Source: a bacterium
GTDB lineage: Bacteria; Patescibacteriota; Minisyncoccia; UBA6257; 2-01-FULL-56-20
DNA length: 47,313 bases
Assembly: GCA_027310625.1 (NCBI GenBank)
Contig: DAIDAM010000010.1
Span: 1-47,313 of the forward strand
Reading direction: 5' to 3'
In this document: positions 1 through 47,313 of the stretch, one piece after another
Layout: each line of letters opens with the position of its first letter
Numbering within the stretch: position 1 is the first letter of the stretch
Program-made: the position numbers and the translations under genes
The notes under the pieces: generated by a model
Told to the model about the DNA's origin: nothing
Database searches by the model: none
Seen by the model: only the letters and a program-made list of their open reading frames with translations

Positions 1-4
1 AGGG

Positions 5-412
5 TTGAGATACGCTATTGCCGCAGGCAATCCTTCCACGCAGGCGGACGCCCGAGACCAGATACTGCAATCTCTTCTCGGACTTCTCCTTCTCTTCGGC
101 GCTTACCTCATCCTCTACGTCATCAATCCCGGTCTTGTGCAGCTGAAGTTTCCGGAGCTAAATAATGTGAGCGTGGGGCCGGTACAGCAAGGAGGAACTG
201 GCGGTGCAACGGCACCCGCAACCGACAATGGAACTATAAGTCCGGGCGCCACAACTGGCCTTTTCCAGTGCAATGTCGGAGGGATAATTACAAAATTCAA
301 CACTTTAGCTGCGTGCAATTACAGGTGTGTGCCCGCCGGGGGAGCGTGCAGTCCAACGCCGGTAGGTGGAGGTACGGATAACACCGGGGAAGACAGCGAA
401 AATCAGCCGTAA
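5..412 (+). CDS. Small membrane protein, pilin/VirB2-TrbC-like (possibly 5'-truncated at window edge)
   Basis: ORF with a hydrophobic segment LLGLLLLFGAYLILYVINP and Gly/Thr-rich tail. Confidence 0.4.
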   Translation: MRYAIAAGNPSTQADARDQILQSLLGLLLLFGAYLILYVINPGLVQLKFPELNNVSVGPVQQGGTGGATAPATDNGTISPGATTGLFQCNVGGIITKFNTLAACNYRCVPAGGACSPTPVGGGTDNTGEDSENQP

Positions 413-427
413 TAAATTTAAAAACAA

Positions 428-1657
428 ATGAAAAAAATTTTCATAGTTTTAATAGTCGTTTCCGCTATCATCATTCTCGGCGTCGGCGGCTACTATCTTC
501 GCTCAAGACAACAGGCACCCCAGCCCGCGGCGCAAGAAACGGGAACTCTCCCGCCGGTGCAAACACAAACGACGCAGCCCGCCGGCGTCCAAACGAGCGG
601 CCAGGCAACAACCGGCGCGCAAAGACCGGCGGCCGTCGCGCAGGAGAAAGCGCTTTACTACTCGGTTGACAAGGGGAACAACACGATACTCGTCCAGGAA
701 GACGGAAAAATTCTCAAGGCGTCGGGAGGAAAGTCGGAAATATTGAGCGGAAACGCAATGGCGGGATTCCGAAAGGCCTACTTTTCCTATGACGGAAAAA
801 GAGTTTTGGCGCTTTCGTTCGACGGAAAGGCAAACATTTTTGACGTTGACCAGAAAAAGTGGACTTCCGTTTCGGGGGTGTTCCAGGACGCGGCCTGGTC
901 GCCGTCAGACCGCAGGGTCGCGCTTCTTTCTGTCCCATCCGGCGGAGCAAGCTCAATATCAACGCTCAACGCGGACGACGCGAAAGCGAAGCCGGTTGAA
1001 GTGACAAAAATAAATCAGCGCGATATGACCATAAACTGGCCGTACGCCTCAAAAATTTTCCTCGGGGACGAGCCGAGCGGGAACTGGGCTTCGTCGCTTT
1101 TTTCCCTCGATGTCGGAAGTAAAACTTTTTCTCTGATTCTTGAAAATAGACTCGGTCTTCAAACAATATGGAGCTTTTCTTCGCCGGCTGTCGGTCTTTC
1201 CTTTTTTGCCGGAACAACCGGACGCGGCGGAGAACTGCGTCTCATTGACCAAAACGGAAGACAAATACAAACTTTTAACTTCATTACTTTCCCCTCAAAG
1301 TGCGCGTTTTACAACAAAGCGGTTACTGCAAAAACGCCGACAACTCAATCAACTTCTTCCGCCACGTCCACAAAAACGGCGGCCGCGCCGCAACAAACGG
1401 CGCCCACTCTTGTCTGCGCCATTCCAGGAGACCAATCCGCCCTTCAAAACAATCTCCTACCCGATTCCTACCTCAAAAAATCAATCTTTACCTCGGACAA
1501 TTTCGTTGAAATAGACATTTCAACGGGCAACTTAAAAGCTCTCTTAGGCGACGCGGGGCAGGACATGGACGCCGACGACCTCAAAGTATTCAATCAGTCG
1601 GTTTTTTTCATCAACCGCTACGACCAAAACGTTTATTCCTTCCAGCTGCCGAAGTAG
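428..1657 (+). CDS. Membrane-anchored hypothetical protein, possible beta-propeller ectodomain
   Basis: ORF; N-terminal TM helix, Pro/Gln/Thr linker, WD40-like repeats (KRVLALSFDGKANIFDVDQKKW). Confidence 0.5.
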   Translation: MKKIFIVLIVVSAIIILGVGGYYLRSRQQAPQPAAQETGTLPPVQTQTTQPAGVQTSGQATTGAQRPAAVAQEKALYYSVDKGNNTILVQEDGKILKASGGKSEILSGNAMAGFRKAYFSYDGKRVLALSFDGKANIFDVDQKKWTSVSGVFQDAAWSPSDRRVALLSVPSGGASSISTLNADDAKAKPVEVTKINQRDMTINWPYASKIFLGDEPSGNWASSLFSLDVGSKTFSLILENRLGLQTIWSFSSPAVGLSFFAGTTGRGGELRLIDQNGRQIQTFNFITFPSKCAFYNKAVTAKTPTTQSTSSATSTKTAAAPQQTAPTLVCAIPGDQSALQNNLLPDSYLKKSIFTSDNFVEIDISTGNLKALLGDAGQDMDADDLKVFNQSVFFINRYDQNVYSFQLPK

Positions 1658-1717
1658 CCATCAACGAATGGCGAATCTGTTGCGAATAAACTAATTCGTA
1701 AATTCGAAATGAATTCG

Positions 1718-2203
1718 TTATTCGCTGATTTCGTCGCGTGCCGCAGCTTCCTTTTTCTCAAACCCTCCTTCTTTTATCGGTTTCACAATTACATAGCGCG
1801 ATTTCCCCGCGCCGACGCTCTCGGTCAACACATCCGGACGCCCCGCAAGTTCAACGTGGATTATCCTTCGCTCGTAAGAATTCATTGTCGGCAGGGAAAT
1901 TTCCTGCTTGGTGGCGACGGCTTTCCTCGCGGCGGCGCGCGCAAGTTCCGTAATTATGTTCTCGCGCTCGCGCCTGTAGTTGTTGACGTCAAAAAAAATG
2001 GGCTGGCTGTTTTCTTTTTTAGCGACAAGCTGAGAAAGATGATTTATTGATTCGATGATTACCGGAAGATTTTCCTTTACAAGGGTTTGGTTGCTGTAAA
2101 TGAAAATTCTTCCGTGGCGATGTTCTTCGTTCAACTCCACGTTATAATCGTCGAATCCCATCAGTTCTATCATCCTCTTTATAAATATTTCCGTGTTCTT
2201 CAT
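1718..2203 (-). CDS. jag: Jag-like KH/R3H RNA-binding protein
   Basis: Start taken at MKNTEIFIKRMIELMGFDDYNVEL; R3H-like MNSYERRIIHVEL; follows yidC. The ORF-track extension 2204-2326 is encoded by the repeat element. Confidence 0.8.
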   Translation of the reverse strand: MKNTEIFIKRMIELMGFDDYNVELNEEHRHGRIFIYSNQTLVKENLPVIIESINHLSQLVAKKENSQPIFFDVNNYRRERENIITELARAAARKAVATKQEISLPTMNSYERRIIHVELAGRPDVLTESVGAGKSRYVIVKPIKEGGFEKKEAAARDEISE

Positions 2204-2323
2204 CCCGTTTAGAAGCGGGTTGTCATTAGACAACCGTAGCGCCCGCTTCTTAAATAAAACGATGTTTTGCAAAAATTGCCGGGTGTACTTGTAATCATTG
2301 GTTTTGGTGCTTCTAACGGGATT
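2202..2323 (-). repeat. Palindromic element family 1, copy A
   Basis: Terminal arms ATCCCGTTTAGAAGC / GCTTCTAACGGGAT; subterminal hairpin GGGTTGTC-ATTA-GACAACC. Confidence 0.8.
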
Positions 2324-3023
2324 CATTTGATTTCAGTTTGCGGCTTATAACTTCCTGCTGGAATATTGAAAAGAGGGTGCTCGTCGCCCAATAAAGTGAT
2401 ATTGCGGCAGGCAGCCTCCAGAAAATAAACAGCGTCAGCGCCGGAGCGAGATAAACCATTTTTCTGCTCATTGCCTCCGCCGGCGAGGGGCTTCTCCCTT
2501 CAACCTTCGGCAGCATCATTTTCCCTTGAAAATACTGCAGAATCGCCGCCAAGCCAACTACTACAATATTACTCTCGTTGAGATTTATCAAGCCCAAAAA
2601 GGAAGTGCCGAAGCGGTCCGGCGCACCGACGAAGGAGTAAATATTTTTCAAAACATCGGGCGTGATTTTGTTGTTGAAAATCTGAAAAAGCGCTATCAAA
2701 ACCGGAATTTGAATCAACAAAAAAAATATTCCGGAAAAAGGATTGATGCCGTGTTCCTTATAAACGCCCATTGTCGCCTCAAGTTGTTTCTCTTTGTTGT
2801 TTTTGTGGGTATCTTTTATCTTCTCGAGCTTCGGCTGAATTTTCTGCATCATCATCTGATGCCTGGCGCCTTTTTCAAAAATCGGATAAAGGAGAAGGCG
2901 TATAAAGAGAGTGGAGAGAATTATCGCAAGCCCAAAGTCATACAGAGCGGCTGTTTTATAAAAAAAGATGAGGATGTTGAGTATCGGCTGATAAATAAAA
3001 ATATTGTAGAGGTTGTAAATCAT
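2313..3023 (-). CDS. yidC: Membrane protein insertase YidC/Oxa1
   Basis: Oxa1/YidC-like TM pattern; between rnpA and jag. Confidence 0.9.
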   Translation of the reverse strand: MIYNLYNIFIYQPILNILIFFYKTAALYDFGLAIILSTLFIRLLLYPIFEKGARHQMMMQKIQPKLEKIKDTHKNNKEKQLEATMGVYKEHGINPFSGIFFLLIQIPVLIALFQIFNNKITPDVLKNIYSFVGAPDRFGTSFLGLINLNESNIVVVGLAAILQYFQGKMMLPKVEGRSPSPAEAMSRKMVYLAPALTLFIFWRLPAAISLYWATSTLFSIFQQEVISRKLKSNESR

Positions 3024-3346
3024 TTTGTTTCTTCCGCCGCTTTTTTGAAAATTTCCTCAAGTTCTTCTTTAGCGCTCCTTGCCGAAAGAGAAACAAGGCC
3101 CCGCTTCCCGAATATTATCACGTCCTTTGAAAAATTCGGCTGAGCGGCGGCCACGTTGAGTATAAATCTTTTCCAGAAATTTCTCCTCGTTGACAATTTT
3201 TCCACCTTAGAGCCGATAACCGCCGCGAACCTGTTGCGGCCCAGGTTGTTTTCAAAAACTTTGACGGCGAAATGGCTTGAAGAAATTTTCTTTTGGGGCG
3301 CCTTTGAAAAAACGCTTCTCGGAACCCTCGATTCTCGTGGTATCAT
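3020..3346 (-). CDS. rnpA: Ribonuclease P protein component
   Basis: Position; basic protein with RNPA-like [23 protein letters not shown]. Confidence 0.85.
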
Positions 3347-3477
3347 AGGGCGACCCTGTTGCGCTTCTTTCTTCTTCGGCGCCTGAGAACGTTTCTGCCG
3401 CCGGCGGAGCGCATCCTTCGCAGGAACCCGTGCGTTCTTTTTCTCTTCTTTTTCTTCGGGTTGTATGTTCTGGACAT
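3343..3477 (-). CDS. rpmH: 50S ribosomal protein L34
   Basis: [44 protein letters not shown]. Confidence 0.92.
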
Positions 3478-3639
3478 TTCCGCGATTCTATCATAAAAAA
3501 TAACATAATCAAACGGCGGCATTGCGGAGGCGCGAAAAGCGTTTTCAACAGACAATCCACATTTTTCGTTGCTTGAACTATTTCCTTTTGGGGCTTTTAA
3601 TTATATGGTCATTGGTGGAATTGAAAGCAATTGCTAACC

Positions 3640-5001
3640 ATGGAAAAAAATCTTGAAAAACTCTGGCAATCTGTTTTAGGAGAAATGGAGCTCCAGATTT
3701 CAAGGGCCAATTTCGTAACCTGGTTGAAAAACAGCAGGCTGACCGAGGAAAAAGACGGGACTTTGTTTATAGTTTTGCCGAATAATTTTGCTAAGGAGTG
3801 GGTTGAAAACAAATACCACAAAAATTTACTGGGCATAGTGAGAAATTTTGACGATTCGGTAAGAAAACTTGAGTTTGTTGTTTCCGGGCAGAAGTTAGAA
3901 ATTTTGGAAAAGAAGGCGCCGGTTGGGACCGCTGTGGTGTTTGAAAACAAAATAAATTTTGAATTCAGGGTTGACCCCGAAAGCAATTTGAATCCGAGGT
4001 ACAACTTGAATTCTTTCGTGGTCGGGCCGTCGAACGAGCTCGCGTTCGGCGCAGCCAGCGCGGTTATTCAGAATGTAGGAGTAAAATACAATCCGTTCTT
4101 TGTATATGGAGGGGTTGGTCTTGGAAAAACGCACCTAATTCAATCAATAGGAAACGAGATAAGGGCGAAATACAAAGGGAAAGTGCGGCCGAAGTACGTT
4201 CCTTCCGAGAAATTCACAAGTGATGTGGTGTGGGCGATAAGAAACAAGAGAATGGACGATATAAAAAGGAAATATCGCGACGTGGATGTTTTAATAATAG
4301 ACGACATACAGTTTATAGGCGGCAAGGAAAAAACCGAGGAAGAATTCTTCCACACATTCAACGCCCTTTACGAAAACAATAAGCAGATAATCATATCCTC
4401 CGACCGCCCCCCGCAGTCGATACCGACGCTGGAGGAAAGATTGAGGTCGAGGTTTGAGGGCGGGTTGATAGCGGACATCGTCTATCCGGAATACGAGACG
4501 AGGGTAGCGATAATAAAAAGCAAGCTTCAGGAAAATAAAAAGGAGTTGGGTAATGAAATAATAGAACTGATCGCGAGCAAGGTAAGGAAAAACGTGAGGG
4601 AAATTGAGGGAGTTATAAACAAAATAATCTTTTATCAGGACGTCAGGGGTTCTCAAATAAACGAGAAAATTGTCGAAGACATAATAGAAAAAACAACGCA
4701 AAACTTCAGTAAAAGGGTTAGTGATTCGCAGATAATAAAATCTGTTGCCGAGTTTTATAGGGTGTCCACAGACGATTTGGTTGGTAAGGTGAGAAAAAAA
4801 GAAATTGTGGAACCGAGGCAGGTTGCTATGTACTTGCTTAGGGATATTCTGGATATGTCCTATCCCTATATTGGTGAAAAGCTGGGCAAAGACCACACGA
4901 CCGCTATACACGCCATCAAAAAAATAAACATTGAAATAAACAAGAACTCCTCATTATTTCAAAAAATAATCACAATAAAAGAATTGATTTATAAGTCATA
5001 A
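3640..5001 (+). CDS. dnaA: Chromosomal replication initiator DnaA
   Basis: MEKNLEKLWQSVLGEME, Walker A GGVGLGKTHL, domain IV DHTTAIHAIKKI. Confidence 0.98.
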   Translation: MEKNLEKLWQSVLGEMELQISRANFVTWLKNSRLTEEKDGTLFIVLPNNFAKEWVENKYHKNLLGIVRNFDDSVRKLEFVVSGQKLEILEKKAPVGTAVVFENKINFEFRVDPESNLNPRYNLNSFVVGPSNELAFGAASAVIQNVGVKYNPFFVYGGVGLGKTHLIQSIGNEIRAKYKGKVRPKYVPSEKFTSDVVWAIRNKRMDDIKRKYRDVDVLIIDDIQFIGGKEKTEEEFFHTFNALYENNKQIIISSDRPPQSIPTLEERLRSRFEGGLIADIVYPEYETRVAIIKSKLQENKKELGNEIIELIASKVRKNVREIEGVINKIIFYQDVRGSQINEKIVEDIIEKTTQNFSKRVSDSQIIKSVAEFYRVSTDDLVGKVRKKEIVEPRQVAMYLLRDILDMSYPYIGEKLGKDHTTAIHAIKKINIEINKNSSLFQKIITIKELIYKS

Positions 5002-5065
5002 TCCAACTTATCAACCAAAAAGTTTCCTATAACAACAGTAATAAATTAAATAACTAATTAAGTTA

Positions 5066-6178
5066 ATGAAAGCAGTAGTTGTGAAAGACAACTTAAAAGA
5101 AGGTCTTTTTGTGGTTGGTAGAGTACCGACGGAAAGCTCGCAACTCCCCATACTCAAAAACGTTTTGATTGAAACGTCGGAAAATAAATTAGTTATCGCG
5201 GCGACGAATTTGGAAATAGCGGTGAAATTTTATATCTCCGGAAAGATTATAGAGAACGGCGCGCTGGCCGCGCCAATCGGCGTCCTGTCCAATATCATTT
5301 CGAACATATCAAGCGAAAGGATTAATCTCTGGGGTAAAAAAAATATTTTTGAGATAAAAACCGACAATTACCACGCGCAAATAAATTCCTCACCAAGCGA
5401 CGACTTCCCCATCATACCGAAGATAAAAAACCAGGGCGGATATATAGAAACAGACTCGGAACTATTGAAGGAATCTCTGAGCCAGGTCACGTCGGCGTCG
5501 CAGTTTTCAGAATTGAGGCCGGAATTGAACAGCGTTTTTGTGGACTATTCAATTGATTGTTTGAAATTTGTTTCTACGGACAGCTTCCGCTTGGCGGAAA
5601 AATCGCTCAATCCCAACCAAATCAATTCAACAATAGAAAGCCCGTTCAGTTTACTGATACCGCTAAGAAGCTGTCAGGAACTTATGAGAATTCTGGGGAA
5701 TGACGGCGCTGTGAAAATTTTTTTTGATGATAGCCAAATCCTTTTCAAATCGGACAAGTGGGAACTGTTTTCGAGATTGCTTGAGGGTTCATTTCCCGAC
5801 TACAAGCAGGTCGTGCCCAAAAAATACGGCGCGGAAACCACAATGTTAAAAGACGAACTTGTAAGCGGAATAAAACTTTCGAGCATCTTCAGCTCGAAGA
5901 ACAACGAAGTGAAAATCAAAATTTTGGAAGGAAAGAAAAATATCGAAATTTCTTCTTCGGACCAGACGACCGGCGAGAATAAATTTGTGCTGCCGGCGAG
6001 GATCAACGGCTCCGTAAATGAAATCTCATTCAACTGGAAGTATCTTGGCGACGGTCTCAAGGCGATAAGTTCCGAGGAGGTTATGTTTGGATTCAGCGAT
6101 GATAATAAGCCGGCGGTTATAAAATCACCAAAAGACGACTCATTCTTCTACCTAATAATGCCGATTCTCAAGGCGTGA
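5066..6178 (+). CDS. dnaN: DNA polymerase III beta clamp
   Basis: Clamp architecture; follows dnaA. Confidence 0.95.
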   Translation: MKAVVVKDNLKEGLFVVGRVPTESSQLPILKNVLIETSENKLVIAATNLEIAVKFYISGKIIENGALAAPIGVLSNIISNISSERINLWGKKNIFEIKTDNYHAQINSSPSDDFPIIPKIKNQGGYIETDSELLKESLSQVTSASQFSELRPELNSVFVDYSIDCLKFVSTDSFRLAEKSLNPNQINSTIESPFSLLIPLRSCQELMRILGNDGAVKIFFDDSQILFKSDKWELFSRLLEGSFPDYKQVVPKKYGAETTMLKDELVSGIKLSSIFSSKNNEVKIKILEGKKNIEISSSDQTTGENKFVLPARINGSVNEISFNWKYLGDGLKAISSEEVMFGFSDDNKPAVIKSPKDDSFFYLIMPILKA

Positions 6179-6206
6179 GCCGCCGCTGCCTAAACGAGGG
6201 ATAGGT

Positions 6207-8657
6207 TCACTGGTAAACTATAACTTCGTCTTGCGAGCGCTGGTTTTTTTCGTCAAAGACCTCAACGACGAGCGAATTCTGTGGCAGAAGCGCATATGCC
6301 GTAAAAGACCAATTCAGGGTGTAGTTTTTGCCGAAGCTTCCGGTGAAACTCCCCACGTTTTGGTTGTTGAAGTAAACGTTTATCTTTCCGACGTTGAAAT
6401 AAGACACTATATCGGCGGCGACACTTATCTGCGACCCCACAAAACCTCCCTGTTGCGGATTCCTTATTTTTACAACGGGCAAAGACGACAATTGCAGCCC
6501 CGGGCCCGATTGGCCCGGCGTTATCTGGCTATAAGACGAAACCACCCCAACGTTGTTTTTTGCCCACTCGAGAACCCCCGTTTCCCAATTTTCAAATTGC
6601 GGGTCGCGCGAGGGGTCGAGTGGCTGCGGTCCGAGCGGGTCGGATTTATCCGCGTAGTAAAGTATCGAGTGAAGTTGGTTGTTATAGAAATAATCGCCGT
6701 TGAGCATCGGTTTGTCTTCCGGAACAGCGTCCGGCCTGTTGAACGTTTGTTTTGGTTGGCTTTTCAGCGCCTCCGTCATAAATTTATTCCATATGGGAAC
6801 GGCGGCGAGAATGCTGCCGGCATTTTTTTGCATCTTGGTATTGTCGCTGTTGCCTGCCCATACCCCGACAACAAACGTCGGCGTGTAGCCGATTGCCCAC
6901 GCATCCCTGTAGTCCTGTGTTGTCCCCGTTTTCAGCGCGACATCGTATTCCGGAAATACCGTGAGCGAAAGGCCTCCGCGGAAAAGCCCCGACCTCGCCT
7001 CAACGTCCGAAAGAATATCGTTCACGAGCCGCACGGATTGCGCATCCGCAACGACTTCTTTTTTGTCTTCGTATGATTCAATTGTGTTTCCGTTGCCGTC
7101 GCGAACCTCAAGCACCAGTGATTGCTGACGCTTTACGCCCTCGTTCGCAAGGACCGAGTACGCGCCGACCAAATCAAAAAGTTTCACCTCCCCGCCGCCG
7201 AGCACGAGCGAAAGCCCGTAGCGATTCGGTTCGTTAAGCGTCGTTATACCGAATTTGTGGAGATTGTCCAGAACATTCTGAATCCCCGCGAGATAAAGAA
7301 CCTTTACTGCCGGAAGGTTTACCGATTGCGCAAGTGCGTTTCGGAGCGTTATCGGTCCGGAAAACGTATTACTGAAATTTTGGGGATGGAAGCACTCTGT
7401 ATTTTCATTGTTGAAATCCACTATCGCCGGACATGACGGATTTTTTGACGCAAATTCCGTCGGAACGTCGAAAAGGACGCTGTCGGGCGAATAACCTTTT
7501 TGAAAGAGAGTTAAATAGGCAAACGGCTTCAACGCCGAACCCGGCTGTCTCAAACCCTGCGTTGCGACGTTGAAATTCCCGTCAACATCCTTGTCAAAGT
7601 AGTCGCGCGAGCCGACCATCGCGAGAATCTGACCCGTTCCCGCGTCCTGAGCGACAAGCGCAGCATTCTTTCCTTGATAAAGCTCCTCGTTTCTTTTTGC
7701 GCCGTCATAAACGGTTTTCTCCGCAATTTCCTGAAGGTTCCAATCCAGCGTTGTGATTACCCTTAATCCCCCGCGGTTGACCATGTTCTCGCCATACTTT
7801 TGGACCAGGTAATCCTCCACGGCCATGACAAAATGAGGGGCCTTGATTCCGCCGATTGATTTCGGCTGGAAACTTACATTGTAGGCGACCGCTTCATCAA
7901 GCTCCTTTTTGCTTATCTTTCCCAATTCGTACATTTTCTCCAAGACGATTTTCTGTCTCTTGAAAAGGTCTTTTAAGCGGCTGCCCCACGGCGAGTAGTA
8001 AGTCGGCGCTTTCGGTAAAGCGGCGAGAATCGCCGCTTCCGCAAGGTTGATATCCTGCACCCCCTTGCCGAAATATGCCCGGCTTGCCGCCTCCACCCCG
8101 TAAATTGTCGGACCGTAAGGTATCTGGTTGAGGTAAAGTCCCAAAATTTCGTCCTTGGAATAATTTTCATCCAGCTTTATGGCGAGGACCAACTCTTTTA
8201 TTTTTCTCAAAAAAGTCCTTTCCGGTTTCAGGAAGGCGTTCCTTGCAAGCTGTTGGGTTATCGTTGAGCCGCCCTGGAAAATTCCGCCGCGGGTGAGGTT
8301 GACGAGCGCCGCCCTTGCTATTCCCCTCCAGTCAAAAGCCGGCTCGTTGTAAAAATTTTCATCCTCAATGCTTATCGTTGCGTCTTTGAGATATTGCGGC
8401 ATCTGGCTGAAGGGGACGATGGTCCGCGTTTCGCCGGAATCACTTATCTCATATAGAAGAATTTGCCCCGTGCGGTCGTATATTTTCGTTGATTGGCTTA
8501 TCTTGCCGCTTGTCAGCTGTGTGACGGAGGGAAGGTCGCTTGTTACGGCGATCGCTGCGCCTATTAGGAACAGAAAAAGAAGCGCAGCCGAAAGACATGC
8601 GTACCAAACCGCTTTTTTGAGAGAAAATTTTTTCTTCCGCATTTTTCGGGTTTTCAT
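6207..8657 (-). CDS. Penicillin-binding protein 1A-type transglycosylase/transpeptidase
   Basis: GT51 EDENFYNEPAFDWRGIARA; transpeptidase RQPGSALKPFAY and ALKTGTTQDYRDAW. Confidence 0.92.
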   Translation of the reverse strand: MKTRKMRKKKFSLKKAVWYACLSAALLFLFLIGAAIAVTSDLPSVTQLTSGKISQSTKIYDRTGQILLYEISDSGETRTIVPFSQMPQYLKDATISIEDENFYNEPAFDWRGIARAALVNLTRGGIFQGGSTITQQLARNAFLKPERTFLRKIKELVLAIKLDENYSKDEILGLYLNQIPYGPTIYGVEAASRAYFGKGVQDINLAEAAILAALPKAPTYYSPWGSRLKDLFKRQKIVLEKMYELGKISKKELDEAVAYNVSFQPKSIGGIKAPHFVMAVEDYLVQKYGENMVNRGGLRVITTLDWNLQEIAEKTVYDGAKRNEELYQGKNAALVAQDAGTGQILAMVGSRDYFDKDVDGNFNVATQGLRQPGSALKPFAYLTLFQKGYSPDSVLFDVPTEFASKNPSCPAIVDFNNENTECFHPQNFSNTFSGPITLRNALAQSVNLPAVKVLYLAGIQNVLDNLHKFGITTLNEPNRYGLSLVLGGGEVKLFDLVGAYSVLANEGVKRQQSLVLEVRDGNGNTIESYEDKKEVVADAQSVRLVNDILSDVEARSGLFRGGLSLTVFPEYDVALKTGTTQDYRDAWAIGYTPTFVVGVWAGNSDNTKMQKNAGSILAAVPIWNKFMTEALKSQPKQTFNRPDAVPEDKPMLNGDYFYNNQLHSILYYADKSDPLGPQPLDPSRDPQFENWETGVLEWAKNNVGVVSSYSQITPGQSGPGLQLSSLPVVKIRNPQQGGFVGSQISVAADIVSYFNVGKINVYFNNQNVGSFTGSFGKNYTLNWSFTAYALLPQNSLVVEVFDEKNQRSQDEVIVYQ

Positions 8658-8666
8658 TAGGGATAA

Positions 8667-8712
8667 CAAAAATCGCCCGCTTTGTCTATGCGACTGCTGC
8701 GGGCGATTTTTG
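8667..8712. terminator. Bidirectional-looking hairpin CAAAAATCGCCCGC...GCGGGCGATTTTTG
   Basis: 14-bp perfect inverted repeat flanked by A/T runs. Confidence 0.6.
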
Positions 8713-8726
8713 CTTTTGATTTTTTA

Positions 8727-9035
8727 TCAGTATGAATCCTCGCTGTCGCCTGAACCCCCAGAAGGATTCTCAAGCGGTTCTCCCCCCTCTTCATCATAAT
8801 CCTCCTCATCCTCTTCTATATCCACGTCTACATCGTCCGTGTCGTCATCTGAATCGTCATCAACAAGGCCATCTTCTTCTTGGAGGAGCAGCTCGTCCGC
8901 AATTTCTATTGCCATATTTGGCTCCGCCAGTTGGCGGATTCTTACGATTGATATGGTAATTTCTGCGACCTTTGGCATGTATCCAAATGCCTTAACGAAT
9001 GGCACATCCGAACCGCTACTTGTGTTTGTGTCCAA
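8727..9035 (-). CDS. Hypothetical protein with very acidic C-terminus
   Basis: ORF; DDDSDDDTDDVDVDIEEDEEDYDEEGGE tail. Confidence 0.5.
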   Translation of the reverse strand: MDTNTSSGSDVPFVKAFGYMPKVAEITISIVRIRQLAEPNMAIEIADELLLQEEDGLVDDDSDDDTDDVDVDIEEDEEDYDEEGGEPLENPSGGSGDSEDSY

Positions 9036-9140
9036 GTTTACCTCTCCAACATCTGATTTGTTCGGAGTATTCGGATGTAATTCGGAGCATCGAATCGCTG
9101 TTCTTTAATCAGAAAAAGTATATGGGAAAGATTTTTTGTG

Positions 9141-9614
9141 TCAATCCCCAGTTTTCAAGCCCTGGGCGGCGAAAATCGCGATGGCTAAAGCGTCGCTGGC
9201 GTCGTCAATCACCTTCAGGCGCGGGGTTCCGAGAATCATATTCACGATTTTCGCCACCGCCGCTTTGTCGGCATGGCCGTATCCCGTCAGCCCCGCCTTA
9301 ACTTCGTTCGGCGAGCATTCCTTGATTTTTATTCCCGCCTCCAGGGCGGAAAGCATTATGATTCCCCGCGCCTCGGCGACGGCCATGGCTGTTTTTTGAT
9401 TCTTTGAGAAATATAATCTTTCGACTGCTACAAGCGCCGGACTCCATTTTTTCAAAAGCGAGCGAAACTCTTTTTTTATTTGGACGAACGGATGTTCGTT
9501 TGCCTTTTTTACTTTCAAGATACCGGCTTCAAGGAAAACTATCCCTCCTTTTTCTTTTTTGACGACGCCGTAACCGACGCGCGCCGTTCCGGGGTCAATG
9601 CCTAATATAATCAT
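9141..9614 (-). CDS. ruvC: Holliday junction resolvase RuvC
   Basis: MIILGIDPGTARVGYGVV; VAVERLYFSKNQKTA. Confidence 0.93.
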   Translation of the reverse strand: MIILGIDPGTARVGYGVVKKEKGGIVFLEAGILKVKKANEHPFVQIKKEFRSLLKKWSPALVAVERLYFSKNQKTAMAVAEARGIIMLSALEAGIKIKECSPNEVKAGLTGYGHADKAAVAKIVNMILGTPRLKVIDDASDALAIAIFAAQGLKTGD

Positions 9615-9660
9615 GAGAGCAAATCTTAAATATGAAATCTGAAAACTTTTCTTTCGAATT

Positions 9661-10206
9661 TCATGCTTCGGATTTTGCGTTTGTGTAAACACCTTGCACG
9701 TCATTGTGCTCATCAAGCGCCCCGAGAAACTTTTCTAATTTGTCTTTATCCTCTTTGTTTAGCTCCTGCGTAAACTTCGCCGACCATCTTCCGTGTTCAT
9801 CAGCGCTTTTCTCGAATGCCCAGCGCACGCTTCCCGGCTCCGCCCATTTGGCGCCGTGCCCGTTCAGAATTTTTTTCACTTCGGAGATCGTCCGATTTTT
9901 GTTGTCGGTTGCAGCTTCAATCAAAATCGCAACTCCGCCCGGCCCATACGCCTCTATTTCCAATTCTTCAATCGCGCCGCCCGGTTCGGAAGCGCGTTTT
10001 ATCGCCCGCGAAATGTTTTCCGTAGGCACGCTTGCGTCTTTTGCTTTCTGCACCGCCGTGCGGAGACGGGGATTGAATTCCGGATTCGGCTCGCCGCGTG
10101 CGGCAGCCGTAATCGCCGCGAGAAGTTTTGAAAAAATCTGTCCCCGTTTTTTATCCGCAATTTCCTTTTTGTGCTTTATTCCCGCCCAATGACTATGTCC
10201 GGACAT
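9661..10206 (-). CDS. yebC: YebC/PmpR family regulator (TACO1-like)
   Basis: MSGHSHWAGIKHKKEIADKKRGQIFSKL. Confidence 0.93.
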   Translation of the reverse strand: MSGHSHWAGIKHKKEIADKKRGQIFSKLLAAITAAARGEPNPEFNPRLRTAVQKAKDASVPTENISRAIKRASEPGGAIEELEIEAYGPGGVAILIEAATDNKNRTISEVKKILNGHGAKWAEPGSVRWAFEKSADEHGRWSAKFTQELNKEDKDKLEKFLGALDEHNDVQGVYTNAKSEA

Positions 10207-10266
10207 AAATCTATAGTAAGACGAAAATCGCTTATATCGCAAATATAAAACTGGCACTGCGGGAAT

Positions 10267-10427
10267 AAATTTTCCCCGTGTTGGAAGATAGGAGCGAAGC
10301 GACGTAAGAAACCAGAAGGTGTCTAATGAAACTTTGTTTCATTCAATCGGTTCGCTCAGCAATCACAATAACTTTATATTCTTGTGTTGCCTCGTTGCCG
10401 ATTGTAAGCGGGGGTCGGGGAAAATTT
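10267..10427. repeat. Structured element family 2, copy 1 (with 80-nt extra internal domain)
   Basis: AAATTTTCCCCG...CGGGGAAAATTT closing stem; 10274-10324 identical to 41275-41325. Confidence 0.8.
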
Positions 10428-10460
10428 AAAATTCCTGTCCCAATGTGAATGTCCAGACAT
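10421..10460 (-). pseudogene. Remnant of a yebC 5' end (MSGHSHW...)
   Basis: ATGTCTGGACATTCACATTGGGACAGGAAT matches functional yebC start ATGTCCGGACATAGTCATTGGGCGGGAAT. Confidence 0.7.
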
Positions 10461-10696
10461 TGCTTTGAATGATGAATTATGAATTTTGAATGACGAATTA
10501 TAAATAAAGAATAATGAACTCCAAATTTTTATCAAATCCGAAATACTGTGAAATACACTAACTACTAAAAGTATGATCGTTGTGCTATAGCACAACACTA
10601 TGACTTGTCATAGCGATGAAGCCGGAGGCCATCCGGAGACCATTCAGATGTACTCGGATGTGTCTATTCGAAGGCATTCGCATACAATACAAAATG

Positions 10697-10741
10697 AAAA
10701 ACCCGGGGGCTATGAGCATTGCACTCATAGTTGCCCCGGGG
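10697..10741. terminator. Strong hairpin downstream of the minus-strand lipoprotein operon
   Basis: CCCGGGGGCTATGAGC...CTCATAGTTGCCCCGGGG. Confidence 0.6.
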
Positions 10742-10791
10742 TGCTGCACGCGGCTGGCGGCAAGGGAGTTACCGCCAACCGCGCAAACTGA

Positions 10792-11343
10792 CTACCAGCC
10801 GACGTAGATCGCCTGCCAGCGATCCTCTGGCCGGACCGTGAACAGGATAAACCTGTATACTTCCAGCACGCCGAAGCTCGCTGTCGGGCGCTCGATTGTC
10901 ACCTTCACCCGGTGTTCCCCCGGCTTGAAGGCGATGTCCACACTCGACTGATAAGGCTCGAGTCTTATTTCCTCCTTCTGATCGTTCAGGCGGAGGCGAA
11001 CCACATTGCTCGACTGGTTGACGAATGCCCGTAATGTCGGGTCGTCAACTTTCTTGTAGACGGTCGAGTACTGCACGGCCGGCGGCGTGACCGCTGTGCC
11101 GGGCGGCTGGAGTACCGGCGACGGAGGCGGCGCGCCCGGCGGTGTTGGCGCCGGCTGGGTTGTTGCGCCGTACTGATACACCGTGATTACAGTGCCGAAC
11201 GCCGGCACCGGCCGTCCCTCCTTGTCCTTGTCGGACTCGAACCCCAGAATCGGAGTTCCGCCGACCGTCAGGGTTCCGCACCCGCCGACAGCCAAGCCGG
11301 CGACCAACGCTACGAACGCAGTCAGAAACTTTTTCATCGTCAT
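10792..11343 (-). CDS. Putative lipoprotein
   Basis: AAGGAGGCGACG SD then MTMKKFLTAFVALVAGLAVGGC lipobox. Confidence 0.65.
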   Translation of the reverse strand: MTMKKFLTAFVALVAGLAVGGCGTLTVGGTPILGFESDKDKEGRPVPAFGTVITVYQYGATTQPAPTPPGAPPPSPVLQPPGTAVTPPAVQYSTVYKKVDDPTLRAFVNQSSNVVRLRLNDQKEEIRLEPYQSSVDIAFKPGEHRVKVTIERPTASFGVLEVYRFILFTVRPEDRWQAIYVGW

Positions 11344-11353
11344 CGTCGCCTCC

Positions 11354-12040
11354 TTAGCGTCCGAACGGGTTGAGAACCTGGAACGACGGAAGACCCGTCG
11401 CCCCGTCGGGGATGTTTGTCCCGATCTGTAAGACCCATCCCCAGTAGCGCCCGCCGTAGTAGTAGGCGGTCGGGTTCGCACCGACGCAGACGGAGTACGT
11501 CTGTTTCGGTAAATCCGCACGCACCATCACGGGCGGCAGCGTCCAGCGCACGGTTTTGTAGAACGGCCACACTTCCGCCCGATAGCAACCGGGCTCGAGC
11601 ATGAGAACCTTGTACTGCGGGTATGACTGGCCGTCGTAGCGGACGGAGACCCTGTCCGCGCCCGACATGTAGATTACTCCGTCCCTGCCGAGCTGCTGAT
11701 TCGGTCCCAACTCCGGCAGAATTGGAACAACGATACGGTTCGCTTGGTCGTAGAAAACCAAGTTGCTCGGTGCCGTGCCGTTGTTGACCACCAGCCCAAC
11801 GCGCGGGTCCTGGTTGCGGAGCGGAAACTGCTCTGCTTCCGTCCGCGGCTTGGCCGGGTCGGACAGGCTCGCGCAGCCAGGCAGCGCTAATAACACCACC
11901 AGCATTACGGCTGCGAGAATAGGGAATAACAATTGTCGGCGGATTTGATACCAGTCCGACCTCCACTTGTTCTCCCTCACAAACACTACGATTGCGACAA
12001 GTATTGCGGCCAGCGATACACCGAGGAAAAGCGGTTCCAT
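11354..12040 (-). CDS. Putative membrane/lipoprotein, operon with 10792..11343
   Basis: SD GAGGAGGAAGGGTAAATCATG; LLALPGCASL lipobox-like motif. Confidence 0.6.
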   Translation of the reverse strand: MEPLFLGVSLAAILVAIVVFVRENKWRSDWYQIRRQLLFPILAAVMLVVLLALPGCASLSDPAKPRTEAEQFPLRNQDPRVGLVVNNGTAPSNLVFYDQANRIVVPILPELGPNQQLGRDGVIYMSGADRVSVRYDGQSYPQYKVLMLEPGCYRAEVWPFYKTVRWTLPPVMVRADLPKQTYSVCVGANPTAYYYGGRYWGWVLQIGTNIPDGATGLPSFQVLNPFGR

Positions 12041-12128
12041 GATTTACCCTTCCTCCTCGCTAAGCGAGGATAATCCAGTTTATGAACTCCCGAAATGCAC
12101 GGGAGGGCTGTGAATAGCTGTTGAGCAT

Positions 12129-12157
12129 AGTACATCAAAACTTCCATTTTGTCAACG
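12129..12157 (-). promoter_or_regulatory. Sigma70-like promoter of the lipoprotein operon
   Basis: Minus strand TTGACA-N17-TACTAT. Confidence 0.6.
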
Positions 12158-12210
12158 CAGTTGAAAAACTAACTTGTTTGTTCACCGCCTTAGGGCTTAT
12201 CCTAAACTCA

Positions 12211-13944
12211 ATGTTCGGAGCCAAGCAACAGACCGTTCTCCAGAAAAAGCTCGGCGAGATGCGTCGCGAAGCCGAGGAGCGGGACGCTTATCGCACGGCA
12301 CAGAAACTCGGCATCGGCTACATAGACCTGAAAACCGTGCCGGTGAGCATAGACGCGCTGAAGCTGATTCCGGAAGAAGACGCGAGAAAAGCCGGAGCCG
12401 CCGCTTTGGAAGTGTCCGCCCAGGGCGGATCCCTGCCCGCCGGCGGGCGCGGCGCCTCGGGCGGAAAAAGAAACGTCGTTGCCGTCGCCACTTACGCGCC
12501 GCAGTCGCCGGAACTGGAAGCGGTAATAAAAAAACTTAAATCCTCCGGCTACGACGCGAGAATTTTCGTCGCCTCCAGAAGCGCGGTTGAAAAAATTTTC
12601 GAATCGTATTCCTTCGTTCCCAAGGAATCGAAAGAAATAACCGGCAAGGTTGAAATTTCGCCGGAGCGCATCGCCGAACTTGCGAAAGAACTCAAAACCC
12701 TCCGCTCCGTTCAGGAGGAAATAAAGAACATTGATTTCGCGCAGGCGAGCACCACGTCAATTCTTGAAATAATTCTCGCCGGCGGGCTTTCCGTGGGAGC
12801 GTCGGACATTCACCTGGAAGCGGAAGAGGAAAAAGCGAGGATCAGATTCCGCATGGACGGGATTTTGCACGATGTCTCCGCAAACTTCCCGTTAAAAAAC
12901 TATGAGCACATCGTTTCAAGAATAAAACTCATTTCCAATCTCAAGCTCAACGTGCGCGACAAGCCGCAGGATGGCAGGTTCGCCATCGGGCTCGGCAGGA
13001 AAGAAGTGGAGGTGAGGGTCTCAACCGCGCCGTCGGATTTCGGCGAGACGATAGTTATGCGCCTTTTGGACCCGGAAACGGCCGCCGTTGGTCTTAAGGA
13101 GCTTGGCTTGAGAGAAGACGACCTTGAAATTGCGGAACGCAACATAAAAATGCCGAACGGGCTCATTCTCAACACCGGCCCCACCGGCTCCGGCAAAACG
13201 ACGACGCTCTACGCCTTCATAAAGGAAATATCAAATCCGGGGCTGAAGATAATCACCATAGAAGACCCGATAGAATACCGCCTTGAGGGCGTGGAACAGA
13301 CGCAGGTTGAGCCGGAATCGGGCTACACTTTTGCCGACGGCCTCCGCTCCATCATGCGCCAGGACCCCGACATAATTCTTGTCGGCGAGGTGCGCGACCG
13401 CGACACCGCCGACATCGCGCTTCAGGCGTCGCTCACGGGACATCTTGTTTTTTCGACGCTGCACACCAATGACGCCATCGGGACGGTTCCGCGGCTTGTT
13501 GACCTGGGTGTGAGACCGGCGACCATCGGGCCGGCGCTGACGCTCGCCATCGCCCAGCGCCTCGTCCGCCGCCTCTGCGCCAACTGCAAGAAAGAAACGA
13601 AACTGGACGAAAAATTGAAATCAAAAATCAAAGCTTTCATTGACAAATTGCCTTCGCGCGTGGACAAAAAACATTACAAGACAGATTACATTTACGAGCC
13701 GGTTGGCTGCGACAAGTGCAGCGGCATCGGCTACAAAGGTCGGGTGGGAATTTTCGAGTTTTTGGAAAGCAAGTCAGAGTTCGAGGAAGCGATTCTGAAG
13801 GACTCCACGCGTCTCACGCTCAAAGAATTGGCGAAAAAGCAGGGAATGGTTACCATGCAGGAAGACGGAGTTCTCAAGGTTCTTGAGGGCAGGACAAGCT
13901 TTGAGGAGGTGGAAAGCGCAACGGGGCCGATTAAATGGCAATAA
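12211..13944 (+). CDS. pilB: Type IV pilus assembly ATPase, PilB/GspE family
   Basis: NTGPTGSGKTTTLYAF, Asp box, CANCKKE zinc motif. Confidence 0.93.
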   Translation: MFGAKQQTVLQKKLGEMRREAEERDAYRTAQKLGIGYIDLKTVPVSIDALKLIPEEDARKAGAAALEVSAQGGSLPAGGRGASGGKRNVVAVATYAPQSPELEAVIKKLKSSGYDARIFVASRSAVEKIFESYSFVPKESKEITGKVEISPERIAELAKELKTLRSVQEEIKNIDFAQASTTSILEIILAGGLSVGASDIHLEAEEEKARIRFRMDGILHDVSANFPLKNYEHIVSRIKLISNLKLNVRDKPQDGRFAIGLGRKEVEVRVSTAPSDFGETIVMRLLDPETAAVGLKELGLREDDLEIAERNIKMPNGLILNTGPTGSGKTTTLYAFIKEISNPGLKIITIEDPIEYRLEGVEQTQVEPESGYTFADGLRSIMRQDPDIILVGEVRDRDTADIALQASLTGHLVFSTLHTNDAIGTVPRLVDLGVRPATIGPALTLAIAQRLVRRLCANCKKETKLDEKLKSKIKAFIDKLPSRVDKKHYKTDYIYEPVGCDKCSGIGYKGRVGIFEFLESKSEFEEAILKDSTRLTLKELAKKQGMVTMQEDGVLKVLEGRTSFEEVESATGPIKWQ

Positions 13945-13999
13945 ATTTGAAATCTGAAGCATGAAATCCGAAATGGATCGGTGCTTCAGTTTCAAATTT
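13943..13999. repeat. Degenerate AT-rich inverted repeat immediately after pilB
   Basis: AAATTTGAAATCTGAAGCA...TGCTTCAGTTTCAAATTT. Confidence 0.6.
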
Positions 14000-14025
14000 C
14001 AGATTTGTGATTTGTAATTTTAAAA

Positions 14026-14205
14026 TGAATCGCCTCATATCTGGGGGCTCTTCCCTGAAAGGGAACGATGAAACTCTTTTTAATAAAATTAAAAGAGGTT
14101 AGAATTATCCGCGAGGATGGGTTCAGCCGGAACCGAACCGTCCTGGTCGCAAAACAGTTCCCGCCCCCAGGTATGAGGCGACTCCTTGAATCATCTCCAA
14201 AGAGT
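14026..14205 (-). ncRNA. Candidate structured ncRNA of unknown family
   Basis: ~22-bp closing stem GAGTCGCCTCATACCTGGGGGC/GCCCCCAGATATGAGGCGATTC; internal hairpins; upstream TTGACA-N17-TAGCAT on minus strand. Confidence 0.5.
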
Positions 14206-14211
14206 GCCGAC

Positions 14212-14240
14212 ATGCTAGCACAAGATTTTTATTTTGTCAA
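14212..14240 (-). promoter_or_regulatory. Sigma70-like promoter TTGACA-N17-TAGCAT
   Basis: Seen on minus strand just upstream of the structured RNA candidate. Confidence 0.6.
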
Positions 14241-14320
14241 CCCCCACGCCAAACGGCAACTCCTTGCGGAGAATCTGCATTTAACTTTCCGGTAGCCATA
14301 ATTGCCGTTTGGCGTGGGGG
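14241..14320. repeat. Palindromic element family 4, copy 1
   Basis: CCCCCACGCCAAACGGCAA...TTGCCGTTTGGCGTGGGGG, 19-bp perfect arms; TCAA on both flanks. Confidence 0.75.
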
Positions 14321-14366
14321 TCAAGACCATTTTTTCACATAAATCTTAGCGTTTTCTGACAACACC

Positions 14367-15368
14367 ATGCCCGAAAACAGCGCAACACTTTCAAAAGAGG
14401 ATATAACGATAGACCAGGCGCTTCGTCCTTCGCGCTGGGAGGAATATTTCGGTCAGGAAAAAATAAAAAAGAACCTTCGGGTGATAATAGAAGCGGCGCT
14501 AAGGAGAAGTGAGGCAATGGACCACATTCTTTTCTGCGGACAGGCGGGTCTCGGGAAGACGACGCTTGCTTATCTCGTCGGCAAAGAACTCAAGGCGAAC
14601 GTGAAAACGACTTCCGGACCGGCGCTTGAAAAGCTCGGCGACATGGCGGCGATTCTCTCCAACCTTGAAGCCGGGGAAGTTCTTTTTATAGACGAAGCGC
14701 ACCGCGTTAACCGACTGATTGAAGAAGTTTTGTATCCAGCAATGGAATCGAGAAAACTTCACCTTGTCGTCGGCAAGGGTCCGACGGCGCGGAGTTTCAG
14801 CATCGACTTGCCGCCGTTCACTTTGATTGCGGCGACCACGAGGGAAAATCTTTTGTCGCAGCCGCTCCGTTCCCGCTTCGGCGCGATTTTCCGCCTGGAT
14901 TATTACAACCCCGAGGACATAAAAGCGATTATCGCGCGCTCGGCGAAAATTTTGGGCATCAACGTCACTCCCGGAGCGGTGGGAATCATCGCCAAGGCCT
15001 CAAGGGCGACACCGCGCGTCGCCAATCGGCTTTTGAAGAGGGCGCGCGACTACGCCGAGGTTCACGGCGATTCCGAAATAGACGAAAAAATCGCGAGAAA
15101 GACGCTTAATGCTCTGGATATAGACGAGGCGGGGCTTGAGCCACAAGATAAACGGCTTTTGGAAACAATAATCGGCAAGTTCGGCGGCGGGCCGGTAGGG
15201 CTGGGAACGCTCGCCGCGGCGTTGAATGAAGACAAAGGCGCGATAGAGGATATCTACGAACCGTATTTGATGACGCTCGGTTTTCTCAAAAGGACGTCGA
15301 GCGGGCGCGTGGCCATGCCCGCCGCTTACGACCACCTCGGAATAAAAAAGAAAGGAGAATTGCTGTAA
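14367..15368 (+). CDS. ruvB: Holliday junction helicase RuvB
   Basis: LRPSRWEEYFGQEKIKKNL; GQAGLGKTTLAYL. Confidence 0.97.
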   Translation: MPENSATLSKEDITIDQALRPSRWEEYFGQEKIKKNLRVIIEAALRRSEAMDHILFCGQAGLGKTTLAYLVGKELKANVKTTSGPALEKLGDMAAILSNLEAGEVLFIDEAHRVNRLIEEVLYPAMESRKLHLVVGKGPTARSFSIDLPPFTLIAATTRENLLSQPLRSRFGAIFRLDYYNPEDIKAIIARSAKILGINVTPGAVGIIAKASRATPRVANRLLKRARDYAEVHGDSEIDEKIARKTLNALDIDEAGLEPQDKRLLETIIGKFGGGPVGLGTLAAALNEDKGAIEDIYEPYLMTLGFLKRTSSGRVAMPAAYDHLGIKKKGELL

Positions 15369-15519
15369 GCGTGATACCAATATACAAATGCGTGCTAATG
15401 ATACTAATCGCGCTTAGGCATTAGGAATGCAAATATGCTAATGAAAATTGATTCGTATATTAGCATCATTGAGCTGTAGCGACATTCGCAGCATTCGCAT
15501 ACATTTGTAGATTAGTATC

Positions 15520-16113
15520 ATGGTATATATCAACGAGTGGTTTCCGAATCCCGTCGGCGCCGACAAAGGCAACGAATGGGTCGAGCTTTTCAACGGCGGC
15601 GAAGAGCCGGTTTCGCTCGGCGGCTGGTTTCTCACGAACGGCACAGGCAAGGAGTTTGCCCTGAACGGAAAAAACATCGGCGCGGGGCAGTATCTCGTTC
15701 TGAATCCCGAGGAGGCGAAAGTGACTCTGCGGAATACCGACGAACTCATTTCCCTGTACGACGACAAAGGAAACCTTGTCAGCCAGTCGCGCATGCTGGG
15801 AAGCGCGCCCGAAGGGAAAAGCTATTCGCTTGCCCCCACACCAGAACGAGAATCATCAACCGGAAGCACCGTAGGCGCGAATTCTCGTTTGGTGTGGGGG
15901 TTCGCCGAGCCGACCCCGGGGGCGGCGAACAAAATAATCAAGGAGTTCGCCGCCGTGGACAGCTATCCCTTGAACCAACAGCTCAACAAAACCTTCGGTT
16001 ATTTCGACTTCACGCTGCTGGCGATATTCGTCGGCCTCATTTATTCTTTTTTGACAATCGCCGTTTTTAAAAGAAATGAATACTTATCTAAGCTCTTCTT
16101 CGGCCGCGACTAA
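15520..16113 (+). CDS. Lamin-tail-domain surface protein with C-terminal TM
   Basis: YINEWFPNPVGADKGNEWVELFNGG...SLGGWFLTNG. Confidence 0.75.
   Translation: MVYINEWFPNPVGADKGNEWVELFNGGEEPVSLGGWFLTNGTGKEFALNGKNIGAGQYLVLNPEEAKVTLRNTDELISLYDDKGNLVSQSRMLGSAPEGKSYSLAPTPERESSTGSTVGANSRLVWGFAEPTPGAANKIIKEFAAVDSYPLNQQLNKTFGYFDFTLLAIFVGLIYSFLTIAVFKRNEYLSKLFFGRD
15833..15900. repeat. Palindromic element family 4, copy 2 (in frame in the LTD protein)
   Basis: CCCCCACACCAGAACGAGAAT...ATTCTCGTTTGGTGTGGGGG. Confidence 0.7.
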
Positions 16114-16555
16114 ACGGTTCGGTTTTGATTTTGCAAGACGGATTTTGAAGAGCAAACAAAGAAAGAAAGCCGTTGTTGTCGCTCTTGTCGGGGAACTCGG
16201 CTGCGGAAAGACAACTTTTGCGCAGGGGTTTGCCGCCGGCTTGGGCGTCCGCGAAAGGGTTTCCAGCCCGACGTTCATTTTGATGAGAATTTCAACGCTG
16301 AAAAGAAAAAGATTCTTGAATTTTATTCATGTTGACGCCTACCGCGCAGAAGCAAAAGATTTTTTGAAGTTAGGATTCAAAAAACTGGCCGCAGACCCGA
16401 AAAACATAATTTTGATAGAATGGGCTGACAGGTTGAAAAGGATTTTGCCGAAGTCGGTTTTGTGGGTCAGGTTCAGACACGGGGGAAAAAGAAACGAAAG
16501 GATAATCGGAGTAATCGCGAATAATGCGAATGTCGGCGAAATAATGCGGATATAA
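16076..16555 (+). CDS. tsaE: tRNA threonylcarbamoyladenosine biosynthesis ATPase TsaE
   Basis: LVGELGCGKTTFAQGFAAGLG; SSPTFILM; HVDAYR. Confidence 0.9.
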   Translation: MNTYLSSSSAATKRFGFDFARRILKSKQRKKAVVVALVGELGCGKTTFAQGFAAGLGVRERVSSPTFILMRISTLKRKRFLNFIHVDAYRAEAKDFLKLGFKKLAADPKNIILIEWADRLKRILPKSVLWVRFRHGGKRNERIIGVIANNANVGEIMRI

Positions 16556-16577
16556 AATTCGTAATTTCGTAAACCAG

Positions 16578-17492
16578 ATGAAAATCCTGTTTCTCATAGA
16601 CGCCAATTCCATCATCCACCGCTGTTTTCATGCTCTCCCGAAGTTCACGACGCCTGACGGGAGACCGAGCGGCGCGCTTTACGGACTTTCAAGCATTCTT
16701 CTAAAAATTTTCCGCGAGAACAAGCCGGATTACGCCGCGGCGCTTTTTGACCGACCTGAGCCGACCTTTCGGGACGAAATTTACAAGGAGTATAAAGCCA
16801 CCCGTCCGCCGACCGCCGACGCGCTTATCCCGCAAATAATCGAAGCACCAAAGCTTTTTGAGAAATTCGGGGTGAAACCGTTTGATAAAGCGGGTTTTGA
16901 AGCGGACGATTTGATTGCGACCTTTGCCGAAAAGTTTTCCCACGAGCCGGATTTGAAAGTGGTGATACTCACGGGCGATATGGACACGCTGCAACTTGTC
17001 CACGACGATAAAATAATGGTGCGCGCTTTCAAGAAGGGAATCAGCGAGACCGTTGATTATGACGAAAAAGCGGTTGAGGAAAAATACGGCTTGAAGCCGA
17101 ACCAAATCATCGATTACAAAGCGCTGGTCGGCGACGTTTCCGACAACGTCAAAGGCGTTCCGGGAGTCGGCCCGAAAACAGCCGCAGACATTCTCCAGAA
17201 ATTCGGCACGATTGAAAACGTTTACAAGAACGCGGGCTCTCTGCCCGAAAAGGTTCGCGCGAAATTGCTGGAGTACGAAAAACAGGCCGAGATTTCGGAA
17301 AAACTCGTCACTCTCGAGAAAAACGTGCCCGTCGGCCGCGTTGAATTGGAAGAACTTTCTGCGGATATGAACCGCGAAAAACTTGAAAATTATTTCAGCG
17401 AAATGGGGTTCAAATCGCTTTTGAAGAGATTGGAAAACGGCGGTAACGCAGGGAGAGACGAGAACCACGCGCCGCAGGGCAAAATCTTTTAA
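16578..17492 (+). CDS. 5'-3' exonuclease (PolA N-terminal domain type)
   Basis: LIDANSIIHRCFHALP; GDVSDNVKGVPGVGPKTA. Confidence 0.9.
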   Translation: MKILFLIDANSIIHRCFHALPKFTTPDGRPSGALYGLSSILLKIFRENKPDYAAALFDRPEPTFRDEIYKEYKATRPPTADALIPQIIEAPKLFEKFGVKPFDKAGFEADDLIATFAEKFSHEPDLKVVILTGDMDTLQLVHDDKIMVRAFKKGISETVDYDEKAVEEKYGLKPNQIIDYKALVGDVSDNVKGVPGVGPKTAADILQKFGTIENVYKNAGSLPEKVRAKLLEYEKQAEISEKLVTLEKNVPVGRVELEELSADMNREKLENYFSEMGFKSLLKRLENGGNAGRDENHAPQGKIF

Positions 17493-17531
17493 ATAAACTG
17501 GTATAATTTCTTAAAGTTCTCCCTTGATCCA

Positions 17532-18854
17532 ATGTCCAATCTGAAATTGTTTTTCATTTCTCTTCCACCGGCAGTCGGCATTGCAGTAATATCTTTTTAC
17601 TTCCTTCCTCTTTTGTGGAGCGTTGTTTCCGTCGCGCTCGCGATATTGCTGCTCGTCATTTTGTTTGTTGCAACAGGAGGATTTGTCGGGACAAGGGCGC
17701 GGCAAACCGAACTTGGCGCAGCGGGAGGGATTCCGGACTCGGAAGTGAGCGAGTCCGAGCTCCGTCTCATTTTCAATACTCTGGGAGACGCGCTTTTGAT
17801 TTACGACGAGGACTTCAGAATACTTTTCTTCAACGCCGCCGCCGAACGGCTGTTCATGATGTCCGAAAAGGAAGTGTCGGGAGCGAGAATGCAGCCGGAG
17901 AACATAAACGACCCGAAACTCAAACTTCTTGCAGAAGTGATTTTTCCAAGCCTCGCGCCGGTCATGGTCCCGCGCTCGCAGGCGGGTGCTTGGCCGCAAA
18001 TTGTTGACCTTTCGTTTGACGAGCCGCAACTCGAACTCCGCGTGATGACCTCCCAGCTCGGCCAAGCCCCGGGTCAGCCGGCGAGATTTCTGAAAATCAT
18101 CCAAAACCGCACGCACGAGACGGCGCTTCTCAAAACCAAAAGCGATTTTGTGACCGTCGCCTCCCATCAATTCAAAACGCCGCTTACGCATATAAATTGG
18201 GCGCTGGACGCGCTGAAGAGCGACCCTGCATTGGGCGAAGGAAACAAAGAAATGATAAATGAAGCATCGAAAGCCGGGCATCTTCTTGCGGAAATAGTGG
18301 AGAATCTTCTGAGTATTTCAAAAATGGAAGAGGGACGGTTCGGCTACAAGTTCGAGCCGGCCGACCCGGTGGAATTTTTGGACAAGGTTTTGGGGCAGGT
18401 TCTGCCCGAGGCAAACAGGGCGGGCGTGCGGCTTTATTTTGAAAAGCCGCCGTCGTCCCTGCCCGAGGTCTTTATTGACAAGCAGCGGCTTGCTCTCGCG
18501 CTGACGAATTTTTTGGATAACGCCGTTCGTTACAACACTAAAAACGGCGAAGTGATAGTTCGCGTCGCTCAGCTCGCGGATAAGCCGTTTCTTCAATTCA
18601 GCATAAAGGACACCGGCATCGGCATACCCGGAGAGGATATCCCGAAACTCTTCGGTAAGTTTTTCCGCGCCGAGAACGCCGTGAAATTCCAAACTGAGGG
18701 AACAGGACTCGGTCTTTACATCGCAAAAAACATCATTGAGGCGCACGGCGGCAAAGTTCGCATTGAGTCGGAGCTTAACCGCGGGACGACGCTTTATTTT
18801 ACTCTGCCGACCGACAAATCGCTCGTGCCCCAGAGGGAAATGCCGATAGAATAA
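17532..18854 (+). CDS. PAS-containing sensor histidine kinase
   Basis: H-box VASHQFKTPLTHINWAL, N-box NFLDNAVRY, GTGLGLYIAK. Confidence 0.92.
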   Translation: MSNLKLFFISLPPAVGIAVISFYFLPLLWSVVSVALAILLLVILFVATGGFVGTRARQTELGAAGGIPDSEVSESELRLIFNTLGDALLIYDEDFRILFFNAAAERLFMMSEKEVSGARMQPENINDPKLKLLAEVIFPSLAPVMVPRSQAGAWPQIVDLSFDEPQLELRVMTSQLGQAPGQPARFLKIIQNRTHETALLKTKSDFVTVASHQFKTPLTHINWALDALKSDPALGEGNKEMINEASKAGHLLAEIVENLLSISKMEEGRFGYKFEPADPVEFLDKVLGQVLPEANRAGVRLYFEKPPSSLPEVFIDKQRLALALTNFLDNAVRYNTKNGEVIVRVAQLADKPFLQFSIKDTGIGIPGEDIPKLFGKFFRAENAVKFQTEGTGLGLYIAKNIIEAHGGKVRIESELNRGTTLYFTLPTDKSLVPQREMPIE

Positions 18855-18942
18855 TAAATCTGAAATTTGAAGCACGAAATCCGAAGCACGAAATCCGAAA
18901 AGTTTCATATTTCAGATTTGAGATTTCAAATTTTCTGCAAAT

Positions 18943-19752
18943 ATGCCCGAGCTTCCGGAAGTCGAAACGATTGTTCGCGAGTTAAGAAAAAAATTATCCG
19001 GCAAAAAACTTTTGCGTCTGGAAATTTTTGACCGGCGTTTGAGGCGCTTGCGTTTGCCTTTGCCGCTGAAAATTTCCTCCGTGGACAGGCACGGGAAATA
19101 TATTGTCGTTCATACGAAGAAAGGGAAATTGCTTTTGCACCTGCGGATGACCGGGCGGCTGCGCTTCGCGAAAAAAGTTTCGCGTGCGCCGGAGGAAAAA
19201 CACGAACGGGCGAGATTTTATTTCGGCGGAGGTGTTATTTTAAAGTTTATTGACTCGCGGAGGTTCGGAACAATTGAGTGGTTCGACTTTACTCGCTACA
19301 AGTGGAAAACGGAAAAACTTCCCGAACTCGGACTTAACCCGATGAAGGGGGAATTTAACGCCGGGAGTTTGAAGGATGTTCTTCGTCTGCGGTCGCGCGC
19401 AATCAGGAGTTTGCTCTTGGACCAGAAAATCGTCGCTGGTCTCGGCACGATTTACGCCGACGAGGCGCTGTGGTACGCCAAAATTGCCCCGGGGCGCAAA
19501 AGCGATTCGCTGACGGACGCGGAAGTAAAGCGACTCGTCGCTTCCATAAAACGTGTTCTGCGCCTCGCGATAAAAAAAGGCGGCACTACATTCCGCGATT
19601 ACAGAAAAACCGGCGGCGACCCCGGCGGCTACCAGTTTTTCCGCAAGGTCTACGGGCGGGAAGGATTGCCTTGTTTCCGCTGCCGAGGCAAAATTAAGAG
19701 GATGAAAATCGGCGGACGCAGCGCGCACTTTTGTCCTGCCTGCCAGAAATGA
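18943..19752 (+). CDS. mutM: Formamidopyrimidine-DNA glycosylase
   Basis: MPELPEVETIVREL; C-terminal zinc finger. Confidence 0.96.
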   Translation: MPELPEVETIVRELRKKLSGKKLLRLEIFDRRLRRLRLPLPLKISSVDRHGKYIVVHTKKGKLLLHLRMTGRLRFAKKVSRAPEEKHERARFYFGGGVILKFIDSRRFGTIEWFDFTRYKWKTEKLPELGLNPMKGEFNAGSLKDVLRLRSRAIRSLLLDQKIVAGLGTIYADEALWYAKIAPGRKSDSLTDAEVKRLVASIKRVLRLAIKKGGTTFRDYRKTGGDPGGYQFFRKVYGREGLPCFRCRGKIKRMKIGGRSAHFCPACQK

Positions 19753-19776
19753 AGAATGACACTTGATACCTGACAC

Positions 19777-21471
19777 ATGACACATTCTACCAAATACATT
19801 TTCGTCGTCGGCGGAGTGATGTCGGGCGTCGGCAAAGGCATTACCGCCGCATCCATCGCAAAAATCATCCAGTCCCGCGGCATTGAAACGACCGCCGTGA
19901 AAATCGACCCCTACGTCAACGTTGACGCCGGCACGATGAACCCCACCGAACACGGTGAGGTTTTTGTTTTGGACGACGGCACGGAGTGCGACCAGGACAT
20001 GGGCAACTACGAGCGCTTTTTGAACAGGAGTTTGACAAAAACGAATTACATGACGACGGGCAGCATTTATCTTTCAGTGATACAAAAAGAAAGAAATTTG
20101 GAATACGGCGGCAGGCAGGTGGAAGTCGTGCCGCGGATACCGCTGGAAGTGATCGACCGCCTCGGGAAAGCCGCGACGAAAAATAAAGCGAAGGTTGTCA
20201 TCACAGAAATCGGCGGCACGGTCGGCGAATACGAAAACATTCTTTTTTTGGAAGCGGTGAGAATGCTCAAACTCAAAAAACCGGAGGACGTTGCCCTCGT
20301 TCTCGTAAGTTTTGTTCCCGCGCTCGGCGCCGGCGGAACGGAACTCAAAACAAAGCCGACGCAGCACGCGGTAAGAAGCTTGAACTCCGTCGGACTTCAT
20401 CCCGACTTCATCATGGCGCGGGCGCACATTCCGCTCGATAAAAAACGGAAGGAAAAATTGGAATTTATGTGCAGCATCGAGCAGGGCAACGTCGTTTCCG
20501 CGCCGAACGTGGAAAACATCTACGACGTGCCGCTCAATTTCGAAAAAGACGGCTTGGGCGAGAAAATTTTTAAAAAGCTGGGACTGAAATCAAGAATACG
20601 CGACATGAAGGACTGGAAAAAACTTTCCGGCGCGGCGAAAAACAGCAGGAAAGAAACGAAGATAGGCATCGTCGGCAAATATTTCGGCAGCGGCGATTTC
20701 ACGCTCACCGATTCCTACATTTCCGTCATCGAAGCCGTGAAACACGCCGCTTACGCGCTGAAAATGAAGCCGATTATCGAGTGGCTGGACTCGGAGGAAT
20801 TCTCCGCTCAAGGCGGAAAATCATTAAAAAAACTCTCCGGCTACGGCGGCATAATCGTTCCCGGCGGCTTCGGCGGCCGCGGCGTGGAAGGAAAAATCGC
20901 CGTTATTCGCCACTGCCGCGAAAATAAAATTCCTTACTTCGGGCTCTGCTACGGCATGCAGCTTGCCGTCGCCGAGTTCGCGCGGAACGCCGCCGGAATG
21001 AAAAAAGCGAACACGACGGAAATAAATCCCAAGACGCCGTTTCCGGTGATTGACATCCTTCCCGAACAGAAGAAAAATGTTGAGGAGAAAAATTACGGCG
21101 GGACGATGCGTCTCGGCGCCTACCCGGCGCTGTTGAAAAAAGGAACGATTGCGTACAGGGCATACGTTTCCGGTCACCGGTCGCTTGTCTCCGGTCGCAT
21201 ATCGGAGCGCCACCGCCACCGCTACGAAGTGAATCCCAAATACATCGAGCGGCTGGAAAAGAAAGGACTGGTTTTCTCCGGCGTTTCGCTGGACAGACGC
21301 CTGATGGAAATCGCCGAACTGCCGCGGTTCGACGCGGCTCACCGCAAGCGCGAGACGCATCCTTTTTTTCTCGGCACGCAGTTTCACCCGGAATTCAAAT
21401 CCCGCCCGCTTCATCCTCACCCGCTCTTTTCGGAGTTTATGAAAGCCGCCGCGAGAAGTAAAAAGAAATAA
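19777..21471 (+). CDS. pyrG: CTP synthase
   Basis: KYIFVVGGVMSGVGKGITAASI; FGLCYGMQLAVAEFARN. Confidence 0.97.
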   Translation: MTHSTKYIFVVGGVMSGVGKGITAASIAKIIQSRGIETTAVKIDPYVNVDAGTMNPTEHGEVFVLDDGTECDQDMGNYERFLNRSLTKTNYMTTGSIYLSVIQKERNLEYGGRQVEVVPRIPLEVIDRLGKAATKNKAKVVITEIGGTVGEYENILFLEAVRMLKLKKPEDVALVLVSFVPALGAGGTELKTKPTQHAVRSLNSVGLHPDFIMARAHIPLDKKRKEKLEFMCSIEQGNVVSAPNVENIYDVPLNFEKDGLGEKIFKKLGLKSRIRDMKDWKKLSGAAKNSRKETKIGIVGKYFGSGDFTLTDSYISVIEAVKHAAYALKMKPIIEWLDSEEFSAQGGKSLKKLSGYGGIIVPGGFGGRGVEGKIAVIRHCRENKIPYFGLCYGMQLAVAEFARNAAGMKKANTTEINPKTPFPVIDILPEQKKNVEEKNYGGTMRLGAYPALLKKGTIAYRAYVSGHRSLVSGRISERHRHRYEVNPKYIERLEKKGLVFSGVSLDRRLMEIAELPRFDAAHRKRETHPFFLGTQFHPEFKSRPLHPHPLFSEFMKAAARSKKK

Positions 21472-21472
21472 T

Positions 21473-21784
21473 ATGAAAAATCCTTTTGAAAAAGAGAAAC
21501 GGGAAAACCCGGAAGTTAAAGAGCTCTTTAGTTCTTTATATCATCATATAAGCCATTTTCTTTTGCTGTCTAGGATTGGTGAGCCCGGCATTGGACACTT
21601 GCGCAAAAGCAACGAAATTATTGATCAAATACTCCAAATTTCGAAAAACGATTCACTTGTTTCCGTTTTGCAAAGGTTAAAAAATGAAATTGGTAATATA
21701 AGTGTTAATTTAAAGCCGGACATCGACCTATTGACTCCCATAAACGAACTCGCGAGCGAAGCAAACAAACAAGAAAAATTTTAA
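21473..21784 (+). CDS. Hypothetical protein
   Basis: ORF tightly packed between pyrG and holA. Confidence 0.5.
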   Translation: MKNPFEKEKRENPEVKELFSSLYHHISHFLLLSRIGEPGIGHLRKSNEIIDQILQISKNDSLVSVLQRLKNEIGNISVNLKPDIDLLTPINELASEANKQEKF

Positions 21785-22639
21785 ATGATTATTTTCCTTC
21801 ACGGGCCGGACGAGTACCGGCGCCTGCAAAAGAAAAAAGAAATAACCGCGGAGTTCAGGAAAAAGCACGCCGTCGTCGGGGTAGACATCTTTGATTTGGA
21901 AAAGAAAGACGAAGTCGCAAGGTTCAAAGATTTCGTCGGCAGTCAGTCGCTCTTTGACACGAAGAAAATGGCCGTTTTGGAGAACGCTTTCTCGTCGGAA
22001 ATAAGCGATGCCGACAAAAAAGAACTCGCCGCCGGGCTGAAAGAGGTTGCAAAAAGCGACAGTACAACCGTTCTTATCTCTGAAAAGAACAAAACAAGCG
22101 AAGATTTTCCGTTTCTCTCGCGAAAGATTCACCCCCACATCAAAAGTGTTGGCGTGGGGGCGGGCGTGAAGTCGCAGGACTTTTCCTGGCTGACCGGCCC
22201 GAAATGGGAAACGTTTATTTCGGAAATCGCGAGAGAGAACGGCGTTGTGCTAAAGCACAACGCCGTGGAGTTCCTCGCCGAGGTTTATCAAAACGATACA
22301 TGGGGTTTAGCAACCGAATTGGAAAAAATCTCCGTGCTCAAAAACCCTTCGACGGGCTCAGAGCATGAAAGAACAATCGGTTTAGACGACTTGAGAAAAC
22401 TAGATTTAGAAATTAGTCAGGACTTCTTCGAGCTTTTGAAAAACTTGAAGAATTATGCTCTCGAAAACCGACTGGCGTCGCTCGAAAAACTTTTTTCGGC
22501 GAACGAGCCGATGCCGAAAGTTTTCAATATGATTGCCTACCAAATTCCCGACAAACTGCCGCAGCTCGCGAAGTACGACGTGCTCGTGAAATCGGGAAAA
22601 CTTGATTATGAAGAAGCGCTTGTGGACCTGATTGTTTGA
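21785..22639 (+). CDS. holA: DNA polymerase III delta subunit
   Basis: MIIFLHGPDEYRR...; HolA-like architecture. Confidence 0.7.
   Translation: MIIFLHGPDEYRRLQKKKEITAEFRKKHAVVGVDIFDLEKKDEVARFKDFVGSQSLFDTKKMAVLENAFSSEISDADKKELAAGLKEVAKSDSTTVLISEKNKTSEDFPFLSRKIHPHIKSVGVGAGVKSQDFSWLTGPKWETFISEIARENGVVLKHNAVEFLAEVYQNDTWGLATELEKISVLKNPSTGSEHERTIGLDDLRKLDLEISQDFFELLKNLKNYALENRLASLEKLFSANEPMPKVFNMIAYQIPDKLPQLAKYDVLVKSGKLDYEEALVDLIV
22132..22160. repeat. Short family-4-like palindrome inside holA
   Basis: CCCCCACATCAAAAGTGTTGGCGTGGGGG. Confidence 0.55.
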
Positions 22640-22721
22640 ACCATAGCTATGCATATTTTGAGTGTCACATCGTGGTATCATTAAACTGGTAACTCAGCCG
22701 ACCAACCTGACGGAGGTAACC

Positions 22722-22961
22722 ATGCCGCAATACGTTTTGGAGTTGCGCGCAGGATATCGGCTCAGAACCGAGCCGGACTCGCTGGAATTTGAAGCTGGAG
22801 ACGACGAGGAGGCGTTGGAGAAGGTGGCGGAAGCCATCGGCTCCGAACTGACTGACGGGAAGCTGAATGAAGAAGATTTCCTCGCTTTCGGCGCGGAGGC
22901 GCTAGTGAAAGACGGCACGGTGATATTTCTATCGCCGCTACCGAGAACCATCTGCCACTGA
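22722..22961 (+). CDS. Small orphan protein
   Basis: SD GGAGGTAACC then MPQYVLELRAGYRL. Confidence 0.6.
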   Translation: MPQYVLELRAGYRLRTEPDSLEFEAGDDEEALEKVAEAIGSELTDGKLNEEDFLAFGAEALVKDGTVIFLSPLPRTICH

Positions 22962-23056
22962 CGCTCGGGTGCAGCATTTCACTCGCTGCGCCCCTCACCC
23001 AAGTCCAGTACACAGCACAAGGGTAGTGAATTTAGGCGAGAGTAAAACGATAAAAC

Positions 23057-23095
23057 AAAGAACGCTATGACTAGTCATAGCGTTCTTTGTTTTTT
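23057..23095. terminator. Hairpin terminator AAAGAACGCTATGACTAGTCATAGCGTTCTTTGTTTTTT
   Basis: Perfect palindrome followed by T tract. Confidence 0.75.
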
Positions 23096-23163
23096 AAATC
23101 ACAGACAATTTTGTGAGTTACTATGATTACATCACAATTGTGATATAGTCATAGTAAGTGAAA

Positions 23164-23427
23164 TCACTTATTTTTTGCTGTTAGTTTGGCGAGGCGGGAC
23201 TTAAGGCGGGCGGCTTTATTTTTCTTGATGGCGCCGGTTTTGGCGGCTTTGTCGAGCGCCTTGTAGGCGGCGGCGAGTTTTGCCTGCGCTTCCTTTATGT
23301 TTTTCGCAGCCAGAAGTTTTTTGTAGATTTTAACCGCGCTCTTGTAGGCGTCTTTTCTTTTGATGTTCCTTTCGCGCCGGCGGACGCTCTGCCGCAGGGC
23401 TTTTTTGGCTGAAGATGTGATGGGCAT
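23164..23427 (-). CDS. rpsT: 30S ribosomal protein S20
   Basis: MPITSSAKKALRQSVRRRERN... Confidence 0.93.
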   Translation of the reverse strand: MPITSSAKKALRQSVRRRERNIKRKDAYKSAVKIYKKLLAAKNIKEAQAKLAAAYKALDKAAKTGAIKKNKAARLKSRLAKLTAKNK

Positions 23428-23603
23428 AAAAGTGGAAGTTAGTATAGCAGGGAATTTATGATTTACAAGCTTTTAAGGCTTACTTTCAAGAAAGATTTAA
23501 TGTAGATTTTACTTGAAATATTTTATGCGGCTGTTATAATTTTTGCTGAGCTTTTAAAAAGTGTTGTAAAAAAAGCTCAAATTCAGCTTCTAAACGTTAA
23601 CCC

Positions 23604-23632
23604 TTGACAGCTATCTTATAGCAATATATTAT
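23604..23632 (+). promoter_or_regulatory. Sigma70-like promoter TTGACA-N17-TATTAT
   Basis: Upstream of ORF 23730. Confidence 0.6.
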
Positions 23633-23729
23633 ATTCGTATAAAACTATTGATTTTGCTGTGTTAATACGATACAATATAGCATCATATAGTTTAAAAGGT
23701 CGTAAAAATTAAAGAAAAATTACAAACAA

Positions 23730-24134
23730 ATGCGACTCGATAAAAGTACGGTAACCGATGCAGTGAAAAGGACGATTGAATTACTTGAGGGCATACCAGA
23801 ATCAGAGCGCTCTATGAGCTTCCCTGTTGTCTTGTCTAAAATTCTTGAGGCGGGCGATAAAAAACCTGATCGTGCCTCGGAAGTGATGATGAAGACAGAG
23901 GCCGCAACAGAAGAGAACTTTTCAGGGCTAACTGGAGGGATAAGACTGCTTGTTCGAGAAGGGTTCTTTAAGGAAGGAAAAACGCAAAATGATATATTCG
24001 AAGAACTTAAACGACAGGGATATCATAGTCCGAAAACTTCTCTGCCTATAACGCTCAAAGGATTTATGCAAAAAAGAATCCTTACGCGGTTTAAAGGTGA
24101 TGATAAGCAATATCGTTATGTTGAAAAAAAATAA
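23730..24134 (+). CDS. Putative winged-helix DNA-binding protein
   Basis: ORF; FSGLTGGIRLLVREGFFKEGKTQNDIFEELKRQGYHSPKTSLPITLKGFMQKRIL. Confidence 0.5.
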   Translation: MRLDKSTVTDAVKRTIELLEGIPESERSMSFPVVLSKILEAGDKKPDRASEVMMKTEAATEENFSGLTGGIRLLVREGFFKEGKTQNDIFEELKRQGYHSPKTSLPITLKGFMQKRILTRFKGDDKQYRYVEKK

Positions 24135-24239
24135 CGATAATCTCGGCTTTAAAAAATCCAAGTTTGGTGCGTCGTCGAACACTGGACGTGGGTATGCTTC
24201 TGCAAAAGCAGGAGTAATAAAAAATAAAAACAATCAGAT

Positions 24240-24620
24240 ATGTCAATACAAAACCTTCTTGTTAAGAGTTCTGATATCGGAGAAACAGCAATGGAAAAGA
24301 TTTTGAAACCCTATATGCAGTTCGTAGATAACGGGGAAATTTCTTTTAACGGTTCTTTCTTCGATCTCGGGGCCAACGAGAGAATCGGTGTTGCTTTGCT
24401 GGCAAAAGATGCCTGGAGGTATATTCCTGGGAAGGAAAATTTGGCGGGCGGGATGAAGAATGAAGAACTCGAGAAATTAACCCTTCTTCGTGGTAATACT
24501 GTTCGCCCGATAGTTAAAGGTTTGCGTGATAAAGGATTGGTAAGGACAGATAAAGCAATTCATTATCCAACCGCTAAGCTTGTCATAGCACTCCACGCAA
24601 AACTATCAGGCAAAAAATGA
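24240..24620 (+). CDS. Hypothetical protein, possible HTH
   Basis: ORF; EELEKLTLLRGNTVRPIVKGLRDKGLV. Confidence 0.5.
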   Translation: MSIQNLLVKSSDIGETAMEKILKPYMQFVDNGEISFNGSFFDLGANERIGVALLAKDAWRYIPGKENLAGGMKNEELEKLTLLRGNTVRPIVKGLRDKGLVRTDKAIHYPTAKLVIALHAKLSGKK

Positions 24621-24738
24621 TAAGCAGCATGGAATAATTTTCGTCTCGAGCGAGCACTATTTCAAAGGAAAGCGCCCAGCTAGGAGGATATCACCTGCTG
24701 GGCACTTTGCTATTTAAGTATATCAAATCAAATAATTT

Positions 24739-24803
24739 ACACCTCCACGTCCTCCTCGCTTTCCTGGATACCGGCGATTTCGAGGAGGTCGATAGACCGT
24801 TAA
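24739..24803 (-). pseudogene. uvrB 3'-end remnant R1 (frameshifted)
   Basis: Minus strand encodes [19 protein letters not shown]. Confidence 0.8.
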
Positions 24804-25321
24804 GTCGGGGTCGGTAATCCCAACTTTTGTAACGGCAAATAATGAAAATAATACTGACACCCTACTGAAATAACGTAATCTAAGACATTTTTATATTCCG
24901 GTTTTCTAAACCAATCGTTCAAAATATAAATATATTCTACTTCGATATTGAGCGGCGCCATCAGTTTGGCGTATTGTTTCCTTTTGAAATCGCAGGTTTG
25001 TAGTTTTTCGTCCACAGAACCAGCGACTTTTTGGAATTTGATTTCAATTATGAAAAGAGTGTTATTTACAATGACATAAATTGCTTCATCAGGAAGTAAT
25101 TTTTTAGAAATATATTTCTTATAGTTAACGCCCTTGGATTCCAAATATTTGTAAAGAGAATTTTTCTTAAAACTCTTGGCGACTTCTTTGCCTTGATAAT
25201 AAATAGTGTTTCCCTTAACGCTATAACCGATTTTCCTTTTTAATAGAGATAGAATATCAACTCTTTTCTCGAACAAAATGCCGGTTTTCGTGTTGGCGCC
25301 ACCTTTACCTTTTTTAATCAT
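24800..25321 (-). CDS. Candidate PD-(D/E)XK restriction endonuclease
   Basis: PDEAIYVIVNNTLFIIEIKFQK motif; ATGA overlap with MTase. Confidence 0.65.
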   Translation of the reverse strand: MIKKGKGGANTKTGILFEKRVDILSLLKRKIGYSVKGNTIYYQGKEVAKSFKKNSLYKYLESKGVNYKKYISKKLLPDEAIYVIVNNTLFIIEIKFQKVAGSVDEKLQTCDFKRKQYAKLMAPLNIEVEYIYILNDWFRKPEYKNVLDYVISVGCQYYFHYLPLQKLGLPTPT

Positions 25322-26151
25322 GAAATTTTCAAATCCTCAAACCTTTTCATGGACAAATCCAAGAATTTTTTCTCGTTATCGATACCGACGAATTTGCGTT
25401 TATGCACAATTGCCGCAATACCAGTAGTAGAACTGCCAGTAAATGGATCTAGAATGATATCTCCTGCCTTTGTACTCGCCAAAACAACCCTTTTCAATAA
25501 ATCTAGAGGTTTTTGTGTAGGATGTTTCCCAAATTTTTTTTCCTCTTTCTTTGGTGTGCCAATTGACCAAACTGAACGCATTTGAAGTCCTGCTTTTTTT
25601 ATTTTATCTTCCGGCCAGCTTCCATCTTTCATTATTTTATAATTGAAAGTATGCTTTGATTTTTTTTCTTTGCGAGCCCAAATCAAAGTTTCGTGGCTAG
25701 CGGTAAAAAATCTACAACTTAAATTCGGCGCTGCATTCGGCTTGAACCAAGAAATATCGTTTAAGATGTGATAACCAAGAGATTGCAAGGCGTGACCGCA
25801 CTGATATATTGAATGATAAGTACCACTAACCCAAAGCGTTCCGTGCGGTTTCAAAACACGCCTACAGGTTTCAAGCCAACGATAGTGAAAATCATAATCA
25901 TCTTCAAACCCTTTGCTTATGTCCCAGATGCCCTTGTTGACGCTAACCATTCTGCCAGCATGGACGGTAAAACCGCCATTCGAGAGATTGTATGGCGGAT
26001 CAGCAAAAATCATGTCAATTGAACTTTCTGGAAATTGCTCGAGGATATTAATAGCGTCGCCGAAGTAAAGGACAAAATTACCATTTTTGTAGTATGGTTT
26101 TGTGTTTACTTTAGAAAGTATTTTAGGAGATGCTATAACAGGCGATGGCAT
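25318..26151 (-). CDS. DNA adenine methyltransferase, DpnA/M2.DpnII-like
   Basis: DMIFADPPYNLSNGG, HPTQKPLDLLKRVVLAST, LDPFTGSSTTGIAA. Confidence 0.88.
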   Translation of the reverse strand: MPSPVIASPKILSKVNTKPYYKNGNFVLYFGDAINILEQFPESSIDMIFADPPYNLSNGGFTVHAGRMVSVNKGIWDISKGFEDDYDFHYRWLETCRRVLKPHGTLWVSGTYHSIYQCGHALQSLGYHILNDISWFKPNAAPNLSCRFFTASHETLIWARKEKKSKHTFNYKIMKDGSWPEDKIKKAGLQMRSVWSIGTPKKEEKKFGKHPTQKPLDLLKRVVLASTKAGDIILDPFTGSSTTGIAAIVHKRKFVGIDNEKKFLDLSMKRFEDLKIS

Positions 26152-26196
26152 AAATTAATTTTATCCCCTTCCACCCCTATTTTCAAAGACATACCT

Positions 26197-26278
26197 ACAC
26201 CTCCACATCCTCCTCGCTTTCTTGAATGCCGGCGATTTCGAGCAAGTTAGCCACAGTGAGCGGGCGGCTGGCGGTTTG
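26197..26278 (-). pseudogene. uvrB 3'-end remnant R2
   Basis: Encodes [24 protein letters not shown]; 72 bp aligned to 26853-26924 with 4 mismatches. Confidence 0.9.
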
Positions 26279-26293
26279 GTTTATAGAGCAAAT

Positions 26294-26587
26294 TTAACTT
26301 TTTCTTTGTAGTCGTTTGTAGATTTTGTCACGTTTGTCGGCGGCGAGAAGCAAAATTACACGCGGAGCGTGAAATTTGAAACCGACACGATAATCCCTGA
26401 CAATGCGGAAAGAAAAAATGCCCTGAAGCGGAGCGTTTAACGGCTTTGTATGAAGCGAAGAATTGAAAGGGTCTTCTTGGAGAATTTCCAAAAGCTCGGC
26501 AAGTTTTTCCCGAACCTCAAGCGGCAGACGGCGAGCGTCTTTAATAAAATCCTTACCGTAGATTATTTCATTTTTTGGCACCGACAT
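26294..26587 (-). CDS. RelE/ParE-superfamily toxin
   Basis: KDFIKDARRLPLEVREKLAELLEIL...FRIVRDYRVGFKF. Confidence 0.8.
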   Translation of the reverse strand: MSVPKNEIIYGKDFIKDARRLPLEVREKLAELLEILQEDPFNSSLHTKPLNAPLQGIFSFRIVRDYRVGFKFHAPRVILLLAADKRDKIYKRLQRKS

Positions 26588-26792
26588 GCCGCAAGAACGA
26601 TTCTTTGCCGGAGAAGCGATGGAACGGTCCTTTTTCTCCCGCCCGAGAAAGCATTTTCTTCACAAAAGATGCTTTATATTCTCCTTCTTCGTCTTTAAGC
26701 GGAGAAAAAATAAATTTCTTCATTTCCCGCAAATCTTTTTTTAGCCCCTTTACTTCCTTGTCCAATTTTTTTACAAGCACTTGAGTGGTCAT
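26568..26792 (-). CDS. Cognate antitoxin
   Basis: Small ORF overlapping the toxin start by 20 bp. Confidence 0.65.
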   Translation of the reverse strand: MTTQVLVKKLDKEVKGLKKDLREMKKFIFSPLKDEEGEYKASFVKKMLSRAGEKGPFHRFSGKESFLRHVGAKK

Positions 26793-26834
26793 AAGTGTAA
26801 ACATACTACATCCGGTTTGTAAAAACAACATTAA

Positions 26835-28661
26835 TCATCTACTTAATGTCATATCCTCCTCGCTTTCCTGAATGCCGGCGATTTCGAGCAAGTTAGCCAC
26901 AGTGAGCGGGCGGTTGATGGTTTGCGGCGTGATACCGAATTTTTTGTTGTAGGCGAGCTGGATTTTGCGGCGGCGGTTGGTTTCGGCGACGGCTTTCCTG
27001 ATCGATCCCGTTATTTGGTCGGCGTAAAGAATAACCTGGCCGTTAGTGGAACGCGCTGCGCGTCCCGCCATTTGCATCAAGCTGCGTTTGTTTCGCAAGA
27101 ACCCTTCGCGGTCGGCGTTCAAAATCGCGATCAAGCTCACTTCCGGCAAGTCCAGTCCTTCGCGCAAAAGGTTGATGCCGACAAGCACGTCCACTTCGCC
27201 GCTCCGCAACTGGTGCAAAATTTTCGGGCGCTGGAGCGTTTTTATTTCCGAGTGAATGTATTGCGCGCGGATGCCTTTGGCGAGCAGAAATTCCGTCAGG
27301 TCTTCCGACTGCCGTTTGGTCAGAGTCAGCGCCAGCACGCGCTCGTTCCGCTCGGCGCGCTTTTTTATTTCTTCCAGCAGACTTTTTATCTGCGTCTCCG
27401 CCGGCTTGATGACGATTTCCGGGTCAATGACGCCCGTGGGACGGATGAGCTGTTCGACTATCTGCCCGCCGTCTTTTGCGTGATTCATTTCGCAATCGCC
27501 CGGCGTCGCCGAGACGTAAATCGTCCGCCCGATTTTTTCCTTGAACTCGGCGAAGCGGAGCGGGCGATTGTCCAGAGCCGACGGCAGACGGAAGCCGTGT
27601 TCAACGAGCGTCTGCTTGCGGCGTCTGTCGCCCGCGTACATTCCGTTCAGCTGGGGAACGCCGATATGCGATTCGTCAATGAAAAGTAAAAACGGCTTTT
27701 GAAAATAGTCAATTATCGTCATCGGCGGTTCGCCCTGCTCGCGGAAGGCGAGGTGGCGGGAATAATTTTCGATGCCGTTCACGTAGCCGTCTTTTTTGAG
27801 CCGCTCCATATCGAAGGAAACGCGCTTTTCCAGGCGCTCGGCTTCGGCGAATTTTCCCGCCGCCTGCAAATCTTCCACGCGTTCGGCGAGTTCCTTTTTG
27901 ATGTTCGCCATCGCGAGGCGCAGGCGGTCGCGCGGCGTCACCCAAAATTTGGAGGGAAAAATTTTCAGCGTTTGCAATTCTCCGCTTTTCACAATGTTTA
28001 ATATTGATTCCAGTTTCCGGTTGCGGAATTCGAGGAGAAATTTTTCTCCGGTTATCAAAACGAGCAGCAGTTCGTTTTTGTTCAGGGAAAACTGGCCGGC
28101 GAATTTCGGTTCGCCTTCCACCCGTTCGTACTGGAGGAAATTCAAGTGCCGTCCGACGTCGGCCGGGCTGATTTTCTGCCCGACGGCGAGCTCCAAGCTG
28201 ACGCGGTCGTATTCCGCCGGGTCGCCGACGCCATAAATGCAGGAAACGGAAGAAATTATAATCGCGTCGCGACGGTTCAAAACCGCCTGCAAAGCGGCGT
28301 GGCGGAGTTTGTCGATGTCTTTATTGATGCGCGCGTCTTTGGCGATATAGGTGTCGGTCGCCGGCAGGTAGGCCTCGGGCTGGTAGTAGTCGTAATAGGA
28401 AACGAAGTAGTGAACCGCGTTTTCGGGAAAAAAATTTTTGAACTCCTGATAGAGCTGGGCGGCGAGGATTTTATTCGGCGAAACAATAAGCGTCGGCAAA
28501 CCGGCGTTCTTGACGATGTTCGCCATCGTGAACGTTTTGCCGCTGCCGGTGACGCCCAAAAGCACCTGCTCTTCGAGCCCCTTTCGAAGCCCGTCGGTCA
28601 GTTTTTCAATGGCGGCCGGCTGGTCGCCCTTGGGATGAAAATTGGAAACGAGTTTGAACAT
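26835..28661 (-). CDS. uvrB: Excinuclease ABC subunit B
   Basis: [28 protein letters not shown]; ends [11 protein letters not shown]-type tail ([13 protein letters not shown]). Confidence 0.97.
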
Positions 28662-28672
28662 TTTAGTTAGTC

Positions 28673-28801
28673 GCCGACGGGATTTTTCGGAATCGCGGTT
28701 CGCTCGCTCCTGCGGCTCACGCCCGCCGCGCTCTCGGCGAAAAAATCCTTCGGATGCCGAGCTTTTTCGCCTCCGAGAGCTTCCGAAAAATCCCGTCGGC
28801 T
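28673..28801. repeat. Palindromic element with 20-bp perfect terminal inverted repeats
   Basis: GCCGACGGGATTTTTCGGAA...TTCCGAAAAATCCCGTCGGC. Confidence 0.85.
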
Positions 28802-28828
28802 GATACAATAAAGTTAATCCAAATCAAA

Positions 28829-29407
28829 ATGATCTACACCGTTTCAGGGAAGCTCGCCGAGAAAAAAGACAATTTCGTGGTTGTTGATGTCGGCGGAGTG
28901 GGATTGAAACTGACGACGCACAAGCGAGCGCTATCAAGTTTGCCGTCCGTAGGCGCGGATGTCAAATTATTTTCCTATCTTTACGTCCGCGAAGACGCGC
29001 TCGACCTTTACGGTTTCCTGAACGAGGAGGAACTGAATTTTTTCACGCTTTTGAATTCGGTCGCCGGCGTGGGACCGAAATCGGCGCTTTCCATCCTTGA
29101 AATCTCGGAGCTGAAGGAACTTGCCGCCTCCATTCAAGAGAACCGCCCGGATTTATTGACGCGCGCCTCGGGCATCGGCAGGAAAACGGCGGAGAGGATA
29201 ATTCTCGAACTCAAAAACAAAGTACTCGCCGAAAAATCGGCGGAGGCGGTGAAAAAAATGGAATCGGATGCGGATATTGTTGAGACGCTCGCCGGACTCG
29301 GCTACCGCCGCGAAGACGCAAGAAACGCGCTTCAGAAAATAGACAAGTCGATTGCCGGGCTGGAAGCGCGGCTGAAAGCGGCGCTGAAGATTTTGGGGAA
29401 GAAATAA
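28829..29407 (+). CDS. ruvA: Holliday junction helicase subunit RuvA
   Basis: MIYTVSGKLAEKKDNFVVVDVGGVG; HhH VAGVGPKSALSIL. Confidence 0.95.
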   Translation: MIYTVSGKLAEKKDNFVVVDVGGVGLKLTTHKRALSSLPSVGADVKLFSYLYVREDALDLYGFLNEEELNFFTLLNSVAGVGPKSALSILEISELKELAASIQENRPDLLTRASGIGRKTAERIILELKNKVLAEKSAEAVKKMESDADIVETLAGLGYRREDARNALQKIDKSIAGLEARLKAALKILGKK

Positions 29408-29431
29408 ATCGGCGACTTATAAATCAATTTT

Positions 29432-30325
29432 ATGTTCGTAACGCTGAGCTTGTTGGCGGGGTTGATTTTAACCCTCGTCAATTTCGCCGACAAAACAATT
29501 GTCAGTAAATACGTCAAAGATTGGCGCGTCGCCGTAATATTCGGCGCCGTTGCCGGGGGAATTTTGGCTTTAATAGTCCTGCCTTTCAACACGCCGTCAT
29601 TATCGGCGAACGATATGTTCCTCGCCGTCGGGGTCGGCGTAATATTGTTTGTCGGCTACTTCATTTATTGGAAGGCGATTTCGATATCGAGCGCGTCGTT
29701 AATCGTGATGCTTTTTCAAATGTCTCCGATTTTCACGCTTGTATTCAGTTTTTATCTTCTCGGCGAAAAATTGACCGGCGCGCAACTTTTCGGGTTCGGC
29801 TTGATATTGCTGTCGACGACAGCTTTATCAATAAAGAAAAATTTACAAAGCAGCAAACTTGAAATAAGCGAGGCGTTTTTCCTTGCTTTTGTTTCGAGCA
29901 TATTTTTCGGGATAGCGGGGGTCATCGCAAAATACATTGTTTCGGAAACTGGTTTCTTTTCAGCAACCGTGTTGGAAAGCGCCGGAGTTTTTATCGGCGG
30001 CGCGATAACACTACTTTTATCTAAAAGTATGAGGGAAAGCTTTGTTTCGATTTTCAAAACCAATTGGGGCTTGCCGATTTTGTTTATTTTCGGCGTAGAA
30101 TTACTTTATTTAAGCTTCCGTTTTATTTCATATGCCGCAACGTTTCTGGGCCCCGTTTCGATAGAAAGAGTTCTTGAAAACGCGAGAATATTTTTCGCGC
30201 TGATTATCGGCTTGATATTGTCGAAGCTGATTCCCTCCATATTTGTTTCAGAAAAAGAAAACTTTACGCCTCTTAAAATAATTTTTGCAATCATTCTTTT
30301 CTTTGGCGTCTATCTGATTTCTTAA
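29432..30325 (+). CDS. EamA-like membrane transporter
   Basis: Multi-TM DMT-type protein. Confidence 0.7.
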   Translation: MFVTLSLLAGLILTLVNFADKTIVSKYVKDWRVAVIFGAVAGGILALIVLPFNTPSLSANDMFLAVGVGVILFVGYFIYWKAISISSASLIVMLFQMSPIFTLVFSFYLLGEKLTGAQLFGFGLILLSTTALSIKKNLQSSKLEISEAFFLAFVSSIFFGIAGVIAKYIVSETGFFSATVLESAGVFIGGAITLLLSKSMRESFVSIFKTNWGLPILFIFGVELLYLSFRFISYAATFLGPVSIERVLENARIFFALIIGLILSKLIPSIFVSEKENFTPLKIIFAIILFFGVYLIS

Positions 30326-30354
30326 ATACAAAATTTTCGATTATTATTTACGAT

Positions 30355-31770
30355 ATGAAACTAACTTTCTACGGCGGGGTCGGAAGCGTTACGGGGTCGA
30401 ACTACCTTCTTGAAGCGCGGACCAACGCAGACCTTACGCAAACGCACGCAGAAAATGGAAGTCCGCGTAAGTCCGCGTCTAGTCAGCGTAAATCTGCGGT
30501 ACTGGTGGACTGCGGGATGCAGCAGGGCAGCCACTTTGCCGAGCGGAAAAATTTCGAGCCGTTTGCCTACGACGCCTCAAAAATTGACGCCGTTTTCATC
30601 ACCCACGCGCACATCGACCACATCGGTCTTTTGCCGAAGCTTTTGAAAGCCGGATTCAAGGGAAAAGTTTATTCCACGCCGGCGACGAGGGATTTCGCGG
30701 AGCTGATGCTCCTCGACTCCGAACACATTCTTGACAAGGAAGCGGAACGCGAAGGCAAGCCGCCGCTTTATAAAACCAATGACATTCAAAATCTGATAAA
30801 GGTTTGGGAGGGAATCGGGTATCACAAGCCGATAAATGTCGGCGGCTTCGCCGTCGAGTTTTTTGACGCCGGACACATTCTCGGTTCGGCGATTATTCAT
30901 GTGGAAGCCAACGGGAAAACAGTCGTTTTTTCCGGCGACCTCGGCAATTCGCCGGCGCCGATAATCCAGCCGACGGAAAAAATCGCTTCCGCCGATTACT
31001 GCCTGATTGAGTCAACCTACGGAAACCGTCTGCATGAAAACATCGGCAGGAGACAAGAGGAACTCGAGGACATTATCGAAGAAACCGTCAAATCCGGCGG
31101 GACGCTGATGATACCGGCGTTCGCGCTCGAGCGCACGCAGGAACTTCTTTTTCACATGCACGAACTTTTCGAGAAGGGACGCGTGCCCAAAGTGCCGGTG
31201 TTCATTGACAGCCCGCTAGCCATCAAACTGACGACGGTTTACAAAAAATACGAGGCGAGTTTCAACAAAGAAATCGTCAAAATGGAACGCGACGGCGACG
31301 ATATTTTCAATTTTCCGGGCCTGCGCTTCACACTGACGACGGAGCAATCGAAGGAAATCAACGACGCGCCGCAGCCGAAGGTGATTATCGCCGGCTCGGG
31401 AATGTCGAACGGCGGCAGGATTTTGCACCACGAGATGCGCTATCTCTCCGACCCGAAGAGCGCGATACTTTTCGTCGGCTATCAGACAGCCGGCTCGCTC
31501 GGGAGAAGAATTCTCGACGGCGCGAAGTCCGTCAGAATTTTCGGCGAAGAAGTTCCTGTCCGCTGCCGCGTCGCCGAAATCAGCGCTTACTCCGCGCACG
31601 CCGACCAAGGACAGCTTTTGGATTGGCTGAAACCGATGCGCATATCTCTCAAAAAAATTTTCGTGGTTCAAGGCGAGGAAGGTTCGAGCGAGGTGCTGGC
31701 CCAAAAAATCAGGGACAATTACGCCGTGGAAGCGGCAGTCCCGAAGCTCGGAGAGAAATACGTGCTATAA
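30355..31770 (+). CDS. Metallo-beta-lactamase/beta-CASP nuclease
   Basis: HAHIDHIGLLPKL; beta-CASP region. Confidence 0.9.
   Translation: MKLTFYGGVGSVTGSNYLLEARTNADLTQTHAENGSPRKSASSQRKSAVLVDCGMQQGSHFAERKNFEPFAYDASKIDAVFITHAHIDHIGLLPKLLKAGFKGKVYSTPATRDFAELMLLDSEHILDKEAEREGKPPLYKTNDIQNLIKVWEGIGYHKPINVGGFAVEFFDAGHILGSAIIHVEANGKTVVFSGDLGNSPAPIIQPTEKIASADYCLIESTYGNRLHENIGRRQEELEDIIEETVKSGGTLMIPAFALERTQELLFHMHELFEKGRVPKVPVFIDSPLAIKLTTVYKKYEASFNKEIVKMERDGDDIFNFPGLRFTLTTEQSKEINDAPQPKVIIAGSGMSNGGRILHHEMRYLSDPKSAILFVGYQTAGSLGRRILDGAKSVRIFGEEVPVRCRVAEISAYSAHADQGQLLDWLKPMRISLKKIFVVQGEEGSSEVLAQKIRDNYAVEAAVPKLGEKYVL
30413..30500. repeat. Palindromic element family 3, copy 1 (in frame)
   Basis: GCGGACCAACGCAGACCTTACGCA...GTCAGCGTAAATCTGCGGT. 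Confidence 0.7.
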
Positions 31771-31785
31771 TGAACTGATAAAGAA

Positions 31786-32190
31786 ATGTCACTGATGGGC
31801 AAAAATTTCAAAGGATTGCGGAATAGAATCAACCGCACGCAATATCTTTTTACACGCTTCATCATTTTAGCGTTTTATGCGGCGTACTTCGTAGTTTTTA
31901 TTCCTCTCATTGCCAATGCCACTTTACCATTTACAATTGGCAGTTTTCTCTTTGTTGCTTTAGCCATCACTATTGTTTTGAGCGCGGTGCTATTCGGATA
32001 TGAAATCTATTGGGCTGTGTGGAGATTTCATGATCTCGGTAGAAGCGGATGGTGGGCTATTTTGAGCTTTATTCCATATCTGAATTTTGTAACATGGCTT
32101 TTTCTGCTATTTTTGAAGGGCAATAAAGGACTGAACAAATACGGAGAAGAACCCGGCAGGGTCACGATAAAGAGTCTATTCGGTTATTAA
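31786..32190 (+). CDS. DUF805-like membrane protein
   Basis: WRFHDLGRSGWWAILSFIPYLN. Confidence 0.75.
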   Translation: MSLMGKNFKGLRNRINRTQYLFTRFIILAFYAAYFVVFIPLIANATLPFTIGSFLFVALAITIVLSAVLFGYEIYWAVWRFHDLGRSGWWAILSFIPYLNFVTWLFLLFLKGNKGLNKYGEEPGRVTIKSLFGY

Positions 32191-32195
32191 TCGAC

Positions 32196-32795
32196 GTGCT
32201 TGAAAAGAAAAAGAACAACAACCACAATCACGGGTTTTATCACCTGAAGTACAAAATCTGCGTCTCCGGCGCGGCGGAGACCTCGCGCATGGCTCCGGAG
32301 GCGATGGAGAAAGTTGAAGAACTCGGGCGGCTCATCGCCAAGCGCGGAATAATTTTGATAACGGGCGCGACGACGGGCGCTCCCTACTGGGCGGCGAAGG
32401 GCGCGAAGGAAGCCGGCGGTTTCGTCATCGGCATTTCGCCGGCGTATTCCAAAATCCAGCACGTGAAGACCTATCATCTGCCGCTGGATTATCACGACAT
32501 CATAGTTTACACGGGTTTCGGATATTCCGGACGCAACCTCCTTTTGACGCGCGCCTCGGACGCTGTTATCACTGTTGCTGGGCGGATCGGAACGCTCAAC
32601 GAGTTCACCGACGCCTTTGAAGACGGAAAACCTCAGGGCGTTCTGCTCGGCATGGGCGGGACGACGGATATGCTCCCGGATATTTTGGAGCGCGCCGGCC
32701 GCGGCCGCGGCAAAGCGTTTTTCGGGAAAGACGTGGAGCCCCTGCTTGATAAAGTGGTGGAAATGATAGTTGAGGAAGAAAAAGAGCTGGAATAA
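32196..32795 (+). CDS. SLOG/LOG-family nucleotide-binding protein
   Basis: GIILITGATTGAPYWAAKGAKEAGG; VAGRIGTLNEF. Confidence 0.75.
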   Translation: MLEKKKNNNHNHGFYHLKYKICVSGAAETSRMAPEAMEKVEELGRLIAKRGIILITGATTGAPYWAAKGAKEAGGFVIGISPAYSKIQHVKTYHLPLDYHDIIVYTGFGYSGRNLLLTRASDAVITVAGRIGTLNEFTDAFEDGKPQGVLLGMGGTTDMLPDILERAGRGRGKAFFGKDVEPLLDKVVEMIVEEEKELE

Positions 32796-32887
32796 ATAAT
32801 TCCTAATTTCCAATTGAATTGAATCATAATTTCGTATCATAATTTTGTTTGGTGCGGGGGAAAGGTCGTATAATAATAGAAGTCATT

Positions 32888-33148
32888 ATGGCTGAAAAAA
32901 AAGAAAAACCAATCGGCGCCGTTACTCACTATTACGGTCATCTCGGTGTTGCGATTGTGAAATTCAGTAAGGCGGTGAAAGTCGGCGACAAAGTTCATTT
33001 CCGGGGCGCGACGACGGATTTCAACGAGACGATAAATTCCATGCAGTACGACCACAAGCCGATTGAGGCGGCGAAAAAAGGACAGGAAGTGGGAATTAAA
33101 GTCGGCGACAAAGTAAGGGAAGGGGACGAGGTTTACGCATCCGAATAG
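32888..33148 (+). CDS. Translation elongation factor-like (EF-Tu domain II-like) protein
   Basis: MAEKKEKPIGAVTHYYGHLGVAIVKFSKAVKVGDKVHFRG. Confidence 0.75.
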   Translation: MAEKKEKPIGAVTHYYGHLGVAIVKFSKAVKVGDKVHFRGATTDFNETINSMQYDHKPIEAAKKGQEVGIKVGDKVREGDEVYASE

Positions 33149-33249
33149 CGCGCCTCCGCCTTTGGCTGCGGCAATCCGAATGCGCCCATCCGAATCAGAC
33201 TTTCGGGGCATTCGGATGTAATTCGGGTTGTTCGTATCGCTTCAATTTT

Positions 33250-34347
33250 ATGGCTAACCGGAAATCTTTTTGGGGCAGCGTGGGATTGCTGACGGCGACG
33301 ACCATCGGCGCGGGAATGTTTTCGCTGCCTTACGTTTTTCAAAAATCCGGCTGGCTGCTTGGAATTTTTTACATGGCTGTTTTGGGCGCGGCGGTGATTT
33401 TCGTTCACTGGCTTTACTGGCTCGCGCTCGCGCGGGTTGACGAGAGAAAACGCCTGCTCGGCCTCGTGCGCGAACGCCTCGGAAAATTCGCTTACTACTC
33501 GGCGATAATTTCCGTCGTTGGCGGACTTTTTTTGATTCTCGTCGTTTATCTTATTCTCGCCGAGATTTTCGGGAAATTGATTCTTCCTTCGCCGCTTGAA
33601 AATTTCGGCGCGGTTTTGTTCTGGATTGCCGCGACCTTCCCGCTCTTTTTCAATCTGCCGCGGGTTATCGGCGCGGAATTGTGGGGAGCGGTTTTGATGG
33701 TTCTTATAATTCTTTTCGTTTTTTTGACGGGAAATTCCGGACTTTCCGCCGCGCCAACGATAAACATTCAAAACTTTTTGTTTCCTTTCGGCGCGGTGCT
33801 TTTCTCACTGACGGCGTGGACGGCGATAGAACCGATGTTTGAGTGGGACAAAAAGAACGGCGGCGCGCTTTCGAAGCTCGCGCTCGGAACAATAATTTCC
33901 GCGGCCGCCTATCTTCTTTTTACCTTCGGGATTCTCGGCTCCGCCGGCGCGATTTCGGAAGACACGCTTTCCGGGCTCTCGTCGTGGCCGTCGTGGAAAA
34001 TTCAACTCCTCGGCTGGCTCGGAATTTTCGCCATCTGGACTTCGCACGTGCCGATAAGCATGGAACTCAGAAACGAACTTGAAAAAGACCTCGACTTGCC
34101 GCCGTCATTCAGTTTTTGGATCGTCGTTTTTCTTCCGCTTCTACTCCTTTTTACGGGTATCTTCAGTTTTTTGGGAGCGATAAGTTTGGCAGGAGGATTT
34201 TTCTTGGCGCTGCAGTACGTTTTTATCATCCTCGTCAGCAAAAAAATTCTCGCTTTGTCGGCGACAAAAAAGTTTTTTGCGAATATGCTGATCCTCGTTT
34301 TTCTTGCGGCGGCGGTTTACGAAACGTGGTACTTCGTAATAAACTAG
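33250..34347 (+). CDS. Amino-acid permease (TyrP/aromatic family-like)
   Basis: GSVGLLTATTIGAGMFSLPYVF; ~10 TM. Confidence 0.75.
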   Translation: MANRKSFWGSVGLLTATTIGAGMFSLPYVFQKSGWLLGIFYMAVLGAAVIFVHWLYWLALARVDERKRLLGLVRERLGKFAYYSAIISVVGGLFLILVVYLILAEIFGKLILPSPLENFGAVLFWIAATFPLFFNLPRVIGAELWGAVLMVLIILFVFLTGNSGLSAAPTINIQNFLFPFGAVLFSLTAWTAIEPMFEWDKKNGGALSKLALGTIISAAAYLLFTFGILGSAGAISEDTLSGLSSWPSWKIQLLGWLGIFAIWTSHVPISMELRNELEKDLDLPPSFSFWIVVFLPLLLLFTGIFSFLGAISLAGGFFLALQYVFIILVSKKILALSATKKFFANMLILVFLAAAVYETWYFVIN

Positions 34348-34421
34348 GCAGATAAAGCTCTCGTAGTTTCCGCCAAAGGCGGATCCGCCTCGGACGGACA
34401 ATGGATTTCTGCACCTTTTAC

Positions 34422-34493
34422 GCCCTCATAGTTTAATGGATAAAACGCGAGCTTCCGAAGCTTGAGATCGAGGTTCGATTCCTCGCGAGGGCA
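34422..34493 (+). tRNA. tRNA-Arg(CCG)
   Basis: Cloverleaf-compatible; anticodon loop TTCCGAA; T-arm CGAGGTTCGATTCCTCG. Confidence 0.9.
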
Positions 34494-34501
34494 CATAGAA
34501 A

Positions 34502-34570
34502 GGTGCGAGGCAAGCAGAGTGCGACCCTCCGAAGGAGGTGATGCAGGTTCAATTCCTGCCGAGAGCACCA
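34502..34570 (+). pseudogene. Degenerate tRNA (probable tRNA-Arg(CCG) relic)
   Basis: GGTGC/GCACC ends, CTCCGAA loop, T-arm GCAGGTTCAATTCCTGC; anticodon stem and D-arm disrupted. Confidence 0.5.
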
Positions 34571-35018
34571 TTTCGAATTCGAAAATTGCAAGCCAGAGGA
34601 AGCCGCCTCGCTGCGCTCGGCGGCTCGCGCGTATCGCATTTTCGGCTCAAAACGGAATTTGCTATTTCGCTTAAGGGGAAGAAAAATTTTTAATCCAGTA
34701 CGAATACGAAAACCCAGAAAAAGCCCTAAAATGTGGGCTTTTTCTGTTGCCACGATTTGTGCCACGATTTGACCATTTTCTAATCAATACCTTTCACACC
34801 CCACCCTCTTCGTACCAGGTCCGCTGCGTCTCGACGCACGCGCGGCAGGTAGGGATTTTTTGAATACGCCATTTTCATAGTCTAAACGATGATGGGTGTT
34901 TCCAAGCTATTGAACCATGGGGGGTTGACAATTACATTATATTCTGTCACAATTGCCGCGTAATCCTGATGGATTATAAAGTTCTTTAACCCTCAAACCC
35001 ACTAAACAGGAGGTCAGT

Positions 35019-35204
35019 ATGACGAGCGAAAAGCGGATCAGTTGTGCGGCCCAGATCATGGCCGCCGTCGGGGTGTTGCTATGGATAGGAGCGACGATAT
35101 ACTTCGGGTTCTATCCCGCCACCATTATCATCGCGATGACCGCTGTTCCGGCGACCATCTACAACATCGTGCGCGAAGCCAGGAGTGCCGAACCCGTGCG
35201 GTAG
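35019..35204 (+). CDS. Small two-TM orphan protein
   Basis: SD AGGAGGTCAGT; two hydrophobic segments. Confidence 0.6.
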   Translation: MTSEKRISCAAQIMAAVGVLLWIGATIYFGFYPATIIIAMTAVPATIYNIVREARSAEPVR

Positions 35205-35233
35205 GTGGCAACTCGACAGCGCCTGCGATCCAA

Positions 35234-35268
35234 AGCCCCAAGCGGAAACATGTTTCCGCTTGGGGCCC
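35234..35268. terminator. Hairpin GCCCCAAGCGGAAACATGTTTCCGCTTGGGGC
   Basis: Perfect inverted repeat downstream of ORF 35019. Confidence 0.7.
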
Positions 35269-35516
35269 CTCACTTTTTCTAAAATTGAAATTGTTGTCAT
35301 TATTTTCTACATTTGATTCATTCAGGGTATTCACTTCGCGAATTCTTGGTTGGATTTATTCGCCGCCAAAGGAAAACTTGAAATTGTCAGCGGTGCGGCT
35401 CCGCCGTGTTCCGGATTTTTCGCGGGGTGGGTTCCTCGCCGCCGCAGGCGCGATGGATTCGCACTAATTCAAGTATCCTGCACAAAAGGAAAGCCGCCAT
35501 TGCTGGCGGTCTTGTT

Positions 35517-35795
35517 CTATTTGCTCGGGCTCGGAAGTTTTCTCACCCTCAGAATTTTTGCGACTTCCTTCCCCACGCTCTCTGGGCTTTCTTCGATCAG
35601 CTTGAGAAGCAGCAAAGCAGTGGTGCGCGGCCTTGCGCCACGTCTGCCTTGTTCCCAGTTCTTGAGGGTGGATAGAGGAATCCCGAATGTCCGGGAGAAT
35701 TCTTCTTGTGTCATCATCAGCTTTTTGCGTATCTCCCTTACACTAACCTTGATTTCGAAGTACCTTTTTTCAAAGAGCGTGGCACGTTTTTTCAC
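35517..35795 (-). CDS. XRE/HigA-like HTH regulator
   Basis: MTQEEFSRTFGIPLSTLKNWEQGRRGARPRTTALLLLKLI; SD AAGGAGGTTTGCGTT before GTG. Confidence 0.8.
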   Translation of the reverse strand: MKKRATLFEKRYFEIKVSVREIRKKLMMTQEEFSRTFGIPLSTLKNWEQGRRGARPRTTALLLLKLIEESPESVGKEVAKILRVRKLPSPSK

Positions 35796-35875
35796 AACGC
35801 AAACCTCCTTAGGTTGTCCACGGGTTTTTTATACCGCACCTAAAGAATAAAATGTCAAACTGATATAATTTCTTT

Positions 35876-36502
35876 ATGACCAAACCCGAAGCGCTGAAAA
35901 AGCTCGAGGAAGAAATCGCCGCCGACGCTTCCCTGCCCTTGCGGGAGTCAAATTTGGTTTTCGGGGAGGGAAATCCTGATAGCGAAGTTATGTTCATCGG
36001 CGAGGGGCCGGGATTCGACGAAGACAGGCAGAAGCGGCCCTTCGTCGGGCGTTCGGGACAGCTTCTGCGGAAAAATCTCCGCGCTCTCGGCTGGAAAGAA
36101 GAAAGCGTTTACATCACAAACATCGTCAAACGCCGGCCGCCGGGAAACCGCGACCCTCTGCCCGACGAAATCGCCGCCTACGAGCCGTATCTCGAAAAAC
36201 AAATCGAAATTATTAAGCCGAAAATCATCGTCGCCCTCGGCAGATTCGCGATGAATTATTTCCTGCCCGACGCCAAAATCAGCCGCGATCGCGGAAAAAT
36301 TTTCCGCTTCAAGGATTTTCTCGTTTATCCCGTTTATCATCCGGCGGCGGCGCTCCGTTCCACCGCCGTTCTCGGAGAAATGGAAGACGACTTGAAAAAA
36401 CTCCCGCAGATAATTGAGAAGGCGGACAAACTCCTTGCCGAAACAAAGCCCGAGCCGCCGCGCGTAAAAGAATCGAAAATAAAACAGGAGAAGTTATTTT
36501 GA
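35876..36502 (+). CDS. Uracil-DNA glycosylase, family 4-like
   Basis: VMFIGEGPGFDEDRQKRPFVGRSGQLL; VYHPAAALR. Confidence 0.9.
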   Translation: MTKPEALKKLEEEIAADASLPLRESNLVFGEGNPDSEVMFIGEGPGFDEDRQKRPFVGRSGQLLRKNLRALGWKEESVYITNIVKRRPPGNRDPLPDEIAAYEPYLEKQIEIIKPKIIVALGRFAMNYFLPDAKISRDRGKIFRFKDFLVYPVYHPAAALRSTAVLGEMEDDLKKLPQIIEKADKLLAETKPEPPRVKESKIKQEKLF

Positions 36503-36570
36503 GAAGCTTACGAAAGTACGAAATGGTACGAAAGTACGAAAATTATTTCTCGGTGATATAATTAACGTAA

Positions 36571-36921
36571 ATGAACTTTTCGCTGACATACTTGGTCGGG
36601 AGATTTTTTTACCGGATTTACGATTTTTTTCACCATTGGTACGCCGACGCCTCGCGGGTTTTTTTTCACAAACTCGTTTCGTTTCTGGAGTCGCTTGACT
36701 ATGCGTTTGCCCTGAAAATCACGCTGCGCTACTTTTTCCAGCCGCTTTTCAAGGACTACACCGTTATCGGGAGGATTATCGGCGTCGTTTTCAGAACCTG
36801 CAGGATTCTCGGAAGCTTGGCGGTTTATTTCCTGATTTTGGTCGTTTTTTCAATCGTGTACATTTTCTGGCTTGCCCTGCCGGTCGTTTTAATTCTCTAT
36901 GTGATTGGTTATTCGTCATAA
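36571..36921 (+). CDS. Hypothetical membrane protein
   Basis: ORF; hydrophobic C-terminus. Confidence 0.55.
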   Translation: MNFSLTYLVGRFFYRIYDFFHHWYADASRVFFHKLVSFLESLDYAFALKITLRYFFQPLFKDYTVIGRIIGVVFRTCRILGSLAVYFLILVVFSIVYIFWLALPVVLILYVIGYSS

Positions 36922-36940
36922 ATTATCTGTTATTGGTCAC

Positions 36941-39445
36941 ATGAACGAGAGATTTTATTTCAATGAGCAGCGCCTCGTAATGACTCTGCCCGGAAGGCTT
37001 CTTGTGAGAATTGCCGGTTACGTTTCTTACGCAGTTTTCTTTGTCGCCGGTCTTTCCATGGCTTTTTCCGACGTCCCGAATCTCCGGGCGCTCGGAATTT
37101 TGATACTTCTTTTCTTCGCCGATTACTTCGTTCATTTCGGCGAGGGAGACAAACCGTTTTCGGAAATGCCGGCCGCGGGGAAAATAAATCTCGCGGAGTA
37201 CTTGTCGCCGTCCGCCTATTCCGTTATTGAAAAAAGTTTTGACAGAAGCGTCATCTCCAAAACGGACTTCTTTTCAAACGCAGTCAAGGAACTTTTGCAA
37301 AGAAAGGAAATTAAAGAGGGACTTATGCGCCTTGACCTCAATGCCGACGAGCTCCGGCGGAAAATTGAGTCGCTTTCCGAATCGTCGGGAGCGAAGCGTT
37401 TGAATAAAAAGGAGATTATAAAAATGGCGGAGGCGCTGATTTTGAAGGCGGGAGAGAGAAGCATCGTAAATAGGCGGGAATTTATAGAAACGAGCGATAT
37501 TTTTTCGGGTCTTTTCTTTGTTGGCGACGAGACGATAAATCGCCTTTTCAACACGTTTTCAATCGAAGCGGACGATTTGGAATTGGCTCTTCTTTTGAGT
37601 TCGCTCAAGAAAAAATGGGGTTTCCGCCTGCCTTCAACTTTGGGCGGGTTCAGTTTTGAGACGCAGCGCGGAATGCGGCACAGAGTGGTCAACAGGGCTT
37701 GGACAAGCAGGCCGACGCCCACACTTGATAAATTCAGTTCCGATTTGACGGATTTGGCGGCGGAAAACGAGGTCGGTTTCATCATCGGGCACAACGCGGA
37801 GTATCAAAGGATGGTTGACACTCTTTCCAGGCCGCTCAGTCCGAATGTTCTTCTCGTCGGCGAGGAAGGCGTGGGCAAAGAAACGATGGTTCTTCACCTT
37901 GCCCGCCAGATTGTGAAAGACGAAGTTCCCCAGCGCTTGTTTGACAAACGCCTCGTAAGTTTGGAAATTTCAAGCTTGGTCGCCGGCGCGTCTCCCGAGG
38001 AACTGCAGGCGCGCCTGAAAAAGATAGTTGAAGAAATAACGATTTCCGAAAACGTAATTCTGTACATTCCCGATTTTCACAATCTCGTCAGAACCTCCGG
38101 GGAATATTATCTCTCGGCGGCTGACGCGCTGATGCCGATAATGAAAAATGACCTTTTCCCGCTCGTGGGCGCGACCTATCCGAGGGAATACAAAGAATTT
38201 GTTGAGCCGCGGAGCGACATCAAAAACATTTTCGAAGTGATAATGGTGAACGAGGTAAGTGAGGAAGAAGCAAGGAGGATTCTTGTCTACGACAGTTTGA
38301 TTCTTGAGAGGAAAACGGGAATCGTCGTCAGTTTCGCGGCGATAAAAGCGGCCGTGACTCTGGGAAAGAAATACCTTGCGGGAAAATTCCTTCCCTCGAG
38401 CGCGCAAGAACTTTTGAGGAGCGCTTTGTCTGCGGCGGCAAGGGAAAAGAATAAATATCTGACGCGGGATGGGATAGTGAAAGCGGCCGAAGCTAAAGTC
38501 AACGTGCCGATACACGAGGCGAGCGGGGCGGAGGCGGAGGCGCTCCTCAACCTTGAGGAAACGATACATAAGCGCCTCATAGACCAGGAAGAGGCGGTGA
38601 AAGTTGTCAGCACCGCGCTCCGCGAATACAGGAGCGGCTTGAGCCGCCCTGGCGGCCCGATAGCGAGCTTTCTTTTTATCGGTCCGACCGGTGTCGGCAA
38701 GACCGAGCTTGCAAAAATACTTTCAAGAATCCAGTTCGGCTCGGAATCGGCGATGATCAGATTTGATATGACGGAATATCAGGACAAAGCAAGCTTTTTC
38801 CGCTTCATCGGCTCGCCCGACGGGAAAATGAGCGGCGCGCTGACGGACGCCGTTCTCAAAAAACCGTACTCACTTATCCTTTTGGACGAGTTTGAGAAGG
38901 CGTTCCCGGACATCCTCGGTCTTTTTCTTCAGGTTTTCGACGACGGGCGGCTGACGGACAATCTCGGCAGAACGGTGGGATTTCAGAACACGATAATCAT
39001 CGCCACCTCCAACGCCCACTCCGACATCATCAACGAATCGCTTTCCAAAGGAGAAAAAATGGAGAATATCGCCGAGTATCTCAAAAGAAAACTGACCGAC
39101 GTTTTCAAACCGGAGCTTTTGAACAGGTTTTCAAAAGTCGTCGTTTTCAAAGACCTTTCGCCGGACGATGTTTACAAAATAGCGAAGATAAACCTTTCTG
39201 ACCTCGGGGGGATGCTTCTTGAGCAGGGAATAAAGCTTGGGTTTGACGAATCGGCTGTGAAGCAGATAGCGAAGCTCGGCTACGAGCCGGCTTTCGGCGC
39301 GCGCCCCCTGAGACGCGCCGTGGAGGAGCATCTCCGCGCCCCGCTTGCGGAAAAGATTTTGAGAAAGGAAGTGGCGCGCGGCGACGATATCACAATTCAT
39401 CATGAAGGTGACTCCTTTCAATTCAAAGTCGGCCGCTCCATTTGA
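36941..39445 (+). CDS. Membrane-anchored ClpC/ClpB-like double AAA+ ATPase
   Basis: N-terminal TM; LLVGEEGVGKETMVLHLA and FLFIGPTGVGKTELAKIL; ClpB-type C-terminus. Confidence 0.88.
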   Translation: MNERFYFNEQRLVMTLPGRLLVRIAGYVSYAVFFVAGLSMAFSDVPNLRALGILILLFFADYFVHFGEGDKPFSEMPAAGKINLAEYLSPSAYSVIEKSFDRSVISKTDFFSNAVKELLQRKEIKEGLMRLDLNADELRRKIESLSESSGAKRLNKKEIIKMAEALILKAGERSIVNRREFIETSDIFSGLFFVGDETINRLFNTFSIEADDLELALLLSSLKKKWGFRLPSTLGGFSFETQRGMRHRVVNRAWTSRPTPTLDKFSSDLTDLAAENEVGFIIGHNAEYQRMVDTLSRPLSPNVLLVGEEGVGKETMVLHLARQIVKDEVPQRLFDKRLVSLEISSLVAGASPEELQARLKKIVEEITISENVILYIPDFHNLVRTSGEYYLSAADALMPIMKNDLFPLVGATYPREYKEFVEPRSDIKNIFEVIMVNEVSEEEARRILVYDSLILERKTGIVVSFAAIKAAVTLGKKYLAGKFLPSSAQELLRSALSAAAREKNKYLTRDGIVKAAEAKVNVPIHEASGAEAEALLNLEETIHKRLIDQEEAVKVVSTALREYRSGLSRPGGPIASFLFIGPTGVGKTELAKILSRIQFGSESAMIRFDMTEYQDKASFFRFIGSPDGKMSGALTDAVLKKPYSLILLDEFEKAFPDILGLFLQVFDDGRLTDNLGRTVGFQNTIIIATSNAHSDIINESLSKGEKMENIAEYLKRKLTDVFKPELLNRFSKVVVFKDLSPDDVYKIAKINLSDLGGMLLEQGIKLGFDESAVKQIAKLGYEPAFGARPLRRAVEEHLRAPLAEKILRKEVARGDDITIHHEGDSFQFKVGRSI

Positions 39446-39448
39446 TTC

Positions 39449-41251
39449 ATGCTTTCAAATCTTGAAGTAGCGAGAGTGCTCCGCGAGATCGGCGAATACC
39501 TTGAGATGCAGAACGTGCCTTTCAAGCCGAGGGCGTACGAGAAAGCGGCACTGGCCGTGGAAGAACTGGAGAACAATGTTTCTGAAATCTACGGAAGCGG
39601 CGGGCTGAAAGCGCTCGAGGAAATTCCCGGAGTCGGCGTTTCCATTGCTGAAAAAATCGAGGAGCTTTTGAAAACCGGAAAATTGAAATATTACGAGCAG
39701 CTGAAGAAAAAAACGCCGGTGGATTTGTCTTCGCTGGCGAGAATCGAAGGTCTGGGTCCGAAATCAATTAAAAAACTTTACAGGGAGCTCGGCGTTGCTG
39801 ATTTGAAAGACCTCGAAAAAGCGGCGCGCGCGGGGAAAATAAGAAAACTCGAGGGCTTCGGCGAGAAAAGCGAAGAAAAAATAATCAAGGGACTGGAATT
39901 TATCGAAAAAGCCGGCGGGAGATTTCTTTTAGGAAGTGTTCTGCCGACGGCATATATGATTGAAGAAAGATTGAGAGAATTGCCCGGCGTCGAAAAAGCG
40001 GTTGTTGCCGGCTCGGCGCGCAGACGAAAAGAGACGATCGGCGATATCGATATTCTGGTCATTTCCAAAAAACCTGCCGCGGCGATGAATTATTTCACGA
40101 ATATGCCGGAGGTGGCGAGAGTGCTGGCTTCTGGGGAAACCAAATCGTCGGTCAAGCTTTCCTCGGGATTGAATGTCGATGTGCGCGTCGTGCCGGCGGA
40201 ATCGTACGGCGCGGCGCTGAATTATTTTACCGGCTCAAAAGACCACAACGTCGCTTTGCGTCGCATCGCCGTAGAGAAAGGATGGAAACTTAACGAGTAC
40301 GGCTTATTTAAAGACGCAGACCAACGCGGACTTCACGCAGAACGACGCGGAAAAATTCAGCGTAAGTCAGCGTTTAGTCGGCGAGAGTCTGCGTCAATGA
40401 TCGCGGGGAGGACAGAGGAAGAAATCTACCGCGCTTTCGGCATGGAGTATGTCGAGCCGGAGATGCGCGAGAACACGGGCGAGATAGAATTGGCGCAAAA
40501 ACACAAACTTCCGAAGCTCGTCGGCTACGGCGACCTCCGCGGCGATTTGCAGACGCAGACGGATTGGACGGACGGCTCAGATTCCATAGAAGACATGGCG
40601 CGGGCGGCAATCAAAGCGGGTCTCGAGTACATCGCTATCACCGACCACACCAAGCGCCTGGCGATGACCGGCGGACTGGACGAAAAAAGAATTCTGAAAC
40701 AAATGGATGAAATCGACGTACTGAACAAAAAACTCGGCGGCAAAATAAAAGTTCTCAAGGGCACGGAATGCGACATTTTGAAAGACGGCTCGCTCGATTT
40801 GCCGGACGGCGTTTTGTCGAAACTTGACGTTGTCGGCGCTTCTGTTCACTCACTTTTCAATCTTTCGGAAGCGGAGCAGACCGCGAGGATAAAAAAAGCG
40901 ATGTCCAATCCGCATGTCGACATTGTTTTCCATCCGACAGGACGTCTGATAAACCGGCGTGAACCTTACAAAGTCAATGTGGAGGAGCTGATTTCGCACG
41001 CCAAGAAAACAGGAACGATTCTTGAAATAAACGCTGACGCGAACCGCCTGGATTTGAAAGACGACTACATCAGAAAATGCGTCGAAGCAGGCGTAAAAAT
41101 GAGCATCGATTCCGACGCCCACTCGGCGGGCCAAGTCGGTTTTTTGGAACTGGGAATCGCGCAGGCGCGCAGAGGCTGGGCGACAAAAGACGATATCGTT
41201 AATGCATGGTCGCTAGAAAAAATGCTGAAATTTTTGAAAGGTGGAAAATAA
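39449..41251 (+). CDS. polX: DNA polymerase/3'-5' exonuclease PolX
   Basis: HhH and PolX nucleotidyltransferase GDIDILVIS; PHP domain DLQTQTDWTDGSDSI. Confidence 0.95.
   Translation: MLSNLEVARVLREIGEYLEMQNVPFKPRAYEKAALAVEELENNVSEIYGSGGLKALEEIPGVGVSIAEKIEELLKTGKLKYYEQLKKKTPVDLSSLARIEGLGPKSIKKLYRELGVADLKDLEKAARAGKIRKLEGFGEKSEEKIIKGLEFIEKAGGRFLLGSVLPTAYMIEERLRELPGVEKAVVAGSARRRKETIGDIDILVISKKPAAAMNYFTNMPEVARVLASGETKSSVKLSSGLNVDVRVVPAESYGAALNYFTGSKDHNVALRRIAVEKGWKLNEYGLFKDADQRGLHAERRGKIQRKSAFSRRESASMIAGRTEEEIYRAFGMEYVEPEMRENTGEIELAQKHKLPKLVGYGDLRGDLQTQTDWTDGSDSIEDMARAAIKAGLEYIAITDHTKRLAMTGGLDEKRILKQMDEIDVLNKKLGGKIKVLKGTECDILKDGSLDLPDGVLSKLDVVGASVHSLFNLSEAEQTARIKKAMSNPHVDIVFHPTGRLINRREPYKVNVEELISHAKKTGTILEINADANRLDLKDDYIRKCVEAGVKMSIDSDAHSAGQVGFLELGIAQARRGWATKDDIVNAWSLEKMLKFLKGGK
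40313..40394. repeat. Palindromic element family 3, copy 2 (in frame in polX)
   Basis: CGCAGACCAACGCGGACTTCACGCAG...GTCGGCGAGAGTCTGCG. Confidence 0.75.
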
Positions 41252-41266
41252 AAAAATGCCCAGCAT

Positions 41267-41349
41267 TGCAAAAACCCCGTGTTGGAAGATAGGAGCGAAG
41301 CGACGTAAGAAACCAGAAGGTGTCTTAAGCGGGGGTCGGGGTTTTTGCA
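41267..41349. repeat. Structured element family 2, copy 2
   Basis: TGCAAAAACCCCG...CGGGGTTTTTGCA; 51 bp identical to 10274-10324. Confidence 0.85.
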
Positions 41350-41360
41350 TGGAGGATGTG

Positions 41361-41423
41361 GCAACCAAAGAAAATATAATCAACGCCTGGCCACTGGAAA
41401 AGATGTTATCATTCCTTAAATGA
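41361..41423 (+). pseudogene. polX 3'-end remnant
   Basis: ATKENIINAWPLEKMLSFLK* vs polX ATKDDIVNAWSLEKMLKFLK. Confidence 0.8.
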
Positions 41424-41911
41424 CCCAAGAGAAACAAAAAAGATTTAAGCGGGAAATCTCTGCCGGCTTCATAGTTTTTAGGAGAACGAGCGAAGGAATA
41501 AAATTTCTCGTTCTCTACCACGGACACAACTACTGGAATTTTCCCAAAGGGAAAATCGAATCGGAGGAGCGGTCGCTGGAAGCCGCTTTCCGGGAAACCA
41601 GGGAGGAATCGGGTCTCGGCAGACACGATCTGCGGCTTGTAAGCAATTTTAAAGTTTATCAGAAATTTTCTTTCCGCAGCCGCGCGCATCGCGGCGGCAA
41701 AGCGCAGGAACCGCAAAATATTTTCAAAATCGTCATTTTTTATCTTGCCGAAACGAGGAATTCGCACATCAGGATTTCGCACGAGCATCAGGGGTACGCG
41801 TGGTTTTCTTTTCCGGAAGCGATGAAAATAATGAACCGCTACAAGGGTAATCAAAAAATATTGAAACAGGCCTATGACTTCATTCATCCCGTTAGAAGCA
41901 ACAGGCCATGA
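41420..41911 (+). CDS. NUDIX hydrolase
   Basis: GKIESEERSLEAAFRETREESGL Nudix box. Confidence 0.9.
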   Translation: MTQEKQKRFKREISAGFIVFRRTSEGIKFLVLYHGHNYWNFPKGKIESEERSLEAAFRETREESGLGRHDLRLVSNFKVYQKFSFRSRAHRGGKAQEPQNIFKIVIFYLAETRNSHIRISHEHQGYAWFSFPEAMKIMNRYKGNQKILKQAYDFIHPVRSNRP

Positions 41912-42008
41912 TTGTGAAATTATAGTTTGCAATTTAAGCAAAAATGTCGTTTCACTTGAAAAGGCATGCGTTACGGTTGCCTGAAGACAACCTGCTTCTA
42001 ACGGGATT
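41886..42008 (+). repeat. Palindromic element family 1, copy B
   Basis: ATCCCGTTAGAAGCA...TGCTTCTAACGGGAT with GGTTGCC/GACAACC-type hairpin. Confidence 0.85.
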
Positions 42009-42249
42009 CACAAAGAAAGTTCTCGCCGCCGTGAGGAAAATACCGCGCGGCAAAACCGCAACGTATAGGGAAATCGCGAGGGCGGCCGGCAATCCGCGCG
42101 CTTATCGCGCCGTCGGCAATATTTTGAACAAAAATTTCAGCCCGAAGATTCCCTGCCACCGCGTTGTGCGGAGCGATGGAAAAATCGGCGGCTACAACCG
42201 CGGGGCGAAAAAGAAACTGATGCTATTAAAAAAAGAGAAAACAATGTAA
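41944..42249 (+). CDS. MGMT-family (Ogt/alkyltransferase-like) protein
   Basis: KIPRGKTATYREIARAAG; IPCHRVVRSDGKIGGYNRG; N-terminus lies in element B. Confidence 0.85.
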   Translation: MSFHLKRHALRLPEDNLLLTGFTKKVLAAVRKIPRGKTATYREIARAAGNPRAYRAVGNILNKNFSPKIPCHRVVRSDGKIGGYNRGAKKKLMLLKKEKTM

Positions 42250-42349
42250 TTTTCTAAAATTTGTTTTCCGCGACTTTGTGGTATTATGATGCTAAGCTAT
42301 TTGTAACACTGGTTTTTTCTGTACTGACTTGGCCGAAAGGAGAGCGAGA

Positions 42350-42544
42350 ATGGCAAAGAAAGCGAAAAGCAGTCGACGTATGACAAACAAGCAAATCGTG
42401 AAAAGACACTTCCCGAGTGCGTATTGCAGACCATGGGGAATGTTCCATCTCTGGCGTGTTATTGCCAGATGCATGCCAATTGGTGCGGGGAAAACTGCGA
42501 ATGCAGCATGGGCAGATGCTGCAAGAGAAATCCGTCACCCCTAA
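42350..42544 (+). CDS. Small basic orphan protein
   Basis: SD AAAGGAGAG; MAKKAKSSRRMTNKQIVKRHF. Confidence 0.5.
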   Translation: MAKKAKSSRRMTNKQIVKRHFPSAYCRPWGMFHLWRVIARCMPIGAGKTANAAWADAAREIRHP

Positions 42545-42559
42545 CGCAGTCCAAGAATA

Positions 42560-42588
42560 AAAAGCCGCCGACATCGTCAGCGGCTTTG
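42560..42588. terminator. Hairpin AAAGCCGCCGACATCGTCAGCGGCTTT
   Basis: Inverted repeat after ORF 42350. Confidence 0.6.
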
Positions 42589-42629
42589 ATAATTTTGTGA
42601 CAAGCAGATTAACGTTAGAACAATGTTCG

Positions 42630-42977
42630 TTATTTTTTCGCAAACTCCACAACTTTCGAAAACACCGCCGGTTCGTTCTCGGCGAGGTCGGCGAGAATTT
42701 TTCTGTCAAGTTTTATATTTTTGGATTTGAGAAGGGGAATCAGGCGGCTGTAGGAAATTCCCTGCGCGCGGACGGCGGCGTTGATTTTGACGTTCCAAAG
42801 CCGGCGAAAAACGCGCTTTTTTTCCTTTCGTCCGCGAAAAGCGCGTGACCAGGCGTGAAGGAGCGCTTCTTTCGCGGCGCGCTCCTTTGATTTTCTTCCC
42901 CAGCGGAATCCCTTGACGTGCCTGAGAAGTTCGCGCCGTTTTTTCGTTTGAATTTTTCCTCGTTTTACTCGGGGCAT
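42630..42977 (-). CDS. rplT: 50S ribosomal protein L20
   Basis: MPRVKRGKIQTKKRRELLRHVKGFRWGRK. Confidence 0.95.
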   Translation of the reverse strand: MPRVKRGKIQTKKRRELLRHVKGFRWGRKSKERAAKEALLHAWSRAFRGRKEKKRVFRRLWNVKINAAVRAQGISYSRLIPLLKSKNIKLDRKILADLAENEPAVFSKVVEFAKK

Positions 42978-43013
42978 AAAATTGGCTAATGGCTAATCGC
43001 TAATTGTTTATGG

Positions 43014-43196
43014 TTAAAACACCGCGGCGGCGTAATCGAGAATTTTTTTGGAAGGATAGTTGAGCTGCAATCTCTTCCGCTTGCTTCTGATGTTCTTGGT
43101 GGATTTGCGGGTGCGGAAATGATTGACCGACATCGGTCGTCTCATAAACTTCCCCTTCTTGGTAAGTTTTATTCTTTTGATGAAACTTTTCTGCAT
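43014..43196 (-). CDS. rpmI: 50S ribosomal protein L35
   Basis: KSFIKRIKLTKKGKFMRRPMSVNHFRTRKS; between infC and rplT. Confidence 0.88.
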   Translation of the reverse strand: MQKSFIKRIKLTKKGKFMRRPMSVNHFRTRKSTKNIRSKRKRLQLNYPSKKILDYAAAVF

Positions 43197-43315
43197 CCCG
43201 TTAGAGACAGGTCGTCAAAGACGACCGTGAAATCATTGACTTGAAAATAATCGACTTTTTTATTTGATTTGTAAACTCATGCGTAATTTATTGGTTAGTT
43301 GTCTCTAACGGGATT
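43195..43315 (-). repeat. Palindromic element family 1, copy C
   Basis: ATCCCGTTAGAGACA...TGTCTCTAACGGGAT; hairpin GGTCGTC-AAA-GACGACC. Confidence 0.85.
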
Positions 43316-43322
43316 GCATTCC

Positions 43323-43820
43323 TTACTTCTTTATTATCGGCACCATCAATCCTCTGCCGCCGAATTTCGGCTCTCCTAATTTTTTGTATTCCACGGTTAT
43401 CATTTTGAGAAAATCATCCAATCTTTGGAGCGCCCATCCCTTGTTCGCTTTCTCGCGCCCCCTCAGCCGCATTGCCACGTCCACCTGCCTACCTTCTTCC
43501 AAAAATTTTTCGAGCTGTCTCGCTTTTATGAGAAGGTCGTTTTGCGCGGCGCGGGCGCTTATCTGAATCTGCTTCGGGCCGGCGGATTTCTGCGCAACCC
43601 GCGCCTTTTTCTCCGCCTTTTCCTGCATGTAGCGGAATTTGTCGAAGCTCATCAGGCGGGCAACGGGCGGTTTCGCGCTCGGCGCTATTTCTATGAGGTC
43701 AATTCCTTCTTCGATGAGCGCAAGCGCTTTTTCTCTCGGCATCACGCCGAGATTCTCTCCGTCTTTTCCGATGATACGCAGTTCGGGAGCGGTTATTCCG
43801 TTGTTGATTTTCGGCTTAAT
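43323..43820 (-). CDS. infC: Translation initiation factor IF-3, probable AUU (or AUC) start
   Basis: Upstream in-frame IKPKINNGITAPELRIIGKDGENLGVMPREKAL; no in-frame ATG before it. Confidence 0.85.
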   Translation of the reverse strand: MKPKINNGITAPELRIIGKDGENLGVMPREKALALIEEGIDLIEIAPSAKPPVARLMSFDKFRYMQEKAEKKARVAQKSAGPKQIQISARAAQNDLLIKARQLEKFLEEGRQVDVAMRLRGREKANKGWALQRLDDFLKMITVEYKKLGEPKFGGRGLMVPIIKK

Positions 43821-44010
43821 GATGTTTGCTTTGCATCCGAATAGCGCTTAACCTGCCCGCTTCGCGTTGCGAAGCAAGGCGGGCGGGCGAATGCGCCCAC
43901 GCGAATGACTCAAGAATTGCCCTTGTTTACTTTTTGATTCCGCAAACGCCAGATTATGTTAATCTTCCGTGCCCGTTTTGTCAAAATGTTTATTAAAAAT
44001 GGAATGCCCC

Positions 44011-44043
44011 GGGTCGTACGCTTGTGGCGTACGCCCGGGGCCA
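44011..44043. terminator. Hairpin CCCCGGG(T)CGTACGC...GCGTACGCCCGGGG
   Basis: Inverted repeat downstream of minus-strand ORF pair. Confidence 0.6.
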
Positions 44044-44109
44044 ACCTTAACGGCTGCGGTGCAGGGAGGTGACACCGCCGGGGTCAGGGAGGAGAACCCC
44101 GCCGCCAGG

Positions 44110-44361
44110 TTAAAACTTGAACTTTAAGGAGAGTTGACCGCCCTTTCTTGCGTCGGCCAGTGCTTCGACGGCCTTGCGTACAGCCGCACTACAAAGCATA
44201 TCCAGATACTCTCTGGTGAGCAGTCCGCGGCGCCGTGGCGGTATCTTGACTTGAGACACAATGAGCAGACCTTCTTTTTCTATCACCGTCAGCTCAAAGC
44301 CATCAATGTTCACCACCGCCCTGCCGCGCTTGGCGTCAACTTTGGTGGTGTCATCAATCAT
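44110..44361 (-). CDS. Small orphan protein
   Basis: SD GGAGGGAG; ORF. Confidence 0.6.
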   Translation of the reverse strand: MIDDTTKVDAKRGRAVVNIDGFELTVIEKEGLLIVSQVKIPPRRRGLLTREYLDMLCSAAVRKAVEALADARKGGQLSLKFKF

Positions 44362-44641
44362 TGTTTCTCTCCCTCCACTGACGCTCGGCGTCTCGACTCA
44401 GTTCTTCCAGCTTCTCCGAGAACCGCACCCAAGAACTGGCGAACTCCGCTTTGTAAACGGTGACCGCCTCCTTGGCGAAGTGGAGACCAGCGGCAGCCAT
44501 CGCGAAAAAGATCACGAGGCCGATGAAGTCCTCTTTGCCGGGCACGGTGTTGCCCGCGTTGTACCGCAGGGCAAACAACGCCGCCGCGAAAAACACTGCG
44601 GCGAGCGCGACGTTGGTTACGAAATCCAGAATCTTATTCAT
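44354..44641 (-). CDS. Small membrane orphan protein
   Basis: SD GGAGGGAAGAACC then MNKILDFVTNVALAAVFFAAALFALRY. Confidence 0.6.
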   Translation of the reverse strand: MNKILDFVTNVALAAVFFAAALFALRYNAGNTVPGKEDFIGLVIFFAMAAAGLHFAKEAVTVYKAEFASSWVRFSEKLEELSRDAERQWRERNND

Positions 44642-44701
44642 GGTTCTTCCCTCCAATATGTGAATCGCGCTAAAGGCGCGGGATGTAAATTTGCACTTTA
44701 A

Positions 44702-44752
44702 TCAATAGCAGATTTTGTTGCATTTGTCAAACTTTCATTTTTGTTGTATTAT
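44702..44752. promoter_or_regulatory. Divergent promoters sharing one -35 region
   Basis: Plus TTGTCA-N17-TATTAT (tmRNA); minus TTGACA-N17-TATTGA (ORF 44641). Confidence 0.6.
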
Positions 44753-44761
44753 CCCGCCGTC

Positions 44762-45112
44762 GGGGATGAACGGCTTCGATAAAGACGAATCCCGGACTCG
44801 CGAGCAGTTTCGTCGAAACTTTAAATCGGCAAAAAAATCATAACTGCCAACCAAAGAGTTGCAGCTCCCGCTTTTGCTTTTGCTTAAGCAGGACATCGGC
44901 TGACTTCCGTCCCTTAGGTCAGGAACCGGTGTTATAAATGGGACTAACTCCGATTGGACTGCTTCACGTTCAACGGAAGGAAAACTCTGTGAAGCATTCG
45001 TTCTAAAATTCGGATGGGCGCTTTCGTAGCGCGCCATTCGGATGCAGGACTACGCTCGTAGAAGGTTCGGCGACGACATCTTTAGACGGCGGTTCGACTC
45101 CGCCCATCTCCA
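44762..45112 (+). ncRNA. ssrA: tmRNA
   Basis: GGGGATGAACGGCTTCGAT 5' end; GGCGGTTCGACTCCGCCCATCTCCA 3' end; tag reading frame ending GCTTAA. Confidence 0.95.
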
Positions 45113-45197
45113 CTGGACTAAAAATATCCGCAACAAGCGCGGATATTTTTATTCTACGATGCGGAATTAATGGCATGATGCTATAATTATTCCGATA

Positions 45198-46088
45198 ATG
45201 TTCAATCCGCTGCAGAGATTTAATCCGGTGCAAAAGGACAATATTTTGCACCTGACGCTCCTCGGAATTATCTTCGTCCTTCTGGGCATGTCTGCTTATT
45301 TCGCCGTTCGCGGCGGGAGCGGCAATGGCGAAAAAGAAAAATTTTTCACGGAGAGCGATAAATTCAACGCCGAAATAGCGTTGCAAAGCGTTAAAGAGGA
45401 AATATTGCCGGGTTCGATCAGGGTGCCCATTTTGATTTACCACAGCGTGGCCCCGCACGGGCCGCTGCAAACTTCGCTTCAACGATATTATGACGTTGCT
45501 CCGGAGCAATTTGCTAAGCAGATGCAGTATCTGCGGGACAACGGTTGGTCTATAATTGCGCTTGATTACCTGGCGGATGCCTTGGAACAAAACATTTCCC
45601 TGCCGCCGAAGTCGATTGTGATTACTCTCGACGACGGCTGGGAAAACCAGTACAAGTGGGCATATCCGATTCTGAAAAAGTATGGCTACACCGCCACCTT
45701 TTTTGTATTTACGCGGGCGATCGATAGCAGCGGCTTTATGACATGGGACGAAGTGAAAACACTTGATGAAAACGGTATGACGATCGGCGGACACACAAGG
45801 ACGCATCCTTATCTAGCCGATATTACCGACCCAGTGGCCCTGCGCAGCGAAATTATCGGCGGGAAAGGAATCATTGAAAATCGCATCGGTCGCCCGATTT
45901 ACACCTTTGCTTATCCCTACGGTCATTACAATGACCAGATTATAGACATCGTGAAGGAAGCCGGATACAAAACTGCGAGAAGCACGTACTACGGCACCCA
46001 CAACGCCCCCGAAGAAATTTACAAGCTGAAAAGCATTGAAGTGACCGACGACTTCGACAAGTTCGTGAAAGATATCAACGCACGGTGA
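45198..46088 (+). CDS. Polysaccharide deacetylase family protein
   Basis: PILIYHSVAP; ITLDDGWENQY; GGHTRTHPYL. Confidence 0.92.
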   Translation: MFNPLQRFNPVQKDNILHLTLLGIIFVLLGMSAYFAVRGGSGNGEKEKFFTESDKFNAEIALQSVKEEILPGSIRVPILIYHSVAPHGPLQTSLQRYYDVAPEQFAKQMQYLRDNGWSIIALDYLADALEQNISLPPKSIVITLDDGWENQYKWAYPILKKYGYTATFFVFTRAIDSSGFMTWDEVKTLDENGMTIGGHTRTHPYLADITDPVALRSEIIGGKGIIENRIGRPIYTFAYPYGHYNDQIIDIVKEAGYKTARSTYYGTHNAPEEIYKLKSIEVTDDFDKFVKDINAR

Positions 46089-46337
46089 GAGCTCCGCACC
46101 CTAAACGCAGTCCTTAACTTTTTCCACCGCTTCGTAGAGTTTCAAATCCGCCTTCACAAGATAATAGGAGGGTTCGTTTTTTATCACGCCCTTCAATGTT
46201 CCGGCTGCTAATTTTATTCCGCTCCGCCATAAACTTTATTTTACCATCACATCTAGATTTGGAGATTAACACTCGCCGGCGCGCAATGACCAAAAGAAGA
46301 AGCCCCGCGGGGGCGGGGCTTGGAATACCGGCTCGGG

Positions 46338-46514
46338 CTAGTCGTCGAGGAGCTTGTAAGCTTCGATTATTTCTTCACTTGCGATGTCCTCCGGATTCCG
46401 TGATGGGTTTTTTTGTACTTCCTCGTCGAACCTGTCGAGAACGGCGCTTTGCTCGCCGGGGGACAAGAAACGGATTTTGCCTTTGAGTCGGTCTCGGGCG
46501 GCGGTGGGGTTCAT
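46338..46514 (-). CDS. Small acidic orphan protein (58 aa, below ORF-track cutoff)
   Basis: SD GGAAGGAGGATAAC; MNPTAARDRLKGKIRFLSPGEQSAVLDRFDEEVQKNPSRNPEDIASEEIIEAYKLLDD*, then hairpin AAGCCCCGCCCCCGCGGGGCTT. Confidence 0.65.
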   Translation of the reverse strand: MNPTAARDRLKGKIRFLSPGEQSAVLDRFDEEVQKNPSRNPEDIASEEIIEAYKLLDD

Positions 46515-46615
46515 GTTATCCTCCTTCCGCGTAGCTGACTATATTTTACGTCCGAATTGCGCCGCTTGTACGGAAGTAATCCACAGCGCGAAATTAATGT
46601 TGTTTTGCCGGCTTC

Positions 46616-47287
46616 TCACCACGGCAGTTCCTCGCCTTGGAACCAGAATTTGCCGGTTTCCGGTCTTGAAACCGCGATTTTGAAAATTCCTTCCGCGGCT
46701 TCTTCGGGCGATATGTCCGCGTTTTCGCCGCCCATTTCCGTTCTCACCCAGCCGGGGTGAACCGAGGAAACAATTATTTCTTTTTCTTTCAAACGCGAGG
46801 CGAGCGTGACGGTGTACATATTCAGCGCCGTTTTGGAAATTTTGTAGGCGGGATAATGGTAAGGATGATGACTGATTCCGCGACCCGACATTTCCAAAGA
46901 CCCGGCGGTTGATGAAATGTTTACGATGTGTCCGCCTTTTTCCATCAGAGGAATTACGAGTTCCGTGAAGTCCGCCGTGCCGATGAGATTTACCTCCAGT
47001 GTTCTTCGGAGTTTTTCCGGGATGACTTTCGTTTCGTCTTCGTCAAGAAGAACGCCGGCGTTGTTTATTAAAATTTCTATTTTCTTTCCGAGCGAGGCGA
47101 TTTCTTTTGCGCACGAAGCGATGCTTTCGCGTGACGACAAATCAAGTTTGTGCAAAGAAATATTCCCGCCCTTCGACGCTTCGCCGGAGAAAATCGTCCC
47201 TATCACAAAAAATCCTTCCTTGAGAAATTTTTCGGCAAGCGCTTTTCCGATTCCTTTTCCGACGCCGGTTATCAAAACGTTTTTCAT
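46616..47287 (-). CDS. Short-chain dehydrogenase/reductase
   Basis: VLITGVGKGIGKALAEKF; NNAGVL; YPAYKISKTAL. Confidence 0.92.
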   Translation of the reverse strand: MKNVLITGVGKGIGKALAEKFLKEGFFVIGTIFSGEASKGGNISLHKLDLSSRESIASCAKEIASLGKKIEILINNAGVLLDEDETKVIPEKLRRTLEVNLIGTADFTELVIPLMEKGGHIVNISSTAGSLEMSGRGISHHPYHYPAYKISKTALNMYTVTLASRLKEKEIIVSSVHPGWVRTEMGGENADISPEEAAEGIFKIAVSRPETGKFWFQGEELPW

Positions 47288-47313
47288 AAATAGATTTTAC
47301 AATTTGATTTTTG

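Follow-up and report, generated by a model that had tools for sequence, protein, structure and literature searches.

A non-coding foldable element at tRNA and protein gene ends in one order of Patescibacteria, read as a putative integrative cassette

A short structured repeat found in the bacterium GCA_027310625.1, and recurring across one order of Patescibacteria, is best read as an integrative cassette, non-coding and non-autonomous, that brings along a substitute gene end and an att-like foldable site and accumulates in integron-like arrays, a reading to which we assign a probability of roughly 0.6. On this reading a gene-free element has repeatedly reshaped essential genes of translation (rplK, rpsI, tRNAs, tmRNA) at their ends, importing gene ends from other lineages, and it would account for the duplicated gene ends and tRNA fragments seen in these genomes. 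The hosts are ultra-small bacteria of the Parcubacteria type, and such streamlined cells are considered poor in mobile elements. The copies constitute a natural, sequence-readable record of site-specific insertion and point to a recombination activity that remains unidentified.

Two copies between live and displaced gene ends

The stretch of DNA analyzed (the window; 47,313 nucleotides, DAIDAM010000010.1) is contig C16 of a 766-kb genome. A first-pass annotation, made from the sequence alone, had described an exact 51-bp repeat with an identical closing segment and with flanking stems that differ between the copies and remain complementary, and these claims held when the sequence was re-read. 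The 51-mer (CCCCGTGTTGGAAGATAGGAGCGAAGCGACGTAAGAAACCAGAAGGTGTCT) is present twice in identical form, at 10274-10324 and 41275-41325, against a chance expectation of 0; both copies close with TAAGCGGGGGTCGGGG, and the stems are AAATTTT/AAAATTT in copy 1 and TGCAAAAA/TTTTTGCA in copy 2, so that the sequence differs and the pairing is kept. Also confirmed were an extra 80-nt domain with two hairpins in copy 1 and a second yebC start (MSGHSHW) beside it, and the proposal that the element sits between the live start and an older remnant is supported, the remnant being the displaced native end, as it matches the same-genus genome G001. The annotation missed that copy 2 likewise lies between two gene ends and that four more copies exist in the genome outside its view; it offered no mechanism, and the same arrangement at tRNA genes and in other genomes had gone unnoticed.

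The live yebC gene (TACO1/YebC family; 9661-10206, minus strand), identified by translation, Pfam and ortholog comparison, has cassette-borne first codons. Its crossover region, which reads GCGGGAATAAA on the sense strand of the gene, lies at 10175-10185 (minus strand) and has an exact inverted copy at 10259-10269. The sequence upstream of the live start (10207-10258, minus strand) is inferred to be cassette-borne, the stretch syntenic with G001 being located beyond the element instead. Copy 1 itself is on the plus strand. Its left arm (10259-10273), defined by sequence and by the antisense-arm statistics given below, runs from the inverted target copy (GCGGGAATAAA) into AAATTTT; the core (10274-10420; covariance model R1, 36.1 bits) consists of CCCCGTGTTGGAAG, a P2 hairpin (AAGAAACC-AGAA-GGTGTCTT) and GGGGGTCGGGG; and the right arm (10421-10430, AAAATTTAAA) pairs with the left one. 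The 80-nt insertion (10325-10404, plus strand) separates the P2 helix from the GGGGGTC strand; alignment showed it to be missing from the other copies, and a search of the window for a second copy of it found none. Beyond the right arm, the displaced native yebC start (MSGHSHWDRN; ATGTCTGGACATTCACATTGG, minus strand) extends from 10460 down to about 10431. A palindrome (GTTGTGCTATAGCACAAC) was also observed upstream of this native start, at approximately 10575-10600; its G001 counterpart is different and also palindromic.

Copy 2 is located between the 3' end of a live PHP/PolX gene (39449-41251, plus strand; Pfam and ortholog comparison), the last ~25 codons of which are cassette-borne, and a diverged second 3' end (41350-41423). 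The crossover region in the live gene (GCTGGGC, 41175-41181, plus strand) has its inverted copy, GCCCAGC, at 41258-41264. All further features are on the plus strand: a left arm (41258-41274; sequence and antisense-arm statistics) composed of antisense GCCCAGC and then TGCAAAAA, a 67-nt core (41275-41341; covariance model, 93.9 bits), a right arm (TTTTTGCA, 41342-41349) and the displaced native PHP 3' end (41350-41423, reading VATKENIINAWPLEKMLSFLK and a stop), which is contiguous and syntenic with the G001 PHP end and the next gene. That gene, of the Nudix family (41420-41911; Pfam, synteny), still overlaps the displaced PHP stop (ATGA).

A folded element family beside tRNA, tmRNA and protein genes

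DNA and covariance-model searches located six copies in the genome of the window, at the yebC 5' end, the PHP/PolX 3' end, the rplK 5' end, the rpsI 3' end (G000:C10:126634-126715), tRNA-Arg and tRNA-Ile. Because the two tRNA copies have another internal hairpin, and GGG/CCC in place of AAG/CTT in the second helix, we consider them to have diverged from the first three copies rather than to be their recent duplicates. With a covariance model built from nine copies, the element was detected in 12 of the 38 genomes searched in the family and in 40 of the 244 in the order, amounting to about 90 copies at one to seven per genome; in a phylum-wide sample of 380, only one genome besides that of the window carried it. 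Genomes were used as supplied by the collections, and an assembly artefact was rejected because 40 independent genomes show this anatomy.

The first-pass annotation had proposed a check for covariation in the stems, and the outcome was strong for both helices. Over 92 distinct copies the covariation score was 0.384, whereas shuffled alignments reached 0.121 and each of the slid controls also fell below the real value; designed pairs were standard in 94.5% of cases, and 11 of 17 pairs had changed on both sides. The arms, which are the flanks of the covariance model, are variable yet keep their pairing, and P2 is sequence-specific. These results show that the structure is not due to chance. Similar cassettes harbor a circularly permuted core (GGGGTCGGG, a hairpin, CCCGTGTAGGAAA, a second hairpin and the GAAACC helix) beside tRNA genes (L259, L255, L257, L073, L037, L040, L111, L113, L114 and L046), with several copies per genome in G175-G177, and this permutation suggests that the fold itself would be the recognized feature.

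Searches for known relatives were negative. No match on the element was obtained in Rfam at gathering or permissive thresholds, phage and plasmid collections gave only chance-level matches, and neither an exact 24-mer in a collection of genome contigs nor five patterns in viral contigs returned any match. The literature searched on Patescibacteria/CPR palindromes, tRNA elements, integrons and repeats contained no description of it. Pattern matches in unrelated bacteria (L019, L021, L023) lacked the core and were discarded as chance.

Most of the copies examined (67 of 91) are found no farther than 400 nt downstream of a tRNA or tmRNA 3' end, with 16 gene classes represented. On the same strand as the tRNA/tmRNA gene there are 55 copies, with a median gap of 58 nt that contains a hairpin followed by a T run in 35; the 12 copies on the opposite strand include 11 located 0-22 nt from the 3' end. 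In 41 of the 55 same-strand copies, the sequence past the core repeats at least 10 nt of the tRNA/tmRNA 3' end (0.5% in mismatched control pairs), and across all contexts 44 of 88 have duplicated ends above 99% of mismatched controls. Duplicated gene ends, for which the first-pass annotation had also proposed a check at other copies, are thus the rule and not universal. Duplications range from about 15 to more than 100 bp, and at recent copies they are nearly identical (98% over 92 bp in L082; 99% in L066 and L051). The left arm is antisense to the neighboring gene at the point where the duplication begins, with at least 10 exact nt in 42% of cases versus 3.6% in controls; examples include yebC (GCGGGAATAAA), rpsI (CATTGCGGGG), L025 (ATACCACCAC) and tRNA-Arg (GGAATCGAACCC). 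No consensus of the exchange sequence was common to tRNA and protein-gene targets.

Protein genes are occupied at their 5' ends (yebC, rplK) or 3' ends (PHP, rpsI in three genomes, an EWWW-motif gene in two genomes, and a thioredoxin-like gene), the rpsI sites being L047, L031 and L037, the genome of the window included. Several individual loci are recorded here as observations. At L080:1487-1561 (G177) the core is flanked by a perfectly identical 123-bp direct repeat that exceeds the tRNA end, suggesting a very recent event; at L053:1501-1569 a copy lies 51 nt past the 3' end of a tmRNA gene; and L068:1501-1687 holds two cores in opposite orientation within 190 nt. In L022:4891-4974 (Parcubacteria CG_4_9_14_0_2 contig PFRL01000043.1) a copy is found in frame inside a sugar-phosphate-isomerase-like ORF of 369 aa, to which it adds about 28 residues (TCSPRSGKIGVQRPKKPEGVSSGGQGESG), without a recognized gene-end duplication. 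Loci L062, L076 and L077 of G040 contain a longer element, with ends CTCTGTGCGGC...GGTAAGAG and perfect, site-specific outer inverted arms of 16-21 bp, also without a recognized gene-end duplication.

Imported gene ends, whole units and the search for a recombinase

To decide which gene end is native we used G001, in which rplK, yebC and PHP are all present and free of the element at the corresponding sites. In rplK, the remnant (MAKPIKTIIKIQIPAGAAN) equals the G001 protein in 19 of 19 residues, the live start being MAKAVKTVIKIQIPAGSAN. Compared with G001 across 57 nt, the remnant agrees at 50 positions and the live start at 39; farther along, starting at codon 20, similarity to G001 in the live gene is back at about 85%. 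For yebC, the second start and the flank upstream of it align to the corresponding start and upstream region of G001; for PHP, the Nudix gene that follows the remnant is also the one found downstream in G001. In rplK and PHP the differences between live and remnant ends fall mostly at synonymous positions, as between functional orthologs of two species. Because the remnants and flanks match G001, these data show, for three protein genes and against one closely related genome, that the live end, its neighboring sequence and the gene-antisense arm arrived with the core and that the outer end is native. The G001 tRNA-Ile locus was also considered as an empty site and dropped, the tRNAs of the two species being too divergent to decide.

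A comparison of the tRNA-Pro(ggg) locus in two congeners, which belong to a related genus, revealed whole units. In G176 a 262-bp cassette B directly follows the tRNA, whereas in G175 the tRNA is followed by a 175-bp cassette A, a 187-bp version of B and a truncated second A (A'), the flanks being orthologous (79-84%). The G175 units end in TCCCGGCAGCCCGAC, which is the tRNA 3' end, and share a 15-bp boundary. One precise unit has therefore been gained or lost at a gene end in this genome pair; two genomes do not set the direction, and excision is possible. Past the array (L262 vs L073), a 2.4-kb P-type ATPase gene is present in G176 and missing from G175. Two tandem units follow tRNA-Lys in G176, and further tandem arrays were found at L025, L066 and L095. 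At the G176 tRNA-Lys locus the cassette terminator is identical to the native terminator, indicating that local target copying may be involved; this identity fits a local duplication no better and no worse than an imported unit. In L259 the antisense arm is not present at the native outer end. No cargo-bearing unit was recognized in the loci read, and units of 175-187 bp leave no room for a recombinase gene.

In the search for the enzyme, a single PF00589 (tyrosine recombinase) protein was found in each of G000, G175, G177, G236, G040 and G050, and the four examined (those of G000, G236, G040 and G177) were best classified as XerA/C/D-like, far below the IntI cut-off. No PF00589 protein was detected in G038, G009 or G120, all of which carry copies and two of which are incomplete; G038 has two copies of the element and is 85% complete. 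No dedicated integrase tied to the element was found in the element-rich genomes checked, no excised circle or single-stranded form was observed, and inspection by eye, without a dedicated scan, revealed no dif-like sequence. Counts of G.T versus A.C pairs (26:19) did not decide which strand folds.

Proposed mechanism, rival readings and relation to known systems

In the cassette model, a unit would comprise a replacement gene end, adjacent sequence (a terminator near many tRNA genes), an antisense left arm, the folded core and a sense right arm. It is inferred to move as a circle or as an excised single strand, with the exchange sequence, present as inverted copies on either side of the core, folding into a hairpin, as attC sites do, and a recombinase acting in trans, still unidentified, would swap the sense arm with the gene end. 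Because the unit brings a gene end, the gene stays whole; we infer that having a working end on board lets the element occupy essential genes at little cost. Re-insertion at the regenerated gene end would build the tandem arrays. The main gap in the model is the origin of the arms and gene end for a new target, and the copies without a recognized gene-end duplication (L062, L076, L077, L022) count against it. A bolder version, toward which we are slightly more skeptical than favorable, is that of a retargetable, protein-free mobile class, in which the core would adopt the antisense and sense sequence of the gene end it occupies and move between species as a cassette with the end of that gene, through an unrecognized recombination pathway spread across one Patescibacteria order. 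To our knowledge, retargeting by arms copied from each new target, if true here, has no described precedent.

The rival that survives best, and remains possible, treats the core as a MITE-like transposable hairpin. Its insertion downstream of genes would generate target duplications of great length (50-130 bp, T-arm to past the terminator), and the foreign live ends would be due to later gene replacement through homologous recombination. The near-identical duplications at the recent copies L082, L066 and L051, the shared terminator at G176 tRNA-Lys and the in-frame insertion in L022 without a recognized duplication support it. Against it, the live end was foreign in all three testable protein-gene copies, with rplK foreign only up to the exchange point; the length of the duplication is not fixed; and the antisense arm is missing at the native outer end of L259.

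Use of the host Xer recombinase through a single-stranded hairpin attP, in the style of CTX phage (IMEX), is unlikely. In its favor, the Xer-like protein is the only tyrosine recombinase in the element-rich genomes checked, and a hairpin with paired arms can form at the site. However, the targets are tRNA T-arms and gene ends, with no dif site apparent by eye, the arms differ from target to target without an evident common Xer-type binding sequence, and G038 holds two copies with no PF00589 match at its 85% completeness.

Two further explanations have little left to support them. A structured RNA or terminator-like regulator of the adjacent gene, multiplied by tandem duplication, would agree with the conserved fold, the sequence-specific P2 and the terminator hairpin often found nearby, but the element occurs in either orientation, at 5' as well as 3' gene ends and in most cases past the tRNA terminator, has no Rfam match, and the foreign gene ends and identical cores at unrelated genes would be left unexplained. 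Unequal or illegitimate recombination between gene-end repeats without specific mobility, which tRNA 3' ends could support as direct repeats able to recombine, is equally hard to sustain given identical 51-nt cores at unrelated genes, target-matched antisense arms, and 16 kinds of tRNA/tmRNA targets at fixed spacing, which need a specific process.

Returning to the cassette reading, no described family accounts for the element, which fails the defining features of both integron cassettes and tRNA-integrating elements. Integron cassettes are small tandem units with a foldable attC site bearing inverted R' and R'' sequences, a fixed receptor site, and a fold more conserved than its sequence (PMC2727003). 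The element resembles them in its small tandem units, its foldable inverted exchange sequence, its insertion beside a fixed receptor, the maintenance of fold over sequence, a left arm antisense at the exchange point with paired arms that covary, and the precise gain or loss of a whole unit (G175 vs G176, one pair). It differs in that no IntI-type integrase was found in the four genomes examined; in that R boxes (GTTRRRY/RYYYAAC) are absent, the T-arm GTTCRA and the protein-gene arms not fitting them by eye; and in that the end of a tRNA or protein gene serves as receptor, the unit contains the end of that gene and no ORF, and the arms follow the target. CTX phage and IMEX use a hairpin attP, and the element may likewise have a folded single strand as its recombination site, but it has many targets and no dif-like site seen by eye. 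As in Rickettsia palindromic elements, REP/REPIN sequences and MITEs (reviewed in PMC10969869), copies are short, palindromic, multicopy and occasionally in frame within an ORF (L022); none of these repeats is known to import a substitute gene end or a target-antisense arm, or to form arrays at tRNA genes, and in contrast to MITEs of DDE transposons the element has neither a fixed short target-site duplication nor constant terminal inverted repeats. Finally, CIMEs and other integrative elements accrete at the 3' ends of tRNA genes or rpsI, replacing the gene end and displacing the native one. The element shares with these tRNA-integrating elements (ICE/IME/CIME) the restored gene end and displaced native end (yebC, rplK, PHP, and the tRNA 3' ends repeated past the core), and with CIMEs the tandem accretion and the choice of tRNA and rpsI 3' ends as targets. 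Unlike CIMEs, its units measure 175-187 bp and have no cargo or recombination genes, with an integrase neither encoded nor flanking, and one conserved core serves 16 kinds of tRNA/tmRNA and several protein genes, with several targets per genome.
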